64,000 nt of DNA from positions 4,718,501-4,782,500 of the forward strand of contig NZ_JAJOZB010000001.1 in NCBI RefSeq assembly GCF_023701745.1, written 5' to 3'. The notes under the pieces are model-generated. The model worked only from the letters and a program-made list of their open reading frames with translations, made no database searches and was not told where the DNA came from. Numbering within the stretch: position 1 is the stretch's first letter; each line of letters begins with the position of its first letter. This document shows, piece by piece, positions 1-64,000 of the stretch. A program made the translations under genes and the position numbers. Source of the stretch: Streptomyces sp. RKAG293. Its GTDB lineage: Bacteria; Actinomycetota; Actinomycetes; Streptomycetales; Streptomycetaceae.

Positions 1-18
1 CCCTGGAGGGACGCGAAT

Positions 19-44
19 GGCCCCGCCCGGAATCGGGCGGGGCC
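19..44. terminator. GC-rich perfect hairpin
   Basis: An 11-bp perfect stem (19-29 pairs with 34-44) closes a GAAT loop. It lies beyond the 3' end of the minus-strand azoreductase gene and next to the window edge, so it may end that gene, a gene outside the window, or both. No T-run follows, as is usual in streptomycetes. Confidence 0.6.
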
Positions 45-51
45 GGCGACG

Positions 52-130
52 CGTAAGGCGTGGCTCGTAAGGCGTGGCGCGTAAGGCGTGGCGCGTAAGG
101 CGTGGCGCGTAACGCGTGGCGCGTAACGCG
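52..130. repeat. 14-bp tandem repeat
   Basis: Five full copies of a 14-bp unit (CGTAAGGCGTGGCG) run from 52 to 121 and a partial sixth follows. The first copy differs only in its last base. The fifth and sixth carry AACG in place of AAGG, so the array has at least two sequence classes. It sits just downstream of the azoreductase stop codon and is not in a believable reading frame. Confidence 0.85.
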
Positions 131-157
131 GGGATGTGGGAGAGGGAGCCGTGGGCC

Positions 158-805
158 TCAGGCGGCCAGGCGGACGGCGAGCGCCTTGGCCTTGGCGACC
201 GCTTCCTCGTGGGCGCGGGCGCGCGACGCGTCGGCCTGGTCGCGGAGGTCGGCCATCGCCGGGTTCACATGCGCGAGCGTCAGCTCGGGCACGATGAAGT
301 CGACCTCGAGGCCGAGCATGCCGGTGAGCACCTTCTCCAGGTAGTTCGAGGCGAACTCGAAGCTCTCCCGCGGGGTGCCGGAGGCGTACGAACCGCCGCG
401 GGCGGTCACGACCGTGACCGGGGTGCCGGCCACCGTGGACGCCTCGCCGCCGGTGCGGCCGATGATGATCACCTGGTCGAGCCATGCCTTGAGGCTGGAG
501 GGGATCGTGAAGTTGTACATCGGGGTGCCGATCAGCACCGCGTCGGCCTGCTCCAGCTCCCCGGCGAGGGTCTCCCGCAGGGCGTGGGCCGCCCGCTGCT
601 CGGGGGTGTGGTCGGCCGCCGGGACGAAGGCCGCGGTGATGGCGTCGGCGGTCAGATGGGGGAGCGGATCGGCCGCGAGGTCGCGGTAGATCACGGTGCC
701 GTCCGGGTGCTGCGCCTCCCATTCCTTGCGGAAGGTCGCGGCGACCTCGCGGGAGACGGAGCCCTCGTGGAAGGCGGAGGAGTCGATGTGCAGCAAGGTG
801 GGCAT
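158..805 (-). CDS. azoR: FMN-dependent NADH-azoreductase / quinone reductase
   Basis: A 215-residue flavodoxin-fold protein of the AzoR/AcpD family. These enzymes use NADH and bound FMN for two-electron reduction of quinones and azo compounds in the cytoplasm. Visible family marks are the N-terminal phosphate loop (HIDSSAFHEGSVSRE, residues 6-20), the FMN-contact motif PMYNFTIPSSLK (95-106) and TARGGSY (134-140). The ATG at 805 is preceded by GGAGG at good spacing; the open frame continues upstream, but without family similarity. It is divergent from an HxlR-type regulator, the arrangement known for thiol/quinone-sensing regulators and their reductases, so quinone detoxification is the likely role. 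Confidence 0.9.
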   Translation of the reverse strand: MPTLLHIDSSAFHEGSVSREVAATFRKEWEAQHPDGTVIYRDLAADPLPHLTADAITAAFVPAADHTPEQRAAHALRETLAGELEQADAVLIGTPMYNFTIPSSLKAWLDQVIIIGRTGGEASTVAGTPVTVVTARGGSYASGTPRESFEFASNYLEKVLTGMLGLEVDFIVPELTLAHVNPAMADLRDQADASRARAHEEAVAKAKALAVRLAA

Positions 806-877
806 GGGAATGCCTCCACTTTCGGAAGACGGTGCGAACGCCGCGACGCGATGGGCGCCTGCGTTCTTTCGTACGTA

Positions 878-913
878 GCTATTGATAGCACAGTAGCTTA
901 CTTTTCTGCAGTA
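878..913. promoter_or_regulatory. Candidate HxlR operator between azoR and its regulator
   Basis: Two dyads lie in the unusually AT-rich divergent intergenic region: GCTAT-TG-ATAGC (878-889) and TACT-N7-AGTA (899-902 with 910-913). Sites of TACT/AGTA type are described for the HxlR-family repressor YodB, so the second dyad is the better operator candidate. It lies 29 bp before the regulator start and about 95 bp before azoR. Confidence 0.5.
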
Positions 914-941
914 GCAAGTGGGACGGCAGTACGCTGTACCC

Positions 942-1379
942 ATGCAACGGGGACAGCAGGCGCAGGCGGAGCTCGGGGCCGAGGTGTGTACGGGCGTCGA
1001 CATCGCGCTCACGCGCGTCTTCGAACTGCTGGGCAAACGGTGGACCGGGCTGATCGTGGCCGTTCTCACCCAGCGGGCGGCGTACTACGCCGACCTGCGG
1101 AGATCCCTCCCCAAGATCAGCGAGCGCATGCTGTCGGACCGGCTGAGCGAGCTGGCCGACGCCGGGCTGGTCGTCCGTGAGGTCGACGAAGGTCCACCGC
1201 TGCGCGTGACCTACCGGCTCACCGAGGCCGGCCTCGGTCTCGGCCCGGCCCTGCACGAGCTGGGTCTGTGGGCCGAGACGTACCTGCTGGGCGGCATCGA
1301 CGCGGCGGGCGACCTGGAAGGGCCGTGCGCGGGCGCGCAATCCAGCCCCTCCCGGCCCCAGCAGAACGAAATCTGCTGA
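942..1379 (+). CDS. HxlR-family winged-helix regulator, probable redox sensor
   Basis: A 145-residue protein with the HxlR-type winged-helix core (FELLGKRWTGLIV, then YYADLRRSLPKISERMLSDR and the wing) across roughly residues 25-115. Cys16 lies in the N-terminal arm, where YodB/QorR-type members carry their sensing cysteine. A second cysteine is near residue 129 and the last residue is also Cys; in YodB, C-terminal cysteines form disulfides with the N-terminal one. The ATG at 942 fits the family length; a start eight codons earlier is possible. Divergence from azoR suggests local repression relieved by electrophiles or oxidants. Regulation is inferred, not shown. Confidence 0.85.
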   Translation: MQRGQQAQAELGAEVCTGVDIALTRVFELLGKRWTGLIVAVLTQRAAYYADLRRSLPKISERMLSDRLSELADAGLVVREVDEGPPLRVTYRLTEAGLGLGPALHELGLWAETYLLGGIDAAGDLEGPCAGAQSSPSRPQQNEIC

Positions 1380-1380
1380 A

Positions 1381-1468
1381 CGCCTGAACGCCTGAACGCC
1401 TGAACGCCTGAACGTCTGAACGTCTGAACGTCTGAACGTCTGAACGTCTGAACGCCTGAACGCCTGGA
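1381..1468. repeat. 8-bp tandem repeat array (11 units)
   Basis: Eleven head-to-tail copies of CGYCTGAA: four with CGCC, five with CGTC, one with CGCC and a last degenerate copy (CGCCTGGA). The array begins two bases after the stop codon of the HxlR gene and occupies most of the gap to the convergent phosphatase gene. Eight is not a multiple of three, so it is not coding. The block order of the variants suggests slippage expansion. Confidence 0.9.
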
Positions 1469-1531
1469 CAGCTGAAGGTCTCGGCGGGCCGGCCGGTGCC
1501 GGGTGATTTCCGACGGCCGACGGCCGAAGTC

Positions 1532-4189
1532 CTAGCCCGGTAGCGGCAGTTCGAACCAGACGACCTTGCCGACCGCCTTGCGGCTCGTACCCCAGCGCCG
1601 CGACAGATGCGAGACGAGCGCCAGGCCGCGGCCCTCCTCGTCGTCCGCGTCGGCCCGCCGCAGCTGCGGCAGGTTGTGATCGTCGTCGCTGACCTCGACC
1701 AGCAGCTTGCCGACGTTCATCAGCCGTAGCTGGACATCGTGCGACGCCACCCGCAGCGCATTGGTGACCAGCTCGCTGACCAGCAGTTCCGTGACGTCCG
1801 TGAGCCGGTCGAGACCCCAGATGCCGAGCTGCTGCCGGGTGAGTTCACGGGCGGTGCGGACCTCCGCGTCGTCCATGCGCAGCGTCCACTGGGCGACGTC
1901 CTTGGAGGCGATGCCCTCGAACCGGGCGACGAGCAGGGCGACATCGTCCCGCCGGTCCTCGGAGTGCAGCCGGCTGAGGATCTGCGCGCACACGTCCTCC
2001 GGAGTCTGCTGCGGCTCGATGACGTTGGCACACAGGGCGGCGAGACCCGCGTCTATCCCCTGGCCGCGGACCTCGACCAGGCCGTCCGTGCACAGCACCA
2101 GCCAACTGCCGTCCGGCACCGGGATCTCGACCGTCTCGAACGGCACGCCGCCGACGCCGATCGGCGCTCCCTTGGGGATCTGCAGCAGCTCGCTGACCCC
2201 GTCGTGGCGGGCCAGGACGGGCGGGATGTGACCGGCGTTGGCGAGGGTCAGATTGCGGTGGATCGGGTCGTAGACCGCGTAGACGCAGGTGGCGAGGTGC
2301 TCGGGGCCCAGCCGGTGCGCGAGGTTGTCGAGGTGCCGCAGCAGCTGCGCCGGCGGCAGGTCGAGGGCGGCCATGGTGATGACGGAGGTACGGAACTGGC
2401 CCATGACGGCGGCGCTGATCAGCCCGTGCCCCATCACATCGCCGACGATGAGCGCCACCCGGCCGCCCGGCAGCTGGATCGCGTCGAACCAGTCGCCGCC
2501 GACCTGCGCCTGGCGGTCGCCCGGCATGTAGTGGTGCGCGATGCGGACGCCGGGGATCTTGGGCGGACGGGTCGGCATCATGCTGCGCTGCAGCGTCGCG
2601 GCGGCCCGGGACTCGAAGCGGTGCAGCCGGGCGTTGTCGAGGTGGACGGCGCCACGGGTGACGATCTCGCCCGCGGTCGCGGCGTCCTTGGCGTCGAACG
2701 GGCGCCGGTTCGGCTGGCGCAGGAAGCACATCCGGCCGAGGACCGTGCCGCGCGCGGTGAGCGGGACCACGACCATGGAACGGCCGGGCAGCAGCGGGCC
2801 GAGGGCCGGAACGCCCAGGTCGAGCGCGAGGTCCTGGGCGAGCCCCGGTTCGATGACGGGGACGAGGATCGGCTCGTTCAGGCGCGGGGTGATGTCGTCG
2901 GTGGAGAGGGTGATCAACTCGCCCTCCGGGACGGCGCTTTCCCAGGCGCCGGACGGCCCGTTCAGGGCGACCGCGACCCGGCGGAGCAGGACGGTGTCGG
3001 ACGGCCGGTCGTCCTTCGGCGGCTCGGTGTCGGAGAACAGCTGGTCGACGATGAGGATCGCCGCGAAGTCCGCGAAGCGCGGGACGGTCACGGCGCACAA
3101 CTCGCGTGCGGTGGTGTCGAGATCGAGGGTGCTGCCGACCTTGGTGCCGGTCTCGCGGAGTAACGCGAGCTGCTCGTCCAGCACATGGCCGGGAGCGGGC
3201 GTCGCGAAGACCGGTACGGCGGGGACGGGGACGGCGGTGAGGCCGTCGGCGCCGGTGCGCACCCCGGCGGCCCGGCCTCCGGAGGAGTTGCCGGCCGAGT
3301 TCCCGGCGGCCGGTGTGACCGTCGCCTGGACGGACGCTCCGGAGCCCGAACGGGGCGCGGGGAGCAGCTCCCGGCGGTTGGTGCGGGCCGGGCGTAACGT
3401 TCCGCCGTCCGCCTCGTACTCCCTGGGCAGGACCGGCAGTTCCGTGCTGCCGTCCACCCGCAGGACGGGGTACCCGAGCGGGACGACCTGCCGCATGATC
3501 CGTTCGAGGCGGCCGGTGCTCACCCGGGGCAGGACGATGCCGAGCCGGGCGGTCAGCTGCCGGGCGTGCGCCAGGTCGGGGACGGGCGCGAGCTGGGCGG
3601 AGACCGAGATGCCCTCGCGGGCCTCGCGCGCCGGCTCCTCCGCGGCGTACGGCAGCAGGCGGTCGCCGAGGGCGATCCGCAGCGAACCGGCGCGCAGCGG
3701 CTTGGCGTTGGCGGCGATGACCAGCAGGCTGCGGCCGGCGGGCTCCATGATGCGGTACGTCCACCACAGCACGTCGCGAACGGTGCCGTCCCGGTCGGTG
3801 GTGGCCAGCGAACCGGCCCAGGCGGGGTGGGTGAGGTCGTCCAGCAGGTCGAGGGTGTCCTGGCGCGGAGCGCCGGAGGAGGTCAGCAGCCCGGAGGCAC
3901 GATGGCCGAAAACGCCTTCCCAGCGGTGGCCGAAGAGCTCCTCGGAACCGCGGTTCCAGTAGGAGACGCGGCCGTCGGGGTCCACGCAGATGACGGCGAG
4001 CCGCAGGAGCGCGGCCACCCCGGTGGTGGCGAGCGGTGCCGCGCCGGAGCCGTTGCCGGCGGTGGTGCCGCTGCCGTTTCCGGAGGCAGAATCGACGGAC
4101 ACGTCCTTCTCCGTCTTCGCTTCCGCGCCGGCGGCCGGACCCATGGACGGGTCTTCGGACGTATCGGCGGATTGGGAAAGCCGGGTCAT
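1532..4189 (-). CDS. PAS-GAF-PP2C (SpoIIE-type) phosphatase with HATPase domain
   Basis: An 885-residue multidomain regulator. After a Gly/Ser-rich N-terminus there is a PAS domain (about 55-165, with CVDPDGRVSYWNRGSEELFG), a less conserved middle, a GAF domain (about 370-540), a PP2C/SpoIIE phosphatase domain with the metal-binding motifs GGDWFDA and GDVMGHG, and an anti-sigma-like HATPase domain at the C-terminus (VSELVTNALRVA, EEGRGLALV). Such proteins dephosphorylate anti-sigma-factor antagonists and may phosphorylate them through the ATPase domain. No antagonist gene is adjacent. The ATG at 4189 is chosen because upstream residues are low complexity. A second phosphatase with similar domains lies at 59.8-61.9 kb. 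Confidence 0.88.
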   Translation of the reverse strand: MTRLSQSADTSEDPSMGPAAGAEAKTEKDVSVDSASGNGSGTTAGNGSGAAPLATTGVAALLRLAVICVDPDGRVSYWNRGSEELFGHRWEGVFGHRASGLLTSSGAPRQDTLDLLDDLTHPAWAGSLATTDRDGTVRDVLWWTYRIMEPAGRSLLVIAANAKPLRAGSLRIALGDRLLPYAAEEPAREAREGISVSAQLAPVPDLAHARQLTARLGIVLPRVSTGRLERIMRQVVPLGYPVLRVDGSTELPVLPREYEADGGTLRPARTNRRELLPAPRSGSGASVQATVTPAAGNSAGNSSGGRAAGVRTGADGLTAVPVPAVPVFATPAPGHVLDEQLALLRETGTKVGSTLDLDTTARELCAVTVPRFADFAAILIVDQLFSDTEPPKDDRPSDTVLLRRVAVALNGPSGAWESAVPEGELITLSTDDITPRLNEPILVPVIEPGLAQDLALDLGVPALGPLLPGRSMVVVPLTARGTVLGRMCFLRQPNRRPFDAKDAATAGEIVTRGAVHLDNARLHRFESRAAATLQRSMMPTRPPKIPGVRIAHHYMPGDRQAQVGGDWFDAIQLPGGRVALIVGDVMGHGLISAAVMGQFRTSVITMAALDLPPAQLLRHLDNLAHRLGPEHLATCVYAVYDPIHRNLTLANAGHIPPVLARHDGVSELLQIPKGAPIGVGGVPFETVEIPVPDGSWLVLCTDGLVEVRGQGIDAGLAALCANVIEPQQTPEDVCAQILSRLHSEDRRDDVALLVARFEGIASKDVAQWTLRMDDAEVRTARELTRQQLGIWGLDRLTDVTELLVSELVTNALRVASHDVQLRLMNVGKLLVEVSDDDHNLPQLRRADADDEEGRGLALVSHLSRRWGTSRKAVGKVVWFELPLPG

Positions 4190-4343
4190 CTCGTTCAACG
4201 TCGTGCACCTGCGGTTCGGCGCTGAGTAGGGTCCTGGCTCAAGGCAAGCACGAAACTTCGGGCGGGGTCGACCAAATGGCCAGATTGCCCCCAGTGGTGG
4301 GGTAAGTGGCATCGGTGCGTCCGCTCGCTGACGGGGAGAGCGC

Positions 4344-5792
4344 ATGAGCGAGTTGAGGGTGCCGCGGACCACGGGGTTCGCGCGCTGGCCGCACGAGGCC
4401 ACGGCGAGGACCGCGGGCAAGGCGCTGCGGGGCCGGGTGGCCAGGTCGGCACACGATCATCTGCCGGCCGGCGGGGACCGGCCGGGTCCGCTGGGGGCGC
4501 TGGAGGCGTCGAATTCCGGCCGGATCGAGGCGCTGATACCGCTGCGCGTCGGACGGATGGCGGCGAGCCCGTTCTCCTTCCTGCGCGGTTCCGCCGGGCT
4601 GATGGCGGCTGATCTCGTCGACACCCCGGTGACCGGTGTCGGCGCCCAGATCTGCGGTGACGCGCACGCCGCGAACTTCGGCCTCTACGGCGACGCCCGC
4701 GGCCGGCTGGTCATGGACATCAACGACTTCGACGAGACGCTGTTCGGCCCGTGGGAATGGGATGTGAAGCGGCTCGCGGCGTCGCTGGTGCTCGCCGGGC
4801 GGGAGGCGGGCGCGTCCGAGGACGTCTGCCGGTCGGCGGCGCACGACGCGGTCGGCGCGTACCGGCGCACCATGCGGCTGCTGGCCAAGCTGCCGGTGCT
4901 GGACGCGTGGAACGCCATCGCGCACGAGGAGCTGGTCGCGCACGCGGACGCGCGCGATCTGCTGGGCACCCTGGAACAGGTGTCGGCCAAGGCGCGGAAG
5001 AACACCAGCGCGAAGTTCGTCGCGCGGTCGACGGAGCTGCTGGCGGACGGCGGCCGGCGCTTCGTGGACGCGCTGCCCGTGCTGCGGCGGGTGCCGGACG
5101 CGGAGGCGGCGGCGGTCGCCGGGGCGCTGGACGGCTATCTGCGGACGGTGTCGGAGGACCGGCTGCCGCTGCTCGCGCGCTACGCGGTGCACGATGTGGC
5201 GTTCCGGGTGGTGGGGACCGGGAGCGTGGGGACCAGGTCGTACGTGGTGCTGCTGCTCGATCACCTGGGGGAGCCGCTGGTGCTCCAGGTGAAGGAGGCG
5301 CGGGCGTCCGTGCTGCGGCCGTACGTGGCGAAGGCCGGATTCGACACCGCGGCGGCGGATGCCACCGCCACCTTCTCTGCCGCCTCCTCAAACGATGCGC
5401 ACGATGCGCCCGCCTCGCACGAGGGCCGGCGGGTGGTGCACGGACAGAAGCGGATGCAGGTGGTCAGCGACATCCTGCTGGGGTGGACGTCGGTGGACGG
5501 GCTGCCCTACCAGGTGCGCCAGTTCCGGAATCGGAAGGGGAGCGTGGATCCGGCGTCGCTGGAGGCGGGGCTGATCGACGACTACGCGCGCATGACCGGG
5601 GCGCTGCTCGCGCGGGCGCACTCGCACAGCGCGGATCCGCGGCTGATCGCCGGGTACTGCGGCAAGAACGAGGAACTGGACACGGCGATCACGTCCTTCG
5701 CGGTGGCGTACGCCGACCGCACGGAGGCCGATCACGCGGAGCTGCTCGGCGCGATCAGGACGGGGAAGGTCGCGGCGGAACTCGGAATCTAG
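4344..5792 (+). CDS. DUF2252 family protein
   Basis: A 482-residue member of the DUF2252 family, which has a kinase-like fold and no agreed function. The family core is clear: ICGDAHAANFGLYGDARGR near residues 104-122, followed by DINDFDETLFGPWEWDVKRL. The N-terminal arginine/phenylalanine-rich part (VGRMAASPFSFLRGSA) and the C-terminal VQIKRMQVVSD-like and RQFRN stretches are also typical. GGGGAGAG before the ATG supports this start. The gene is divergent from the phosphatase and has a repeat-rich gap behind it. The family resembles aminoglycoside-phosphotransferase folds, but a substrate cannot be named. Confidence 0.85.
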   Translation: MSELRVPRTTGFARWPHEATARTAGKALRGRVARSAHDHLPAGGDRPGPLGALEASNSGRIEALIPLRVGRMAASPFSFLRGSAGLMAADLVDTPVTGVGAQICGDAHAANFGLYGDARGRLVMDINDFDETLFGPWEWDVKRLAASLVLAGREAGASEDVCRSAAHDAVGAYRRTMRLLAKLPVLDAWNAIAHEELVAHADARDLLGTLEQVSAKARKNTSAKFVARSTELLADGGRRFVDALPVLRRVPDAEAAAVAGALDGYLRTVSEDRLPLLARYAVHDVAFRVVGTGSVGTRSYVVLLLDHLGEPLVLQVKEARASVLRPYVAKAGFDTAAADATATFSAASSNDAHDAPASHEGRRVVHGQKRMQVVSDILLGWTSVDGLPYQVRQFRNRKGSVDPASLEAGLIDDYARMTGALLARAHSHSADPRLIAGYCGKNEELDTAITSFAVAYADRTEADHAELLGAIRTGKVAAELGI

Positions 5793-5809
5793 ACCGCCGG
5801 GCTTGGCTC

Positions 5810-5895
5810 GATTCCGTTCCGGGCCGTTCCGAGCCGTTCCGGGCTGGACCGAGCCGTTCCGAGCCGGTCTGATCCGGTCTTGATCCGGTCTTGAT
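5810..5895. repeat. Degenerate GC-rich tandem repeats
   Basis: Copies of a roughly 10-bp unit (CCGTTCCGAG or CCGTTCCGGG), with one variant (CTGGACCGAG), are followed by three copies of a TGATCCGGTCT-like unit. The block fills most of the gap between the DUF2252 and J-domain genes. A related TTCCG/TTCCGAT unit recurs at about 52.99-53.03 kb. Confidence 0.7.
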
Positions 5896-6019
5896 CTGGG
5901 CCGAAACGGAATCTTTCGAGGGCGCGGAGGGGGTGTGGGGCCCGGCGGTACGGCTCCGGGGTATGGCCTCGGTGCCGGGCCCCGGGACGGGGGGCCGCCG
6001 GAATCCGTACGCTGTGCGG

Positions 6020-6814
6020 GTGACGAACCCGGAAGCGGAACAGGTGGATCAAGCGGCCTCCCAGCGGTTGGCGAAGGCGGTGCGCGCCGCTGAGCAGGCG
6101 CTCATCGAGTTCGAGATCGCGGTGGAGACATTCCGGGTCGAGGTGGACAACTTCTCCCGGCTGCATCACCAGCGGCTCGGCCCGATGTATGCCCGGCTGG
6201 ACGAGCTGGACGCCCTGATCGCGGAGGCGGTGGCGGCGAACAGCGGCGACCGTGAGGACATCGAGCGGGCCTGGGAGGCCCGCGCCCTCGTCATGCCCAT
6301 GCCGGGCATAGAGGAGCTCTTCGAGGGGATGCTCGGCCAGGACGGTGTCCGGCCGGTCGAGGACCCCAATCCTCCGCGCCGGGTGCGGCCGGGCAAGGAG
6401 GCGCAGCGGCTCTACCGCGAGCTGGCCCGCAAGGCGCACCCCGACCTGGCGCAGGACGAGGCGGAGAAGGAGCGGCGCAGCGTCTTCATCGCCCGGGTCA
6501 ACGAGGCCTACGCGGACGCCGACGAGGACCGGCTGCGCGAGCTGGGGGCGGAGTGGGAGGCCGGTCCGGTGCTCGAGGAGGAGCTCCCGACCGAGGCGGA
6601 GGTGCTCTACGCCCGGCTGGAGTGGCTGGCCGAACGCAAGGAGGCGCTGTCCGTGATCGCCACGGATCTGGACGGCAGCGCGATCGGGCAGATGATGAAG
6701 CTGTCCCCCGACGATCCTGACGGGCTGCTCAACGAGATCGCCGAGCAGCTGCTGGAACAGGTCGGGGCGCGGGAGGCACGGCTCGCCGAGCTGGTCCGGC
6801 CCGCTGAGGGCTGA
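6020..6814 (+). CDS. J-domain-like protein with N-terminal coiled coil
   Basis: Begins with a helical, charged region rich in heptad-like leucines (about residues 5-90). A J-domain-like segment follows: YRELARKAHPDLAQDE, with the HPD tripeptide that in DnaJ proteins triggers Hsp70 ATPase, then helix III/IV-like sequence ending DEDRLRELG. A second helical region closes the protein. The GTG at 6020 was chosen because the residues before it look non-coding; an ATG at 5963 in frame is the alternative. A rhodanese gene follows after 122 bp. The partner chaperone and client are unknown. Confidence 0.7.
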   Translation: MTNPEAEQVDQAASQRLAKAVRAAEQALIEFEIAVETFRVEVDNFSRLHHQRLGPMYARLDELDALIAEAVAANSGDREDIERAWEARALVMPMPGIEELFEGMLGQDGVRPVEDPNPPRRVRPGKEAQRLYRELARKAHPDLAQDEAEKERRSVFIARVNEAYADADEDRLRELGAEWEAGPVLEEELPTEAEVLYARLEWLAERKEALSVIATDLDGSAIGQMMKLSPDDPDGLLNEIAEQLLEQVGAREARLAELVRPAEG

Positions 6815-6936
6815 GGTAGTTTTCTCAGGTCCGCTGTGTCTGTCGTGTGCGCTGAGCCCGCTGAACCGCGTGCTGACCCAGCGCCGATCCCGTGCTCAGC
6901 TCGTGCTGAGCCCGTTGTGCCGAGGAGGCCCTTCCC

Positions 6937-7269
6937 ATGTTCAACTCCCAGCTGCCCGCGGTCGACGCCGCCGGTGTTCCGGCCGAGGGCATCCTGCTGG
7001 ACGTCCGGGAGAACGACGAGTGGGCGGCCGGGCACGCGCAGCAGGCGCTCCACATCCCCATGGGTGAGGTCGTGAGCCGGATCGCCGAGGTGCCGGACGG
7101 CGGCACGGTGCACGTGGTCTGCCGGGTCGGCGGACGGTCGGCGCAGGTCGCCCAGTACCTGATCGCGCAGGGCGTCGACGCGGTGAACGTGGACGGCGGG
7201 ATGCTCGGCTGGGAAGCGGCCGGGCGGCCGCTGGTGTCGGACGGCGACGGCCCGGCCTTCGTCCTGTAG
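6937..7269 (+). CDS. Single-domain rhodanese
   Basis: A 110-residue stand-alone rhodanese-like domain. The active-site loop VVCRVGGRSAQ places the persulfide-forming cysteine at residue 62. The aspartate-rich LLDVRENDEWAAGH segment (20-33) and HIPMGEV (39-45) are family hallmarks. It probably carries or transfers sulfane sulfur in the cytoplasm; no signal peptide is present. GAGGAG upstream supports the ATG. It is convergent with the acyl-CoA dehydrogenase gene, 23 bp away. Confidence 0.9.
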   Translation: MFNSQLPAVDAAGVPAEGILLDVRENDEWAAGHAQQALHIPMGEVVSRIAEVPDGGTVHVVCRVGGRSAQVAQYLIAQGVDAVNVDGGMLGWEAAGRPLVSDGDGPAFVL

Positions 7270-7292
7270 CGCGCCCAGGACCTTGGCCGGCC

Positions 7293-8447
7293 CTAGCCGA
7301 GGGGGTGGGCGGCGATCAGGTCGCCCAGGACCTCCTCGTGGGCGGCGGCGGGACCGAGCGACAGCTCCAGCTGCTTGGCCCAGGCGTGGTAGCGGTGCAG
7401 CGCGTAGTCGGTGTCCGCACCGAAGCCGCCGTGCAGGTGCTGCGCGGTCTGCACGACCCGCCGTACGCCCTCCGACGCCCAGATCTTCGCGACCGCGACA
7501 TCGCCGGTGAAGGGCAGCGCGCCGGGGGTGTCGATGCTCAGCCGCCAGGCGGCCTGCCAGAGGGTGGCCTCCATCGCCCGCAGGTCGATGTAGCGGTCGG
7601 CGGACTGCACCGCGACCGCCTGGAACGTCGCGATGGGGTACCCGAACTGCTCACGCTTACTGGCGTAGGAGCTGGTCATGCCGAGGACCGCCTCGCCGAG
7701 GCCCAGCGCCAGGGCGCAGGTGCCGGTGGCGAGCACATTGCGCAGCCACTCCCAGGCGCCGTCCGCGGTGATGACGTCATCGGCCGGGATCCGTACCCCG
7801 TCGAACGTGATCTCGGCGAACCGCTCCCCGCTGGTGGAGACCTGCTCGGCGAGCGTGACGCCTTCGTGGAGCCGGGGGACCACCGCGATGACCGGGCGGC
7901 CCTCGGTGGTGTGGGCCGGCACCAGGATGTGATCGGCCTGCTGCGCCCACGGGACGGCCGTCTGCACCCCGTCGAGCAGCCACTGCCCCGGCTCCTCGTT
8001 CCGGTCGTCCTGCTGGTGCCGGGCCTGAACGGCGAGCTCGGCCCCGTCATGGCCGGTGCGGCCGTTGGCGGCGACGGTGAGGACGCCCCCGCCGCTGCCC
8101 GCCGCCGGAAGCAGCCGGCCGCGCAGCGCCGCGGAGCCGTAGGTCTGTACGGCGAGCCCGGCGGCGTAGGTCTCCAGCAGCGGCACCCGGGCGAGCACCT
8201 TGCCGGCCTCGCGCAGCACGAGGCACAGCGCCATCAGGTCGAGGCCGGCGCCGCCGTAGGTGTCGGCCAGGGCGAGGCTCAGCAGATCGCCGTCCGCGAG
8301 CTTGCGCCACAGGGCGCGGTCGAAGTCCTCGGCGACGGGCCCGTGGGTCAGCGCGGGGCTGGGGACCGAGTCGGGCGCGACTCCCGAGAACACGGCCCGC
8401 GCCGCCTCGACCGCCGCCAGTTGCTCCTCGGTGAAGCTGAAGTCCAC
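7293..8447 (-). CDS. Acyl-CoA dehydrogenase (orphan, steroid/side-chain-like subclass)
   Basis: A 384-residue flavin acyl-CoA dehydrogenase with the N-terminal helical domain (FTEEQLAAVEAARAVFS), a central beta domain and a C-terminal helical domain. The ending (HGGFGADTDYALHRYHAWAKQLELSLG, broken here only for description) resembles the smaller actinobacterial enzymes that work as heteromers on CoA-linked side chains; no partner subunit gene is adjacent. Translation starts at a GTG preceded by GGGAGGGG. A KstR-like palindrome lies 45 bp upstream. The substrate is unknown; a role in steroid, terpenoid or branched acyl-CoA breakdown is an inference from the box and the C-terminus. Confidence 0.85.
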   Translation of the reverse strand: MDFSFTEEQLAAVEAARAVFSGVAPDSVPSPALTHGPVAEDFDRALWRKLADGDLLSLALADTYGGAGLDLMALCLVLREAGKVLARVPLLETYAAGLAVQTYGSAALRGRLLPAAGSGGGVLTVAANGRTGHDGAELAVQARHQQDDRNEEPGQWLLDGVQTAVPWAQQADHILVPAHTTEGRPVIAVVPRLHEGVTLAEQVSTSGERFAEITFDGVRIPADDVITADGAWEWLRNVLATGTCALALGLGEAVLGMTSSYASKREQFGYPIATFQAVAVQSADRYIDLRAMEATLWQAAWRLSIDTPGALPFTGDVAVAKIWASEGVRRVVQTAQHLHGGFGADTDYALHRYHAWAKQLELSLGPAAAHEEVLGDLIAAHPLG

Positions 8448-8473
8448 TGCTAGCCCCTCCCACCGCTACGGTC

Positions 8474-8490
8474 CCTGACAGTGCGTCAGG
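8474..8490. promoter_or_regulatory. Inverted repeat CCTGAC-N5-GTCAGG
   Basis: A 6-bp perfect dyad with a 5-bp centre, 27 bp upstream of the acyl-CoA dehydrogenase start. It lies two bases from the KstR-like box. It may be a second operator or part of a composite site. Confidence 0.4.
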
Positions 8491-8491
8491 T

Positions 8492-8505
8492 TAGAACACG
8501 TTCTA
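8492..8505. promoter_or_regulatory. KstR-like operator upstream of acyl-CoA dehydrogenase
   Basis: TAGAACACGTTCTA matches the TNNAACNNGTTNNA consensus reported for the TetR-family steroid-catabolism repressor KstR at every fixed position. It lies between the 3' end of paaE (8533) and the dehydrogenase start (8447), so it can act only on the dehydrogenase. No KstR gene is in the window. Confidence 0.6.
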
Positions 8506-8532
8506 GTGAGAGGGAAGAGCGAGGGGCCACCG

Positions 8533-9588
8533 TTACGCGTCGAAGTCCAGCTCCACCCGGTCGGTGAGCGGATGCGACTGGCAGGCCAGCACATACCCGG
8601 CATCGGTCTCGTCGGGCTCCAGCGCGAAGTTCCGGTCCATCCGCACCTCGCCCGACACCAGCCGGGCCCGGCAGGTCCCGCACACCCCGCCCTTGCAGGC
8701 GTACGGGGCGTCCGAGCGGTTGCGCAGCACGGTCTCCAGGACGGATTCGCCGCCCTCGGACGGCCAGCTCCCGCCGCGCCCGTCGAGCGTCGCGGCGACC
8801 ACGCTGCCGGCCGGGGCCGGGGTCCGGGCGGGGCCGGTCACCGGGCCGTCGTCCACATGGAAGATCTCCTGGTGGATCCGGGACCGGTCCACCCCGAGTC
8901 CGCGCAGCGCCTGCTCGGCTCCCCGCACCAGCCCGAAGGGGCCGCACAGGTACCACCCGTCCACCGTCTCCACCGACAGCAGCGCGGGCAGCAGGGCGGT
9001 CAGCCGCTCCTGGTCCAGCCGGCCGGACGGCAGCCCGGCCTGCTGGTCCTCACGGGACAGCACGTTCACCAGCTGGAGCCGGTCCGGATAGCGGTCCTTG
9101 AGGTCGGCGATCTCCTCCAGGAACATCGTCGAAGCGGCCGTCCGGTCGCTGCGCACCAGGCAGAAGCGGGCCGAGGGCTCCCGTCCGAGGACGGTGGCGA
9201 TGTGGGAGAGCACCGGCGTGATGCCGCTGCCGCCGACCACCGCCGCGAAGTAGCCGGGGCGCGGATCGAGGATGAACCGGCCCATCGGCGGCATGACGTC
9301 CACCTGGTCGCCCACCGCCAGCTCCTTGTGGGCGTACACCGAGAACGCACCGTCCTCGACCAGCCGCACGCCGACCCGCAGGCTCTCCGGCCCCTCGGGG
9401 CCGGGAGCCGGGTCGCAGACCGAGTACGTCCGCCGGATCTCGGAGCCGTCCACGAACCGGCGCACCGCGAGGTGCTGGCCTGCCGCGAAGCGGTACGTCT
9501 CACGCAGGGGGGCCGGCACGTTGAAGGTCACGGTCACCGAATCGTCCGTGAGCCGCTCGATCCCGGTGACCCGGAGCGGATGGAACAT
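8533..9588 (-). CDS. paaE: 1,2-phenylacetyl-CoA epoxidase, reductase subunit E
   Basis: A 351-residue oxidoreductase that passes electrons from NADPH through FAD and a [2Fe-2S] cluster to the PaaAC diiron oxygenase. An FAD-binding barrel (RTYSVCDP) and an NAD-binding domain (VVGGSGITPVLSHI) are followed by a plant-type ferredoxin domain, with cluster ligands Cys298, Cys303 and Cys306 (CKGGVCGTC) and Cys336. This domain order is the PaaE arrangement. It is the last gene of paaABCDE and abuts paaD directly. Confidence 0.95.
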   Translation of the reverse strand: MFHPLRVTGIERLTDDSVTVTFNVPAPLRETYRFAAGQHLAVRRFVDGSEIRRTYSVCDPAPGPEGPESLRVGVRLVEDGAFSVYAHKELAVGDQVDVMPPMGRFILDPRPGYFAAVVGGSGITPVLSHIATVLGREPSARFCLVRSDRTAASTMFLEEIADLKDRYPDRLQLVNVLSREDQQAGLPSGRLDQERLTALLPALLSVETVDGWYLCGPFGLVRGAEQALRGLGVDRSRIHQEIFHVDDGPVTGPARTPAPAGSVVAATLDGRGGSWPSEGGESVLETVLRNRSDAPYACKGGVCGTCRARLVSGEVRMDRNFALEPDETDAGYVLACQSHPLTDRVELDFDA

Positions 9589-10152
9589 TCACAACTCCTT
9601 GAAGTGGTCGAACGGTTCGCGGCAGCTCTCGCAACGGCGCAGGGACTTGCACGCGGTGGAGGAGAACCGGCTCAGCACGGTGGTGTCCACCGAGCCGCAG
9701 TGCGGGCAGCGCACCGACAGTTCGAGCGGCACCGGGCCGCCGCTGCCGACCGGGCGGGGCGGCGCTATGCCGTGCTCGGCGAGCTTGCGGCGCCCCTCGG
9801 CGCTGATCGCGTCGGTCGACCAGGCCGGCGACAGCACCGTACGGACGGACACCTCGGCCATCCCGTGCTCCCGCAGGACCTGGGTGATGTCGGTGACCAT
9901 CGTGTCGATGGCCGGGCAGCCGGTGTAGGTCGGTGTCAGCTGGACCTCGACCCGGCCGGGGCCGACCAGCTGCAGACCGCGCAGCACCCCCAGCTCGGCG
10001 AGGGAGAGCACCGGCAGCTCCGGGTCCGGGACCGACCCCGCGAGCCGCAGCAGCTCCGCCTCCAGCGCACCGTCCGGCGTACCCGCGGCTATCGCGTCAG
10101 CCGGAGCGCCGGGCGCCCCGCCGTCGGTCACCATGCCGCCACCGGTCACCAT
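9589..10152 (-). CDS. paaD: Phenylacetyl-CoA epoxidase maturation protein D
   Basis: About 187 residues. The N-terminal part is a DUF59/MIP18-type domain (SVPDPELPVLSLAELGVL, TPTYTGCPAIDTM). The C-terminal extension holds paired cysteines (Cys149/152 and Cys174/177, with Cys168 between) that form the zinc-ribbon-like site typical of PaaD. PaaD supports assembly of metal centres in the epoxidase complex. The start overlaps the paaC stop; an ATG at 10152, a GTG at 10149 (GTGA overlap) and an internal ATG at 10135 are all possible. Confidence 0.92.
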   Translation of the reverse strand: MVTGGGMVTDGGAPGAPADAIAAGTPDGALEAELLRLAGSVPDPELPVLSLAELGVLRGLQLVGPGRVEVQLTPTYTGCPAIDTMVTDITQVLREHGMAEVSVRTVLSPAWSTDAISAEGRRKLAEHGIAPPRPVGSGGPVPLELSVRCPHCGSVDTTVLSRFSSTACKSLRRCESCREPFDHFKEL

Positions 10153-10862
10153 GTCGCACCCGGGTGGGCCCGGTGCAGGTGCTGCATCTCGGCGAGCATC
10201 CGGCCGAACGACTCGGTGTGGATGCCCTGTCTGCCGGCGCCCGCCGACCAGGACGTCACGTCCGGCCCCTCCGGCATCGTCAGCGTGGCCTGCCGGACGA
10301 CGGCGGAGACCCGCTCCAGCCAGGGCTCGCGCAGCGCGCCGAGGTCGGCGCCCAGCCCCTCCACGGGCTGGAACAGTTCGCCGGTGAACCGCCACAGGGC
10401 GTCCAGCCCGCGCTGCATGCGCTCGTGGCTCTCGGCCGTGCCGTCGCCGAGCCGCAGCGTCCACTGCCGGGCGTGGTCATGGTGGTAGGCGACCTCCTTC
10501 ACCGCCTTCGCGGCCAGCGGCGCCAGCTCGCTGTCGCCCCGGGCCAGCTCCGTGTAGAGCAGCTCCTGGTACGTCGAGAAGTACAGCTGGCGGGCGATGG
10601 TGTGGGCGAAGTCGCCGTTCGGCTGCTCGACGAGCTGGACGTTGCGGAAGGCGCGTTCCTCCCGGCCGAAGGCCAGCTCGTCCTCGTCGCCGACGAGGGA
10701 GAGCAGCACCCGGGCCTGGCCCAGCAGGTCCAGTGCGATGTTGGCGAGCGCGACGTCCTCCTCGAGGACCGGTGCGTGCCCGGCCCACTCCCCCAGCCGC
10801 TGGGCGAGCACCAGGGCGTCGTCTCCGAGAGGCAGCGCCGTGCTGACGAGTACCGGGTTCAC
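10146..10862 (-). CDS. paaC: Phenylacetyl-CoA epoxidase structural subunit C
   Basis: A 238-residue ferritin-like subunit that pairs with PaaA and helps bind the CoA substrate, without catalytic metal. Typical stretches are LGDDALVLAQRLGEW, IALDLLGQARVLLSL and EVAYHHDHARQWTLRLGDGT. It starts at a GTG overlapping the paaB stop codon (GTGA), so the two are translationally coupled, and its own stop overlaps paaD. Confidence 0.95.
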   Translation of the reverse strand: MNPVLVSTALPLGDDALVLAQRLGEWAGHAPVLEEDVALANIALDLLGQARVLLSLVGDEDELAFGREERAFRNVQLVEQPNGDFAHTIARQLYFSTYQELLYTELARGDSELAPLAAKAVKEVAYHHDHARQWTLRLGDGTAESHERMQRGLDALWRFTGELFQPVEGLGADLGALREPWLERVSAVVRQATLTMPEGPDVTSWSAGAGRQGIHTESFGRMLAEMQHLHRAHPGATW

Positions 10863-11146
10863 AGGTGCCGCACCCCTTCCGGGATCTTGTAGAAGGTCGG
10901 GTGCCGGTACGGCTTGTCCCCCGCCGGCTCGAAGAACGAGTCCTTCTCGTCCGGCGACGAGGCGGTGATCTGCGTGGACGGGACCACCCAGATCGACACG
11001 CCTTCGGCACGCCGGGTGTAGAGGTCACGTGCGTTGCGCAGCGCCATCTCCGCGTCGGGCGCGTGCAGGCTGCCCGCGTGGCTGTGGCTGAGCCCGCGCC
11101 GGCTGCGGACGAAGACCTCCCACAGCGGCCAGTCGTTGGCAGTCAT
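10859..11146 (-). CDS. paaB: Phenylacetyl-CoA epoxidase subunit B
   Basis: A 95-residue subunit with the diagnostic opening WPLWEVFVRSRRGLSHSHAGSLHA and the ALRNARDLYTRR helix. PaaB bridges PaaAC dimers in the complex. The ATG shares one base with the paaA stop codon (TGATG) and its stop overlaps the paaC start, so the operon is tightly coupled. Confidence 0.96.
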   Translation of the reverse strand: MTANDWPLWEVFVRSRRGLSHSHAGSLHAPDAEMALRNARDLYTRRAEGVSIWVVPSTQITASSPDEKDSFFEPAGDKPYRHPTFYKIPEGVRHL

Positions 11147-12120
11147 CAGCGCACCTCTCCGTGCTCGGTTCCCTGCTTGGCCGCGTACGCCGTGGCCGCT
11201 TCCCTGACCCAGGCGCCCTGCTCATGGGCGGTGCGGCGCTGGGTTATCCGCTGTTCGTTGCACGGCCCGTTGCCGCGCAGCACCTCGTGGAACTCGGTCC
11301 AGTCGATGTCCCCGAAGTCATGGGCGCCCCGCTCCTCGTTCCACCGCAGCGCGGGGTCGGGGAGGGTGAGCCCGAGGACCTCGGCCTGCGGGACGCAGAT
11401 GTCGACGAAGCGCTGCCGCAGCTCGTCGTTGGAGTGCCGCTTGATCTTCCAGGCCATGGACTGCTCGGAGTGCCCGGATTCGGTGTCCGGCGGGCCGAAC
11501 ATCATCAGCGACGGCCACCACCAGCGGTCCACCGCGTCCTGTGCCATGGCGTGCTGCGCTTCGGTGCCGCGGCTGAGAGCCAGCAGCAGCTCGTAGCCCT
11601 GCCGCTGGTGGAAGGACTCCTCCTTGCAGATCCGCACCATGGCGCGTGCGTAGGGCCCGTACGAGCAGCGGCACAGCGGCACCTGGTTGGTGATCGCGGC
11701 ACCGTCCACGAGCCAGCCGACCGCGCCGACATCGGCCCAGGTCAAGGTGGGGTAGTTGAAGATCGACGAGTACCGCTGGCGGCCGGCGTGCAGCTTGTCG
11801 AGCAGCTCGTCACGGCCGACGCCGAGGGTTTCCGCGGCGCTGTAGAGATACAGCCCGTGCCCGGCCTCGTCCTGCACCTTGGCCATCAGGATCGCCTTGC
11901 GGCGCAGTGAGGGCGCGCGGCTTATCCAGTTCGCCTCGGGCTGCATTCCGATGATTTCGGAGTGTGCGTGCTGCGCCATTTGGCGGATAAGCGTGGCGCG
12001 GTACGCGTCGGGCATCCAGTCACGCGGCTCGATCCGCGAGTCTTCGGCAAGTGCCGACTCGAAAGCGGCGAGAAGACCGGCCTGCGGTGCCGCCTCCTCG
12101 ACCGTGGCTGCCGTGGTCAT
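11146..12120 (-). CDS. paaA: 1,2-phenylacetyl-CoA epoxidase catalytic subunit A
   Basis: A 324-residue diiron oxygenase subunit that turns phenylacetyl-CoA into the ring 1,2-epoxide, the key step of aerobic hybrid phenylacetate breakdown. Helix segments holding metal ligands are visible ([31 protein letters not shown]). Also present are the [19 protein letters not shown] and [16 protein letters not shown] stretches typical of PaaA. It is first in paaABCDE, and the ATG at 12120 is followed upstream by a PaaR-like palindrome. Confidence 0.97.
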
Positions 12121-12160
12121 GTGTGCCCCCTACGTTGTTCCGCTCCGGCTCAACCGACCG

Positions 12161-12174
12161 ACCGATCGTTCGGT
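12161..12174. promoter_or_regulatory. PaaR-like operator, site 1 (paaA promoter)
   Basis: ACCGATCGTTCGGT is an ACCGA-N4-TCGGT dyad 41 bp before the paaA ATG. It also fits the ACCGNNCGNNCGGT core that I recall for the TetR repressor PaaR of corynebacteria. Adjoining ACCGACCGA and GGTCGGTCG stretches (12157-12188) may extend it. It could also affect the divergent DUF5819 gene. Confidence 0.65.
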
Positions 12175-12309
12175 TCAATGGTCGGTCGAGCGCCCTGGGG
12201 TGTCAAGGCCATCCCAGGGGCTGTGGATAACCCAGTACGGTCACCGGTGGCGCGAGGGCATGAGTAGCGTTCCGTGCGGAAGCGGAGCGCGGTGAGGAAC
12301 GGGGAGACC

Positions 12310-13167
12310 ATGGAGCCACCTGAGCTGCCGGGACCGGGTACGGGACCGGGCACGGATCCGGGCACGGATCCAGACACGGATCCGGGAGCGGGCGCCGTTC
12401 CGGTGGTGCGGGCCGGGGCAGGCGACAGGGCCGTCGACGGTGCGGACGGCGCGGCCGGGACCCGCGCGGACGCCGAGGCCGGAACGGACGCGGGTACCGA
12501 CGCCGGGCAGGCCTCAGGAGAGGCCGCCGGAACGGGGCAGCTGCCGTCCTTGTCCACCGGATCCTGGGTCGTGGTCTCACTCGCCGTCGCGGCCGTCGCG
12601 GTCGGCGTCGTCTTCCACCTCGCCATGGTGTTCCTGCACGTCGCGCCGTCGAACACGGCCAGCAAGGAGTACCAGTCCACGGTCGACTCGTACATCTACC
12701 CCGAGTTCGAGCAGAACTGGAAGCTCTTCGCGCCCGACCCGCTCCAGCAGAACATCCATGTGCAGGCACGCGCCGAGGTACGCAGCCCCGACGGCAGGCT
12801 GCAGACGACCGGCTGGGTCGACCTCACCGCGGTCGACCTGACCGGCATCCGGCACACCGTCGCCCCCAGCCACACGCGGCAGAACGAGCTGCGCCGCGCC
12901 TGGAGCTTCTACACCTCCTCGCACGGCACCAACAACACGCCCACCGGTGTGCGCGGCCAGCTCAGCCAGGAGTACGTGCAGCGGATCGTGGAGAACCGAT
13001 TCGGTCCCCAGCTGAACGGCGGTGACGTCGTCCGCGTGCAGGCCCGCTCCGCGACCGTGTGGGTCGCTCCGCCGTCGTGGACCGACGCGAAGCCCAACAA
13101 CGAGACGCAGTACCAGGAGACGCTCTGGTGGTCGGTGGCCACCTCCGGACAGGAGAAGGCCTCGTGA
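12310..13167 (+). CDS. DUF5819 family membrane protein
   Basis: A 285-residue protein. Residues 1-80 are low complexity, with GTDPGTDPDTDPG repeats encoded by near-identical 12-bp DNA units. One membrane helix (about 85-111) is followed by an extracytoplasmic domain that opens with the family signature YPEFEQNWKLFAPDPLQQNIH (split across 130-150). The ATG at 12310 follows GGGGAG at five-base spacing. Its stop overlaps the GTG of the HTTM gene, so the two are probably made together and act as a membrane complex. The function of DUF5819 is unknown. It is divergent from paaA and shares the operator region. Confidence 0.8.
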   Translation: MEPPELPGPGTGPGTDPGTDPDTDPGAGAVPVVRAGAGDRAVDGADGAAGTRADAEAGTDAGTDAGQASGEAAGTGQLPSLSTGSWVVVSLAVAAVAVGVVFHLAMVFLHVAPSNTASKEYQSTVDSYIYPEFEQNWKLFAPDPLQQNIHVQARAEVRSPDGRLQTTGWVDLTAVDLTGIRHTVAPSHTRQNELRRAWSFYTSSHGTNNTPTGVRGQLSQEYVQRIVENRFGPQLNGGDVVRVQARSATVWVAPPSWTDAKPNNETQYQETLWWSVATSGQEKAS

Positions 13168-14528
13168 GCGTTCGCAAGGATCTGCCGCCCTCCCCCTTCG
13201 CGGGGCTCGGCGGCACGCTCGACACCGGGCTGACCCGTGGTCTGGCCCGGATCACCAATACCGCGGTGGGGCCGTACCAGAGCGCGGTCGTCCGGATCGG
13301 CTTCTCGCTGACCTGGCTGCTCTTCCTGCTGCGCGAGTGGCCGCACCGGGCCGAGCTGTACGGCCCCGACGGCGTGTGGACCTGGGGAATGGCCCAGCGG
13401 CTGATGGCCGACAACGGCACCGGCGCGTTCAGCGTGCTGATGTGGACCGACAGCCACCTCTGGTTCGAGGTGGTCTACGCGGGCTCGATCATCGCGAGCC
13501 TGCTGCTGCTGCTCGGCTGGCGGACCCGGACTTCCTCCCTGCTGTTCATGGTCGGTGTGCTGTCGCTGCAGAACCGCAGCATCTTCATGGGCGACGGCGG
13601 CGACAACGTCATCCACCTGATGGCGATCTACCTCGTGCTGACCCGCTGCGGCCAGGTCTGGTCCCTCGACGAACGACGCGCCGACCGGCTGCGGGAGCGG
13701 ACGCAGGACCGGGCGCGTGACCAGGCCCCGGAACGGGCACCGAAGCCGGACCCGGACCTGACCGGCGTCGTCCTGTGGTCGCTGCTCGGCGCCGCGCTCA
13801 TCGTCGTCACCCTGCTGGGGAAGCTCGGCCAGTTCTGGGGGCCGGCCTTCTGGGGTTTCTGGCTGGCGCAGGCGGCCTGGTGGGCGGTGCGGCGCTACGC
13901 GGCCGGCGAGCCCCGCAAGGTGCTGGACATCATCGCCAACCTCGTCCACAACGGCGGCATGCTCGTGATCGTCGTCGAGGTCTGCCTGATCTACGCGACG
14001 GCCGGCTGGTACAAGATCCAGGGCTCCCGCTGGCAGGACGGCACCGCGCTGTACTACCCGCTGCACCTGGACGACTTCACCCCCTGGCCCGCGCTCTCGC
14101 ACGCCCTGGCCGGTGCCGGTCTCATCGTCATGGCGATCACCTACGGAACGGTGATCGTGCAGGTCGCCTTCCCGTTCACGCTCTTCAACCGCCGTGTGAA
14201 GAACGTGCTGCTCATCGCGATGATCATCGAGCACGCCTCGATCGCGATCGTGCTCGGCCTGCCCTTCTTCTCGCTCGCGATGATCGCCGCCGACGCGGTC
14301 TTCCTGCCGACGAACTTCCTGCGCTGGGCGGGCAGCCGGATCGCCGGCCTCGTGCCGAACGCTCTGCGCGGCCAGGCCGGTCCCCGCACCGGCGACCCAC
14401 GCGACCAGGATCAGGACCAGGACCAGGACCAGGTGCGCGAGTTGGGTACGACGATCGGGCGGCCCGCCACCGAGCCGCAGCTCGCCCATGGCGAAACCGG
14501 TGGTGCGGGAGACGGCTACCGCGTCTAG
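13164..14528 (+). CDS. HTTM-domain multi-pass membrane protein (vitamin K carboxylase-like)
   Basis: A 454-residue integral membrane protein of the HTTM family, related to the membrane part of vitamin K-dependent gamma-glutamyl carboxylase. Several hydrophobic helices are visible (SLTWLLFLLREW, SIIASLLLLLGW, VVLWSLLGAALIVVTLLG and others), with HTTM-type loops such as QNRSIFMGDGGDNVIHLM and WYKIQGSRWQDGTALYYPLHL. The C-terminal tail carries a run of Asp-Gln repeats made of 6-bp GACCAG units. It begins at a GTG overlapping the DUF5819 stop. Whether it is a carboxylase or another membrane enzyme cannot be told from sequence. Confidence 0.82.
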   Translation: MSVRKDLPPSPFAGLGGTLDTGLTRGLARITNTAVGPYQSAVVRIGFSLTWLLFLLREWPHRAELYGPDGVWTWGMAQRLMADNGTGAFSVLMWTDSHLWFEVVYAGSIIASLLLLLGWRTRTSSLLFMVGVLSLQNRSIFMGDGGDNVIHLMAIYLVLTRCGQVWSLDERRADRLRERTQDRARDQAPERAPKPDPDLTGVVLWSLLGAALIVVTLLGKLGQFWGPAFWGFWLAQAAWWAVRRYAAGEPRKVLDIIANLVHNGGMLVIVVEVCLIYATAGWYKIQGSRWQDGTALYYPLHLDDFTPWPALSHALAGAGLIVMAITYGTVIVQVAFPFTLFNRRVKNVLLIAMIIEHASIAIVLGLPFFSLAMIAADAVFLPTNFLRWAGSRIAGLVPNALRGQAGPRTGDPRDQDQDQDQDQVRELGTTIGRPATEPQLAHGETGGAGDGYRV

Positions 14529-14593
14529 CGCCGGACCAGCCCCCAAAGGCCGGACAAGCACTGGGCAAGCCCCGGATACGCCCTGAGTACGCC

Positions 14594-15367
14594 CTAGATA
14601 CGGCCGGCGCCCGGGGCGGGCAGCCAGTGGTAGAGCGCCATCGCCACCGTGGTGGCCAGGTTGAAGCTGGAGACGTGCGGGCGCATGGGTACCGCGATCA
14701 GTTCGGTCGCCCGCCCGCGCATCTCCGGCGAGATCCCGTGCCGCTCCGAGCCGAACGCGAGCAGCGCGTCGTCCGGGATCACCGTCGACCTGATGTCCTT
14801 CCCCTCCGGATCCAGGACGTAGAGCGGCCCGGCCGGCAGGTCGGGGAGGTCCAGCCGTTCGACCGCGGTGGCGAAGTGCAGGCCGGCGCTCGCGCGCACG
14901 ACGTTCGGGTGCCAGGGGTCGATGTCGCCGGTGGTGATCACCCCGGTCGCGCCGAACCCGGCGGCCAGCCGGATCACGGCCCCGATGTTGCCGAGGTTCC
15001 GCGGGTTGTCCAGGACGACGACGGGTGACTGCCGGGGAGCCGCGTTCAGCGCATCGAGGTGGGAGCCGGCGCTGGGCCTGACGGCGAGGGCGGCCACACC
15101 GGTCGGATGGATCCTCGGCAGCAGCTCGCGCAGCACCTGCCCGGGAACCTCGACGAGGATCGCGCGGAGCCGGTCGGTCACATCGTCCGCGAGCTCTTCG
15201 GCGAGCGCCAGGGCGGCGGCCCGGTCACTGGTCAGTGCCAGCCGTACCTCGGCGCCGAAGCGCAGCGCGTGCTTGAGGCCGTGGAAGCCGTCGAGCAGAA
15301 CGGCGCCGGGGGCCGCCTCACGCCACTGCCGTGCCGCGCGCCCGGCCTCGTCTTCCGCTTCCGTCAT
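14594..15367 (-). CDS. TrmH/SpoU-family RNA 2'-O-methyltransferase
   Basis: A 257-residue SPOUT-class methyltransferase. The three SpoU motifs are present in order: NPRNLGNIGAVIR, LLAFGSERHGIS and the knot motif IPMRPHVSSFNLATTVAMALY at the C-terminus. The N-terminal substrate-binding domain is short. It would methylate a ribose 2'-OH in tRNA or rRNA using SAM; which RNA is not clear. The gene lies between the HTTM gene (convergent) and paaN (same strand, 136 bp away with a hairpin between), so it is probably not part of the paa pathway. Confidence 0.88.
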   Translation of the reverse strand: MTEAEDEAGRAARQWREAAPGAVLLDGFHGLKHALRFGAEVRLALTSDRAAALALAEELADDVTDRLRAILVEVPGQVLRELLPRIHPTGVAALAVRPSAGSHLDALNAAPRQSPVVVLDNPRNLGNIGAVIRLAAGFGATGVITTGDIDPWHPNVVRASAGLHFATAVERLDLPDLPAGPLYVLDPEGKDIRSTVIPDDALLAFGSERHGISPEMRGRATELIAVPMRPHVSSFNLATTVAMALYHWLPAPGAGRI

Positions 15368-15446
15368 GGCCTCAGCGTACGGCGCCGGGAGGGCTGCCCC
15401 GCCAGGGCGCTGAGCTGGGCCGAACCGGTCTGGAAGGGGCGGGGGA

Positions 15447-15483
15447 GCCCCGTCCGGAGTGACAGGGCAACTCGGGACGGGGC
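15447..15483 (-). terminator. Hairpin downstream of paaN
   Basis: A perfect 9-bp stem (GCCCCGTCC with GGACGGGGC) around a 19-base loop, 21 bp beyond the paaN stop codon. It may end paaN transcription before the methyltransferase gene. Confidence 0.4.
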
Positions 15484-15503
15484 CGGATGGGGAGAGGCTC
15501 GCG

Positions 15504-17180
15504 TTACGCGGGCCTGCGCACCTCGATGACCCGGAAGCGCCCGGCTACGAATGCCCCGTCGCACAGCGCCGCGTTGGCCGCCGGGTTGCCGCCGGAACCA
15601 TGGAAGTCGGAGAAGGCCGACGTCTGGTTGACGTACACCCCGCCGGTCAGGTTCAGGGAGAGCTGGGCGCATTCCTCCCAGCACGCCTCCTCCAGCAGCC
15701 GTTCCACCTCGGCCGAGGTGGTGTAGCCGCCGACCGTCATGGCGCCCTTCTCCCGGACCGTACGGCGCAGCAGCTCCACCGCGTCGGCCGTGGAGTCGAC
15801 CGCGACGGCGAACGACACCGGTCCGAAGCACTCCGTCAGATACGCGGCCTGGTCGTCGGGCTTGGCCCCGTCCAGCTTCACCAGCACCGGTGTGCGGACC
15901 GTCGCGTCCGGGAAGTCCGGGTGGGTGACCGCGCGGGAGGCGAGTGCCACCTCACCGATCGAGGGTGCCGCCTCCAGCCGCGTCTTCACATCCGGGTTGA
16001 CCAGCGCGCCCAGCAGGGCGTTGGCGCGGGCGTCGTCGCCGAGCAGCCCTTCGACGGACGCGGCCAGATCGGCCACCACCTCGTCGTAGGTCCGCTGGCC
16101 CGCGTCGGTGGTGATGCCGTCGCGGGGGATGAGCAGGTTCTGCGGGGTGGTGCACATCTGGCCGCTGTACAGGGACAGCGAGAAGGCCAGGTTGCTGAGC
16201 ATCCCCTTGTAGTCGTCCGTCGAGTCGATGACGACGGTGTTGACGCCGGCCTTCTCGGTGTAGACCTGCGCCTGGCGGGCGTTGGTCTCCAGCCAGTCGC
16301 CGAAGGCGGTGGAGCCGGTGTAGTCGATGATGCGGATCTCGGGCCGCACGGCGAGCGTCTTGGCCAGCCCCTCGCCGGGCCGCTCGGCGGCCAGCGCGAC
16401 CAGGTTCGGGTCGAAGCCCGCCTCAGCCAGCACCTCGCGGGCGACCGCGACGGTCAGCGCGAGCGGCAGTACGGCACGGGGGTGCGGCTTGACCAGCACG
16501 GGGTTGCCGGTCGCCAGGGAGGCGAAGATGCCCGGATAGCCGTTCCACGTCGGGAAGGTGTTGCAGCCGACGACCAGGGCGACGCCGCGCGGGACGGCCG
16601 TGAAGGTCTTCTGCAGTCGCAGCGGGTCCCGCTTGCCCTGCGGCTTGACCCACTCCGCCGCATCCGGGGTGCGGACCTGCTCGGCGTACGCGTAGGTCAC
16701 GGCCTCCAGGCCGCGGTCCTGCGCATGGGGCCCACCGGCCTGGAACGCCATCGTGAAGGCCTGGCCCGAGGTGTGCATCACCGCATGGGCGAATTCGTTG
16801 GTCCTGGCATTGATCCGCGCCAGGATCTCCAGGCACACCATCGCCCGCAGCTCGGGGCCCGCGTCCCGCCACGCGGGGATGCCCGCCCGCATCGCGGGCA
16901 GCAGCACCTCGATGTCCGGGTGCGGGTAGTCGACCCCGAGCTCGATCCCGTAGGGCGAGGTCTCGCGGCCGGTCCAGTCGTCGGTGCCGGGCTGGTCGAG
17001 CGCGAAGCGCTGCCCGAGCAGGGCGTCGAACGCGGCCTTGCCGTCGGCTCCGTCTCCGTAAGCCTTCGGGTGTTCGGGATACGGCGACCAGAACTCACGG
17101 GTCCTGATCGCTTCGAGTGCCTTGTCGAGAGTGCCGCGATGCCGTTCGATCAACGGGACAGCGGTGAGATCGGCGGCCAT
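15504..17180 (-). CDS. paaN: Phenylacetate degradation aldehyde dehydrogenase PaaN
   Basis: A 558-residue aldehyde-dehydrogenase-superfamily protein of the PaaN type. The active-site cysteine is Cys343 (YSGQMCTTPQN), and a glutamate at 309 (YTEKAG) takes the general-base position. There is no C-terminal MaoC hydratase domain, so unlike PaaZ it would supply only the dehydrogenase half of the ring-opening step. The ATG at 17180 has GAGGAG upstream; the longer open frame runs through the operator region and is unlikely. Divergent from paaH with a PaaR-like site between them. Confidence 0.93.
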   Translation of the reverse strand: MAADLTAVPLIERHRGTLDKALEAIRTREFWSPYPEHPKAYGDGADGKAAFDALLGQRFALDQPGTDDWTGRETSPYGIELGVDYPHPDIEVLLPAMRAGIPAWRDAGPELRAMVCLEILARINARTNEFAHAVMHTSGQAFTMAFQAGGPHAQDRGLEAVTYAYAEQVRTPDAAEWVKPQGKRDPLRLQKTFTAVPRGVALVVGCNTFPTWNGYPGIFASLATGNPVLVKPHPRAVLPLALTVAVAREVLAEAGFDPNLVALAAERPGEGLAKTLAVRPEIRIIDYTGSTAFGDWLETNARQAQVYTEKAGVNTVVIDSTDDYKGMLSNLAFSLSLYSGQMCTTPQNLLIPRDGITTDAGQRTYDEVVADLAASVEGLLGDDARANALLGALVNPDVKTRLEAAPSIGEVALASRAVTHPDFPDATVRTPVLVKLDGAKPDDQAAYLTECFGPVSFAVAVDSTADAVELLRRTVREKGAMTVGGYTTSAEVERLLEEACWEECAQLSLNLTGGVYVNQTSAFSDFHGSGGNPAANAALCDGAFVAGRFRVIEVRRPA

Positions 17181-17232
17181 GGGGACCAACTCCTCGTCGA
17201 GCTGGGCTGGATATGGGAACACCGCTAGATTA

Positions 17233-17246
17233 ACCGAATGTTCGGT
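17233..17246. promoter_or_regulatory. PaaR-like operator, site 2 (paaN/paaH divergent promoter)
   Basis: ACCGAATGTTCGGT repeats the ACCGA-N4-TCGGT dyad found before paaA. It lies 53 bp from the paaN start and 56 bp from the paaH start, the natural place for a repressor of both promoters. Confidence 0.65.
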
Positions 17247-17301
17247 CGGTTCAAGAGGGCGGCCGGACCTGTGGACAACTTGGCGAGGAGCAGTCGGCAT
17301 C

Positions 17302-18804
17302 ATGATCGCGCTTGATCGAACCCGCACCGTTGCTGTCATCGGCGCCGGCACGATGGGCCAGGGAATCGCCCAGGTCGCACTGGTCGCGGGCCATCGCGTG
17401 CGGCTCTACGACGCCGCTCCCGGCAGTGCCGAGCGCGGTGCGTCGGCGGTCGCCGCGCGGCTCGCCCGGCTGGCCGAAAAGGGCCGGATGGACGCGGCCG
17501 AACGGGATGCCGCGCTGGCCAGGCTCGCTCCCGCCGCCACCCTCGGCGAGCTCGCCGACGCCGCTCTCGTCATCGAGGCGATCATCGAGGATCTGCCGGC
17601 CAAGCAGCGGCTCTTCAGCGAGCTGGAGGACGTCGTCGACGACGCGTGCCTGCTCGCCACCAACACCTCCTCGCTCTCCGTGACCGCCGTCGCGGGCGCT
17701 CTGCGCCGTCCCGGCCGCTTCGTCGGCCTGCACTTCTTCAATCCGGCGCCACTCCTCCCCCTCGTGGAGGTCGTCTCCGCCGCCACCACCGACGAGGACG
17801 CCGCGGCCACTGTGTACGCGACCGCCGCCGCCTGGGGAAAGTCCCCGGTGCGCTGCACCGACACCCCGGGCTTCATCGTCAACCGGATCGCCCGCCCCTT
17901 CTACGCCGAGGCGTTCCGCCTCCACGAGGAGGGGGCCGCCGACCCCGCCACCATCGACGCGGTCCTGCGCGAGTGCGGCGGATTCGCGATGGGCCCGTTC
18001 GAGCTGACCGACCTGATCGGCCAGGACGTGAACGAGGCCGTCACCCGCTCCGTCTGGGAGTCGTTCTTCCACGACCCCAAGTTCACGCCGTCGCTCGCCC
18101 AGCGCCGCCTCGTGGAGTCCGGACTGCTCGGCCGCAAGTCGGGGCGCGGCTGGTTCCGCTACGGGGACGAGGACCGGCCGCGCCCGGCCACGGCGGCTCC
18201 CGCGCCCGCGCCGGAGCGGGTGACGGTCCTCGGGGACCTGGGGCCGGCGGCGGAACTCGTCGCGCTCATGGAGGAAGCGGGCATCGGCGTCAACCACGAG
18301 GAGGACGACCGTGGGTCGATCCTCGTGGGAGAAGACGCCCGGCTCTTCCTCGCCAACGGCTACCACGCCACCTATCAGGCCAACAGCAATATCAACTTCG
18401 ACCTCGCGCTGGACTACCGGGCCGCCACCCGCATCGCCCTGGCCCCGGGTGACACCGCACGGCCCGAAGCCGTCCAGGCGGCCGTCGGCCTGTTCCAGGC
18501 GCTGGGCAAGCAGGTCAGCGTGATCGACGACGTTCCCGGCATGATCGTCGCCGGCACGGTGGCGATGCTCGTGAACCTCGCCACCGACGCGGTCGCCAAG
18601 GGCGTCGCCTCGCCCGCCGACATCGACACCGCGATGCGGCTCGGTGTGAACTATCCGCTCGGTCCGGTGGCGTGGGGCGACCGCCTCGGGGCGGGCTGGG
18701 TGTGCAACATCCTGGACGGATTGCACGAGTCGTTCCCCAGCGGCCGCTACGCACCGTCGGCGCTGCTGCGCCGCCGTGAGGCCGCCGAAGCGGAGCTGTT
18801 CTAA
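17302..18804 (+). CDS. paaH: 3-hydroxyacyl-CoA dehydrogenase PaaH
   Basis: A 500-residue NAD-dependent 3-hydroxyacyl-CoA dehydrogenase. The N-terminal Rossmann domain has AVIGAGTMGQGIA (11-23), the catalytic-domain motifs are LHFFNPAPLLPLVEVV and DTPGFIVNRIARPF, and a second 3HCDH_C domain follows near residues 400-495. It is the double-domain PaaH form, which oxidises 3-hydroxyadipyl-CoA in the lower phenylacetate pathway. The ATG at 17302 is preceded by GAGGAG, slightly far away. The TetR gene follows after two bases, so the two are co-transcribed. Confidence 0.93.
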   Translation: MIALDRTRTVAVIGAGTMGQGIAQVALVAGHRVRLYDAAPGSAERGASAVAARLARLAEKGRMDAAERDAALARLAPAATLGELADAALVIEAIIEDLPAKQRLFSELEDVVDDACLLATNTSSLSVTAVAGALRRPGRFVGLHFFNPAPLLPLVEVVSAATTDEDAAATVYATAAAWGKSPVRCTDTPGFIVNRIARPFYAEAFRLHEEGAADPATIDAVLRECGGFAMGPFELTDLIGQDVNEAVTRSVWESFFHDPKFTPSLAQRRLVESGLLGRKSGRGWFRYGDEDRPRPATAAPAPAPERVTVLGDLGPAAELVALMEEAGIGVNHEEDDRGSILVGEDARLFLANGYHATYQANSNINFDLALDYRAATRIALAPGDTARPEAVQAAVGLFQALGKQVSVIDDVPGMIVAGTVAMLVNLATDAVAKGVASPADIDTAMRLGVNYPLGPVAWGDRLGAGWVCNILDGLHESFPSGRYAPSALLRRREAAEAELF

Positions 18805-18806
18805 TC

Positions 18807-19415
18807 GTGACCATGGCCGAGCCCCCCAGTCCCCGCGTCAAGCGGGACACGTACACGCCCGACACGCTGCTTGCCGTCGCCGTCGAGGTGTTCAACGAGC
18901 GCGGCTACGACGGCACCTCCATGGAGGACCTCTCCCGGGCCGCCGGAATCTCCAAGTCGTCGATCTACCACCATGTGCGTGGCAAGGAGGAGCTGCTCCA
19001 GCGGGCCGTCGGGCGTGCTCTGGACGGTCTGTTCGGCATTCTGGACGAGCCGCGGGCACGGCAGGGACGGGCGATCGAGCGACTGGAGTACGTCACCCGG
19101 CGTACCGCCGAGGTGCTCATGGACGAGCTGCCCTACGTCACCCTGCTGCTGCGGGTGCGCGGGAACACCGGCACCGAGCGCTGGGCGATGGAGCGACGCA
19201 GGGAGTTCGACCAGCGGGTGTCCGACCTGCTGAAGGCCGCGGCGAGTGAGGGTGATCTCCGCTCCGACATGGACATCCGGCTGGCCACGCGGCTGCTCTT
19301 CGGCATGATCAACTCCATCGTCGAGTGGTACCGGCCCGACGCCAAGGGCGCGATCGACGGGGAACACGTCGCGGACGCCGCGGTACGCCTGGCCTTCGAG
19401 GGGCTGCGCACGTAG
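18807..19415 (+). CDS. paaR: TetR-family regulator, PaaR candidate
   Basis: A 202-residue TetR regulator. The N-terminal helix-turn-helix is clear (VFNERGYDGTSMEDLSRAAG then ISKSSIYHHVRGKEELL, about residues 28-66) and the rest is the ligand-binding domain. It is joined to paaH by a two-base gap and sits inside a cluster with three matching palindromes, which is the main reason for naming it PaaR; the expected ligand is phenylacetyl-CoA. Start is the GTG at 18807 or the ATG at 18813. Confidence 0.8.
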   Translation: MTMAEPPSPRVKRDTYTPDTLLAVAVEVFNERGYDGTSMEDLSRAAGISKSSIYHHVRGKEELLQRAVGRALDGLFGILDEPRARQGRAIERLEYVTRRTAEVLMDELPYVTLLLRVRGNTGTERWAMERRREFDQRVSDLLKAAASEGDLRSDMDIRLATRLLFGMINSIVEWYRPDAKGAIDGEHVADAAVRLAFEGLRT

Positions 19416-19426
19416 CCGAACCGTAA

Positions 19427-19436
19427 GGTCCAGACC
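19427..19436. promoter_or_regulatory. GGTC-CA-GACC palindrome before lipoprotein gene
   Basis: The core resembles the right half of the DasR (dre) consensus, and a TTGACC hexamer follows it directly at 19438-19443. The left flank does not match dre, so this is a weak candidate site. Confidence 0.25.
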
Positions 19437-19472
19437 ATTGACCGGTGAGCGGGCCGCCGACACCATCCAGCC

Positions 19473-20237
19473 ATGTACTCAGCTGGACGCACCCGGATCT
19501 TGCGCGCGCTCGCCGCCACGGCTCTGGCCACCGCGCTTCCCCTGTCCCTGACGGCCTGTGGCGACGATGGCGGCAGCGGTGGCAAGGCGACGGCGGAGCC
19601 GTCCCCGACGGCCACCGTGAAGACCTTCGACTGTCTGACCGAGGCCCAGGCCAAGGCCGGCTCGATCACCTTCAAGGACACCGGTGGCAACGCGGTGGAC
19701 GGCTTTCTGGCGGGTACGGGCGCCACCGGCATCGTGCTCGCGCACCAGGCGGACGGAACCGTCTGCCAGTGGGTGCCCAAGGCGCTCGAACTGGTCAAGA
19801 GCGGCTACCGGGTGCTGGCGATCGACTCCAACGGTGACGAGTTGCCCGAGGTCGTCGCGGGTGCCCAGCTGCTGCGCAGCAAGGGGGTGACGAAATTGGT
19901 GCTCATGGGCGCCTCCAAGGGCGGTACCTCCGTGCTGACCGCCGCCGCGAAGGTCCAGCCGCCGGCGGACGCCGTCGTCTCGCTCTCCGCGCCCGAGCAG
20001 TACGGACAGATGGACGCGGCGGCCGCCGTCCCGGGGCTGACCGCGCCGATCCTCTACATGGCGGCGGACGGGGACACCGCGTTCGCGGATTCCACCAAGG
20101 CGCTCAGCAAGGCCTCGGTGAAGGCCAAGGAGAACTCGCTGTACATCGTGACCGGGATCCATCACGGCGTCTCGATGCTCGACGACGCCGAGAACTGGGC
20201 GAAGGTCACCGCCTTCCTGAAGAAGTACGGCGGCTGA
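19473..20237 (+). CDS. Secreted lipoprotein, alpha/beta hydrolase
   Basis: A 254-residue protein with a lipoprotein signal: basic start, hydrophobic core and lipobox LTAC with Cys29 as the lipidated residue, then a Gly/Ser/Asp linker. The mature part looks like an alpha/beta hydrolase: GIVLAHQADG strand-loop, nucleophile elbow GASKGG with Ser148, an Asp in MAADGDTAFAD and a His in GIHHGVSM. It is anchored outside the membrane; the substrate is unknown. A perfect hairpin separates it from the convergent bkdR gene. Confidence 0.82.
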   Translation: MYSAGRTRILRALAATALATALPLSLTACGDDGGSGGKATAEPSPTATVKTFDCLTEAQAKAGSITFKDTGGNAVDGFLAGTGATGIVLAHQADGTVCQWVPKALELVKSGYRVLAIDSNGDELPEVVAGAQLLRSKGVTKLVLMGASKGGTSVLTAAAKVQPPADAVVSLSAPEQYGQMDAAAAVPGLTAPILYMAADGDTAFADSTKALSKASVKAKENSLYIVTGIHHGVSMLDDAENWAKVTAFLKKYGG

Positions 20238-20269
20238 GATACGGCGGCGGAGAGAGCACCACGCTTGAC

Positions 20270-20298
20270 GAGCCGGCCGGGGATTACCCGGCCGGCTC
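20270..20298. terminator. Bidirectional terminator hairpin
   Basis: A perfect 12-bp stem (GAGCCGGCCGGG with CCCGGCCGGCTC) around a GATTA loop, between the lipoprotein gene and the convergent bkdR gene. The right arm overlaps the bkdR stop codon by two bases. Confidence 0.8.
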
Positions 20299-20779
20299 AG
20301 TCGCCGACCACGAGGTCCGTCTCCTCGAAGACCAGGAGGGTCCGGCTGCCGAGGACCTCCGGTATGGCCTGGATGCGGGTCAGCACGAGCTCACGGAGGC
20401 TGCGGTTGTCCGCCGTGTGTACCAGCATCAACACGTCGAAATCTCCGCTTACCAGGGCAATGTGGGCTACACCCGGAAGAGTGAGAAGTGTTTCCCGGAC
20501 CGTCCGCCACGAGTTCTGAACGATCTTGAGCGTGATGTACGCCGACGCGCCCTGCCCGGCGCGTTCATGGTCCACCCGGGCGGTGAACCCGCGGATGACG
20601 CCGTCCTCGATGAGGCGGTTGATCCGGGCGTAGGCGTTCGCCCGCGAAACGTGCACGCGCTCGGCCACAGAACGGATCGACGCACGTCCGTCCTCCTGCA
20701 GCAGTCGCAGAATCGTCCGGTCGATCGGATCGAGGGGACGGCTCTGCGGATCGGGCTCGGCCATCTGTTCTCGCGGCAT
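20297..20779 (-). CDS. bkdR: Lrp/AsnC-family regulator, BkdR candidate
   Basis: A 160-residue Lrp/AsnC regulator. It has an N-terminal helix-turn-helix (LDPIDRTILRLLQEDGRASIRSVAERVHVSRANAYARINRL, about 18-58) and a C-terminal RAM effector domain (VSGDFDVLMLVHT). GGAGG before the ATG at 20779 supports that start over the longer frame. It is divergent from bkdA, the arrangement known for BkdR regulators of branched-chain oxoacid dehydrogenase operons. Likely effectors are branched-chain amino acids; this is inferred from the family. Confidence 0.85.
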   Translation of the reverse strand: MPREQMAEPDPQSRPLDPIDRTILRLLQEDGRASIRSVAERVHVSRANAYARINRLIEDGVIRGFTARVDHERAGQGASAYITLKIVQNSWRTVRETLLTLPGVAHIALVSGDFDVLMLVHTADNRSLRELVLTRIQAIPEVLGSRTLLVFEETDLVVGD

Positions 20780-20879
20780 GCCCCCGGACCTCCCTACCAT
20801 GGACGGACTGGCTCCATTCCAGGCTGTGCAGAACCGTTTGTCCACAGGCTGAACGTACCTGTGGCCAAAATGCCTCCAA

Positions 20880-20897
20880 CAACCGAACAATCGGTTG
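20880..20897. promoter_or_regulatory. PaaR-like operator, site 3 (bkdA promoter)
   Basis: CAACCGA-ACAA-TCGGTTG is a perfect 7-bp dyad containing ACCGA-N4-TCGGT, the same motif as at the two paa promoters. It lies 44 bp before the bkdA ATG in the bkdR/bkdA divergent region. It could instead belong to BkdR or another regulator. Confidence 0.55.
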
Positions 20898-20918
20898 GGA
20901 GGACGCGACCCGTCCTCC
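20898..20918 (+). promoter_or_regulatory. Hairpin just before the bkdA ribosome-binding site
   Basis: A perfect 8-bp stem (GGAGGACG with CGTCCTCC) around CGACC begins directly after the palindrome and ends eight bases before the strong GAGGAGGT ribosome-binding site (20926-20933). The left arm itself contains GGAGG. It may be a leader structure or a further operator. Confidence 0.45.
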
Positions 20919-20940
20919 AACCTACGAGGAGGTGCTCGCG

Positions 20941-22107
20941 ATGACCGTCATGGACCAGAAACCCGCCCCTGGCCACAGGCATGGGGGACCCCAGCGCCCC
21001 CCCATCGACGCCACGCCGCTGCTGCCCGAGACGGAACCGTTCCGGCTGCTGGGCACCCCCGACGCCGCCGAGATCGACCCGGCGCTGCTCACCGAGCTCT
21101 ACGGCCAGCTCGTGCGCGGCCGCCGGTACAACCGGCAGGCCACCGCGCTGACCCGGCAGGGCCGGCTGGCGGTCTACCCCTCCACCACCGGTCAGGAGGC
21201 CTGTGAGGTCGCCGCCGCCATGGCGCTGCGCCCCCAGGACTGGCTCTTCCCGAGCTACCGCGACACGCTCGCGGTCATCGCCCGCGGTGTGGACCCGGTC
21301 GAGGCGCTCACCCTGCTGCGCGGCGACTGGCACACGGGCTACGACCCGCGTGAACACCATGTGGCACCGCTCAGCACCCCGCTGGCCACCCAGCTGCCGC
21401 ACGCGGTCGGCCTCGCGCACGCCGCCCGCCTCCGGGGCGACGACGTGGTCGCGCTCGCCATGGTCGGCGACGGCGGCACCAGCGAGGGCGATTTCCACGA
21501 GGCGCTGAACTTCGCGGCTGTCTGGAACGCGCCGGTGGTCTTCCTCGTGCAGAACAACGGCTTCGCCATCTCCGTACCGCTCGACAAGCAGAGCGCCGCC
21601 CCCTCGCTGGCCCACAAGGCGGTCGGCTACGGCATGCGCGGCCGGCTCGTGGACGGGAACGACGCGCCCGCCGTGCACCAGGTGCTCACCGAAGCCGTGG
21701 AGCGGGCCCGCTCGGGTGGTGGACCGACCCTCGTCGAGGCGGTCACGTACCGCATGGAGGCGCACACCAACGCCGACGACGCCACCCGCTACCGGGACGA
21801 CTCCGAGGTCGAGGCCTGGCGCGAGCACGACCCGATCACCCTGCTGGAGCGGGAGCTGAACGGGCGCGGGCTGCTCGACGACACGATGCGGCACGCCGCG
21901 GCGGAAGCCGCCGAGAAGATGGCCGCGGACCTGCGCGAGCGGATGAACGCCGAACCGCTGCTGGACCCGATGGACCTCTTCACCCACGTCTACGCCGAGC
22001 CGACCCCCCAACTGCGTGAGCAGGCGGCCATGCTGCGCGCCGAGCTCGATGCCGAACACGACGGCGGGCAGACCGATCACACCGAGCACGCCGGAGCCGG
22101 TTCATGA
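20941..22107 (+). CDS. bkdA: Branched-chain 2-oxoacid dehydrogenase E1 alpha, copy 1
   Basis: A 388-residue thiamine-diphosphate E1 alpha subunit. The TPP/Mg motif MVGDGGTSEGDFHEALNFAA is followed by FLVQNNGFAIS. The phosphorylation-loop-like YRDDSEVEAWREHDP stretch marks the alpha subunit. With E1 beta it decarboxylates 2-oxoacids from Val, Leu and Ile and acylates the lipoyl E2. GAGGAGGT seven bases before the ATG at 20941 fixes the start over a GTG nine bases earlier. It is first in bkdABC. Pyruvate use cannot be fully excluded, but divergent bkdR supports the branched-chain role. Confidence 0.9.
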   Translation: MTVMDQKPAPGHRHGGPQRPPIDATPLLPETEPFRLLGTPDAAEIDPALLTELYGQLVRGRRYNRQATALTRQGRLAVYPSTTGQEACEVAAAMALRPQDWLFPSYRDTLAVIARGVDPVEALTLLRGDWHTGYDPREHHVAPLSTPLATQLPHAVGLAHAARLRGDDVVALAMVGDGGTSEGDFHEALNFAAVWNAPVVFLVQNNGFAISVPLDKQSAAPSLAHKAVGYGMRGRLVDGNDAPAVHQVLTEAVERARSGGGPTLVEAVTYRMEAHTNADDATRYRDDSEVEAWREHDPITLLERELNGRGLLDDTMRHAAAEAAEKMAADLRERMNAEPLLDPMDLFTHVYAEPTPQLREQAAMLRAELDAEHDGGQTDHTEHAGAGS

Positions 22108-23126
22108 GCACCGCGACCGCCCCCGCCCCCGCCACCGCGCGCAAGCCCGCCACCATGGCGCAGGCGCTCAACCGGGCACTGCGGGACGCCATGGCCGAGG
22201 ATCCGGCCGTCCACGTACTCGGTGAGGACGTCGGAGCGCTCGGCGGTGTCTTCCGGATCACGGACGGCCTCACCAAGGAGTTCGGCGAGAGCCGCTGTAC
22301 GGACACCCCGCTCGCCGAGGCGGGAATCCTCGGCGCCGCGGTCGGCATGGCGATGTACGGGCTGCGGCCGGTCGTCGAGATGCAGTTCGACGCCTTCGCC
22401 TACCCCTCCTTCGAGCAGCTGATCAGCCATGTGGCCAAGATGCGCAACCGCACCCGCGGGGCGCTGCCGCTGCCGATCACGATCCGGGTGCCCTACGGGG
22501 GCGGCATCGGCGGTGTGGAGCACCACAGCGACTCCTCGGAGGCGTACTACCTGCACACGCCCGGCCTGCACGTGGTCACCCCGGCGACGGTCGGGGACGC
22601 CTACGGGCTGCTGCGGGCCGCCATCGCCTCGGACGATCCGGTGGTCTTCCTGGAGCCGAAGCGGCTCTACTGGTCCAAGGACGACTGGAACGCCGACGAG
22701 CCGGCGCCGGTGGAGCCCATAGGTCGCGCCGTCGTGCGGCGCCCGGGGCGCAGCGCCACCCTCATCACCTACGGCCCCTCCCTGCCGGTCTGCCTCGAAG
22801 CCGCGGAAGCCGCAAAGGAGGAGGGCTGGGACCTGGAAGTCCTCGACCTGCGCAGCCTGGTGCCCTTCGACGACGAGACGGTTGCGGCAGCGGTGCGCAG
22901 GACGGGCCGGGCCGTGGTCGTGCACGAGTCCACCGGATTCGGCGGCGCCGGTGCGGAGATCGCGGCGCGGGTCACCGAGCGCTGCTTCCACCATCTTGAA
23001 GCACCGGTCCTGCGGGTCGCGGGCTTCGACATCCCGTACCCGCCGCCGATGCTGGAGCGGCACCATCTGCCCAGCGTGGACCGGATCCTCGACGCGGTCG
23101 GCCGGCTCCAGTGGGAGGCGCGCTGA
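22104..23126 (+). CDS. bkdB: Branched-chain 2-oxoacid dehydrogenase E1 beta, copy 1
   Basis: A 340-residue transketolase-like E1 beta subunit with MAQALNRALRDAM, VLGEDVGALGGVFRITDGL, PYGGGIGGVEHHSDSSE and a C-terminal swivel domain (VLDLRSLVPFDDETV). It overlaps the end of bkdA by ATGA and the start of bkdC by TGATG, so the operon is translationally coupled. About 14 residues longer at the N-terminus than the second copy in the window. Confidence 0.92.
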   Translation: MSTATAPAPATARKPATMAQALNRALRDAMAEDPAVHVLGEDVGALGGVFRITDGLTKEFGESRCTDTPLAEAGILGAAVGMAMYGLRPVVEMQFDAFAYPSFEQLISHVAKMRNRTRGALPLPITIRVPYGGGIGGVEHHSDSSEAYYLHTPGLHVVTPATVGDAYGLLRAAIASDDPVVFLEPKRLYWSKDDWNADEPAPVEPIGRAVVRRPGRSATLITYGPSLPVCLEAAEAAKEEGWDLEVLDLRSLVPFDDETVAAAVRRTGRAVVVHESTGFGGAGAEIAARVTERCFHHLEAPVLRVAGFDIPYPPPMLERHHLPSVDRILDAVGRLQWEAR

Positions 23127-24472
23127 TGGCCGTCGTGAAGGAGTTCACCCTCCCCGACCTGGGAGAAGGGCTGACCGAGGCGGAGATCGTCCGCTGGCTG
23201 GTGCAGGTCGGCGAGGTCGTCGCCATCGATCAGCCGGTCGTCGAGGTCGAGACGGCCAAGGCCGTGGTCGAGGTCCCGTGCCCCTACGGCGGCGTCGTCA
23301 CCGCCCGGTACGGCGCGGAAGGCGAATCGCTGGCGGTGGGCCGTCCTCTGATCACGGTGGCGGTCGGTACGGCGGTGAACTCCGACGCCTCCGGCGCTGC
23401 CGCGTCCGCCGACGGTGACGGTGGTGAGGGATCCGGCAACGTCCTGGTCGGCTACGGCACGACCGCGCCGGGCGCACGGCGCCGCCGGGTCCGGCCGGCG
23501 GCGGGCCAGAGCCCGGCACCGGCACCGGCACCGGCATCGGTAGCGGTGGCGGCGGCTGTGGTCGCGACCGCGCCGGCCGGTCCCGTGGCGGTCATCTCGC
23601 CGTTGGTGCGGCGGATCGCGCGGGAGAACCGGCTCGACCTGCGGTCGCTGACGGGATCTGGACCGGACGGGCTGATCCTGCGCGCGGACGTCGAACGGGC
23701 GGTCGCCGCGGCGACCGCCGGCACGGCGGCGGCACCGGTCGCGACAGCGCCGGCGGCTCCCGCCGGCCCGGCCGCCGACGTGGTGGGGGAGCGGGTGCCG
23801 TTGCGCGGGATCCGGGGAGCGGTGGCCGAGAAGCTCAGCCGCAGCCGCCGGGAGATTCCCGACGCCACCTGCTGGGTCGACGCCGATGCCACCGAACTGC
23901 TCGCGGCCAGGGCGGCCATGAACGCGGGCGGCGGGCCGAAGGTGTCCGTGCTCGCGCTGCTCGCGCGGATCTGCACCGCGGCACTGGCGCGGTATCCGGA
24001 GCTCAACGCCACCGTCGACACCGAGCGGAACGAGATCGTGCGGCTGCCTGCCGTGCACATCGGCTTCGCCGCGCAGACGGAACGCGGGCTGATGGTCCCG
24101 GTCGTCAAGGACGCTCAGGCACGGACCACCTCAGGTCTGTCGGCGGAGATCGGCCGTCTCACCGAGGCGGCCCGCACCGGTCGTCTCACGCCCGCGGATC
24201 TCACCGGCGGCACGTTCACCCTCAACAACTACGGAGTGTTCGGTGTCGACGGTTCGACGCCGATCATCAACCACCCCGAGGCCGCGATGCTCGGAGTCGG
24301 CCGGATAGCGGCCAAACCCTGGGTCCATCAGGGGGAACTGGCGGTACGACAGGTCGTGCAGCTGTCGTTCACCTTCGACCACCGGGTGTGCGACGGCGGC
24401 ACCGCGGGCGGCTTCCTGCGGTTCGTCGCCGACTGCGTGGAGCAGCCGGCCGTGCTGCTCGCCGCGGTCTGA
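23126..24472 (+). CDS. bkdC: Branched-chain 2-oxoacid dehydrogenase E2, copy 1
   Basis: A 448-residue dihydrolipoamide acyltransferase. An N-terminal lipoyl domain has the modified lysine at residue 45 (VETAKAVVEVP). An Ala/Pro linker leads to a peripheral-subunit-binding domain (about 157-192, SPLVRRIARENRLDLRSLTG) and the catalytic domain, ending with SFTFDHRVCDGG where His419 and Asp423 are the catalytic pair. It forms the core of the complex. The E3 lipoamide dehydrogenase gene is not in the window, so it must be shared from elsewhere. Confidence 0.93.
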   Translation: MAVVKEFTLPDLGEGLTEAEIVRWLVQVGEVVAIDQPVVEVETAKAVVEVPCPYGGVVTARYGAEGESLAVGRPLITVAVGTAVNSDASGAAASADGDGGEGSGNVLVGYGTTAPGARRRRVRPAAGQSPAPAPAPASVAVAAAVVATAPAGPVAVISPLVRRIARENRLDLRSLTGSGPDGLILRADVERAVAAATAGTAAAPVATAPAAPAGPAADVVGERVPLRGIRGAVAEKLSRSRREIPDATCWVDADATELLAARAAMNAGGGPKVSVLALLARICTAALARYPELNATVDTERNEIVRLPAVHIGFAAQTERGLMVPVVKDAQARTTSGLSAEIGRLTEAARTGRLTPADLTGGTFTLNNYGVFGVDGSTPIINHPEAAMLGVGRIAAKPWVHQGELAVRQVVQLSFTFDHRVCDGGTAGGFLRFVADCVEQPAVLLAAV

Positions 24473-24563
24473 GCGGTACGGGCCCTGGCAGCTGCCAGAG
24501 CTCGACGGGTCGGGCACGACCACGCCGGACCGCCGGACCCGGCCGCACGGCATACTGCGCGGT

Positions 24564-25157
24564 ATGACTGCACATGACGCCGTGGTGCTGGCAGGCGGCG
24601 CCGCCAGGCGGCTGGGCGGGGTGGACAAGCCGGGGCTGGAGGTCGCGGGGCGGCCGCTGCTCGACCGGGTGCTGGAGGCCTGCGAGGGCGCTGTCGACAC
24701 GGTGGTGGTCGGTCCGCGCAGGCCCACCGGGCGGCCGGTGCTGTGGGCCCGGGAGGATCCGCCGGGCGGCGGACCGCTGCCCGCCCTCGCCGCCGGTCTG
24801 GCGCGGGCCGGTTCCGACACGGTGCTGGTGTTCGCCGCCGACATGCCGTTCCTGACGCGGACCACGGCGGACGCCCTGCGGGAGTCGCTGCGGCGGGAGC
24901 CGGACGTGGACGGCGTCGTGCTGACCGATCCGTCCGGCCGGGACCAGCCGCTGGCCGCGGCCTACCGTGCGGAGGCGCTGCGCCGGGGGCTGGCACTGAT
25001 CGCCACCGAGCACGGCACGCTCGCCGGGCTGCCGCTGCGACTGCTCACCGAGGAGCTGCGGCTGCACCGGCTGCCGGACCCCTCGGGCTCGGATTCCTTC
25101 GACTGCGACACCTGGGACGATGTCGCCGCCGCACGGGCCCGACCGGAACAGGGGTGA
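24564..25157 (+). CDS. mobA: MobA-like nucleotidyltransferase
   Basis: A 197-residue NTP-transferase of the MobA type, which joins GMP from GTP to molybdopterin. The N-terminal nucleotide-binding motif is VVLAGGAARRLGGVDKPGLEVAG, followed by FAADMPFLT with the metal-binding aspartate and DQPLAAAYR. It is followed closely by a small gene and moeA, which supports a molybdenum-cofactor role. A related use such as MocA-type cytidylyl transfer is possible. Confidence 0.82.
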   Translation: MTAHDAVVLAGGAARRLGGVDKPGLEVAGRPLLDRVLEACEGAVDTVVVGPRRPTGRPVLWAREDPPGGGPLPALAAGLARAGSDTVLVFAADMPFLTRTTADALRESLRREPDVDGVVLTDPSGRDQPLAAAYRAEALRRGLALIATEHGTLAGLPLRLLTEELRLHRLPDPSGSDSFDCDTWDDVAAARARPEQG

Positions 25158-25198
25158 GCCTGCGCGGCGATGGGCCCCGCATCGGGGACGATGGGCCT

Positions 25199-25513
25199 GT
25201 GTTGGATGAATGGATCGCCGCAGCCAAGGCCGAACTGGGGATCGAGCTCGAGGTCGACACCAAAGTCCTCCTCGACCTCGCCCGTGATGCCGCGCATGGT
25301 GTCGCCCGCCCCGCCGCACCGCTGACCACCTTCCTGGTCGGCTACGCCGCCGCCCGGTCGGGCGGCGGCCCCGAGGAAGTGCGCACCGCTGCCCGCAAGG
25401 CGGCCGAACTCGCCGAACGCTGGTCCACCGAGGCCGCCGCGGCCGCCAAGGCCGCCGAGGCCGCTGGCAGCAGCGATCCCGGGCCTTCCGAGGCAGGGAC
25501 CCCGGCCGGATGA
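25199..25513 (+). CDS. DUF6457-type small protein
   Basis: A 104-residue protein with a conserved helical core (LDEWIAAAKAELGIELEVD, LDLARDAAHGVARPAAPLTTFLVGYAA) and a low-complexity Ala/Lys tail. Small proteins of this kind recur next to moeA or mobA in actinobacteria, but no function is known to me. The GTG at 25199 is chosen because the residues before it look non-coding; an exact start is uncertain. The stop overlaps the moeA ATG (ATGA). Confidence 0.7.
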   Translation: MLDEWIAAAKAELGIELEVDTKVLLDLARDAAHGVARPAAPLTTFLVGYAAARSGGGPEEVRTAARKAAELAERWSTEAAAAAKAAEAAGSSDPGPSEAGTPAG

Positions 25514-27111
25514 CGGGCCGGACGACGGGGCCCGCGGACCAGGAGGCGGCCGCCCTCAGCGCGATGGGCGAGGCCCTGCTGCTCGCCAACGAGGGCCGGA
25601 CCACCCACGCGTACGCGACCGGTGGGCCGGCCGGGCCCGGGCCCGTCGGCCTGGGCGGCGGCGCGGACAGCGGCGCGGACGGCGGGACGGGCCGAAGCGG
25701 CGACCGCAACGCTCGTCCCGGCCCCGACCTCACCCCCAGCCTCGATCCCCTCGCCATCGCGGGGCTCGACACCGGCAGCGCGAAAGCCCCCGACCCCGCA
25801 CGCGACCCCGCACGCGAACCCGCACATGAACCCGAACCCGGGCGCGAACCCGGGCGCGATTCCGAACCCAGACACGAACCCGAGCCCGACGAGCCCGCCT
25901 CCCGGGCCCGGACCCGGCACCACGACCTCACCTGGCCCGAGGCCCGCAGAGCCGCACGTGCCGCTGGCCGGCGGCTGCCCGCCGTCAGCCGGCCGCTCGC
26001 CGGAGCGCTCGGGCACGCGCTCGCCGCCCCGCTCACCGCGCTGACCGATCTGCCGTCCTTCGACACCTCGGCGATGGACGGCTGGGCCGTGGCGGGCCCC
26101 GGCCCCTGGATGCTGGAGACCCGGCAGCTCCTCGCCGGCCAGCGGCCCGGAGTGGCGCTGCTCGACGGCCACGCCATCGCGATCGCGACCGGCGCGGCCC
26201 TCCCGCCCGGCGCCACCGCGATCATCCGGCACGAGCACGGCCGCACCGAACGGCGTACCGACGGCGGGCTGCTGCACGCCACCCACGGCGCGCCCACCCC
26301 CGGCCAGGACGTACGCCCGCGCGCCCAGGAGTGCCGAGGGGGAGAGGAACTGCTCTCCCCCGGCGTCGTCGTCACCCCCGCGGTGCTCGGTCTCGCGGCG
26401 GCCGCCGGGTACGACGAGTTGCGCGTCATCACCCGCCCCCGGGTGGAGGTGCTGGTCCTCGGCGACGAACTGCTCGACCACGGACTCCCCCACGCCGGAT
26501 TCGTCCGGGACGCCCTCGGCCCGATGCTGGCGCCGTGGCTGGAGGCGCTCGGCGCCGAGGTGACCGGTACCCGGCGGGTCGTCGACGAGGTCGACGCCCT
26601 CATGAGCGCGATCGGTGAATCCACCGCCGACCTGCTGATCACCACCGGCGGGACGGCGGCCGGTCCGGTCGACCACGTCCACCCCGTCCTGCACACGCTG
26701 GGCGCGAAGCTGCTCGTCGACGGGGTCGCCGTGCGCCCCGGCCACCCCATGCTGCTGGCCGAACTCCCCGGGGGCGGGCACCTCGTGGGGCTGCCGGGCA
26801 ATCCGCTGGCGGCGGTCTCCGGCGTCATCACCCTCGTCGCTCCCCTGCTGCGTACGCTCGCGGGCCGTCCGGTCCCGGCGCCGTACACCGCGGAGCTCAC
26901 CGCCGACGTGCCCGGCCATCCGACCGACACCCGGCTGGTGCCGGTGGTCTTCGACGACGAATCGGCCGTCGTCCCGCTGCACTTCCACGGCCCCGCCATG
27001 CTGCGCGGCCTGGCCACCGCCGACGGGCTGGCGGTCATTCCGCCCGGCGGCGCGGCGGCCGGTCAGGAGACGGCCGTGCTCGATCTGGCATGGGGGACCG
27101 CCGGTTGCTGA
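25510..27111 (+). CDS. moeA: Molybdopterin molybdenumtransferase with repetitive N-terminus
   Basis: 533 residues, about 130 more than usual for MoeA. The conserved enzyme begins near residue 137 (LTWPEARRAARAAGRRLPA), with FDTSAMDGWAV, GAALPPGATAIIRHE, the MPT-binding MoaB-like domain (VLVLGDELLDHG, DLLITTGGTAAGP) and the PGNPLAAVSG motif. It inserts molybdate into adenylylated molybdopterin. The extension (about residues 60-130) is dominated by Pro-Glu-Arg-Asp repeats and may be disordered. It overlaps the preceding gene by four bases. Confidence 0.9.
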   Translation: MTGRTTGPADQEAAALSAMGEALLLANEGRTTHAYATGGPAGPGPVGLGGGADSGADGGTGRSGDRNARPGPDLTPSLDPLAIAGLDTGSAKAPDPARDPAREPAHEPEPGREPGRDSEPRHEPEPDEPASRARTRHHDLTWPEARRAARAAGRRLPAVSRPLAGALGHALAAPLTALTDLPSFDTSAMDGWAVAGPGPWMLETRQLLAGQRPGVALLDGHAIAIATGAALPPGATAIIRHEHGRTERRTDGGLLHATHGAPTPGQDVRPRAQECRGGEELLSPGVVVTPAVLGLAAAAGYDELRVITRPRVEVLVLGDELLDHGLPHAGFVRDALGPMLAPWLEALGAEVTGTRRVVDEVDALMSAIGESTADLLITTGGTAAGPVDHVHPVLHTLGAKLLVDGVAVRPGHPMLLAELPGGGHLVGLPGNPLAAVSGVITLVAPLLRTLAGRPVPAPYTAELTADVPGHPTDTRLVPVVFDDESAVVPLHFHGPAMLRGLATADGLAVIPPGGAAAGQETAVLDLAWGTAGC

Positions 27112-27179
27112 TGCCGGTTCCGAAAGCCGAGAGGGCGACGCGACCGATGCGAGCCACGAGAACCACGAGGTGAAGTCCG

Positions 27180-28373
27180 TTGAAACTGCCCCGCCACGAC
27201 GCTGCCGCGGGCCGGGCGGACAGCGGCGCCGACCACGGGACCGACCCGCACGACCCCCACACCGACGACCTGCACACCAATGACCACACCCACGACCCCG
27301 CCGGGAGCGGCCACCGCGGCAGCCATCCCGCCGACCACGACAGCCCGGGCAGCCTCGCCTACAAGGTGATGTTCCCCCGGCAGACCATCGGCCCGCTGGT
27401 CCAGGTGTCCCGGCGGCTGGCGATGGCGCTGCTCGTGCTGCTCGCCACGGTTCTCATCGTCTATCTGGACCGCGGCGGGTACCACGACAACGCTGACGAC
27501 TCCGTCTCGTTCCTCGACTCGCTCTACTACGCGACGGTCACGCTCTCGACGACCGGCTACGGCGACATCGTCCCCTACAGCGTCAGCGCGCGGCTGTGCA
27601 ATGTCTTCCTGGTGACGCCGCTGCGCGTCCTCTTCCTGATCATCCTGGTCGGCACCACCCTCGAAGTGCTCACCGAGCGCACCCGCGAGCAATGGCGGCT
27701 CAAACGCTGGAGGTCCACCTTGCGCGACCACATCGTCATCGTCGGATACGGCACCAAGGGCCGGTCCGCCGCGCAGACGCTGCTCGGCCGGGGGATTCCG
27801 GTCGGGAAGATCGTGATCGTCGACCCCAGCCCCAAGGTGATCCAGGCGGCCACCGCAGAGGGCTTCGTCGGGGTGGTGGGCGACGCCACGCGCAACGACG
27901 TGCTGCTGCGCGCCGAGGCCGAGCGCGCCAAGGAGATCGTGATCGCGGCGCAGCGCGACGACACCGCCGTGCTGGTCACCCTGACCGCGCGCCAGCTCAA
28001 CAAGCGGGCGAACATCGTCGCTTCGGTGCGCGAGGAGGAGAACGCACCGCTGCTGCGGCAGTCCGGCGCCAACGCGGTGATCACGAGCTCCAGCGCCGCA
28101 GGCCGGCTGTTGGGCCTGTCGATGCTGAGCCCGAGCGTGGGGCAGGTGATGGACGACCTGATCACGTACGGCAGCGGTCTCGATCTCATCGAGCGGCCGG
28201 TCACCAAGGCGGAGGTGGGCATGGCGCCGCGGGACGTGTCCGATCTGGTCGTCTCCATCAAGCGCGGCCACCGGCTGCTGGGCTTCGACGATCCGGAAGC
28301 GGCCACGCTGCAGTTCGCCGACCGCCTGATCGCGATTCACCGTGCGGGTCCCGATCTGCCGTCCGGAGGGTAG
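27180..28373 (+). CDS. Two-TM potassium channel with RCK domain
   Basis: A 397-residue channel protein. Two membrane helices (about 80-97 and 140-160) flank a pore helix and the K+ selectivity filter TGYGD (125-129). A cytoplasmic RCK/TrkA-N domain starts at about 180 (DHIVIVGYGTKGRSAAQTLL) and an RCK_C-like region ends the protein. Residues 1-55 contain 10 His and 11 Asp, an unusual soluble head that could bind divalent metal. The start is a TTG with CACGAGG upstream. The quinone oxidoreductase gene follows after 10 bp. Confidence 0.9.
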   Translation: MKLPRHDAAAGRADSGADHGTDPHDPHTDDLHTNDHTHDPAGSGHRGSHPADHDSPGSLAYKVMFPRQTIGPLVQVSRRLAMALLVLLATVLIVYLDRGGYHDNADDSVSFLDSLYYATVTLSTTGYGDIVPYSVSARLCNVFLVTPLRVLFLIILVGTTLEVLTERTREQWRLKRWRSTLRDHIVIVGYGTKGRSAAQTLLGRGIPVGKIVIVDPSPKVIQAATAEGFVGVVGDATRNDVLLRAEAERAKEIVIAAQRDDTAVLVTLTARQLNKRANIVASVREEENAPLLRQSGANAVITSSSAAGRLLGLSMLSPSVGQVMDDLITYGSGLDLIERPVTKAEVGMAPRDVSDLVVSIKRGHRLLGFDDPEAATLQFADRLIAIHRAGPDLPSGG

Positions 28374-28383
28374 CCTCGCGCTC

Positions 28384-29340
28384 ATGTATGCGATCACCAT
28401 CCCCGAACCCGGCGGACCCGAGGCGCTCGTCTGGGCCGAGGTCGCGGACCCCGAACCCGCCGCGGGTGAGGTCCTGGTCGAGGTCGTGGCCAGCGCCGTC
28501 AACCGTGCCGATCTGCTGCAACGTCAGGGCTTCTACGATCCGCCGCCCGGCTCGTCCGCCTACCCGGGCCTGGAGTGTTCCGGCCGGATCTCCGCGCTCG
28601 GCCCCGGTGTGTCCGGCTGGGCGGTCGGCGACGAGGTGTGCGCGCTGGTGACGGGCGGCGGCTACGCGCAGAAGGTCGTCGTGCCGGTCGGTCAGCTGCT
28701 GCCGGTGCCCAAGGGCGTCGATCTGGTGTCCGCCGCCGCGCTGCCCGAGGTCGTCTGTACGGTCTGGTCCAACGTTTTCATGGTCGGGCACCTGCGCCCC
28801 GGTGAGACGCTGCTGGTCCACGGCGGTTCGAGCGGCATCGGCACCATGGCGATCCAGCTCGCGAAGGCGGTCGGCGCCAAGGTCGCGGTGACGGCCGGCA
28901 GCGCGGAGAAGCTGGAGGCCTGCCGGAAGCTGGGCGCGGACATCCTGGTCAACTACCGCGAGCAGGACTTCACGGAGCTGGTCAGGGCGGACGTGATCCT
29001 CGACATCATGGGCGCGAAGTACCTCGAGCGGAACGTGGACGCGCTGGCGGTCAACGGCCGGCTCGTCATCATCGGTCTGCAGGGCGGCGTCAAGGGCGAG
29101 CTGAACCTCGCCACGATGCTGGTCAAGCGGGTGGCGGTCGTGGCGACCTCGCTGCGCGGGCGCCCGCTGGGTGAGAAGGCCGCGATCGTGGCCGCGGTGC
29201 GTGAGCATGTCTGGCCGCTGCTGGAGGCCGGTACGGTGCGGCCGGTCGTCGACCGTACGATCCCGATCACCGACGCCGCCGAGGCCCATCGCGTGGTGGA
29301 AGCCAGCGCGCACATCGGCAAGGTCGTCCTGACGGTCTGA
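28384..29340 (+). CDS. NAD(P)H:quinone oxidoreductase (MDR, PIG3/QOR type)
   Basis: A 318-residue zinc-free medium-chain dehydrogenase/reductase. The GroES-like N-terminal half includes VNRADLLQRQGFYDPPPG and YPGLECSGRI, and the NADPH-binding half has LVHGGSSGIGTMAIQLAKAVGA. This matches the PIG3/TP53I3-like quinone oxidoreductase group. It lies 10 bp behind the potassium channel gene and is likely in the same transcript. The natural quinone or enal substrate is unknown. Confidence 0.88.
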   Translation: MYAITIPEPGGPEALVWAEVADPEPAAGEVLVEVVASAVNRADLLQRQGFYDPPPGSSAYPGLECSGRISALGPGVSGWAVGDEVCALVTGGGYAQKVVVPVGQLLPVPKGVDLVSAAALPEVVCTVWSNVFMVGHLRPGETLLVHGGSSGIGTMAIQLAKAVGAKVAVTAGSAEKLEACRKLGADILVNYREQDFTELVRADVILDIMGAKYLERNVDALAVNGRLVIIGLQGGVKGELNLATMLVKRVAVVATSLRGRPLGEKAAIVAAVREHVWPLLEAGTVRPVVDRTIPITDAAEAHRVVEASAHIGKVVLTV

Positions 29341-29439
29341 GGTCGTCCGTCCCCCGACGCCCGCCCAAGATGCCGCAATTGGCGCTTCATGTGAGGCTTG
29401 TGCCACATATGAAGTCGGCGGCTGAGAGGGGCGGGCGTC

Positions 29440-30303
29440 TTGCGTTCGGCACCCGGTGGGCGAGTGACGGCGGCAGCCGTACTGACCGGAGCGCTTCTGC
29501 TCCTGCCGGTGGCGCCCGGGTGGGCCGCGCAGGGCCGCGCGACGGCGTCGGCAGGCGCCGGTGCCGTGTTCGCGGCTCCGCCGCCCGCGACGCCCCGGCT
29601 GCCGGAACAACCGCAGCAGCCGAAGCAGCCGAAGCAGCCGGAACAGCCGGAACAGCCGAAGCAGCCGGAACAGCCGGAACAGCCGAAGCCTCCCGTGCCT
29701 CCCGTGCCGCCCCTCCCCGGGATACCCGCGCCTCCCATGACCCCGGAGCAACCGCCGCGGCCCGGCACCACCTCGACACCGCCGAAGCCCACACCGCCGA
29801 AGCCAGCAACGCCGAAGCCCACAACGCCGAAGCCAGCAACACCGAAACCCAGCACGCCGAAGCCCGTCACGCCCCGGCCCGCCACGACGAAACCGGCCAC
29901 GGCGAAGCCCGGCACGACGAAGCCCGACGGGAAGAAGCAGGGCCCGTGGCGCAAGGGATGGGCGCACGGGATGTCGGCCCCGGACAGCGCGGAGGACACC
30001 GCGTCCGACGAGGACCTGTACGTAGCGGAGTATGAGCCTCCGGATTCGGTTCAGCCGGAGGGCTCGGGCGGCACCGAGGCGTACGAGCTCCCGATGCCCC
30101 AGCCGTCCGCCGCGGTCGTCGTCCCCGTTCCGGCGCTGCCGAAGGCGCCCGCTCCGGCGGCCGCTGCGAGCGTCGCTCCCGCCGTCGACGAGGAGGCCGG
30201 GGACCCGGTCGGCCGTGCGGTGAGCGTGCTGCCGCTCGGCGCCGGGCTGGCCCTGGTCGGGCTGGGCCTCGGCTTCCTGGGTCTGCGCCTCCGCAGAAGC
30301 TGA
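29440..30303 (+). CDS. Proline-rich secreted, membrane-anchored protein
   Basis: A 287-residue protein. An N-terminal signal peptide (hydrophobic VTAAAVLTGALLLLPVAPGWA) precedes a long Pro-rich region: first Lys-Gln-Pro/Glu-Gln-Pro repeats (about 57-82), then Thr-Pro-Lys-Pro repeats (about 113-165). A more acidic part and a C-terminal hydrophobic helix with a basic end (LGAGLALVGLGLGFLGLRLRRS) follow. The layout is that of a wall-spanning, membrane-tethered protein without an LPXTG motif. The start is a TTG and is uncertain. I do not recognise a family. Confidence 0.7.
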   Translation: MRSAPGGRVTAAAVLTGALLLLPVAPGWAAQGRATASAGAGAVFAAPPPATPRLPEQPQQPKQPKQPEQPEQPKQPEQPEQPKPPVPPVPPLPGIPAPPMTPEQPPRPGTTSTPPKPTPPKPATPKPTTPKPATPKPSTPKPVTPRPATTKPATAKPGTTKPDGKKQGPWRKGWAHGMSAPDSAEDTASDEDLYVAEYEPPDSVQPEGSGGTEAYELPMPQPSAAVVVPVPALPKAPAPAAAASVAPAVDEEAGDPVGRAVSVLPLGAGLALVGLGLGFLGLRLRRS

Positions 30304-30357
30304 TCCGTCGGCGAGTGACGGCGAGTGTCGGCGGGCCCGACCTTGCTCTCCGTGACC

Positions 30358-30381
30358 ATACTCGGTATACATACTCAGTAT
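30358..30381. promoter_or_regulatory. Two tandem dyads over the PadR-gene start codon
   Basis: ATAC-TCG-GTAT (30358-30368) and ATAC-TCA-GTAT (30371-30381) are spaced 13 bp apart. The second covers the first bases of the ATG at 30380. No ribosome-binding site is seen, so the message may be leaderless and self-repressed by PadR binding here. Confidence 0.6.
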
Positions 30382-31087
30382 GTCGATCCGTCATGGCCTC
30401 CTGGCCCTCCTCGATCGCGGTCCCCGCTACGGGTTCCAGCTGCGTACCGAGTTCGAGTCCCGTACCGGTTCCACCTGGCCGCTGAACGTCGGCCAGGTCT
30501 ACACGACCCTTGGACGGCTGGAGCGTGACGGTCTGGTCGTGCCGGCCGGGGAGGACGACGGCGGCCACGCGCTGTACGCCATCACCGATGAGGGACGCAG
30601 CGAACTGCGCACCTGGTTCTCCACACCTGTGGACCGGGCGAATCCACCCCGCAACGAGCTGGCGATCAAGCTCGCGATGGCCGTGGGCTCGTCCGACATC
30701 GACATCCGTGCCGTCATCCAGGCGCAACGGCACCACACCCTCCAGGCCCTGCAGGACTACACCCGGCTGAAGGCCCAGGCGCTCGTCGCGCTGGAGCAGG
30801 ACCAGAACCGTGACGACGTCGCGTGGCTGCTCGTCATCGAGCAGCTGATCTTCCAGGCGGAGGCCGAGGCGCGCTGGCTGGACCACGCGGAGACCCGGCT
30901 CGTACGGCTGGCCGACGCGATCGCCACCGACAAAGGCGGCGTGAACGACGCGAACCCGAACCCGAACCCGAACCAGGCCCCGCACCAGGCCCCGCACCAG
31001 GCCCCGCACCAGAGCTCGAAGCAGGAAGCCGCGCACGACAAGGGACTGCGTGCCGCTCTGGCGCGTTCGAGGCCCGGCCGGCGCTGA
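30380..31087 (+). CDS. PadR-family regulator
   Basis: A 235-residue PadR regulator. The N-terminal winged helix is intact (RHGLLALLDRGPRYGFQLRTEFE, NVGQVYTTLGRLERDGLV), followed by a Vir_act_alpha_C-type helical dimerisation region. The C-terminus carries an Asn-Pro run and three APHQ-type repeats made by 6- and 12-bp DNA units. It directly precedes an ABC transporter operon, and PadR proteins often repress adjacent drug or peptide exporters. The ATG overlaps the candidate operator. Confidence 0.88.
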   Translation: MSIRHGLLALLDRGPRYGFQLRTEFESRTGSTWPLNVGQVYTTLGRLERDGLVVPAGEDDGGHALYAITDEGRSELRTWFSTPVDRANPPRNELAIKLAMAVGSSDIDIRAVIQAQRHHTLQALQDYTRLKAQALVALEQDQNRDDVAWLLVIEQLIFQAEAEARWLDHAETRLVRLADAIATDKGGVNDANPNPNPNQAPHQAPHQAPHQSSKQEAAHDKGLRAALARSRPGRR

Positions 31088-31146
31088 CCCGTACGCCGCA
31101 CAACGTTCCGACCTGACCACAGACCTGATCACAGGGGGATCAACCC

Positions 31147-31884
31147 ATGTCTGCCCAAGAGCATCAGCCCGTCCTGCAGTTGCAGGAGCTGACCCGAGTT
31201 CATGGCAGCGGCACCACGGAAGTGCACGCGCTGCGCGGCATCGACCTGTCCGTCTTCCCCGGTGAACTCGTCGCCGTCATGGGGCCGTCCGGCTCCGGCA
31301 AGTCCACGCTGCTGACCATCGCGGGCGGACTCGACCTCCCCACCTCGGGCCGGGTGCTCGTCGAGGGCACCGATCTCACCACCGCGAACCGCAAGCAGAT
31401 GGCCGCGCTGCGCCGCCGCAGCATCGGGTACGTCTTCCAGGACTACAACCTCATACCGGCGCTGACCGCCGTCGAGAACGTCGCCCTGCCCCGTGAGCTC
31501 GACGGCACCTCCGCCCGCAAGGCCCGCCGAGAGGCGCTGGCTTCGCTGCAGGAGATGGACCTCGACCACCTCGCCGACCGCTTCCCGGACGAGATGTCCG
31601 GTGGTCAGCAGCAGCGGGTCGCCATCGCCCGCGCGCTGGTCGGCGACCGCCGGCTGGTGCTGGCCGACGAGCCGACGGGTGCGCTGGACTCCGAGACCGG
31701 CGAGTCGGTGCTCGCGCTGCTGCGGGCCCGGTGTGACGCGGGTGCGGCCGGCGTCCTGGTCACCCATGAGCCGCGGTTCGCGGCCTGGGCGGACCGGGTG
31801 GTCTTCCTGCGGGACGGTTCCGTCGTCGACACGACGCTGCGCTCGAACGCCGAGTCGCTGCTCACCGGCGGTGTGGCTCAGTGA
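31147..31884 (+). CDS. ABC transporter ATP-binding protein (MacB/LolD type)
   Basis: A 245-residue ATPase with Walker A GPSGSGKST (46-54), Q-loop VFQDYNL, signature MSGGQQQR and Walker B RLVLADEPTGALD. The sequence is of the MacB/LolD class that works with FtsX-like permeases. It overlaps the permease start by GTGA. Together with PadR it forms a three-gene unit for export or for resistance to peptides or drugs. Confidence 0.92.
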   Translation: MSAQEHQPVLQLQELTRVHGSGTTEVHALRGIDLSVFPGELVAVMGPSGSGKSTLLTIAGGLDLPTSGRVLVEGTDLTTANRKQMAALRRRSIGYVFQDYNLIPALTAVENVALPRELDGTSARKARREALASLQEMDLDHLADRFPDEMSGGQQQRVAIARALVGDRRLVLADEPTGALDSETGESVLALLRARCDAGAAGVLVTHEPRFAAWADRVVFLRDGSVVDTTLRSNAESLLTGGVAQ

Positions 31885-34733
31885 ACGGCTGGCTCAATTC
31901 CTGGCGTGCCGCGGTGCGCATCGCGCGGCGTGACGCCTGGCGCTTCAAGGGACGCAGCATCCTCGTCCTGGCCATGATCGCGTTGCCGATCCTGGGCGTG
32001 AGCGCCGCCGACATCACCATCCGCAGCTCGCAGTTGACCGCCGAGCAGTCGCTGACCCGCGCCCTCGGTGCCGCCGACGCCGAGCTCTCCGACGCCGGGT
32101 ACGACGGCCTGCCGGTCTACCAGTCCCCGGACGGCAAGAACAAGTCGCTGGTCAACGAGAACGCCTCCGGCCAGACGATCCCGGGCGGCAGCGGTCCCGG
32201 AGTCGATGTCCCGGCCGCCATCCCCGCCGGGGCGAAGACGCTGAAGGACTCCGTCGGCACGGGCAAGGTCCACACGAAGTACGGCCTGCTGGACGTCGAC
32301 ATCCGTGAACTGAAGGCCTCCGACCCGATGGCCGCCGGGATCATGGAGCTGGACCGCGGTCACTTCCCGGACGCACCGGACGAGGTCATCGCGACCAACG
32401 CGTTCCTCAAGACGAGCGGTCTGCACGTCGGCTCATCGGTCTCCGCCCGTGACCTGGCCACCAAGTACAAGATCGTCGGCGCCTACGACCTGCCCGGTGA
32501 GCTGAAGACGACGCAGATCAACGCGCTGCCGGGCGCCTTCCTCGCGCCGCTCGCCAAGGCCCTCAAGGCGGCAGGACGCGATGGGCCGGGCATCTCGTCC
32601 AAGTACCTCGTGGCCGTGGACGGTGGTTTCACGTGGAACATGGTGAAGGGGATCAACGCCAAGAGCGTCGTCGCGCACTCCCGTGCGGTGTCGCTCGACC
32701 CGCCGGCCGATTCCGAGGTGCCGCTGTTCGTCAAGTACCCGGACTGGAACCAGAGCTACGGCGGCAGCACCGCTGAGAAGGCCGCGCTGCTCGCCGTGGG
32801 CGCGACCATCGTCGGCCTGGCGATGCTGGAGATCTGCCTGCTCGCCGGACCGGCCTTCGCGGTCGGCGCCCGCCGCTCGCGCCGCCAGCTCGGGCTGGTC
32901 GGGGCCAACGGCGGCGACCGCCGCCACATCCGCGCGATCGTGCTGTCCGGCGGTCTGGTGATCGGTGTGGTCGCCGCCTTCGTCGGCACGGTGCTCGGTC
33001 TCGCGCTGACCTTCGCGCTCCGTGAGCCGCTGGAGCAGTACACCGGTGCGCGCTTCGGCGGTATCTCGGTGCACCCGCTCGAACTCCTCGGCATCGGGCT
33101 GCTCGCGATCCTCACCGGACTGCTGGCCGCCATCGTCCCTGCCGTCGTCGCCTCCCGGCAGAGCGTGCTGGCCGCGCTGACCGGTCGCCGCGGCGTCCGG
33201 CACGCCAACCGGGTGCTGCCGGTGCTCGGCCTCGCCGCCGTCTGTCTCGGCGTCGGTATCGCGGTCTTCGGCTCGATGAAGACCGACAACGTGCTCGCGG
33301 TCGGCGGCGGCTCCGCCATCGCCGAACTCGGCATCGTCGCGCTGACCCCGACCCTGGTCGGGCTCTTCGGACGGCTCGGCGGCTGGCTGCCGCTCTCCCC
33401 GCGGCTCGCCCTGCGTGACGCGGTGCGCAACCGGGGTCGCACGGCCCCGGCCGTCGCCGCCGTCCTCGCGGCCGTCGCGGGCACGGTCGCGGTGGCGACG
33501 TACACCGCCAGCAGCGATCTGGAGTCGCGCAACGGGTACGAGGCGCAGGCGCCCTACGGTGTCGTGGCGGTCAGTATCGAACGGGAGCAGGGCCGTGACC
33601 TGGACGCGGTCCGGGCGGCCATCGAGAAGCGCTTCCCGGTCTCGTCCCGCGCGGATGTCTCACGGGTGGTCGTCGGCAAGAAGACCTGCTCGATGTACCG
33701 GAGCAACCCCGGCTGCGGCCGGGCGGAGATGGTGCTGCCCCCGGCCAACGCCTGCCCCACGGACGGGCCGGACGCCGACCGGAAGTTCAGCGTGGCCGAG
33801 CGGCGCAAGCTGGCGAAGGACTGGCGCTGCGACCGCAGGTACCACAGCAGCGCCATCAGCACGGATTCCGATGTGCTGATCGGTGACGCCGGGCTGCTCC
33901 ACGCGCTCGGCATCAAGGACCCCGGGGCCGAGCAGGCGCTCGCGGCCGGCCACACGGTGCTGTTCGACAAGCACTACGTGGAGAAGAACCGGCTCACCTT
34001 CCGGATCGTCGAGGACTCCTCGAAGCCGGTCCCCGAGGGTCAGGACGCCGTCGGACCGCTGAAGTCGTTCCCCACGTACGTCGCCCAGGACGGCACGGAG
34101 TCCTACGGCGTCCGCGCCATCATGACGCCGGCCACGGCGAAGGCCGCCGGGCTGCAGACCGTTCCCTTCGGTTCGTACTTCGTGAACGAGAACGTGCCCA
34201 GCAGCAAGGAACAGCAGGCGCTGGACGACGATCTCGCCAAACTGGGCGCCGATCCGAGCCTGTATGTCGAGGAGGGCTACGTCAGCGACAACAACATCAT
34301 CCTGCTGGCGCTGACCGTCTTCGCCGGTCTGGTCACCATCGGTGCCGCGGGCATCGCCACCGGTCTGGCCCAGGCGGACGCCGAGCCCGACCTGAAGACC
34401 CTGGCGGCGATCGGCGCCGATCCACGGGTGCGGCGGACGCTGTCCGGCTTCCAGTGCGGGGTGGTGGCCGTGATGGGTGTCGTCCTCGGCTCGGCCGCGG
34501 GCGTCCTGCCCGCGATCGGGCTGCGCAAGGCCGAGGAACGGCAGCAGCTGAAGTTCTACCAGGAGGCGCTGGACCGGGGCTGGGGCGGCATGGGCGGTGC
34601 TCCGCACATCCCGATCGTCATTCCCTGGTCGACCCTGGCGGCGCTGATCGTCGCCGTCCCGCTGGGCGCGGCGCTGCTGGCGGCCCTGGTCACCCGGTCC
34701 CGCACCTCGCTGTCCCGCCGCGAGGCGTCGTAG
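31881..34733 (+). CDS. FtsX-like ABC permease
   Basis: A 950-residue permease with an N-terminal membrane helix, a large extracytoplasmic domain (about 45-290), a block of FtsX helices (LLAVGATIVGLAMLEICLLAG and following), a central segment, a second extracytoplasmic domain with about five cysteines (KKTCSMYRSNPGCGRAE, NACP, WRCDRR) and a C-terminal FtsX domain. This double-FtsX form is typical of large actinobacterial permeases that move lipids, lipoproteins or peptides rather than ions. The cargo is not evident. Probably translated with the ATPase. Confidence 0.9.
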   Translation: MNGWLNSWRAAVRIARRDAWRFKGRSILVLAMIALPILGVSAADITIRSSQLTAEQSLTRALGAADAELSDAGYDGLPVYQSPDGKNKSLVNENASGQTIPGGSGPGVDVPAAIPAGAKTLKDSVGTGKVHTKYGLLDVDIRELKASDPMAAGIMELDRGHFPDAPDEVIATNAFLKTSGLHVGSSVSARDLATKYKIVGAYDLPGELKTTQINALPGAFLAPLAKALKAAGRDGPGISSKYLVAVDGGFTWNMVKGINAKSVVAHSRAVSLDPPADSEVPLFVKYPDWNQSYGGSTAEKAALLAVGATIVGLAMLEICLLAGPAFAVGARRSRRQLGLVGANGGDRRHIRAIVLSGGLVIGVVAAFVGTVLGLALTFALREPLEQYTGARFGGISVHPLELLGIGLLAILTGLLAAIVPAVVASRQSVLAALTGRRGVRHANRVLPVLGLAAVCLGVGIAVFGSMKTDNVLAVGGGSAIAELGIVALTPTLVGLFGRLGGWLPLSPRLALRDAVRNRGRTAPAVAAVLAAVAGTVAVATYTASSDLESRNGYEAQAPYGVVAVSIEREQGRDLDAVRAAIEKRFPVSSRADVSRVVVGKKTCSMYRSNPGCGRAEMVLPPANACPTDGPDADRKFSVAERRKLAKDWRCDRRYHSSAISTDSDVLIGDAGLLHALGIKDPGAEQALAAGHTVLFDKHYVEKNRLTFRIVEDSSKPVPEGQDAVGPLKSFPTYVAQDGTESYGVRAIMTPATAKAAGLQTVPFGSYFVNENVPSSKEQQALDDDLAKLGADPSLYVEEGYVSDNNIILLALTVFAGLVTIGAAGIATGLAQADAEPDLKTLAAIGADPRVRRTLSGFQCGVVAVMGVVLGSAAGVLPAIGLRKAEERQQLKFYQEALDRGWGGMGGAPHIPIVIPWSTLAALIVAVPLGAALLAALVTRSRTSLSRREAS

Positions 34734-34796
34734 CGGAGGACAGCGGCGCCGCGGACCGGGTCACCGTCCCGCGGAATACCGCCTGACCAGCCGAAT

Positions 34797-34840
34797 GTGT
34801 GCCCTCTGACGTGGTGGATCAGCCGCATCAGGGGGCACAC
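34797..34840 (+). terminator. Long hairpin between the FtsX permease and bpa
   Basis: A 13-bp stem with one G-T pair (GTGTGCCCTCTGA with TCAGGGGGCACAC) and an 18-base loop. It ends five bases before the bpa ribosome-binding site (AGGAG, 34845). It could end the ABC operon, or act as a leader structure of bpa. Confidence 0.55.
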
Positions 34841-34857
34841 CTTCAGGAGAACGCAGT

Positions 34858-35421
34858 GTGCGAGAGAATGGCGGCATGGAGATGCCGATGAACGAACGGT
34901 CGCAGGAGAGCCCGCAGGTCCTGATCGTGGGACCGGACGGAATGGCGCTCGGCGGCACCCCTGGCGGCGGCGAGGAATCGCGCGAGGTCCCGGTGACAGA
35001 CATGGTGGAACAGCCGGCGAAGGTCATGCGTATCGGCAGCATGATCAAGCAGCTTCTGGAAGAAGTGCGGCAGGCGCCGCTCGACGAGGCGAGCCGCGTT
35101 CGTCTCAAGGAGATCCACGCCAGTTCCGTCAAGGAACTGGAGGACGGTCTCGCGCCCGAGCTGGTGGAGGAGCTGGAACGGCTCTCGCTGCCCTTCAACG
35201 ACGACTCGATCCCCACCGAGGCCGAGCTGCGCATCGCCCAGGCGCAGCTGGTCGGCTGGCTGGAGGGTCTCTTCCACGGCATCCAGACGGCGCTGTTCGC
35301 CCAGCAGATGGCCGCCAGGGCCCAGCTGGAGCAGATGCGCCGTGCCCTCCCGCCGGGTGTGGGCGGGCACGAGGAGGACGAGGGCGGCCACCCGGGCGCC
35401 CGCTCCGGCCCGTACCTCTAG
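34858..35421 (+). CDS. bpa: Bacterial proteasome activator Bpa/PafE (DUF2587)
   Basis: A 187-residue DUF2587 protein. The conserved helical body is clear (VTDMVEQPAKVMRIGSMIKQLLEEVRQAPLD, IPTEAELRIAQAQLVGWLEGLFHGIQTALFAQQMAARAQLEQM). The protein ends in Gly-Pro-Tyr-Leu, close to the GQYL end by which mycobacterial Bpa docks on the 20S proteasome; the Gln is replaced by Pro. Bpa makes a ring that opens the proteasome for ATP-independent protein turnover. The GTG at 34858 is chosen for its AGGAG eight bases upstream; an ATG six codons later is the alternative. Confidence 0.9.
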   Translation: MRENGGMEMPMNERSQESPQVLIVGPDGMALGGTPGGGEESREVPVTDMVEQPAKVMRIGSMIKQLLEEVRQAPLDEASRVRLKEIHASSVKELEDGLAPELVEELERLSLPFNDDSIPTEAELRIAQAQLVGWLEGLFHGIQTALFAQQMAARAQLEQMRRALPPGVGGHEEDEGGHPGARSGPYL

Positions 35422-35471
35422 GAATCCGGGAACCACCCGTACCTCCAGGATCCGGGAAGCACCGACACATC

Positions 35472-35518
35472 ACCGCGGAGGGCCCGGCACACATCATGTG
35501 TGCCGGGCCCTCCGCGGT
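35472..35518. terminator. 23-bp perfect bidirectional terminator
   Basis: Two perfect 23-base arms (35472-35494 and 35496-35518) around a single central base, containing GGAGGGCCCGG and its complement. It sits between bpa and the convergent kinase gene and is among the most perfect hairpins in the window. Confidence 0.9.
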
Positions 35519-35537
35519 TACCGCCGTTGTCGCCGGA

Positions 35538-37265
35538 TCAGCTGGCGCCCTTGCCGGTGGAGACCCAGATGGTGATCTTGCTGGCGTCGTTCTTCCACGT
35601 GACGTTGTAGTCGGCCAGCGCCTTCGGCGTCTGGTCGACGACCGCGCCCTTGCCCCACTGCTGCTCGTTCGTGTACTTCACCGTGTACTTCCAGCCGGCG
35701 GCCTTCAGGCACGCCTCGACGGAGTCCCGGTACTTGGTGTTGAACTGCGGGAACAGGACCATGTTCGGGTCCGTGTTGGTGAAGCCCTGGGTGGCCCCGG
35801 TGCACGCCGACGACTCCAGCGTCCGGGTCTTGTCGCCCTCGACGACCCCGCCGTTGTTCGCCGCGGTCGACGGCGAGGTCCCGCCGCTGGAAGCACCCGG
35901 CACGTACTGGCCGGCGGACGTGGACGGGGAGGCGGTGTCGGTGCCCTTGCCGGCGGTGTCGTCCGAGCCGCCCTGCATCTTGACGATCAGGCCGACGATC
36001 AGGCAGATGGCGGCCACCGCCACCGTGGCGCCGATCAGCACGGTCCGGCTCGACCTGCCGCCGCCGTTGCCGCCGCCACCGGGTCCGCCGGAGACCGTGC
36101 CGGGCTGCATCGGGTACCCGGCCGTCGGAGCCGGCGTCCGATACTGCGGCGCCTGCTGCTGGACCTGCTGCGGGTAGCCGTACGCGGCCGGGGTCGCGGG
36201 CGCCGGGGTGCTCGGGCCGTAGGCGCTGTGCTGCGGCGTGGGCGTCTGGTACGGGCTGTGGACGTTCGGCGGCGGGGTGTGCAGCGCGCCCTGGGCGGGC
36301 GGGAAGACCGTCGCGGAGACGCCCTCGCCGCGGCTGCGGGCGTGCGGGCCCTCGCCGATGATCAGCGGGGTGGTGCCGGCCTGCGTCGAGGCGCCGACCC
36401 GCTCCAGCTCGTCGTGCATGGCGTCCGCGGTCGGGAAGCGCTCCGCCGGGTTCTTCTTCAGGGCCCGCGCGATCAGCGCGTCGACCCCGGGGGTGATCGC
36501 CCGGTTGTACTGGGACGGCGCGGGCGGGATCTCCTGCACGTGCTGGTACGCCATGCCCAGCGGCGAGTCCGACTCGAAGGGGATCCGGCCGGTCGTCAGC
36601 TCGAAGAGCATGCAGCCGACGGAGTACAGGTCGGACCGCTCGTCGACGCCGCGGCCCAGCGCCTGCTCGGGCGACAGGTACTGCGGGGTGCCGACGACCA
36701 TGCCGGTCTGGGTCATCGACGTGACGCCGGACTGCATGGCCCGGGCGATGCCGAAGTCCATGACCTTGACCACACCACGCTTGGTCACCATCACGTTGCC
36801 GGGCTTGATGTCGCGGTGCACCAGGCCCATCTCGTGGCTGACCGCGAGGGCCGCCAGCACATCGCCGGTGATCTTCAGTGCCTTCTCGGCCGGCATCGCG
36901 CCGTACTGCGCGACGTCCTCGGCCAGCACCACGTTGAGCGGCTTGCCCTCGACGTACTCCATGACGATGTACGGGACCATCGCGCCGTCGAGGGTGTCCT
37001 CGCCGGAGTCGAAGACCGAGACGATGTTGGTGTGGTTCAGTTTGGCCACAGCTTGCGCCTCGCGGCGGAACCGCTCACGGAAGGACTGTTCGTTCCCCAG
37101 GCTCGTGTGCAGTGTCTTGACGGCGACCGGGCGGTCCAGCACCGTGTCGTGTCCCAGGTGCACCGATGCCATGCCGCCCTCGCCGAGGAGATCGCGCAGT
37201 ACATAGCGACCGCCTCCGACCGAGCGACCCGCGTAATCGGTCTGCGCGCCGTCCCCGCTGCTCAT
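35538..37265 (-). CDS. Transmembrane Ser/Thr protein kinase with PASTA-like domain
   Basis: A 575-residue PknB-like kinase. The kinase domain (about 20-280) has LGEGGMASVHLG, the catalytic lysine in VAVKTLH, HRDIKPGNVMV and DFGIARA. A Pro/Gln/Tyr-rich juxtamembrane stretch leads to one helix (VLIGATVAVAAICLIVGLIV). The extracytoplasmic part ends in one PASTA-like domain with two cysteines (SSACTGAT, EACLKAAGWKYTVKY). It may sense a wall-derived ligand. Divergent from a paralogous kinase 211 bp away. Confidence 0.92.
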   Translation of the reverse strand: MSSGDGAQTDYAGRSVGGGRYVLRDLLGEGGMASVHLGHDTVLDRPVAVKTLHTSLGNEQSFRERFRREAQAVAKLNHTNIVSVFDSGEDTLDGAMVPYIVMEYVEGKPLNVVLAEDVAQYGAMPAEKALKITGDVLAALAVSHEMGLVHRDIKPGNVMVTKRGVVKVMDFGIARAMQSGVTSMTQTGMVVGTPQYLSPEQALGRGVDERSDLYSVGCMLFELTTGRIPFESDSPLGMAYQHVQEIPPAPSQYNRAITPGVDALIARALKKNPAERFPTADAMHDELERVGASTQAGTTPLIIGEGPHARSRGEGVSATVFPPAQGALHTPPPNVHSPYQTPTPQHSAYGPSTPAPATPAAYGYPQQVQQQAPQYRTPAPTAGYPMQPGTVSGGPGGGGNGGGRSSRTVLIGATVAVAAICLIVGLIVKMQGGSDDTAGKGTDTASPSTSAGQYVPGASSGGTSPSTAANNGGVVEGDKTRTLESSACTGATQGFTNTDPNMVLFPQFNTKYRDSVEACLKAAGWKYTVKYTNEQQWGKGAVVDQTPKALADYNVTWKNDASKITIWVSTGKGAS

Positions 37266-37475
37266 CTGTACCGCTTCCCCCTAGAGAGGGCCCATCGGCC
37301 CGCCGGCTTGCCCGCCAAGTCTGGCTTATCGCGCGGGCACGTCAAGTTCGTTGACCATCTCGTCACCTGATGCGCATCGGGCCCATACATGAGCGGCCCG
37401 GCACCGTCCCCGGAGACGGTAGCGTGGCCGACCAGAAAACCTGTAAGGCGAGGCACCAAGCGACGGCGAGGACTG

Positions 37476-39035
37476 ATGGTCGACCCCCATGAGACGACCG
37501 CAGGAACCGGAGCGTCCGATTCGCCCGAATTGTGGGGCGCGCAAGGGATGGTCGGTGACGGCCGTTACCGGCTGACCTACCGGCTGGGACGCGGCGGAAT
37601 GGCCGAGGTCTTCGCGGCCGAGGACGTACGGCTGGGCCGGATCGTGGCGATCAAGCTGCTGCGCTCCGATCTGGCGGAGGACCCGGTCTCCAAGGCGCGC
37701 TTCACCCGCGAGGCACAGTCGGTCGCCGGGCTGAACCACCATGCCGTGGTCGCCGTGTACGACTCGGGCGAGGACCGCACCCCCACCGGCACGGTCCCCT
37801 ACATCGTCATGGAGCTGGTCGACGGGCACACCATCCGCGACCTGCTGACCGGCGCCGAGGCGCCGCCCATCGACCAGGCGCTGATCATCATCTCCGGTGT
37901 CCTGGAGGCGCTCGCCTACAGCCACCAGCACGGCATCGTGCACCGTGACATCAAGCCGGCCAACGTCATCATCACCAACACCGGCGCCGTCAAGGTCATG
38001 GACTTCGGCATCGCCCGCGCGCTGCACGGCGCGGCCAGCACCATGACCCAGACCGGCATGGTCATGGGCACCCCGCAGTACCTCTCCCCCGAGCAGGCGC
38101 TCGGCAAGGCGGTCGACTACCGCTCCGACCTGTACGCGACCGGCTGCATGCTCTACGAGCTGCTGGCGCTGCGGCCGCCCTTCACCGGCGAGACGCCGCT
38201 GTCGGTGGTCTACCAGCACGTGCAGGACGAACCGCAGGTGCCGTCCACCGTCAGCGACCGGGTGCCGCCGGAGCTCGACGGCCTGGTGCTGCGCGCGCTC
38301 GCCAAGCACCCGGACGACCGGTTCCAGAGCGCCGAGGAGATGCGCGGCGTCGTGCAGTACGCGCTGCACATGCTGCAGGAGCAGGGCGGCTGGAACAACG
38401 TCTGGGACACCGGCGTCGTACCGCACTCGGCACCGGTCACCCCGTCGGCGGGCACCGGCATGAGCCCCGGCCCGACGATCGGGCGGCAGGGCAACAGCAC
38501 CACCGCGGAGTTCAGCCGGCCGCTGCTGCTGGGCGCGTCCGGTGGCGGAGCGGACGAGACGCACGGCTACCACGAACCGCAGCACGGCGGCCATGGCGGC
38601 GGCGGGGGCAACAAGTGGCTCAAGCCGGTGCTCTTCGTGCTGGCCGCGGTGCTGGCGATCTCGATGGGCGTGTACTTCGCCGTCGGGCACGCCGGGAACA
38701 AGAAGGATCCGGGCCAGGACGTGGCGCCGTCGAGCGTGCAGAGCTCGCAGGACCAGAGCTCCGCGCCGAGCCAGGACACCTCCACGGATCCGAACCAGGG
38801 CGACGGGGGCATCACGCAGCCGCCGACGACGACGCCGTCCCACCGGCAGACGCGCACCACCTCCCCGACGCCCACGGAGACGAAGACGGAGACGGAGACG
38901 GAGTCCCCGTCCTCGACGCCCACCGAGACCACCTCGGAGCCGTCCGACACGCCGACCGACGACCCCACGACGACGAAGCCCGCGACGACGCCCCCCGGCG
39001 GCGGTGGCAACAACGGCAAGCCCGGCACCGGCTGA
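37476..39035 (+). CDS. Transmembrane Ser/Thr protein kinase with S/T-rich tail
   Basis: A 519-residue kinase closely similar in its catalytic domain to the divergent neighbour (LGRGGMAEVFAAED, IVAIKLLR, HRDIKPANVII, DFGIARALHG). One membrane helix (LKPVLFVLAAVLAISMGVYFAVG) is followed not by PASTA domains but by about 110 residues rich in Thr, Ser, Pro and Glu and a Gly-rich end. Such tails are often O-mannosylated in actinobacteria. The ATG at 37476 has GGCGAGG upstream; the longer frame reads into the promoter. Confidence 0.92.
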   Translation: MVDPHETTAGTGASDSPELWGAQGMVGDGRYRLTYRLGRGGMAEVFAAEDVRLGRIVAIKLLRSDLAEDPVSKARFTREAQSVAGLNHHAVVAVYDSGEDRTPTGTVPYIVMELVDGHTIRDLLTGAEAPPIDQALIIISGVLEALAYSHQHGIVHRDIKPANVIITNTGAVKVMDFGIARALHGAASTMTQTGMVMGTPQYLSPEQALGKAVDYRSDLYATGCMLYELLALRPPFTGETPLSVVYQHVQDEPQVPSTVSDRVPPELDGLVLRALAKHPDDRFQSAEEMRGVVQYALHMLQEQGGWNNVWDTGVVPHSAPVTPSAGTGMSPGPTIGRQGNSTTAEFSRPLLLGASGGGADETHGYHEPQHGGHGGGGGNKWLKPVLFVLAAVLAISMGVYFAVGHAGNKKDPGQDVAPSSVQSSQDQSSAPSQDTSTDPNQGDGGITQPPTTTPSHRQTRTTSPTPTETKTETETESPSSTPTETTSEPSDTPTDDPTTTKPATTPPGGGGNNGKPGTG

Positions 39036-39087
39036 CCGGACCGCGTTCACCGGCCCCGGCCCCGCGGCCGGTCAGCCGGTGAACGCG
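39031..39087. terminator. Nested inverted repeats at convergent gene ends
   Basis: Two alternative dyads overlap: GCTGACCGG (39031-39039) with CCGGTCAGC (39068-39076), and CGCGTTCACCGG (39042-39053) with CCGGTGAACGCG (39076-39087). They span the ends of the kinase gene and the convergent phosphotransferase gene, so either gene could use one. Confidence 0.65.
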
Positions 39088-40106
39088 TCGCTGACTGCCT
39101 CGTACTCGCGGGTCCACCACACCGCGAGCGCGGAGGACGCCGGGAAGAGCGGGTCGGAGCGCCGGTCGCGCTCCTGGTAGCGCCAGCGCAGCATCCAGAA
39201 GTCGTTCAGGCGCTCCCACCAGACCCGGTGCACCGCCGCGGCCAGCTCCTGGGCGGTCACCCCGGCCGCGAGCCGGTAGGCGCGCGCGTAGGGCCGCACC
39301 TTCGCCAGGTCGAGCTTGCCGTCACCCGGCCGGACGAAGAAGATCGCGGCGGCCCGTACCGCCTCCTCCGCGCGCGGCTGCACGCCGAGGCGGTCCCAGT
39401 CGACGATGGCGACGGGTTCGTCACCGCGGTAGAGCAGGTTCAGCGGGTGGAAGTCGCCGTGCACCCAGCCCGTGGCGGGCCCGTCCGGGGCGGGCGGGCG
39501 GCGATGGGCGTGCCGTTCCAGCAGGGTGCGGCGCTCCAGCAGCCGGTGCTCGGCCAGCTCGTCGAAGGTCTCGCGCGGCTCGTGCGCGTGGGCCAGGTCC
39601 AGCAGCTCGTCGATGAGCGCGTACGTCCGCCCGGGGTCGGCGCTGGGGTGCGGGACCCGGTCCGCCTCCGGCGGGGGCTGTACGCGGGCCAGACCGGCGT
39701 GCACATGGCCGAGGAGCGCGCCGAGGCGCCGGGACTGGGCGGCGGTCAGCTCGGTGCCCTCCCGGTGCCGGCCCTCGACCCACGGGTAGAGCGCGTAGCA
39801 GCGCCCGCCGACGACGGCGACGGTCCGGCCCTCGGTGTCGGCGACCGGGGCGGCGACGGGCAGCCCGAGGCCGTCCAGGAGCAGGGTCGCGCGGTGCTGG
39901 CGGGCGATGACGGCGGCGTCCGCGGTGTCCGGCGCGACGTAGTGCTTGAGGAAGAACCGGCCGCGGGTGGTGGCCAGCCGGTAGCCGCGGTTCAGCAGTC
40001 CCTGGGGGACCGGATGGCAGGCCAGTGGGGTGCCCACGCCCTCGTAACGGCGCAGCAGTGTGCCGAGCGTGCGCTCAGCGAGCAGCTCCGTCGCCGTGCC
40101 CGTCAC
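39072..40106 (-). CDS. APH-fold phosphotransferase family protein
   Basis: A 344-residue protein with the aminoglycoside-phosphotransferase/choline-kinase fold. The catalytic loop VHGDFHPLNLLYRGD and the metal-binding IVDWDRLGVQPR are intact, as is the YPWVEGRHREG hinge. It phosphorylates a small molecule with ATP. A homoserine kinase II-like or other metabolic kinase role is more likely than antibiotic resistance, but the substrate cannot be read from sequence. The ATG is at 40106. Confidence 0.85.
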   Translation of the reverse strand: MTGTATELLAERTLGTLLRRYEGVGTPLACHPVPQGLLNRGYRLATTRGRFFLKHYVAPDTADAAVIARQHRATLLLDGLGLPVAAPVADTEGRTVAVVGGRCYALYPWVEGRHREGTELTAAQSRRLGALLGHVHAGLARVQPPPEADRVPHPSADPGRTYALIDELLDLAHAHEPRETFDELAEHRLLERRTLLERHAHRRPPAPDGPATGWVHGDFHPLNLLYRGDEPVAIVDWDRLGVQPRAEEAVRAAAIFFVRPGDGKLDLAKVRPYARAYRLAAGVTAQELAAAVHRVWWERLNDFWMLRWRYQERDRRSDPLFPASSALAVWWTREYEAVSDAFTG

Positions 40107-40121
40107 CCGGGAAATCGTAGA

Positions 40122-40539
40122 TCACGCGGCGTGCAGCTCCGGCCACCCTGCGACACCCTTCACGAACTGGACGTCCACGAACTGCGGGTCGATCCGCAGA
40201 TACACCGGATCGAAGGCCTCCTCGTCCACGAACGAGGGAAGCGGTCCGAAGATCTCGTCCGCGCTCTCCGGTGCCGGGACGACGCGGGCGGTGCCGGTGA
40301 GGTGCACGGCCCAGATGGAGTCCGTGGCCGTGTTCAGGTTGTCGGCCTGGTAGCCGACGACGGAGCCGTCGCAGGCGCCGTGTATGTCCCAGCCGCGGGT
40401 GGACGCGGATCAGCACATGGTCGTCCACCACGACGTGCCGGGCGACGGCGATGTAGGGCATGGCATGGCGCGAGAGGGCCAGGCGTCCGTAGCGGACGGC
40501 GGCCACGAGCTCGATCGCGCGTCGTTCCTGTGGGGACAT
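40122..40539 (-). pseudogene. Pyridoxamine 5'-phosphate oxidase-family gene with a frameshift
   Basis: The span is 418 bp, not a multiple of three. The first frame codes MSPQERRAIELV to HVLIRVHP and then turns into Arg-rich nonsense. The adjacent frame continues a normal PNPOx-family sequence (GWDIHGACDGSVVGYQADNLN, then WAVHLTGTA) to the stop at 40122. One extra G in the GGG run at 40397-40399 (a C in the coding strand) explains it: removing it gives a full family member of about 138 residues. It is either a true recent frameshift or a sequencing error. The protein would be a flavin- or F420-binding split-barrel enzyme. Confidence 0.85.
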
Positions 40540-40670
40540 CTCTCCACTGTGGCGTTCGGCGGGCGGGACGGGACAGGGGCGGCGGCCCCCGATCGGCAGG
40601 GTCCTTGGTCCCTGGCTCCGCGGGGGCGGCTGTGCGGGTCCTGGAGCGCCGGCCGGGCGCCCCGGGCGCC

Positions 40671-41336
40671 TCAGCGCCGCTGGTTCTCCTCGGCGTGCAT
40701 CCTGGCGACGTAGGCGGCCGCCTGGGTCCTGCGCTCCATGCCGAGCTTGGAGAGCAGCGAGGAGACGTAGTTCTTGACCGTCTTCTCGGCGAGGTGCAGC
40801 TTCTCGCCGATCTGCCGGTTGGTGTGGCCCTCGCCGATCAGGTCGAGGATCTTCTTCTCCTGCTCGGTCAGGTCGGCGAGCCGGTCGTCGCCCTTGTCCG
40901 CGCCGTGCCGCAGCCGCTCCAGCACCCGGGCGGTCGCGACGGGGTCCAGCAGCGACTTCCCGGCGGCGACGTCACGGACGGCGCTGAGCAGGTCCGTCCC
41001 CCGGATGGCCTTGAGCACGTAACCCGCCGCGCCGGCCATGATCGCGTCGAAGAGCGCCTCGTCGTCGGCGAACGAGGTGAGCATCAGGCACTTGATGCCC
41101 GGATCGTTGGACCGGATCTCCCGGCAGACCTCGATACCGCTGCCGTCGGGCAGCCGGACGTCCAGGACCGCGACGTCAGGGCGGGTGGCGGGGATCCGGG
41201 TCAGGGCCTCGGCGGCCGTTCCGGCCTCACCGACGATCTGGATATCGGTCTCTACGGAGAGCAGCTCATGGACGCCCCGACGGACCACTTCGTGGTCATC
41301 GAGGAGGAATACATGGATTTTTCCGTCTTCGCGCAC
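40671..41336 (-). CDS. NarL/FixJ-type response regulator
   Basis: About 221 residues. A receiver domain has the acidic pair in FLLDDHEVV, the phosphoacceptor Asp in VAVLDVRLPDGSG and the conserved Lys in GYVLKAIRG. A LuxR-type helix-turn-helix follows (LTEQEKKILDLIGEGHTNRQIGEKLHLAEKTVKNYVSSLL). The sequence is of the DevR/DosR kind. No sensor kinase is adjacent, so it may be an orphan or respond to a distant kinase. A start six codons upstream (GTG at 41354) is equally possible; neither has a clear ribosome-binding site. Confidence 0.9.
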   Translation of the reverse strand: MREDGKIHVFLLDDHEVVRRGVHELLSVETDIQIVGEAGTAAEALTRIPATRPDVAVLDVRLPDGSGIEVCREIRSNDPGIKCLMLTSFADDEALFDAIMAGAAGYVLKAIRGTDLLSAVRDVAAGKSLLDPVATARVLERLRHGADKGDDRLADLTEQEKKILDLIGEGHTNRQIGEKLHLAEKTVKNYVSSLLSKLGMERRTQAAAYVARMHAEENQRR

Positions 41337-41644
41337 GAATCGAGCATCCCACACGATTCGATCTCAGAACCTCTTACGCCATTTCGATCCGCGAGATACC
41401 GTTCCTCTGTCCCGGTGGCCTGCGACAACGCCTATTTACTAGGTAATCCAAGCAAAACCGCAGGTAGGACGCCTTCGCGCGATTGCGGATGTAGTAGGTA
41501 ACGTCTTTCTTGCAGGCCACTTGCCGGGGCACTGTCACGCCTGGCTCGGCCATGCCGCACATACCCCGTGCGCCGCGTCGAACCAGGTGAGCCGCAACTG
41601 GCCTCCCGGCGGATCCCGGGGGCCGGACAGACGGAGGAGCGAAC
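41337..41644. other. Intergenic region with a palindrome before the second bkd operon
   Basis: This 308-bp gap is less GC-rich than its surroundings. It contains the dyad TTAC-TAG-GTAA (41436-41446), a related GTAGTAGGTAA stretch near 41490, and GGAGGAGCGAAC just before the GTG at 41645. No believable gene is present. It probably holds the divergent promoters of the response regulator and the bkd operon. Confidence 0.5.
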
Positions 41645-42781
41645 GTGAGCGTGAAGAGCACTGCCGCGCGGAGGACCACCCGCGGCGGCGCGAAGCGCCG
41701 TGGGGGCGAGCCCGAGCTCGTACAGCTGTTGACCCCCGAGGGCAAGCGCGTCGAGCACAGCGAGTACTCCATCGACCTGACCCCGGACGAGCTGCGTGGC
41801 CTGTACCGCGACATGGTGCTGACCCGCCGCTTCGATGCCGAGGCGATCACATTGCAGCGGCAGGGCGAGCTGGGCCTCTGGGCCTCGCTCCTCGGCCAGG
41901 AGGCGGCACAGATCGGATCGGGACGGGCCACCCGTCCGGACGACTACGTCTTCCCGACCTACCGCGAACACGGTGTGGCCTGGACCCGCGATGTGGACCC
42001 GCTGAACCTGCTGGGCATGTTCCGCGGGGTCAATCACGGTGGATGGGACCCCAACGAGAACAATTTCCACCTGTACACGATCGTCATCGGCTCGCAGACG
42101 CTGCACGCGACCGGTTACGCGATGGGTGTCGCCAAGGACGGCGCGGACTCCGCCGTCATCGCCTATTTCGGCGACGGTGCCTCCAGCCAGGGCGATGTCG
42201 CGGAGGCCTTCACCTTCGCGGCCGTCTACAACGCCCCCGTGGTGTTCTTCTGCCAGAACAACCAGTGGGCGATCTCCGAGCCGACCGAGAAGCAGAGCCG
42301 GGTGCCGATCTACCAGCGCTCGGCCGGTTTCGGCTTCCCGGGCGTCCGGGTCGACGGCAATGACGTGCTGGCCGTGCTGGCCGTCACCAAGGCGGCCCTG
42401 GAGCGGGCCCGCACCGGCCAGGGGCCGATGCTCGTGGAGGCGTTCACCTACCGGATGGGCGCGCACACCACGACCGACGACCCCACCCGCTACCGCGCCG
42501 ACGAGGAGCGCGAGCAGTGGGAGCTGAAGGACCCGATCCTGCGGCTGAAGACGTACCTGGAGGCCGAGGGCTTCGCCGACGAGGAGTACTACGCCTCGAT
42601 CGACAAGGAGAGCGACGCGCTCGCCAAGCGGGTGCGGGACGGCGTGCGCACCATGCCGAACCCCGACACCATGGCGATCTTCGAGAACGTCTACGCGGAC
42701 GGGCACGCGCTCGTCGACGAGGAGCGCGCGCAGTTCGCCGAGTACCTCGCGTCGTTCGCCGACGAGACTGAGGGGCACTGA
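41645..42781 (+). CDS. bkdA: Branched-chain 2-oxoacid dehydrogenase E1 alpha, copy 2
   Basis: A 378-residue E1 alpha subunit with the TPP motif FGDGASSQGDVAEAFTFAA and FFCQNNQWAIS. The N-terminus is basic (RRTTRGGAKRRGG). It is clearly homologous to the copy at 20.9 kb but not a recent duplicate, since most flanking residues differ. The GTG at 41645 follows GGAGGAGCGAAC. The E1 beta gene follows after two bases. Pyruvate-dehydrogenase-like naming is possible; the pairing with a branched-chain-type E2 favours BCKDH. Confidence 0.9.
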   Translation: MSVKSTAARRTTRGGAKRRGGEPELVQLLTPEGKRVEHSEYSIDLTPDELRGLYRDMVLTRRFDAEAITLQRQGELGLWASLLGQEAAQIGSGRATRPDDYVFPTYREHGVAWTRDVDPLNLLGMFRGVNHGGWDPNENNFHLYTIVIGSQTLHATGYAMGVAKDGADSAVIAYFGDGASSQGDVAEAFTFAAVYNAPVVFFCQNNQWAISEPTEKQSRVPIYQRSAGFGFPGVRVDGNDVLAVLAVTKAALERARTGQGPMLVEAFTYRMGAHTTTDDPTRYRADEEREQWELKDPILRLKTYLEAEGFADEEYYASIDKESDALAKRVRDGVRTMPNPDTMAIFENVYADGHALVDEERAQFAEYLASFADETEGH

Positions 42782-42783
42782 CC

Positions 42784-43764
42784 ATGACCATGACCACGTT
42801 GACCATGGCCAAGGCCCTCAACGAGGCGCTGCGCCAGTCGCTGGACACCGATCCCAAGGTCCTGCTCATGGGCGAGGACATCGGGAAGCTCGGCGGCGTC
42901 TTCCGCATCACCGACGGCCTGCAGAAGGACTTCGGCGAGGAGCGGGTCATCGACACCCCGCTGGCCGAGTCCGGCATCGTCGGTACCGCGATCGGCCTGG
43001 CGCTGCGCGGCTACCGGCCGGTCGTCGAGATCCAGTTCGACGGCTTCGTCTTCCCCGCGTACGACCAGATCGTCACGCAGCTCGCCAAGATGCACGCGCG
43101 GGCGCTGGGCAAGGTCAAGATGCCCGTCACCATCCGCATCCCGTACGCGGGCGGCATCGGCGCGGTCGAGCACCACAGCGAGTCCCCGGAGACGCTCTTC
43201 GCGCACATCCCGGGCCTGAAGGTGGTCTCGCCGTCCAACCCGCAGGACGCCTACTGGATGCTGCGGCAGGCCATCGACTGCGACGACCCGGTGATCTTCT
43301 TCGAGCCGAAGCGCCGTTACTGGGACAAGGGCGAGGTCGACACCGAGGCCATTCCGGGCCCGCTGCACAAGGCCCGGGTGACCCGCGCCGGCACCGATCT
43401 CACCCTGGCGGCGTACGGTCCCATGGTGAAGGTCTGCATGGAGGCCGCCGCGGCCGCCGCCAAGGAGGGTCGTAGCCTGGAAGTGGTGGACCTGCGGTCC
43501 TTGTCGCCGATGGACTTCGACACGATCCAGGCGTCGGTCGAGAAGACCCGCCGGCTGGTGATCGTGCACGAGGCTCCCGTCTTCCTGGGGACCGGCGCGG
43601 AGATCGCCGCCCGGATCACCGAGCGGTGCTTCTACCACCTCGAGGCTCCCGTGCTGAGGGTCGGCGGCTTCCACGCCCCGTACCCGCCGGCCCGGCTCGA
43701 GGAGGAGTACCTGCCCGGCCTGGACCGCGTACTCGACGCCGTCGACCGCGCGCTGGCGTACTGA
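42784..43764 (+). CDS. bkdB: Branched-chain 2-oxoacid dehydrogenase E1 beta, copy 2
   Basis: A 326-residue E1 beta subunit (LLMGEDIGKLGGVFRITDGL, PYAGGIGAVEHHSESPE, VVDLRSLSPMDFDTI). It is close to the copy at 22.1 kb, sharing the same blocks with conservative changes. It is joined to E1 alpha by a two-base gap and to E2 by about 20 bp, in the same gene order as the first operon. Confidence 0.92.
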   Translation: MTMTTLTMAKALNEALRQSLDTDPKVLLMGEDIGKLGGVFRITDGLQKDFGEERVIDTPLAESGIVGTAIGLALRGYRPVVEIQFDGFVFPAYDQIVTQLAKMHARALGKVKMPVTIRIPYAGGIGAVEHHSESPETLFAHIPGLKVVSPSNPQDAYWMLRQAIDCDDPVIFFEPKRRYWDKGEVDTEAIPGPLHKARVTRAGTDLTLAAYGPMVKVCMEAAAAAAKEGRSLEVVDLRSLSPMDFDTIQASVEKTRRLVIVHEAPVFLGTGAEIAARITERCFYHLEAPVLRVGGFHAPYPPARLEEEYLPGLDRVLDAVDRALAY

Positions 43765-43784
43765 GAGGCGAGGAGAGCGTGACT

Positions 43785-45218
43785 GTGACCGACATTGCGC
43801 AGCGCTTCCGCGAGTTCAAGATGCCCGATGTGGGCGAGGGACTCACCGAGGCCGAGATCCTCAAGTGGTACGTCAAGCCGGGTGACACCGTCACCGACGG
43901 GCAGGTCGTGTGCGAGGTCGAGACGGCGAAGGCGGCCGTCGAGCTGCCGATCCCGTTCGACGGCGTCGTGCACGAGATCCGTTTCCCCGAGGGGGAGACG
44001 GTCGACGTGGGCACCGCCATCATCTCGGTGGACACCACCCCGGGCGCCCCGGACGAGGCTCCGGCCGCCGCCGTGGCCCCGGCCGCGGCCGTGCCGGCCG
44101 AAGCGGCGCCCGCGGCGCCCGCCGAGCCGGCGAAGCGGCAGGCGGTGCTGGTGGGCTACGGCGTCTCCGAGGCGTCGACCGTCCGCCGGGCCCGCAGGAC
44201 GCCGGGCGCGGTCCCGGCCCAGCCGGCGGACCGGCCCAAGGGCCGGCCGGCGGCGGAGCTGAACGGCCACGGCGTGAACGGGGCCACCGGCCTCGCCGCG
44301 CCGGCCGGGGACCGGCCGCTGGCCAAGCCCCCGGTGCGCAAGCTCGCGAAGGACCTCGGCATCGATCTGAGCTCGGTCGTCCCGAGCGGCCGGGACGGGA
44401 CCATCACCCGCGAGGACGTGCACGCGGCGCTCGCGCCCGCGCCGTCCGAGCCCGCCGCCGTGGCGGCGGCGCCCGCCGCTGCCGCCGCGGGTCCCGCGGT
44501 CGTCGTGGAGCCGGGTGCCCGGGAGATCCGTACGCCGATCAAGGGCGTCCGCAAGGCCACCGCGCAGGCGATGGTCGCGAGCGCCTTCACCGCGCCGCAC
44601 GTCACGGAGTTCGTGACGTTCGACATCACGCGGACGATGAAGCTGGTCCAGGAGCTCAAGCTGGACCCGGCGTTCGAGGGCCGCAAGGTCAGCCCGCTGC
44701 TGCTGGTGGCGAAGGCGCTGCTGGTGGCGATCCGGCGGAACCCCGAGGTGAACGCGACCTGGGACGAGGCCGGCCAGGAGATCGTCCGCAAGGACTATGT
44801 GAACCTGGGCATCGCCGCGGCGACCCCGCGCGGGCTGATCGTGCCGAACATCAAGGACGCCGGCGCGAAGACGCTGCCCGAACTGGCCACCGCGCTCGGT
44901 GAGCTGGTGGCGACCGCACGGGAAGGCAAGACCTCTCCCGCGCAGATGCAGGGCGGCACGGTGACCATCACCAACGTCGGCGTCTTCGGCGTCGACACCG
45001 GTACGCCGATCCTGAACCCGGGGGAGTCCGCGATCCTCGCCTTCGGCGCGGTCAAGGACATGCCCTGGGTGCACAAGGGCAAGGTGAAGGTCCGCAAGGT
45101 CACCACGCTGGCCCTGTCGTTCGACCACCGGGTGGTCGACGGCGAGCTGGGCTCGAAGGTGCTCGCGGATGTCGCGGCGCTCCTGGAGCAGCCGAAGCGC
45201 CTGCTGACCTGGGCGTAG
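43785..45218 (+). CDS. bkdC: Branched-chain 2-oxoacid dehydrogenase E2, copy 2
   Basis: About 477 residues. The lipoyl domain near the N-terminus has its lysine in VETAKAAVELP. A long Ala/Pro/Val linker, a peripheral-subunit-binding domain (VRKLAKDLGIDLSSVVPSG) and the acyltransferase domain ending SFDHRVVDGELGS follow. A GTG at 43785 fits the AGGAG spacing best; another GTG two codons earlier is the alternative. A perfect terminator follows the gene, so the operon is three genes with no E3. Confidence 0.93.
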   Translation: MTDIAQRFREFKMPDVGEGLTEAEILKWYVKPGDTVTDGQVVCEVETAKAAVELPIPFDGVVHEIRFPEGETVDVGTAIISVDTTPGAPDEAPAAAVAPAAAVPAEAAPAAPAEPAKRQAVLVGYGVSEASTVRRARRTPGAVPAQPADRPKGRPAAELNGHGVNGATGLAAPAGDRPLAKPPVRKLAKDLGIDLSSVVPSGRDGTITREDVHAALAPAPSEPAAVAAAPAAAAAGPAVVVEPGAREIRTPIKGVRKATAQAMVASAFTAPHVTEFVTFDITRTMKLVQELKLDPAFEGRKVSPLLLVAKALLVAIRRNPEVNATWDEAGQEIVRKDYVNLGIAAATPRGLIVPNIKDAGAKTLPELATALGELVATAREGKTSPAQMQGGTVTITNVGVFGVDTGTPILNPGESAILAFGAVKDMPWVHKGKVKVRKVTTLALSFDHRVVDGELGSKVLADVAALLEQPKRLLTWA

Positions 45219-45245
45219 TTCAGCGGCGCGGCCGAGTGTCACGCG

Positions 45246-45281
45246 AAAGAGGCCCGGACGTACAAACGTCCGGGCCTCTTT
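45246..45281 (+). terminator. Strong intrinsic terminator of the second bkd operon
   Basis: A perfect 16-bp stem (AAAGAGGCCCGGACGT with its complement) around ACAA ends in CTCTTT. This is a near-classical rho-independent terminator, 27 bp after the E2 stop codon. Confidence 0.93.
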
Positions 45282-45358
45282 GCCGTGTCCATCCGTCATG
45301 AAAAGCCGGATCTGTGGCGATATTAGGGGGAAACCCAGCTTCAGCCCGGAGGGACACC

Positions 45359-45553
45359 GTGGCCGTATCCGTATCCGCGATCCTGCTGCTCCTGATCATG
45401 ACGGTCGTCTTCCTGCGCAGCGGATCGCTGAAGGTCTCGCACGCACTGGTCTGCGTCTTCCTCGGCTTCTACCTCGCGGGCTCCAGCGTCGCCCCGAGCA
45501 TCCAGAACGGGCTCACGGCGACGGCCAACGTGGTGAGCAGCCTGCACCCCTGA
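45359..45553 (+). CDS. Small two-helix membrane protein
   Basis: A 64-residue protein: one hydrophobic segment (VSVSAILLLLIMTVVFL), a short basic turn (RSGSLKVS), a second (HALVCVFLGFYLAGSSVA) and a polar tail. The GTG at 45359 has GGAGGG upstream. I recognise no family name. It stands alone between the operon terminator and the GntR gene. Confidence 0.72.
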   Translation: MAVSVSAILLLLIMTVVFLRSGSLKVSHALVCVFLGFYLAGSSVAPSIQNGLTATANVVSSLHP

Positions 45554-45603
45554 CGGGGCCGCACGGGCCGGCCGGTCCGTATCGCGGACGCGGGTTTCTC
45601 GCG

Positions 45604-45635
45604 GATACGTGATGTATCTATGATGCGTCCATCAT
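45604..45635. promoter_or_regulatory. Two dyads at the GntR-gene start
   Basis: GATAC-GTGAT-GTATC (45604-45618) is followed by ATGATG-CGTC-CATCAT (45620-45635), whose right arm overlaps the ATG at 45634. No ribosome-binding site is visible, so a leaderless, self-repressed message is likely. Confidence 0.6.
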
Positions 45636-46302
45636 GATTCCCGCCTCCGTGGTGGCTCCGGCCGCCAAGCCGCCGCCCGCCGCCGAGCGGGTCTATGTCC
45701 ACGTCAAACAGGGCGTCCTCGACCGCAGTTACGAGGGCGGCACGCTGCTCACCGAAGGTGATCTCGCCGAGGCCGTCGGGGTGTCCCGTACGCCGGTGCG
45801 CGAGGCGCTGCTCCGCCTGGAGGCGGAGGGACTGATCAAGCTCTACCCGAAGAAGGGCGCGCTCGTCCTGCCGGTCTCCATGCAGGAGATCGCCGACGTC
45901 GTCGAGACGCGGCTGCTCGTCGAGCAGCACGCGGTCGCCAAGCTGGTGCCCGCCGCGCCGCCCGCGCTGCTGGCCCGGCTGGAGGAGCTGCTCGCCGAGC
46001 AGCAGGGGCACGCCGACGCCGGTGACCTCGCGGCGTTCGCGGTCGCCGACCGCTGCTTCCACGCCGAGATCGTCCGGGCGGCGGGCAACCGCATCCTCGC
46101 CCACCTCTACGACCAGCTGCGCGACCGGCAGTTGCGGATGGGCGTGGCCACGATGCACGCAGAACCCAGCCGCGTCGCGAAGAACCTGGTGGAGCACGGC
46201 GAGATCCTCGCGGCGCTCAGGGACGGTGACGGCGTCCGCGCCGCCGCCCTGGTGCACCGCCATGTCTCGTGGGTGAAGGTCATGGCCCGGGGGGACGCAT
46301 GA
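45634..46302 (+). CDS. GntR-family (FadR/FCD) regulator
   Basis: A 222-residue GntR regulator with the N-terminal winged helix (LLTEGDLAEAVGVSRTPVREALLRLEAEGLI) and an all-helical FCD effector domain (ETRLLVEQHAV, ADRCFHAEIVRAAGN, EHGEILAALRDGD). The histidines in the FCD part could bind a metal and an organic acid. It overlaps the MFS gene by ATGA, so it likely controls that transporter in response to its substrate. Confidence 0.9.
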   Translation: MIPASVVAPAAKPPPAAERVYVHVKQGVLDRSYEGGTLLTEGDLAEAVGVSRTPVREALLRLEAEGLIKLYPKKGALVLPVSMQEIADVVETRLLVEQHAVAKLVPAAPPALLARLEELLAEQQGHADAGDLAAFAVADRCFHAEIVRAAGNRILAHLYDQLRDRQLRMGVATMHAEPSRVAKNLVEHGEILAALRDGDGVRAAALVHRHVSWVKVMARGDA

Positions 46303-47585
46303 GCATGAACGGCGAACCGCCCGGCGGGCGGCGTGCCGCCACCGTGTGGGGCATCGGCACGCTCGTCTACATGGTCGCCGTGGTGCACCGCACCAGCCTC
46401 GGCGTGGCCGGGATCGACGCCGCGGAGCGCTTCCACATCGGGGCGTCCGCGCTCTCCACCTTCTCGATCCTCCAGGTGCTGGTCTACGCGGGGCTGCAGA
46501 TACCCGTCGGCCTGATGGTCGACCGGCTCGGCACCAAGAAGGTGCTGACCATCGGCATCGTGCTGTTCACCGCCGGCCAGCTCGCGTTCGCGCTGTCGCA
46601 CTCGTACGGGATGGCCCTGACCGCCCGGGCGGTGCTCGGCTGCGGTGACGCGATGACGTTCGTCAGCGTGCTGCGGCTCGGCTCGCGCTGGTTCCCGGCC
46701 CGCCGGGGCCCGATGATCGCGCAGGCCGCCGCGCTCTTCGGCGTCGCGGGCAACCTGATCAGTACGGTCGCGCTTTCCCGGATCCTGCATTCGGCGGGCT
46801 GGACCGCCACGTTCACCGGTACGGCGATCGTCGGCGCGTTCGTCCTCGTCCTGGTGCTGCTGTTCCTCAAGGACCACCCCGACGGCTACGAGCCGGCCCC
46901 CGCCGAGCACGCCGGCTTCGGCTATGTGCGCCACCAGATCGTCTCCGCCTGGCGCGAGCCCGGCACCCGGCTCGGGATGTGGGTGCACTTCACGACGCAG
47001 TTCTCCGGGATGGTCTTCCTGCTGCTGTGGGGGCTGCCGTACCTGGTGGAGGACCAGGGCATGTCGCGCGGGGCGGCCGGGTCGATGCTCACCCTCGTGG
47101 TGCTCGCCAACATGGTCTTCGGCACGCTCTTCGGCCAGCTGATCGCCCGTCACCACGGCGCGCGGATGCCGATCACGCTGACCGCGATCGGGGCGAGCAC
47201 CGTCGCCTGGGCGGCCGTGCTCTCCTGGCCCGGCGGCCACGTCCCGCTGTGGATGCTGATCTGCCTGTGCGTCGCGCTGGGCGCCTGCGGCCCCGCGTCG
47301 ATGATCGGCTTCGACTTCGCGCGCCCGGCCAACCCGCCGGAGCGCTTCGGCACCGCCTCCGGCATCGTCAACGTGGGCGGCTTCACCGCCTCGATGATCA
47401 CGCTGCTGGCGATCGGCGTGCTGCTGGACGCGACGGGCGACAACTACCGGATCGCCTGGTGCAGCGTCTTCGTGCTCCAGGCGATCGGCACCTTCCAGAT
47501 CCTGCGGCTGCGCGGCCGCGCGACCCGGCTGGAGAAGGACCGGATCGCGGTCAGCCGCGTCGAGAGCGTGCACGTGCCGGTGTAG
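46299..47585 (+). CDS. MFS transporter
   Basis: A 428-residue major facilitator protein with about 12 hydrophobic helices. The loop 2-3 motif is present (GLMVDRLGTKKVL), as are typical glycine-rich helices (LTARAVLGCGDAMTFVSV). It resembles anion or sugar-acid importers of the ACS/NNP-like groups, but the substrate is uncertain. Coupled to the GntR gene by ATGA, so substrate-induced expression is plausible. Confidence 0.9.
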   Translation: MSMNGEPPGGRRAATVWGIGTLVYMVAVVHRTSLGVAGIDAAERFHIGASALSTFSILQVLVYAGLQIPVGLMVDRLGTKKVLTIGIVLFTAGQLAFALSHSYGMALTARAVLGCGDAMTFVSVLRLGSRWFPARRGPMIAQAAALFGVAGNLISTVALSRILHSAGWTATFTGTAIVGAFVLVLVLLFLKDHPDGYEPAPAEHAGFGYVRHQIVSAWREPGTRLGMWVHFTTQFSGMVFLLLWGLPYLVEDQGMSRGAAGSMLTLVVLANMVFGTLFGQLIARHHGARMPITLTAIGASTVAWAAVLSWPGGHVPLWMLICLCVALGACGPASMIGFDFARPANPPERFGTASGIVNVGGFTASMITLLAIGVLLDATGDNYRIAWCSVFVLQAIGTFQILRLRGRATRLEKDRIAVSRVESVHVPV

Positions 47586-47603
47586 CGGGTGGGAACGGGA
47601 CGC

Positions 47604-48428
47604 CTACGGGGTGAGGGCGATGTGCGCCAGGATCGCGTTCGCGAGCCCCTGGTCGCCCTCCACCTTCACCCGGTCCGCGACGGCCGCCGGGCGCACCCGC
47701 CCGCAGACCAGCCGCAGGAACGTCTCCCAGTCGGTGCTGAAGGTCACGGCAGGGCCCAGGGAGACCGCGGAGTCGATCGTGCCGCGCCCCTCCTGGTCGA
47801 TCCGGACCGTCCGCATGAACTCCAGCGGGCCGTGGATGTCGAAGACCACCGCGGAACCCGGCTGCGCGCCGGCGTCCTTGGCGATCGTCTTCGGCAGCCC
47901 GCGGAGCAGGAAGTCCCGCGCGTACACGGCCGCGGGCGACGCCAGGTTCCCCGGCGTGCCCAGCGCCCGGCGCAGATCCTGCTCATGGACCCAGACGTCG
48001 AAGGTCCGCATCCACAGCAGGTGTTCGAGGGTCATCTCCTGGCCCATCGGACCGCGCATGCTCTGCTCGGGCCCGCGCGACTCGTTCCGCAGCTGGCGGG
48101 AGCGCCGGATGATCGTGTATTCGAGCTCGGAGGTCATCTCCGGGGCCGTGTGGTGGCGCCGGGTGTCCACCGGCACCTCGATGTAGCGCGCGAACTCGCT
48201 GGTGATGTGCCGCAGATCACTCGGCAGGGTGTGGATCGGGCGCGGATCCCCGAGCATCTCGCACTCGTAGCCGATGACGTGGGACACGACATCGCGCACC
48301 GACCAGTACGGGCACTCGGTCGGCCGGTTCCATTCACCCTCGACGAGGGGGGCGACCAATTCGTTTATGGATTCTATGGAGTGGGTCCAGGCGTCGATGT
48401 ACGGCTGGATCTTACTGTGGACGGTCAC
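47604..48428 (-). CDS. Mycothiol-dependent maleylpyruvate isomerase-family protein
   Basis: A 274-residue protein with an N-terminal DinB-like four-helix domain (INELVAPLVEGEWNRPTECPYWSVRDVVSHVIGYE) and histidines that can bind metal (SHVIG, HLLWMRTFDVWVHEQD), followed by the MDMPI C-terminal domain. Family members conjugate or isomerise using mycothiol, a thiol of actinobacteria. It starts at a GTG. It is divergent from the nitrilase gene and convergent with the MFS gene. Confidence 0.87.
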   Translation of the reverse strand: MTVHSKIQPYIDAWTHSIESINELVAPLVEGEWNRPTECPYWSVRDVVSHVIGYECEMLGDPRPIHTLPSDLRHITSEFARYIEVPVDTRRHHTAPEMTSELEYTIIRRSRQLRNESRGPEQSMRGPMGQEMTLEHLLWMRTFDVWVHEQDLRRALGTPGNLASPAAVYARDFLLRGLPKTIAKDAGAQPGSAVVFDIHGPLEFMRTVRIDQEGRGTIDSAVSLGPAVTFSTDWETFLRLVCGRVRPAAVADRVKVEGDQGLANAILAHIALTP

Positions 48429-48562
48429 GGGACCCCTCGACGGATCGATGCGCGGTCGTGGTGGTGTGCGCCTAAGTTACGCTCCGCGCGGGTACCCACG
48501 CAGTGCTTTCGAGTGACGATGGTAGGCCCGACTTGACGACCAAACGTATGGGCGGTGGGTGT

Positions 48563-49339
48563 ATGCGCGCTTCTTTGCTGCAGATCGACGTCGACTTGAA
48601 GGAAACGGTCGCCGACCGGCGCGACCGGGTGGCCGCGCTGGTGCGCGCCCAGGGCGGGACGGATCTGGTCGTACTGCCGGAACTGTGGCCGGTCGGGGCC
48701 TTCGCGTCGGACACCTTCGCGGCGGAGGCGGAGCCGCTCGACGGGCCGACCACCGACGCGATGTCAGCGGCGGCGCGGGACGCGGGAGTCTGGCTGCACG
48801 CCGGCTCCATCGTCGAGCGCGACCCTGACGGACCGCTCTACAACACCTCGCTCGTCTTCGGCCCGGACGGGGAGCTGCGGCACACCTACCGCAAGATCCA
48901 CCGGTTCGGCTTCGACCAGGGCGAGGCCGCGCTGATGGCGCCCGGCGAGGAGATCGTCACGGTCGAGCTCCCGGACACCGTCCTGGGCCTGGCGACCTGT
49001 TACGACCTGCGCTTCCCCGAACAGTTCCGGCTGCTCGTCGACGCCGGGGCCCAGATGCTCGTCATCCCGGCCGGCTGGCCGGCGAAGCGGCGCGAGCACT
49101 GGCGGCTGCTCGCGCGGGCCCGCGCGGTCGAGTCCCAGACCTACGTCCTGGCCTGCGGGACGGCGGGCACCCACGCGGGTGTCGAGCTCGCCGGCCACAG
49201 CATGGTCGTCGACCCGTGGGGCGACATCGTCGCCGAGGCCGGCACCGGCGAGGAGCTCCTCACCGTCGACCTCGACCCCGCCCTCGTCACGAAGACCCGG
49301 CACGACTTCCCGGTACTGCGGGACCGCCGCCTCGGCTGA
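48563..49339 (+). CDS. Nitrilase-superfamily carbon-nitrogen hydrolase
   Basis: A 258-residue amidase with the complete Glu-Lys-Cys triad: Glu40 (LPELW), Lys111 (YRKIH) and Cys146 (ATCYDLRFPEQ). The sequence resembles omega-amidase and deaminated-glutathione amidase types rather than nitrilases. Cytoplasmic. The ATG at 48563 has a GGTGGG upstream; an ATG five codons earlier is possible. A perfect palindromic terminator follows. Confidence 0.9.
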   Translation: MRASLLQIDVDLKETVADRRDRVAALVRAQGGTDLVVLPELWPVGAFASDTFAAEAEPLDGPTTDAMSAAARDAGVWLHAGSIVERDPDGPLYNTSLVFGPDGELRHTYRKIHRFGFDQGEAALMAPGEEIVTVELPDTVLGLATCYDLRFPEQFRLLVDAGAQMLVIPAGWPAKRREHWRLLARARAVESQTYVLACGTAGTHAGVELAGHSMVVDPWGDIVAEAGTGEELLTVDLDPALVTKTRHDFPVLRDRRLG

Positions 49340-49346
49340 GCGGAGG

Positions 49347-49374
49347 CGCCCGGCCGCCGCGCGGCGGCCGGGCG
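49347..49374 (+). terminator. Palindromic GC hairpin after the nitrilase-family gene
   Basis: A perfect 28-bp palindrome (14+14) of only G and C, eight bases after the stop codon. Confidence 0.75.
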
Positions 49375-49400
49375 GTGCTTGACTCGCGGACGGCGCGACA

Positions 49401-49428
49401 ACACGATCACGCACAGTAGTGATCGTGT
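49401..49428. promoter_or_regulatory. Inverted repeat upstream of SGNH hydrolase
   Basis: ACACGATCAC (49401-49410) and GTGATCGTGT (49419-49428) are perfect 10-bp arms with an 8-bp centre, about 24 bp before the chosen start. It could be an operator or a leader hairpin. Confidence 0.5.
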
Positions 49429-49451
49429 CGCCCAGCGTCAGGAAGCCCTCC

Positions 49452-50294
49452 GTGTCCCAGACCCTGTCCCGAGCCGCCGCCCTCCTCACCGCCCTCGCGG
49501 CCGCCGCACTGATCGGCGTACCCGCCGCCGGGGCGTCGGCGTCGGCTCCCCCGCCGCCCGTCCGCTACGCCGCCCTCGGCGACTCCGCCGCCTCGGCGCC
49601 CGGCGTACCGGACGAGGCGGACGCGGGCTGTATGCGCTCCACGCACAACTACCCGCACCTGGTGGCCGCGCGCCTCGCGTCGGCCACCCTCACGGACGTC
49701 ACCTGCGCGGGAGCGGACACCGGCACCCTCACCTCCGGGGGCCAGTTCGACGCACTGACCCAGGACACCGGTCTGGTGACGCTCACCATCGGCGGCAACG
49801 ACGTCGGGTTCACCGGGATCATCGTCAAGTGCAGCGCCCTGGGTCTGCTCGACCCGTCGGGCAAGCCCTGCGCCAACAGCTACGGCAGCGGGCTCGACGA
49901 CCGGATCGGGGCGGCCGAGCCGAAGGTCGCCGCCGCGCTCCGGACGATCCATCAGCGCTCCCCGCGCGCCCGGGTGCTGCTCGTCGGCTACCTCAACCTC
50001 ATCCCGGACGACGCGAAAACGTGCCGCCCGCGCGTGCTCTTCACCGGCGGCGACATGGCCTTCCTGAACGACTTCGAGAACAGCCTGAACACGATGCTGG
50101 CCCGCGTCGCCCACGCCGAGGGCGCCGACTTCGTCGACAACCACCCGGCCAGCGCGGACCGCGACGTCTGCCGCGACGACGCCACCCGCTGGACCGAGGG
50201 CCTCATCCCGACCAACCCGTCGATCCCGTTCCACCCCAACGCCCGGGGCGAGCAGGCGATGGCCGACGCGGTGCTGGCGGCGGCCGCGCGGTAG
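49452..50294 (+). CDS. Secreted SGNH/GDSL hydrolase
   Basis: A 280-residue secreted esterase or lipase with a signal peptide (LSRAAALLTALAAAALIGVPAAGASA). Block I is GDSAASAPG, where the usual GDSY/L is GDSA, followed by CMRSTHNYPHLVA, block III GGNDVGF and the C-terminal FHPNARGE with the catalytic His. Six cysteines are typical of streptomycete SGNH enzymes. The GTG at 49452 has GGAAG six bases upstream; an earlier GTG at 49419 lies inside the inverted repeat. Confidence 0.87.
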   Translation: MSQTLSRAAALLTALAAAALIGVPAAGASASAPPPPVRYAALGDSAASAPGVPDEADAGCMRSTHNYPHLVAARLASATLTDVTCAGADTGTLTSGGQFDALTQDTGLVTLTIGGNDVGFTGIIVKCSALGLLDPSGKPCANSYGSGLDDRIGAAEPKVAAALRTIHQRSPRARVLLVGYLNLIPDDAKTCRPRVLFTGGDMAFLNDFENSLNTMLARVAHAEGADFVDNHPASADRDVCRDDATRWTEGLIPTNPSIPFHPNARGEQAMADAVLAAAAR

Positions 50295-50311
50295 CCCGGC
50301 GGAATCCGGTG

Positions 50312-50335
50312 GGGGGAGGGCGCCTGCCCTCCCCC
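50312..50335. terminator. Bidirectional terminator hairpin
   Basis: A perfect 10-bp stem (GGGGGAGGGC with its complement) around GCCT, between the SGNH gene and the convergent LURP-one gene. Confidence 0.8.
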
Positions 50336-50343
50336 TCCCCGGC

Positions 50344-50838
50344 TCAGTCGTCGCCGTGCTCCTTGTCGACCATCCGGTCCACGCACACCGCGATGGCGAT
50401 GAGCATCCCCGCGTCCGCGTCCTCGCGCTCCACATCGATCGCGTACGTGTCCCGCATCCGGAACCACTTACGGGAGATCCGCGCGAGCCGCTCCCCCTCG
50501 TACTCGATGTCGAACTCCTTGTCGACGATGTCCCCGCGGACCTCCAGCTCCTCCCCCGAGGCCAGTTCCGCCCGGAACACGTCCCGCAGCAGCGTCAGCC
50601 GCTTCTTCCTGATGGTCACCAGCACGTCCCCGCCGCGCTCCACCGTCATGGTGTCCCGCAGGCTCACCAGCTTCTTCCGGATCACCGCGACCTCGTCCCC
50701 CCGGGCGTCCCGCAGCTCCAGCGTCTCCCGGATCCGCAGGACCTTCCCGTCGACGTAGAACGCCCGATCACCGCGTTCGTCCTCGATCCAGTAGTCGTCA
50801 CCGATCGCGAACAGCTTCTCCCGCACCAGGTATTTCAT
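50344..50838 (-). CDS. LURP-one-related (Tubby/scramblase-like) protein
   Basis: A 164-residue all-beta protein. Repeating strand motifs are clear (YLVREKLFAIGDDYWIEDERG, GKVLRIRETLELRD, LVTIRKKRLTLLRDVF, FDIEYEGERLARISRKWF), as in LURP-one/Tubby-like barrels, ending in a hydrophobic helix-like segment (LIAIAVCVDRM). Family function in bacteria is unknown. The ATG at 50838 lacks a clear ribosome-binding site. Divergent from the thioredoxin-NHL gene with only 39 bp between. Confidence 0.85.
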   Translation of the reverse strand: MKYLVREKLFAIGDDYWIEDERGDRAFYVDGKVLRIRETLELRDARGDEVAVIRKKLVSLRDTMTVERGGDVLVTIRKKRLTLLRDVFRAELASGEELEVRGDIVDKEFDIEYEGERLARISRKWFRMRDTYAIDVEREDADAGMLIAIAVCVDRMVDKEHGDD

Positions 50839-50877
50839 GGAGGAATGTCTACCCCGGGCGTGCTGTTGGATGGGGGT

Positions 50878-52701
50878 ATGACTGCACGTGCGCGCGTCCG
50901 GGCCCCAGAACTCATCGGCAAGGGCGGCTGGCTCAATACCGGTGATCAGCAGCTGACCCTCGCTGACCTGCGAGGACGCATTGTCATTCTGGATTTCTGG
51001 ACGTTCTGCTGTGTGAACTGCCTGCATGTGCTCGATGAGCTGCGGGAGCTGGAGGAGAAGCACCGGGACACCGTCGTGATCATCGGGGTGCACTCGCCGA
51101 AGTTCGTGCACGAGGCGGAGCACCAGGCGGTCGTGGACGCGGTGGAGCGGTACGAGGTGCATCATCCGGTGCTCGACGATCCGGAGCTCGGGACGTGGAA
51201 GCAGTACGCGGTGCGGGCGTGGCCGACGCTGGTGGTCGTCGATCCCGAGGGGTACGTCGTCGCGCAGCACGCCGGTGAGGGGCATGCGCACGCGCTGGAG
51301 GCGCTGGTCACGGAGCTGGAGGCGGAGCACGGCGCCAAGGGGACGCTGCGGCGGGGCGACGGGCCCTACGTGGCGCCGGAGCCGGTGGCGACGCATCTGC
51401 GGTTCCCGGGGAAGGCGCTGGCGCTCGCCGACGGCGGTTTCCTCGTCTCGGACACGACCCGGCACCAGCTCGTGGAACTGTGTGCGGACGGCGAGACCGT
51501 CGTGCGGCGGTTCGGCGACGGGGAGCGCGGGCTGGTGGACGGCGGTCCTGACGTGGCGCGGTTCAGTGAGCCGCAGGGGCTGGCGCTGCTGCCGGACGGT
51601 TCCGTCGTCGTCGCGGACACGGTGAACCACGCGCTGCGCCGGCTGGACCTCGCGACCGGCGGGGTGACGACGCTCGCCGGGACCGGCGGCCAGTGGTGGC
51701 AGGGGTTCCCGACGGCGGGGCCGGCCCACGAGGTGGCGCTGTCGTCACCGTGGGACGTCGCCTGGTTCGCCGGACGGGTGTGGATCGCGATGGCGGGGGT
51801 GCACCAGCTGTGGGCGTACGACCCGGCGACGGAGACCGTCGAGGTCGCGGCCGGCACGACCAACGAGGGGCTGGTCGACGGGCCCGCCGACGAGGCGTGG
51901 TTCGCGCAGCCTTCGGGACTGGCGGCCGCGGGGGACCGTTTGTGGGTCGCGGACTCGGAGACGTCGGCCGTGCGCTGGGTCGAGAGCGACGGTGCCGGCT
52001 TCGTGGTGCGGACCGCCGTCGGCACCGGGCTGTTCGACTTCGGCCACCGGGACGGCGCCGCGGAACAGGCGCTGCTGCAGCACCCGTTGGGCGTCACCGC
52101 GCTGCCCGACGGATCGGTCGCGATCAGCGACACGTACAACAACGCGCTGCGCCGCTTCGACCCGGACACCGGCGAGGTGACGACGCTCGCGACCGATCTG
52201 CGGGAGCCGTCGGACGCGGTGCTGGTGGGCGGGGACGTCGTCGTGGTCGAGTCGGCCCGGCACCGGCTCACCCGGCTGCGGCTGCCCGAGGAGGCGGTGC
52301 GGGTGGAGTCGGCCGCGCACCGCACGCAGCGGCCGGCGACGGAGGTGGCCGCGGGGCCGTTCCGTCTCGACGTGGTCTTCACCGCGCCCGCCGGGCAGAA
52401 GAGCGACGAGCGCTACGGCCCGTCGACGCGGCTGGTGGTCGGCTCGACCCCGCCGGAACTCCTGCTGGAGGGCGAGGGGAAGGGCACCGGCCTGGGGCGG
52501 GACCTGGTGCTGAATCCCGGGGTCGCCGAGGGGGTGCTGCATGTGTCGGCGATGGCCGCCTCGTGCGACGACGACCCCGACAACGAGTACCCGGCCTGCC
52601 ATATGCACCAGCAGGACTGGGGTGTCCCGGTCCGGCTGGCCGCCGCCGGCGCGAGCCGGCTGGCGCTGGTGCTGGCAGGGATGGATGACCCGGGCGAGTG
52701 A
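50878..52701 (+). CDS. Thioredoxin-NHL repeat protein (NHLRC2-like)
   Basis: A 607-residue cytoplasmic protein. The N-terminal thioredoxin-like domain (about 10-145) has FWTFCCVNCLH with Cys45 and Cys48 as the redox pair and Cys44 beside them. Then come NHL beta-propeller repeats (about 165-470, PQGLALLPDGSVVVADTVNHALRR and similar) and a C-terminal beta-rich domain. This domain order matches animal and bacterial NHLRC2. No signal peptide is present. The substrate is unknown. Confidence 0.88.
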   Translation: MTARARVRAPELIGKGGWLNTGDQQLTLADLRGRIVILDFWTFCCVNCLHVLDELRELEEKHRDTVVIIGVHSPKFVHEAEHQAVVDAVERYEVHHPVLDDPELGTWKQYAVRAWPTLVVVDPEGYVVAQHAGEGHAHALEALVTELEAEHGAKGTLRRGDGPYVAPEPVATHLRFPGKALALADGGFLVSDTTRHQLVELCADGETVVRRFGDGERGLVDGGPDVARFSEPQGLALLPDGSVVVADTVNHALRRLDLATGGVTTLAGTGGQWWQGFPTAGPAHEVALSSPWDVAWFAGRVWIAMAGVHQLWAYDPATETVEVAAGTTNEGLVDGPADEAWFAQPSGLAAAGDRLWVADSETSAVRWVESDGAGFVVRTAVGTGLFDFGHRDGAAEQALLQHPLGVTALPDGSVAISDTYNNALRRFDPDTGEVTTLATDLREPSDAVLVGGDVVVVESARHRLTRLRLPEEAVRVESAAHRTQRPATEVAAGPFRLDVVFTAPAGQKSDERYGPSTRLVVGSTPPELLLEGEGKGTGLGRDLVLNPGVAEGVLHVSAMAASCDDDPDNEYPACHMHQQDWGVPVRLAAAGASRLALVLAGMDDPGE

Positions 52702-52709
52702 CGTGGTGT

Positions 52710-52736
52710 CGGCGGGGCCGGAGCGCGGCCCCGCCG
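52710..52736. terminator. Bidirectional terminator hairpin
   Basis: A perfect 11-bp stem (CGGCGGGGCCG with its complement) around GAGCG, between the NHL gene and the convergent DUF6458 gene. Confidence 0.8.
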
Positions 52737-52740
52737 GCCG

Positions 52741-52965
52741 TCACTCGTAGTAGCGGCGCTCCTCGACCACCGGCTCCACGCCACCCCGTACGGTCTGCAG
52801 CCGGCGCCGCTTGAAGATGCTGACGTAGGCCGCGACGCCGATCGCCCCGACGGCCATCATGATCAGGCCTACCAGGTCGACATTGACGCCCGACATGTGC
52901 CAGTCGGTCGCGAAAGTGAGGATCGCGCCGACCGCGATCAGTGCGATGCAGCCGCCGATGCCCAT
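52741..52965 (-). CDS. DUF6458 small membrane protein
   Basis: A 74-residue protein with two hydrophobic helices (GGCIALIAVGAILTFATDW and VDLVGLIMMAVGAIGVAAYVSIF), a basic KRRR turn and an acidic, aromatic tail. The layout is that of DUF6458 proteins common in actinobacteria, of unknown function. The ATG at 52965 is chosen over a longer frame that runs through the repeat region. Confidence 0.8.
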   Translation of the reverse strand: MGIGGCIALIAVGAILTFATDWHMSGVNVDLVGLIMMAVGAIGVAAYVSIFKRRRLQTVRGGVEPVVEERRYYE

Positions 52966-52987
52966 GGTGTCCGCCTCCGTCGTGCGT

Positions 52988-53054
52988 TGGCCGTTCCGGT
53001 CGGTTCCGATCCGGTTGGTTCCGATGGGGCGTCTACCCCCGACCGGAACGGCCA
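52988..53054. repeat. 16-bp perfect inverted repeat with internal tandem units
   Basis: TGGCCGTTCCGGTCGG (52988-53003) and its exact complement (53039-53054) bracket a 35-bp centre with GGTTCCGAT-type direct repeats. It lies 23 bp upstream of the DUF6458 start and before the end of the aminopeptidase gene (53095). Confidence 0.7.
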
Positions 53055-53094
53055 TGCGCGGCAGTGCAGTTGGCGGGTCTCCGCCGGACCCGCG

Positions 53095-54384
53095 TCAGCT
53101 CTCGATGAAGGACTTCAGCGCGCTCGCCAGCAGGTGCGGGTCGTCCGCGCCGCTCAGCTCACGGGCGGAGTGCATCGACAGGATCGCCACGCCGACGTCG
53201 ACCGTCGTGATGCCGTGCCGGGCCGCGGTGATCGGACCGATCGTCGTGCCGCACGGCATGGAGTTGTTGGACACGAAGTGCTGGAACGGCACCCCGACCC
53301 GCTCACAGGCGGCGGTGAAGATGCCGCGCCCCGAGCCGTCGGTGGCGTACCGCTGGTTGACGTTGGTCTTGAGGATCGGACCGCCGTTGGCACGCGGGTG
53401 GTGCGTGGGGTCGTGCCGCTCGACGTAGTTGGGGTGCACCGCGTGACCGGAGTCGGACGAGACGCAGACCGTGCCGGCCAGCGCGCGCTGCCGGTGCTCG
53501 TAGTCGCCGCCGCGCGCGTGCACGGACCGCTCCAGGACGTTGCCGAGCAGCGGGCCCTGCGCGCCGGTGTCGGACTCGCTGCCGTTCTCCTCGTGGTCGA
53601 AGGCGGCGAGGACGGGGATGTACGCGAGGTCCTGCCCGGCGACGGCCGCGAGCGCGGACGTGGCGGCGTGCACGGACAGCAGGTTGTCCATCCGGGGCGA
53701 GGCCAGCAGCTCACGGTCGCGGCCCAGGTAGGCGGGCGGCTGCACGTCGTGCGCCATCACGTCCCAGCCGGTGACCTCGGAGCCGGTCACCCCGGCCTCC
53801 TCCGCGAGGAAGTCGATCAGGTCGCCGTCGGTCACCTTGCCGAGGCCCCAGACGGGCTGCATGTGCCGCTGCTTGTCCAGCGTCAGGCCGTTGTCGTTGA
53901 CGCCCCGGTCCAGGTGGATGGCGAGCTGCGGGACGCGCAGCAGCGGCCGGTCGACGTTCACCAGCCGCGAGGTGCCGTCCCGCAGCGTCAGCCGGCCGGA
54001 GAGCCCGAGGTCCCGGTCGAGCCAGCTGTTCAGCAGCGGGCCGCCGTAGAGCTCCACGGCGATCTGCCGCCAGCCCGCCGAGCCCATGTCCGGGCGCGGC
54101 TTCACCCGCAGGTTCGGCGAGTCGGTGTGCGCGCCCATGATCCGGAACGGGGTCTCTGGACGGGCGCCCTCGGGGACGTACCAGGCGATGATCGCGCCGC
54201 CGCGCAGCACGTACCTGCCGCCCTTCTCACCGTCCCAGGCCTCGGTCTCCTGGACCTGCCGGAACCCGGCCTTCTCCAGCCGTTCCGCGGCGCTCGCCAC
54301 GGCGTGGTAGGGCGACGGGCTGGCCTGCACAAAGGCCACCAGGTCGTCGGTGTGGGCGCGGGTGAAGTGAGGGTGGACGCTCAT
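53095..54384 (-). CDS. apeB: M18-family aminopeptidase
   Basis: A 429-residue zinc aminopeptidase of family M18. Metal ligands are visible in the order expected: GAHTDSP, an Asp/Glu region (AAFDHEENGS with the catalytic Glu) and a final His (ILSMHSARE). The SNNSMPCGTTIGP stretch is also typical. It removes acidic or neutral N-terminal residues in the cytoplasm, usually as a large dodecamer. The ATG at 54384 fits the family start (HPHFTRAHTDDLVAFVQASPSPYHAV). Confidence 0.93.
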   Translation of the reverse strand: MSVHPHFTRAHTDDLVAFVQASPSPYHAVASAAERLEKAGFRQVQETEAWDGEKGGRYVLRGGAIIAWYVPEGARPETPFRIMGAHTDSPNLRVKPRPDMGSAGWRQIAVELYGGPLLNSWLDRDLGLSGRLTLRDGTSRLVNVDRPLLRVPQLAIHLDRGVNDNGLTLDKQRHMQPVWGLGKVTDGDLIDFLAEEAGVTGSEVTGWDVMAHDVQPPAYLGRDRELLASPRMDNLLSVHAATSALAAVAGQDLAYIPVLAAFDHEENGSESDTGAQGPLLGNVLERSVHARGGDYEHRQRALAGTVCVSSDSGHAVHPNYVERHDPTHHPRANGGPILKTNVNQRYATDGSGRGIFTAACERVGVPFQHFVSNNSMPCGTTIGPITAARHGITTVDVGVAILSMHSARELSGADDPHLLASALKSFIES

Positions 54385-54524
54385 GGTGCCAGCATAGAAG
54401 TCCGCCGTCGCGGGGTGCCGCCGGCGGGGTGCCCGGGGCACTTTCAGGGGTCCCCTACCTGCTGAGACGTCCGGATCCGGCCTGGTCCCGACCGGATCCG
54501 GCCGAATCGGACCGGACCATGGCG

Positions 54525-55052
54525 CTACGGGCGGATCCGGAACAGTACGTTCGGGCGCAGCGGGCCGTCGGGGAAGTCCGGATCGTCGAAGTCGTCGGCC
54601 GGGTCGCTGGTCATGCCGATCCGCCGCATCACCGCCTGGGAGCGCACATTGGTGGCGGTGGTCACCGCGAGGATCTCCGGCAGGGCGAGGGTCCCGAAGC
54701 CGAACTCCAGGACGGCCAGCGCCGCTTCGGTCGCGTAGCCGTGGCCCCAGGCCTGCCGGGACAGCCGCCAGCCGATCTCCACTCCGGTGAAGGCGAAGCC
54801 CTCGTCGACCGGGTCCAGCCCGGCGAAACCGATGAACCGGCCGGTGTCCGCCACCTCGACCGCGAACCATCCGAAGCCCCGCTCCTCGAACCCCTCCTCG
54901 AAGCGGGCCACCGAGGCCGCGCTCTGTTCGGGGGTGAGCAGCTCGCCCAGGTGCTCCCGGACCTCGGGATCGGCGTTCATCTCCGCCCACGGCTCGAGGT
55001 CGGAATCCCGCCAGCGGCGGAGCAGGAGACGGTCGGTACGCAGTTCGGGCAT
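54525..55052 (-). CDS. GNAT-family acetyltransferase (RimJ-like)
   Basis: A 175-residue N-acetyltransferase. The family blocks are present: LRTDRLLLRRWRDSDL at the N-terminus, IGWRLSRQAWGHGYATEAALAVLEFG with the acetyl-CoA pyrophosphate loop, and NVRSQAVMRRIGM. Similar to RimJ/RimL-type enzymes that modify protein N-termini or small molecules. Divergent from the collagen-like gene. Confidence 0.9.
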   Translation of the reverse strand: MPELRTDRLLLRRWRDSDLEPWAEMNADPEVREHLGELLTPEQSAASVARFEEGFEERGFGWFAVEVADTGRFIGFAGLDPVDEGFAFTGVEIGWRLSRQAWGHGYATEAALAVLEFGFGTLALPEILAVTTATNVRSQAVMRRIGMTSDPADDFDDPDFPDGPLRPNVLFRIRP

Positions 55053-55207
55053 GCTGCGACGCTAACGCGGCGCCGCCGGCGGAAGCGATCGGTTTTGACT
55101 CCGGTGGGTTACTCAAAGTGCGAGATCGATAACAGAAGGTAAGGATGGGCCTCGGTCGCTCCGAACACGCGGGCGACTCCCTTCCCTTCTCTCACAAAGG
55201 TGAGCTG

Positions 55208-56098
55208 ATGAGCGAACGATCGAGGCACGCCATATCCAGTCGCGCACGTCGTCAACGGCTGTGGGGTCTGGCCGGCGGAGTGGGCATCGCGACCGTCCTC
55301 TTCACGGGCACCGCGTCCGTCGGGACGGCCATCGCGGCGACCGGACACGGTCTGTCCTCCGCCGGGGCCAAGGGCGCTGTCGCCGCGTGCGACAACAGCT
55401 ACGGCTGCGACCACGAGGGCGGCCCTGAGACGGGTCCCCCCGGACCGCAGGGTCCCCCCGGCCCGCAGGGACCGCAGGGTGACCCCGGTCAGCCCGGCCC
55501 CGCCGGCCCGCCCGGTGCTGACGGCGCTGCGGGCGCCGCGGGTGCCCCCGGTGCTCCGGGTGCTCCGGGTGCCACGGGTGCCACGGGTGCCGCGGGCGCT
55601 GACGGCGCTCCGGGTACCGCGGGTGCGGACGGTGCCGCGGGTGCGGACGGCGCTCCGGGCCCGGCGGGTACTCCGGGTGCTCCGGGCGCTACGGGTGCCG
55701 CGGGTGCTGACGGCGCTCCGGGTCCGGCGGGTGCTCCGGGTACCGCGGGCGCTCCGGGCCCGGCCGGTGCCGATGGCGCTCCGGGTGCCGCTGGTGCTCC
55801 GGGCGCCCCGGGTGCCGCTGGCGCGCCGGGTGCTCCCGGCCCGGCCGGCCCCGCCGGACCGGTCACCACTCAGCAGGTCGTCGGCACGCCGGTGAACACC
55901 CTGCTGGGCTCGGTCACCGCGACCGCGACCTGCCCGGCGGGCACGGTGCTGCTGGGCGGCGGGTACCGCATCGGCGGCCTGGTCACGCTGCAGGTCCTCG
56001 ACAACAGCCGCGACGCGACCAACACCAACCAGTGGAACGTCACCGCCTTCGGCGCTCTCGGCGACACCATCACTGCCGTCGCGGAGTGCGCTCCGTAA
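55208..56098 (+). CDS. Secreted collagen-like repeat protein
   Basis: A 296-residue protein. A signal peptide or membrane anchor ([26 protein letters not shown]) is followed by a short cysteine-containing segment ([12 protein letters not shown]) and 48 uninterrupted Gly-X-Y triplets, mostly GAP, GAD, GAA and GPA. The C-terminal domain of about 80 residues ([28 protein letters not shown]) probably forms the globular trimerising or binding end. Without prolyl hydroxylation, a triple helix can still form in bacteria. The ATG at 55208 has AAAGGTGAG upstream. A 19-bp terminator follows. Confidence 0.9.
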
Positions 56099-56137
56099 CG
56101 CCGGATCACGGTGTGAACGGCCTTTGACGCCAGTTCG

Positions 56138-56179
56138 CCGGCCCATGCCGCGAAGCCCCCGCTTCGTGGCATGGGCCGG
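56138..56179 (+). terminator. Terminator of the collagen-like gene
   Basis: A 19-bp stem with one G-T pair (CCGGCCCATGCCGCGAAGC with its partner) around CCCC, followed by TTTCG, about 40 bp after the stop codon. Confidence 0.85.
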
Positions 56180-56182
56180 TTT

Positions 56183-56247
56183 CGTCCGTGCGACGGGCGG
56201 TCGTCCGTGCGACAGGCGTCGTCCGTGCGGCGGGCGGTCGTCCGCGG
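56183..56247. repeat. 18/19-bp tandem repeat
   Basis: Three copies of CGTCCGTGCGACGGGCGGT (19, 18 and 19 bp, with small changes) and a truncated fourth sit between the two terminators. Nothing coding fits here. Confidence 0.8.
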
Positions 56248-56263
56248 CGGCGGAGGACGCGAA

Positions 56264-56349
56264 AGGCCGCGCCGCCCGCCCGGGGAATCGGGAACGGACG
56301 GCGCGGCCTGTCACAGGGTGCGGTCAGGGCGGGACCCAGGGCGGGTCCC
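56264..56349 (-). terminator. Hairpins downstream of the FadE5-type gene
   Basis: Two dyads follow the gene: GGGACCC-N5-GGGTCCC (56331-56349), six bases from the stop codon, and an 11-bp perfect stem (AGGCCGCGCCG, 56264-56274, with 56299-56309). Either may terminate transcription. Confidence 0.6.
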
Positions 56350-56354
56350 AGCCG

Positions 56355-58181
56355 TCAGAACGCCTCTTCCGGCAGGTCCATCACGTCGAGCGTGACGGTC
56401 TCGGCCAGCGACCGCTGGACGCCGACGTTCGGCAGGATGTTGGCGGCGAAGAACTTCGCGGCCGCGATCTTGCCGGTGTAGAAGGCGGTGTCCTTCGCGC
56501 CGGCGGACGGCAGCTTCTCGGCGGCCACGGCGGCACCGCGCAGCAGCAGGTAGCCGATGACGACGTCGCCGGAGGCGAGCAGCAGGCGGGTGGAGTTCAG
56601 TCCGACCTTGTAGATGGACCGGACGTCCTTCTCGGTGCCGGCCAGGTCGGTCAGCATGGTGCCGACGATGGCCTCCAGGTCCACGGCGGACGTGGCGAGC
56701 TGCTCGCGGGCGGCGGCCAGCTCCTCGCCGCCGACGGCCTCGGCGAGGAACTTCTTGATCTCCTCGGACAGGGTGGTCAGTGCCTGGCCCTGGTCGCGGA
56801 CGATCTTGCGGAAGAAGTAGTCCTGGCCCTGGATCGCGGTGGTGCCCTCGTAGAGGGTGTCGATCTTGGCGTCCCGGATGTACTGCTCGATCGGGTACTC
56901 CTGCAGGTAGCCGGAGCCACCGAAGGTCTGCAGGGACTGGGCGAGCTGCTCGTAGGACTTCTCGGAGCCGTAGCCCTTGACGATCGGCAGCAGCAGGTCG
57001 TTGAGGCCGATCAGCGCCTTGGCGTCCTCGCCCGCCGACTCCTGGACCGCGATCTGGTCCTGGACGGAGGCGGTGTAGAGCACCAGGGCGCGCATGCCCT
57101 CGGCGTACGCCTTCTGCGTCATGAGCGAGCGGCGCACGTCCGGGTGGTGCGTGATGGTGACCTTCGGCGCGGTCTTGTCCATGAACTGCGCGAGGTCCGG
57201 GCCCTGCACGCGCTCCTTGGCGTACTCCAGCGCGTTCAGGTAGCCGGTGGAGAGGGTCGCGATGGCCTTCGTGCCGACCATCATGCGGGCGAACTCGATG
57301 ATGCGGAACATCTGGCGGATGCCGTCGTGCTTGTCACCGAGCAGCCAGCCCTTGGCGGGGTGCTGGTCGCCGAAGGTCATCTCGCAGGTGTTGGAGGCCT
57401 TGAGGCCCATCTTGTGCTCGACGTTCGTGGCGTAGGCGCCGTTGCGCTCGCCCAGCTCGCCGGTCTCCCAGTCGAAGTCGTACTTCGGCACGATGAAGAG
57501 CGACAGGCCCTTGGTGCCGGGGCCGGCGCCCTCGGGGCGGGCCAGCACCAGGTGGATGATGTTCTCGGACATGTCGTGCTCGCCCGAGGTGATGAAGCGC
57601 TTGACGCCCTCGATGTGCCAGGAGCCGTCCTCCTGCTCGACGGCCTTCGTGCGGCCCGCGCCGACGTCGGAACCGGCGTCGGGCTCGGTCAGCACCATCG
57701 TGGCGCCCCACTGGCGGTCCACCATGAGCTTGGCGACCTTGGACTGCTCCTCGGTGCCCTCCTCGAAGACGACGCCGGCGAACGCCGGGCCGGAGGAGTA
57801 CATCCAGATGGCCGGGTTGGAGCCGAGGATCAGCTCCGCGTAGGACCAGATGAGGGAGGCGGGGGTCTTGGTGCCGCCGATCTCCTCGGGGATGCCCAGA
57901 CGCCAGTACTCGGAGTCCATGTACGCCTGGTAGCTCTTCTTGAAGGTGTCCGGCACCGGCGCGGTGTTGTCCGACGGGTCGAAGACCGGCGGGTTGCGGT
58001 CGGCGTCGGTGAAGGACGCGGCCAGCTCGTTCTCCGCGAGGCGCGAGACCTCGCTGAGGATGGTCTTGGCGGTCTCCACGTCCATCTCGGCGAACGGGCC
58101 GGTGCCGTAGAGCTTGTCGCGGCCGAGCACCTCGAAGAGGTTGAACTCGATGTCGCGGAGGTTGGACTTGTAGTGGCCCAT
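56355..58181 (-). CDS. FadE5-type acyl-CoA dehydrogenase
   Basis: A 608-residue acyl-CoA dehydrogenase, longer than usual because of a C-terminal extension, like mycobacterial FadE5 and AidB-like forms. The N-terminus [16 protein letters not shown] is diagnostic. The FAD domain has [13 protein letters not shown] and FITSGEHDM, and the catalytic glutamate is in [11 protein letters not shown]. It oxidises long- or broad-range acyl-CoAs. The ATG at 58181 is chosen. A TACC-N4-GGTA dyad upstream may bind a fatty-acid regulator. Confidence 0.92.
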
Positions 58182-58221
58182 GACGACGGCTCCGTATCGC
58201 ACTCGATCAGTTACGTGGCAG

Positions 58222-58264
58222 TACTACAGCAAGCAGTAATACAGAATGATGCTACCCGCCGGTA
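58222..58264. promoter_or_regulatory. Candidate operators in the fadE/sseB divergent region
   Basis: TACC-CGCC-GGTA (58253-58264; as read on the minus strand TTACCGGCGGGTAG) lies about 72 bp before the FadE5 start. A second imperfect dyad, TACTAC-AGCAA-GCAGTA, is at 58222-58238. This stretch is more AT-rich than its surroundings and probably holds the promoters. Confidence 0.4.
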
Positions 58265-58321
58265 ATAAGAAGCAACCCCTTCCCGCCCGGATGTGACGGG
58301 ACACTCGCTAGTCTTGGGTAC

Positions 58322-58759
58322 GTGTACGGCTACGACCAGACCTCGCATCCCGGCCCACCGCCCGGCGCTGCCCCGATGCCGGGGGTGTACCCCGAGCCGT
58401 CCCCGCCCTCGCTCGCGGACGCCGTACGGGCCTTCACCACGGGTTCGCTGTCCGCCGAGGACTTCCAGGCGATCTTCTCGACGTCCAAGGTCTACTGCCC
58501 GCGCGGCGAGAACCCCGGATTCCTGGCGCTGCACGACACGCAGCAGCCGGTGATCCCGATGTTCACCTCGCTCAAGGAGCTGCGGCGGTACGCGGGCAAG
58601 GAGTCCAAGTACTTCGTCATCACCGGTGCCGAGGTGCTCGACCTGCTGCCGACCGGCTACGGCTTCGTGCTCGACATCGACGGCCAGCACCGGATGGTCT
58701 TCGACGCCAAGGCCGTCGAACAGATGGTCGAGTTCACGATGCGCCGGATGTATGGCTGA
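58322..58759 (+). CDS. SseB-family protein
   Basis: A 145-residue protein with a Pro/Gly-rich N-terminus and an SseB domain: VRAFTTGSLSAEDFQAIFSTSKVYCP, VIPMFTSLKELRRYAG, YGFVLDIDGQHRMVFDAKAVEQM. The family binds other proteins in secretion and ESX-like settings, but members are widespread and no function is certain here. It starts at a GTG, divergent from the FadE5-type gene. Confidence 0.85.
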   Translation: MYGYDQTSHPGPPPGAAPMPGVYPEPSPPSLADAVRAFTTGSLSAEDFQAIFSTSKVYCPRGENPGFLALHDTQQPVIPMFTSLKELRRYAGKESKYFVITGAEVLDLLPTGYGFVLDIDGQHRMVFDAKAVEQMVEFTMRRMYG

Positions 58760-58821
58760 CGCGAGCTGATTCCACCCCGCTGAGCTGCGGGAATACTGCA
58801 CGCCTTGCCGAATGTTCAGTA

Positions 58822-58836
58822 TTCAACTAAGTTGGA
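58822..58836. promoter_or_regulatory. Dyad upstream of pirin gene
   Basis: TTCAACTAAGTTGGA is a near-perfect dyad (CAACT-A-AGTTG core) 24 bp before the pirin ATG, in an AT-rich pocket. MarR-family operators have this size and symmetry. A weaker GAAT-N7-ATTC dyad overlaps it on the left. Confidence 0.5.
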
Positions 58837-58859
58837 TCCAGAACACGAGGAGGACCGCC

Positions 58860-59810
58860 ATGCCCGCCGTGACCGTCGAGAACCCGTTGACCCTGCCGCG
58901 CGTCTCCGCGCCCGCCGATGCGGTGCCGCGTCCGGCGCTGGCCGTCTCCACCGCGCCGAGCGGTTTCGAGGGCGAGGGCTTCCCCGTCCGCCGCGCGTTC
59001 GCGGGCATCGACTACAAGAACCTCGACCCGTTCATCATGATGGACCAGATGGGTGAAGTGGAGTACGCGCCGGGCGAGGCGAAGGGCACCCCCTGGCACC
59101 CGCACCGCGGCTTCGAGACCGTCACCTACCTGATCGACGGCACCTTCGTGCACCAGGACTCGCACGGTGGCGGCGGCGTGATCAACGGCGGCGACACCCA
59201 GTGGATGACGGCGGGCAGCGGCCTGCTGCACATCGAGGCGCCGCCGGAGGAGCTGGTCGTCACCGGCGGGCTCTTCCACGGGCTGCAGCTGTGGGTCAAC
59301 CTGCCGAAGAGCGACAAGATGATGCCGCCCAAGTACCAGGACATCGGCGGTGGCCAGGTCAGGCTGCTGACGTCCGCCGACGGCGGAGCGCTCATCCGGC
59401 TGATCGCGGGCGACCTCGACGGCCACGCCGGCCCCGGGGCGACCCACACCCCGATCACGATGATGCACGTCTCGCTGAACCCGGGCGCCGAGGTGACGCT
59501 GCCCTGGCGGCCGGAGTTCAACGCCCTCGCCTACGCTCTCGCCGGGCGTGGCACGGCGGGACCGTCGGGCCGCCCGTTCAGCACCGGGCAGACGGTCGTG
59601 TTCGGCAAGGGCGACTCGGTCACCGTCAAGGCGGACGAGAAGCAGGAGTCGCGCAGTCCGAACTTCGAGTTCGTGCTGCTCGGCGGACAGCCGATCCGCG
59701 AGCCGATGATGCAGTACGGGCCGTTCGTGATGAACACCCACGCCGAACTGGCGCAGGCCTTCGACGACTTCCAGGCCGGCCGCCTCGGCCGGATCCCGGC
59801 CGGGGCCTGA
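58860..59810 (+). CDS. Pirin-family protein
   Basis: A 316-residue bicupin. The N-terminal metal-binding motif is visible (GTPWHPHRGFETVTYLIDG with HPHRG, then DTQWMTAGSGLLHIE), followed by GGLFHGLQLWVNLP and a second cupin. Pirins of this kind have iron-dependent quercetinase activity or act as redox-sensitive partners. CGAGGAGGA before the ATG supports the start. Monocistronic, convergent with the phosphatase gene. Confidence 0.92.
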   Translation: MPAVTVENPLTLPRVSAPADAVPRPALAVSTAPSGFEGEGFPVRRAFAGIDYKNLDPFIMMDQMGEVEYAPGEAKGTPWHPHRGFETVTYLIDGTFVHQDSHGGGGVINGGDTQWMTAGSGLLHIEAPPEELVVTGGLFHGLQLWVNLPKSDKMMPPKYQDIGGGQVRLLTSADGGALIRLIAGDLDGHAGPGATHTPITMMHVSLNPGAEVTLPWRPEFNALAYALAGRGTAGPSGRPFSTGQTVVFGKGDSVTVKADEKQESRSPNFEFVLLGGQPIREPMMQYGPFVMNTHAELAQAFDDFQAGRLGRIPAGA

Positions 59811-59824
59811 CCCCGGACCGGTGA

Positions 59825-59854
59825 CGACGGTCGGCCGATCAGGGCCGGCCGTCG
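59825..59854. terminator. Weak convergent hairpin
   Basis: CGACGGTCGG pairs with CCGGCCGTCG (one G-T pair) between the pirin gene and the convergent phosphatase. The right arm lies inside the phosphatase coding end. Confidence 0.45.
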
Positions 59855-61902
59855 GAGGCCGCGGCCTCGTGGATCTCGAACCAGATCGCCTTGCCGTCGC
59901 CCCGGGGATCGACGCCCCAGGCGTCGGCCAGTTCCTCGATCAGCAGCAGACCGCGCCCCGACGAGGCCATCTCGCCGGGGCTGCGGCGATGCGGCATGTC
60001 GTCGCTGCGGTCGCCCACGTCGATCCGCAGCCGGCGCCTGGCGGGCACCCCCATCAGGCGCGCGGTCAGCACCGCGTCCTCGTCGGTGTGCACCAGCACG
60101 TTGGTGATCAGCTCCGAGACCAGCAGCACCGCCGCGTCCACCTGGTCCGGCACGGTCCAGTCGTGCAGCAGCGCGCGGATCTCGTGGCGGGCCTCGCGGA
60201 TCTGCCGCGGCGCGCTCTGCGAGATGGTCAGTACCGTCCGGCGCACCGGTACGTGGCAGCTCGGCCCGTCCAGGTCGCGGCGCAGCAGCATCAGCGCGAT
60301 GTCGTCCTCGCGGCGGTCGGCGAGCGGCCCGGTGGTGTGGTGCGACGCCGGCCCGTGCACCGCCCGCACCAGATGGTCGGCGAGCGCCTCCAGATCGTCC
60401 GACGGCCCGGTCTCCAGGGCGGCGCGCAGCCGCTGCCAACCGGTGTCCAGGTCATGGCCGCCGGTCTCGATCAGCCCGTCGGTGCAGATCAGCAGGACTT
60501 CGCCGGGATCCAGCACCAGCCGGGTCGTGGGGTAATCGCTGTCCGGGGCGATGCCCAGCGGCAGGCCGCCCGCGGTGCGGCGGATGATCGTGGTGCCGTC
60601 GCCCATCCGGATGGCGGGCTCCGGGTGCCCGGCCCTGACCACGTCCAGGGTGCCGGTCGCCGGGTCCGCCTCCAGGTACAGGCAGGTCGCGAAGCGGTCG
60701 TCGTCGCCGTGGTCGGGGTCGCTGAGCCCGGCGAGGAACCGTGAGGTGCGCGACAGCACCGCGTCCGGGTGGTGGCCCTCGGCGGCGTAGGCGCGCAGCG
60801 CGATCCGCAGCTGGCCCATGAGCCCGGCGGCGCGTACGTCATGGCCCTGCACATCGCCGATGACCAGCGCGGTGCGGCCGGACGGCAGGTCGATCGCGTC
60901 GTACCAGTCGCCGCCGACCTGCAGCCCGCCGCCGGTCGGCACATAGCGGGCGGCGACCGTCATGCCCTCGATGCCGGGACCCCGGGTGGGGAGCATGGTG
61001 CGCTGCAGGCCGTCGGAGAGCTCCCGCTCGGATTCGTGCAGGTGGGCGCGGGAGAGCGCCTGGGCGAGCATCCGGGCGACGGTGGTGAGGACGGAGCGCT
61101 CGTCGGGGGTGAAGGCGACCGGTTCGCGGAAGGCCGCCATCCACGCGCCGATCGTGTTGCCCGCGACCACCAGCGGCAGAAAGGCCCAGGAGGAGCGGCC
61201 GAACGGCCTGGCGAGCGGCCAGGTCGCCGGGAAGCGCTGTTCGTACGCCTCGGGGGTCGGCAGATAGACGGCCCGGCCGGTGCGGGCCACCAGCGTGGCC
61301 GGGTAGTCGGTGGCCATCGGCATGTCCGTGAACGGGCCGTCGGTGCCGACGGAGTGGCCGTGGTGCCCGATGATCGCCAGCCGGTCGCCCCGGACGCCGA
61401 AGACGGCCAGCCCGTCGGGTGAGAACCCCGGCATCGACAGCGTCGCGGCGACCCGCAGCACCTCGGACGTGCTGTCCGCCTCCGCCAGCGCCCGTCCGGC
61501 GTCCAGCAGGAAGGCCTCCCGGGCCCGCCGCCAGTCCCCGGAGGGCGACGCACCGCCCGAGGTGGCGGCGCGCGCCTCGTGCAGCGTCCCGGCCATCGTC
61601 AGCCGGCCGGTCGGCCGCATCCGGATGCGTACGGTCCGCAGGATGCTGCCGTCGTCGCCGATCACCCGCATCAGGGACTCCACCACGGTGCCCTCGGCGC
61701 GGGCGAGGGCGAGCCCGCCGTTCAGCGCCACGAAATCCTCGGCGTGCAGGCACGCGCGCACGGCGGACGACCGGGACGTGACCGGGTCCGCGGGAAGCCC
61801 CAGCAGCGCGGCCGCCGTCGCGTTCATCGCCACGGTGCCGGCGGTCTCGTCCCAGTGCCACAGCCCCGTGCCGACGGCTGCCAGAACGTCCTCGGTGCGC
61901 AT
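59839..61902 (-). CDS. PAS-GAF-PP2C phosphatase with HATPase domain (second copy)
   Basis: A 687-residue regulator. A PAS domain comes first (LHAEDFVALNGGLALARAEG), then GAF (about 130-290), PP2C/SpoIIE with VGGDWYDAIDLPSG and GDVQGHDVRAAG, and a C-terminal anti-sigma HATPase (LLVSELITNVLVHT, SGRGLLLIEELADAWGV). It is homologous in layout to the 885-residue protein at 1.5-4.2 kb but shorter at the N-terminus. It likely dephosphorylates an anti-sigma antagonist and so switches a sigma factor on. The ATG is at 61902, divergent from aspS. Confidence 0.9.
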   Translation of the reverse strand: MRTEDVLAAVGTGLWHWDETAGTVAMNATAAALLGLPADPVTSRSSAVRACLHAEDFVALNGGLALARAEGTVVESLMRVIGDDGSILRTVRIRMRPTGRLTMAGTLHEARAATSGGASPSGDWRRAREAFLLDAGRALAEADSTSEVLRVAATLSMPGFSPDGLAVFGVRGDRLAIIGHHGHSVGTDGPFTDMPMATDYPATLVARTGRAVYLPTPEAYEQRFPATWPLARPFGRSSWAFLPLVVAGNTIGAWMAAFREPVAFTPDERSVLTTVARMLAQALSRAHLHESERELSDGLQRTMLPTRGPGIEGMTVAARYVPTGGGLQVGGDWYDAIDLPSGRTALVIGDVQGHDVRAAGLMGQLRIALRAYAAEGHHPDAVLSRTSRFLAGLSDPDHGDDDRFATCLYLEADPATGTLDVVRAGHPEPAIRMGDGTTIIRRTAGGLPLGIAPDSDYPTTRLVLDPGEVLLICTDGLIETGGHDLDTGWQRLRAALETGPSDDLEALADHLVRAVHGPASHHTTGPLADRREDDIALMLLRRDLDGPSCHVPVRRTVLTISQSAPRQIREARHEIRALLHDWTVPDQVDAAVLLVSELITNVLVHTDEDAVLTARLMGVPARRRLRIDVGDRSDDMPHRRSPGEMASSGRGLLLIEELADAWGVDPRGDGKAIWFEIHEAAASDGRP

Positions 61903-62022
61903 TAGGACAGTTTATGAGGGTTTGGCCGACTCATACGAATGGGGGTGGACGGCCTGGCGCCGGTAGGCTGTGACGGGCCCCTTCTGGGCTCCTTCACCGA
62001 AATCCGACGACTTGGATGAACG

Positions 62023-63789
62023 ATGCATCGGTACCGGTCCCACACCTGCGGCGAGCTGCGCGCCACTGACGTCGACACCGACGTCCGCCTGTCCGGGTGG
62101 CTGCACAATCGCCGCGATCTGGGCGGCGTCCTCTTCGTCGACCTCCGGGACCACTACGGCTTCGTCCAGCTGGTCGTGCGGCCGGGCTCGCCCGGGTACG
62201 AGCAGCTCAGCAGCCAGTCCAAGGAATCCGTCGTCCGCGTCGACGGCCGGGTGCTCGCGCGCAGCGCGGAGAACGTGAACCCGGACCTGCCGACCGGCGG
62301 GATCGAGATCGACGTCACCTCCTTCGAGGTGCTCGGCGCCGCGGACCCGCTGCCCTTCCCGGTCTTCCCGGAGGACAACGCCAACGAGGAGGCGCGGCTC
62401 ACCAACCGCTTCCTGGACCTGCGCCGGCAGCGCATGCACAAGAACATCATGCTGCGCTCGGACGTCATCTCCTTCCTCCGCAAGGAGATGACCGCGCTCG
62501 GCTTCAACGAGCTGGCCACCCCGATCCTGTCGGCCACTTCCCCCGAGGGCGCCCGCGACTTCCTGGTGCCCTCGCGGGTGCACGCCGGCAAGTTCTACGC
62601 GCTCCCGCAGGCACCGCAGCAGTTCAAGCAGCTGCTGATGATCGCCGGCTTCGACCGCTACTTCCAGATCGCGCCGTGCTTCCGCGACGAGGACTCCCGG
62701 GCGGACCGCTCGCCCGGCGAGTTCTACCAGCTCGACATCGAGATGAGCTTCGTCGAGCAGGAGGACGTCTTCGGCGTCATCGAGAAGGTCATGACCGACC
62801 TCTTCACCCAGTACGGCGGCGGCCGTGAGGTCACCTCGCCGTTCCCGCGCATCCCGCTGCGCGAGTCGATGCTCAAGTACGGCAACGACAAGCCGGACCT
62901 GCGCGCCAAGCTCGAACTCGTCGACGTCTCGGACGTCTTCGCCGGCTCCGGCTTCAAGGCCTTCGCCGACAAGCACGTCCGCGCGCTGGCCGTGCCGGAC
63001 ACCGCGGCCCAGCCGCGCAAGTTCTTCGACCAGATGGGCGAGTACGCGGTCGAGCAGGGCGCCAAGGGCCTGGCCTGGGTCCGCGTCGGCGAGGACAACG
63101 CCCTCACCGGCCCGATCGCCAAGTTCCTGACCGAGGACGACGTCAAGGCACTGCTGGCCGCCGTCGACGCCAAGCCCGGTCACGCGATCTTCTTCGGCGC
63201 CGGCGAGTTCGCCGAGGTCTCCAAGATCATGGCGGCCGTCCGCGTCGAGGCCGCCAAGCGCGCCGGCCACTTCGAGGAGAACGTCTTCCGGTTCTGCTGG
63301 GTCGTCGACTTCCCGATGTTCGAGAAGAACGAGGACACCGGCGCGATCGAGTTCTCCCACAACCCGTTCTCCATGCCGCAGGGCGGCCTGGAGGCGCTGG
63401 AGACCAAGGACCCGCTCGACATCCTCGCCTGGCAGTACGACATCGTCTGCAACGGCATCGAGCTGTCGTCCGGCGCGATCCGGAACCACGAGCCCGCGGT
63501 CATGTACAAGGCGTTCGAGATCGCCGGCTACGACCAGGCGACCGTGGAGAAGGAGTTCGGCGGCATGCTCCGCGCCTTCCACTTCGGCGCCCCGCCGCAC
63601 GGCGGCATCGCCCCGGGCGTGGACCGCATGGTCATGCTGCTCGCGGACGAGCCGAACATCCGCGAGACGATCGCCTTCCCGCTCAACCAGCACGCCCAGG
63701 ACCTGCTCATGGGCGCGCCGAGCGAGGTCGAGGAGAGCCGGCTGCGCGAGCTGCACATCCAGCTCCGCAAGCCGCAGCCGAAGGTCTGA
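62023..63789 (+). CDS. aspS: Aspartyl-tRNA synthetase
   Basis: A 588-residue class II synthetase of the bacterial type. The N-terminal anticodon-binding OB domain ([23 protein letters not shown]) is followed by class II motif 2 ([21 protein letters not shown]), the bacterial GAD insertion and motif 3 ([14 protein letters not shown]). It charges tRNA-Asp, and possibly also tRNA-Asn if the organism uses the amidotransferase route. It is an essential housekeeping gene and a good position marker. Confidence 0.97.
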
Positions 63790-63799
63790 CCGGCGGCCC

Positions 63800-63830
63800 C
63801 CGGTTCCGGACGCATTCCGTCCGGGACCGG
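63800..63830 (+). terminator. aspS terminator
   Basis: A 13-bp stem with one G-T pair (CCGGTTCCGGACG with its partner) around CATTC, 10 bp after the aspS stop codon. Confidence 0.8.
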
Positions 63831-63895
63831 AGGCAACCCGGAAGGAGTGCCATCGCGTTCCACTGATGTGGAAGGGACACGATGGCGAGTAGACG

Positions 63896-64000
63896 ATGCT
63901 GACGCCCCCGGACTTCGAGGAGTTCGTGGCGGCGCGGGGCCCGCGACTGCTGCGCGTCGCCTGGCTGCTGACCGGCGACGCCCATCTCGCGGAAGACCTG
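63896..64000 (+). CDS. SigE-family RNA polymerase sigma factor (5' part only)
   Basis: The first 35 codons of a gene cut by the window edge. The residues (FEEFVAARGPRLLRVAWLLTGD then AHLAEDL) are the start of region 2 of the SigE-type ECF sigma factors of actinobacteria. The ATG at 63896 has only a weak ribosome-binding site. It follows aspS after a terminator. Confidence 0.7.
   Translation, partial: MLTPPDFEEFVAARGPRLLRVAWLLTGDAHLAEDL

Follow-up and report, generated by a model that had tools for sequence, protein, structure and literature searches.

The closest described systems are the vitamin K-dependent carboxylase GGCX and the SdpAB proteins. In GGCX, according to the available portion of PMC12589487, K218 serves as the base in the deprotonation of vitamin K hydroquinone and forms a hydrogen bond with the quinone, N159 and H160 hold the substrate Glu, and the quinone pocket is formed by V210, W223, F286, F294, F299, H160, and M401, with H160 also lining the quinone ring; MK-4 has been found bound in this enzyme. 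SdpA and SdpB are required for maturation (available portion of PMC13343845). In 2013, a 436-aa protein of Streptomyces coelicolor, Q9XA27 (TC 9.A.31.1.2), was filed as a distant member of the SdpAB family and labeled a putative exporter component, TC class 9.A.31 being the SdpC exporter family (excerpt of PMC3924187). In the linaridin cluster of corynaridin, the HTTM protein CrdG is encoded together with a secreted peptide and is assumed to serve its maturation (excerpt of PMC9927463).

Here we analyzed two adjoining genes in a 64-kb stretch of DNA (hereafter the window) from a member of Streptomycetaceae, which encode a DUF5819 protein (P0001) and an HTTM protein (P0002). The initial annotation had proposed that they form an undescribed membrane enzyme with a dedicated partner, related to the vitamin K-dependent carboxylase.

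Results

Organization of the Gene Pair

Both open reading frames were found on the plus strand (table 1), confirming that the overlapping DUF5819-HTTM pair is real. Because the stop codon of P0001 and the start codon of P0002 overlap in GTGA, the two genes are likely translationally coupled. An alternative start of P0001 is the GTG at 12274. No Rfam family was matched in the region 11000–16000, and no tRNA gene was found in the window.

Table 1. Features of the DUF5819-HTTM locus and its neighbors (coordinates are positions in the window)
Feature	Position	Strand	Basis
Gene taken to be paaA-like (name following the initial annotation); divergent neighbor, outside the module	11146–12120	−	Synteny
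Operator-like palindrome ACCGATCGTTCGGT, 14-mer; goes with paaA, not with the pair	12161–12174	+	15-locus comparison
P0001, DUF5819 protein, 285 aa	12310–13167	+	PF19136, 202.7 bits (cut-off 27.1; profile positions 1–169 of 169); pLDDT 91.1 for residues 80–285
Signature QNWKLFAPDP, P0001 residues 135–144	12712–12741	+	Aligned rows
GTGA overlap, P0001 stop/P0002 start	13164–13167	+	Sequence
P0002, HTTM protein, 454 aa, multi-pass membrane protein, GTG start	13164–14528	+	PF05090; GGCX, Z 20.3
D-G-G-D, P0002 residues 144–147	13593–13604	+	hmmsearch alignment with GGCX
Putative catalytic-site block Y277–G293 of P0002, including K284 (codon 14013–14015)	13992–14042	+	GGCX alignment
Gene taken to be of TrmH/SpoU RNA methyltransferase type; downstream neighbor, outside the module	14594–15367	−	13 of 15 same-family loci

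Relationship between P0002 and GGCX

P0002 matched the HTTM profile PF05090 at 38.1 bits (cut-off 27.7), and in a six-frame genome search with this profile the match was split in two (22.4 and 21.1 bits), both parts being below the cut-off. Its predicted structure (pLDDT 88.1, pTM 0.84) was aligned by VIA with human GGCX over 273 residues (Z 20.3, rmsd 3.9 Å), the first non-GGCX row having a Z of only 5.0, and rows 1–16 of a Foldseek search were all GGCX. By sequence, GGCX was reached only with a profile: phmmer with P0002 alone gave no match in PDB, and a profile of 37 HTTM proteins detected GGCX at E 2.1e-22, with K284 of P0002 aligned on K218. The residue pairing between the two proteins was read by eye from the hmmsearch alignment, and number 218 in GGCX was obtained by allowing for an offset of 31 residues between the chains as listed.

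The counterpart of K218 is lysine in 65 of 66 aligned rows and in all seven SdpB proteins, and Y277, W290, and G293 of P0002 are invariant (66/66). Together with the fold match, this supports the proposed membrane enzyme related to the carboxylase. The quinone pocket of GGCX appears to be only partly kept in this alignment. W223 and F299 have kept counterparts (W290 in 66/66 and F369 in 64/66 rows), and V210 corresponds to I276, where I, V, or L occurs in 63/66 rows. On the other hand, F286, F294, and H160 are not kept, their places being taken by E356, L364 (M in 35 and L in 26 of the 66 rows), and G146, and M401 falls in a region absent from P0002.

The places of the Glu-binding residues N159 and H160 are occupied by G145 and G146, and neither N nor H is present at either place in any of the 66 rows. 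Position 145 is mainly G (38 rows) or Q (18), with S in six, A in three, and I in one, and G146 and D147 are found in 64 and 65 rows, respectively. The structural alignment stops at about GGCX residue 330–331, with nothing aligned beyond; P0002 continues for some 55 low-confidence residues, and the C-terminal propeptide-binding region of GGCX is missing. Thus, judging from these residues and the unaligned C-terminal region, γ-carboxyglutamate, which had been suggested as a modification to look for, is probably not the product.

The DUF5819 Partner

In the predicted model of P0001, a low-complexity N-terminus is followed by one predicted membrane helix (approximately residues 83–111) and an alpha/beta domain; the single N-terminal helix suggests that the DUF5819 domain is extracytoplasmic. 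In the signature of this domain (table 1), W137 and P142 are present in 64/64 aligned rows and Q135 in 63/64. Sequence searches of PDB with DUF5819 gave no credible relatives, and the best structural match of the model was tissue factor (VIA Z 3.6), which is weak and is not proof of a new fold. A search of open-licence PMC papers for DUF5819 by name found none, so this half of the pair may be called undescribed as the initial annotation had it, whereas an HTTM protein was already placed near SdpB in 2013 (excerpt of PMC3924187).

Relationship to SdpAB

P0002 scored 66.6 bits against the SdpB profile TIGR04033, below its cut-off of 178.4. Despite this sub-cut-off score, HTTM is homologous to SdpB according to profile–profile comparison by hhalign (probability 99.7, E 1.5e-26 over 265 columns). 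We take Q9XA27 to be a possible ortholog of P0002. The relationship between the partner proteins is weaker. The comparison of DUF5819 and SdpA profiles gave E 1.1e-4 or 9.6e-4 when the helix was included and E 0.0092 without it, which is weak but still above all 40 column shuffles, so that by sequence DUF5819 weakly resembles SdpA. No SdpA family was among the matches of P0001 to Pfam and NCBIfam down to E 1. Among the retrieved loci, an SdpA profile of seven proteins had eight matches; all seven of those listed belong to sdp loci. A search that does detect the SdpC gene of B. subtilis found none in the one genome to which the window belongs.

Co-occurrence of DUF5819 and HTTM

HTTM adjoins 149 of the 151 DUF5819 places examined, a count that leaves out DUF5819 matches below 15 bits, HTTM matches below 40 bits, and the short loci L001–L053 and L084–L141. 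In the other two places (L076 and L154), DUF5819 is also adjacent to an HTTM frame, but the order is reversed and the domain edges are too far apart to be counted. No natural DUF5819-HTTM fusion was noticed among the loci that were read. The 80 contig loci, which represent the best 80 among 216 relatives, were retrieved by HTTM, so pairing there amounts to every HTTM being accompanied by DUF5819. The loci, among which certain genomes and genera are repeated, are not independent, and 15 core loci (L054–L068) as well as sets of 20 and 19 stretches were hand-picked from the search tables. Nine plasmid records matched P0002, and all but H4 were opened. Seven of these eight carry a DUF5819 annotation; the eighth, H8, contains a short HTTM gene but no DUF5819. 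On some plasmids, small unidentified proteins are encoded upstream of the pair.

The neighborhood survey thus bears out the idea of a dedicated partner. The initial annotation would have been refuted by absence of the HTTM catalytic residues combined with failure of the pair to recur in other genomes; instead, both the K218 equivalent and the pairing are nearly constant.

A DCC1/DUF393 motif was detected in at least 15 of 162 loci, within 2.5 kb in 11 of them, by a motif that misses the annotated L164 and L172; this family was rejected as an obligate third part.

Genes for Surface Proteins Next to the Pair

Among the 80 best contig loci (Micrococcales/Propionibacteriales), 16 end too near the pair, leaving 64 with upstream sequence. 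A surface protein is encoded directly upstream in 37 of these, 32 being choice-of-anchor G proteins and five having an anchor-like tail. The other 27 are all from Brevibacterium; in this position, 24 have a CaiB-like gene and three have a permease-like frame. Nine neighbor proteins were scanned, of which six matched NF033766, two PF11999, and one (from Curtobacterium) neither. In 58 genomes around genome G257, DUF5819 occurs in nine and choice-of-anchor G in 14, including all nine (Fisher P = 1.9e-7, shared ancestry ignored); both genes are on one contig and strand in eight of the nine and split over two contigs in the ninth. The idea that choice-of-anchor G always goes with the pair was rejected, as it occurs alone in 5 of the 14 genomes and also in G031. 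A search of open-licence PMC papers for this family by name found none.

The recurrent neighbors are large, mostly anchored proteins, and the HTTM tree clusters largely by neighbor gene. Since related pairs often sit directly behind genes for such surface proteins, it is likely on these proteins that an undescribed modification takes place.

The copy in the window is a member of a clade which is near-universal in Streptomycetaceae. Many accessory copies in this family have an ice-binding-like protein encoded directly upstream. In 100 relatives there are 46 ice-binding places, 17 of them just upstream of DUF5819 (tables compared by eye), and 12 of 19 further Streptomycetales copies have such an upstream gene and seven do not. 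No substrate-candidate gene was found beside the window copy, and its substrate must therefore be encoded elsewhere. The sole ice-binding gene of this genome is approximately 3.26 Mb away from the pair, and 66 of the 100 relatives lack one, so that the ice-binding protein was rejected as a general substrate of the core copy.

Genomic Context of the paa Genes

The initial annotation had placed the pair in the paa region, with an operator region shared with paaA. The two start codons are indeed divergent and only 189 bp apart, but ACCGATCGTTCGGT tracks paaABCDE instead of the pair: it is near the pair start in all ten same-family loci with paaABCDE and in none of the five whose 19-kb stretch (not the whole genome) lacks them. 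The pair is retained in those five loci, and it was consequently rejected as a paa gene. In 15 other stretches of 8–19 kb (L069–L083), paa genes had no match.

Discussion

A tentative hypothesis, and the one we prefer, is that the pair is a two-subunit enzyme similar to SdpAB and GGCX, probably using menaquinol, which modifies or processes surface proteins, with DUF5819 docking the substrate; we hold this with a little less than even confidence. HTTM would be the catalytic subunit. It most likely binds menaquinol because the GGCX transmembrane fold and the base lysine are present, and O2-driven quinone chemistry may generate a reactive species or strong base at the outer membrane face of the cell's envelope-facing side. 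Menaquinone itself is a form of vitamin K, and its use by the pair, as first proposed, is plausible. DUF5819 would act outside the cytoplasm as a membrane-anchored partner that probably docks or presents the substrate, in a manner which may be likened to the propeptide-binding domain of GGCX and possibly to SdpA in SdpAB. Judging by gene neighborhood and co-occurrence, the substrates may be choice-of-anchor G proteins in Micrococcales/Propionibacteriales and the adjoining ice-binding-like proteins in Streptomycetaceae and their order, where many accessory copies exist. The outcome for the surface protein could be either a covalent side-chain change or cleavage.

Several other explanations should be weighed. 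The pair may instead cleave or mature a secreted toxin or signaling peptide in the way of SdpAB, the surface proteins adjoining it for another reason. The homology of HTTM to SdpB, the order of partner and HTTM, and the small upstream proteins on some plasmids fit this idea, which we nevertheless consider unlikely, given that the window's genome has no SdpC and that the recurrent neighbors are large and mostly anchored. It may be noted that maturation of this type and action on surface proteins overlap, since the precursor might be one of the surface proteins. Another view follows the TC class 9.A.31 label (SdpC exporter family), by which the pair would be a non-catalytic exporter or scaffold. 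A distant S. coelicolor relative was filed so (excerpt of PMC3924187), and the quinone pocket is partly missing in P0002; however, a conserved active-site block with its lysine, set in an enzyme fold, is hard to explain without chemistry, which makes this view quite improbable.

Slightly less probable still is a true bacterial γ-glutamyl carboxylase, in which menaquinol would drive conversion of Glu to Gla on a surface protein and DUF5819 would replace the propeptide-binding domain. The GGCX fold, the K218 equivalent, and the counterparts of W223 and F299 are what such an enzyme should have, but the residues that hold Glu (N159/H160; available portion of PMC12589487) are replaced in every row, and GGCX is unaligned beyond approximately residue 331. 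As for a role in phenylacetate degradation under paa operator control, to which divergence from paaA and synteny with paa in 10 of 15 same-family loci might point, retention of the pair without the operator in all five stretches lacking paaABCDE and the absence of paa matches in L069–L083 render it very improbable.

With regard to the preferred two-subunit enzyme, a fixed enzyme–partner pair next to a surface-protein gene offers a concrete candidate substrate in soil bacteria that are tractable and harmless. Should this reading be correct, quinone chemistry of the vitamin K type acting on secreted proteins would be widespread among bacteria. A broader proposal, which we regard as rather doubtful, is that DUF5819-HTTM, SdpAB, and other pairs whose partner has a QNW-F-P motif make up a single large class of bacterial two-subunit enzymes that are driven by quinol and modify secreted proteins, with GGCX as their animal cousin; the chemistry would be a novel cleavage or modification of proteins, and the near-universal Streptomycetaceae copy would serve a cell-envelope protein.

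Comparison with Known Systems

Among known systems, CrdG shares the HTTM family but differs in that it belongs to a peptide natural product, and a DUF5819 partner is not mentioned in the excerpt of PMC9927463. The SdpA/SdpB proteins for SDP toxin maturation (B. subtilis sdpABC and relatives) are similar in that SdpB is homologous to HTTM and has the same lysine, the gene order (partner, then HTTM) is the same as in sdpAB, and SdpA combines a membrane helix with a QxWxFFxxxP motif, its QGWAFFTKSP being of the same type as QNWKLFAPDP of P0001. They differ in that sdpABC includes SdpC, whereas the window's genome has none and large surface proteins are the recurrent neighbors of DUF5819-HTTM. GGCX shares with P0002 the transmembrane fold, the base lysine, and the W223/F299 counterparts, but its Glu-binding N159/H160, F286/F294, and propeptide-binding region are not kept in P0002, which instead has a separate partner protein encoded beside it.

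Gene Pair and Its Distribution

In the 9.27-Mb source genome of the window, a Streptomyces-type actinobacterium judging from its size, genes and relatives, P0001 (a DUF5819 protein) and P0002 (an HTTM protein) are encoded by overlapping frames, the stop of the former and the start of the latter sharing the bases GTGA. Both frames, their families and the overlap were verified, and the pair is present as the initial annotation had claimed. Two additional helices are predicted in P0002; this insert was also observed in loci L055, L061, L080, L160 and partly L159, and is missing from most other rows of a 37-row alignment.

Features of the window around the DUF5819-HTTM pair
Feature	Position	Strand	Remark
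P0001, DUF5819 protein, 285 aa	12310-13167	+	Profile match
P0002, HTTM protein, 454 aa	13164-14528	+	Profile match
paaA-like gene	11146-12120		Divergent from the pair
Exact 14-mer ACCGATCGTTCGGT	12161-12174		Near pair start
Simple repeat, coding DNA	12340-12400		PGTDPGTD-type, P0001 start
Simple repeat, coding DNA	14405-14435		DQDQDQ, P0002 end
Two predicted helices	13758-13898		P0002 ~199-245, separating HTTM halves
paaA operator pattern, one mismatch	17233-17246		Adjoins PaaZ-like and dehydrogenase-like genes
paaA operator pattern, one mismatch	20882-20895		

Of 100 relatives, 75 carry DUF5819: 60 of the 61 genomes of the same family (the exception is 71% complete), all 14 genomes from another family within the order, and a single genome among the remaining 25. 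A phylum-wide sample yielded 16 of 296 genomes, 13 of them above cut-off, and P0002 had a match in 34/35 genomes of the genus. Nine plasmid records matched P0002; the pair is annotated in seven of the eight inspected, and in one of these seven the HTTM gene is named after the DCC1 domain fused to it. Hosts of pair-bearing plasmids are Streptomyces, Curtobacterium, Macrococcus, Virgibacillus and one labelled Bacillus subtilis. The HTTM protein of the last (L165; CP123774.1, strain DK01) is ~80% identical to Brevibacterium proteins; this record, which may be misassigned or contaminated, was not taken as Bacillota.

The longer loci, which were retrieved via either gene and are not independent, contain 151 DUF5819 places, and at 149 of them HTTM lies alongside on the same strand. 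The order is DUF5819 then HTTM in all 149, and the other two places have an adjoining same-strand HTTM frame in reversed order. This neighbourhood survey bears out the suggestion of a dedicated partner that co-occurs elsewhere. Where the DUF5819 score was weak or absent, a small W-x-x-F-A-P-x-P type protein adjoins the HTTM gene in 8 of 14 loci tested, as variant QNW (L075, L077, L078, L079, L144), QTW (L147) or PNW (L076, L154). It was not found in L143, L145, L146 (contig end), L148 or L149, and the single match in L150 is chance-like. The small membrane proteins of the QNW and QTW loci score weakly as DUF5819, and in L075 and L078 a protein bearing a sortase-like tail is encoded close by as well.

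Relation to the paa Genes

The pair had been placed in the paa region, sharing a divergent operator region with paaA. The divergent arrangement holds, whereas the operator follows the paa genes. In 15 hand-chosen same-family loci (19-kb stretches), the DUF5819 and HTTM genes are adjacent in all 15, with paaABCDE in the same stretch in only 10. The exact 14-mer (see table) occurs near the pair start in all ten loci with paaABCDE and in none of the five without. Judged from sequence, the operator goes with paaA and not with the pair. A looser pattern gave one different exact match in L063 and two one-mismatch matches in L060. The weight of this evidence lies in conservation, because the one-mismatch pattern is barely above chance in the window (17 observed, a count reached in 5 of 100 shuffles, vs 11.4 expected). 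The reading of the pair as a paa gene was rejected, since the pair is kept in the five loci whose 19-kb stretch lacks paaABCDE, where the exact operator 14-mer is absent too. Two more one-mismatch copies in the window may belong to the same regulon as the paaA operator.

HTTM Protein and Human GGCX

Human gamma-glutamyl carboxylase (GGCX) was found in the PDB by a profile of 37 HTTM relatives (E 2.1e-22); the P0002 sequence alone gave no PDB match. With the predicted P0002 structure (pLDDT 88.1, pTM 0.84), Foldseek rows 1-16 are all GGCX, and VIA-align superposed 273 residues (Z 20.3, rmsd 3.9 A), the first non-GGCX row having Z 5.0. The proposed relation to vitamin K-dependent carboxylase thus holds at the level of fold and, as follows, of the base lysine.

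Passages of a GGCX study describe K218 as contacting the quinone ring and acting as the base in the deprotonation of vitamin K hydroquinone, the ring as lined by F286, F294, F299, H160, V210, M401 and W223, and the substrate Glu as held by N159 and H160 (PMC12589487). Profile alignment, paired by eye with a 31-residue offset, matches K284, W290, F369 and I276 of P0002 to K218, W223, F299 and V210. Across 66 aligned HTTM rows, lysine occupies position 284 in 65 and arginine in one, W290 is invariant and F369 is F in 64; the catalytic base is therefore not absent, and its counterpart is also present in 7/7 SdpB (with SdpA, a maturation protein of the sdpABC toxin system). In contrast, N159/H160 are replaced by G145/G146 within D-G-G-D. 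No row carries N or H at these positions: position 146 is occupied by G (64 rows) or S (2 rows), and D147 is shared by 65. F286/F294 correspond to E356/L364 (position 364 is M in 35 and L in 26 of 66), and GGCX beyond about residue 331 has no counterpart in P0002 by VIA-align. With the base lysine and some of the quinone pocket retained and the Glu site lost, quinone chemistry is plausible and Gla formation unlikely.

Surface-Protein Neighbours

We analyzed 80 named Micrococcales/Propionibacteriales loci, the best 80 of 216 relatives, of which 16 end too near upstream to judge. Among the remaining 64, a choice-of-anchor G protein (NF033766), detected with a profile made from six of these neighbour proteins, lies directly upstream of the pair in 32. 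In five, this place is taken by a large same-strand frame whose tail is of LATTG, LAATG or LANTG type. In the remaining 27, all from Brevibacterium, a CaiB-like gene (24) or a permease-like frame (3) lies upstream. Nine neighbour proteins scanned against NCBIfam and Pfam comprised six NF033766, two PF11999 (ice-binding-like, from Streptomyces plasmids) and one matching neither (Curtobacterium). The six NF033766 proteins come from five loci (E 2.1e-31 to 3.7e-70; five upstream, one downstream); two are above the LPXTG cut-off, one has CWB2 repeats, and the rest show anchor scores that are weak at most, or an anchor-like tail. In three Brevibacterium loci such proteins flank the pair on both sides. 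An ice-binding-like gene is found just upstream of many second copies in Streptomycetaceae and their order (17 of 46 ice-binding places in 100 relatives), and upstream of 12 of 19 further copies fetched.

Among 58 genomes taken as a fixed set, 9 have DUF5819, 14 have choice-of-anchor G, 9 have both and 44 neither (Fisher one-sided 1.9e-7, ancestry uncorrected). The genes are linked in 8/9, and G409 has them near the ends of two contigs. Because DUF5819 never occurs without choice-of-anchor G in this set and the latter sometimes lacks the pair, the pair tracks the surface protein and not the reverse, as expected in these genomes for a dedicated modifier. An obligate tie of choice-of-anchor G to the pair was rejected: G396, G404, G406, G414 and G417 of the set, plus G031, carry the gene without the pair in the fetched stretches.

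The window holds the core copy, near-universal in Streptomycetaceae, with no adjoining substrate gene. A quick tree was built from 66 HTTM proteins, with a warning of long branches and possibly false joins. In it, the core copies form one group with three others whose context is unassigned (SH-aLRT 96); this group neighbours the ice-binding-associated copies (88), and the choice-of-anchor G copies lie elsewhere. The sole ice-binding gene of the window's genome (L280; G000:C1:1473021-1473581) resembles pair-linked ones and is a candidate substrate of the core copy. Such a protein cannot be the general core substrate, because 66 of 100 relatives lack the gene.

Possible Function and Comparison with Known Systems

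Computation thus gives the pairing, fold, base lysine, Glu-site loss and surface-protein neighbourhood with co-occurrence. We propose that the HTTM protein might use menaquinol, judging from general knowledge of actinobacterial quinones, in chemistry that would be driven by O2, with DUF5819 as a putative docking part and surface proteins as probable substrates. A DCC1/DUF393-type thiol-disulphide motif occurs in at least 15 of 162 loci, within 2.5 kb in 11, two of which have it in the HTTM frame; such proteins are beside or fused to HTTM in L169, L156, L077, L166, L262 and others. One SdpABC plasmid locus also has an annotated DUF393 gene. That this protein recycles quinone or makes disulphides is speculation.

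SdpAB, GGCX and the HTTM family have been described before. Passages of earlier papers name a Streptomyces coelicolor membrane protein as a distant SdpAB-family member (2013; PMC3924187) and assume that an HTTM protein helps linaridin maturation (PMC9927463). In the open-licence PMC papers searched, we found no publication on DUF5819 or choice-of-anchor G, nor, among the matches listed, one tying HTTM pairs to surface proteins. One same-family genome (G023) has a genuine sdp locus (L142:5943-8257; order C-A-B, C and A identified by eye, SdpB 264 bits) and, away from it, two DUF5819-HTTM pairs.

In the P0001 model (pLDDT 91.1), a single long helix is joined by an alpha/beta domain, with no clear match among solved folds. 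Its Q-N-W-x-L-F-A-P-x-P motif is highly conserved, W137 and P142 being present in 64/64 rows; in SdpA, a membrane helix, P-x-N and Q-G-W-x-F-F-x-x-x-P follow one another as they do in DUF5819. Comparison by hhalign gave E 1.1e-4 over 58 columns (probability 57), E 9.6e-4 (22) with a larger alignment and E 0.0092 (4) without the helix, where the score of 21.6 compares with 15.9 for the best of 40 column shuffles. These alignments suggest that DUF5819 may be homologous to SdpA. At E 1.5e-26 over 265 columns, the homology of HTTM to SdpB is clear.
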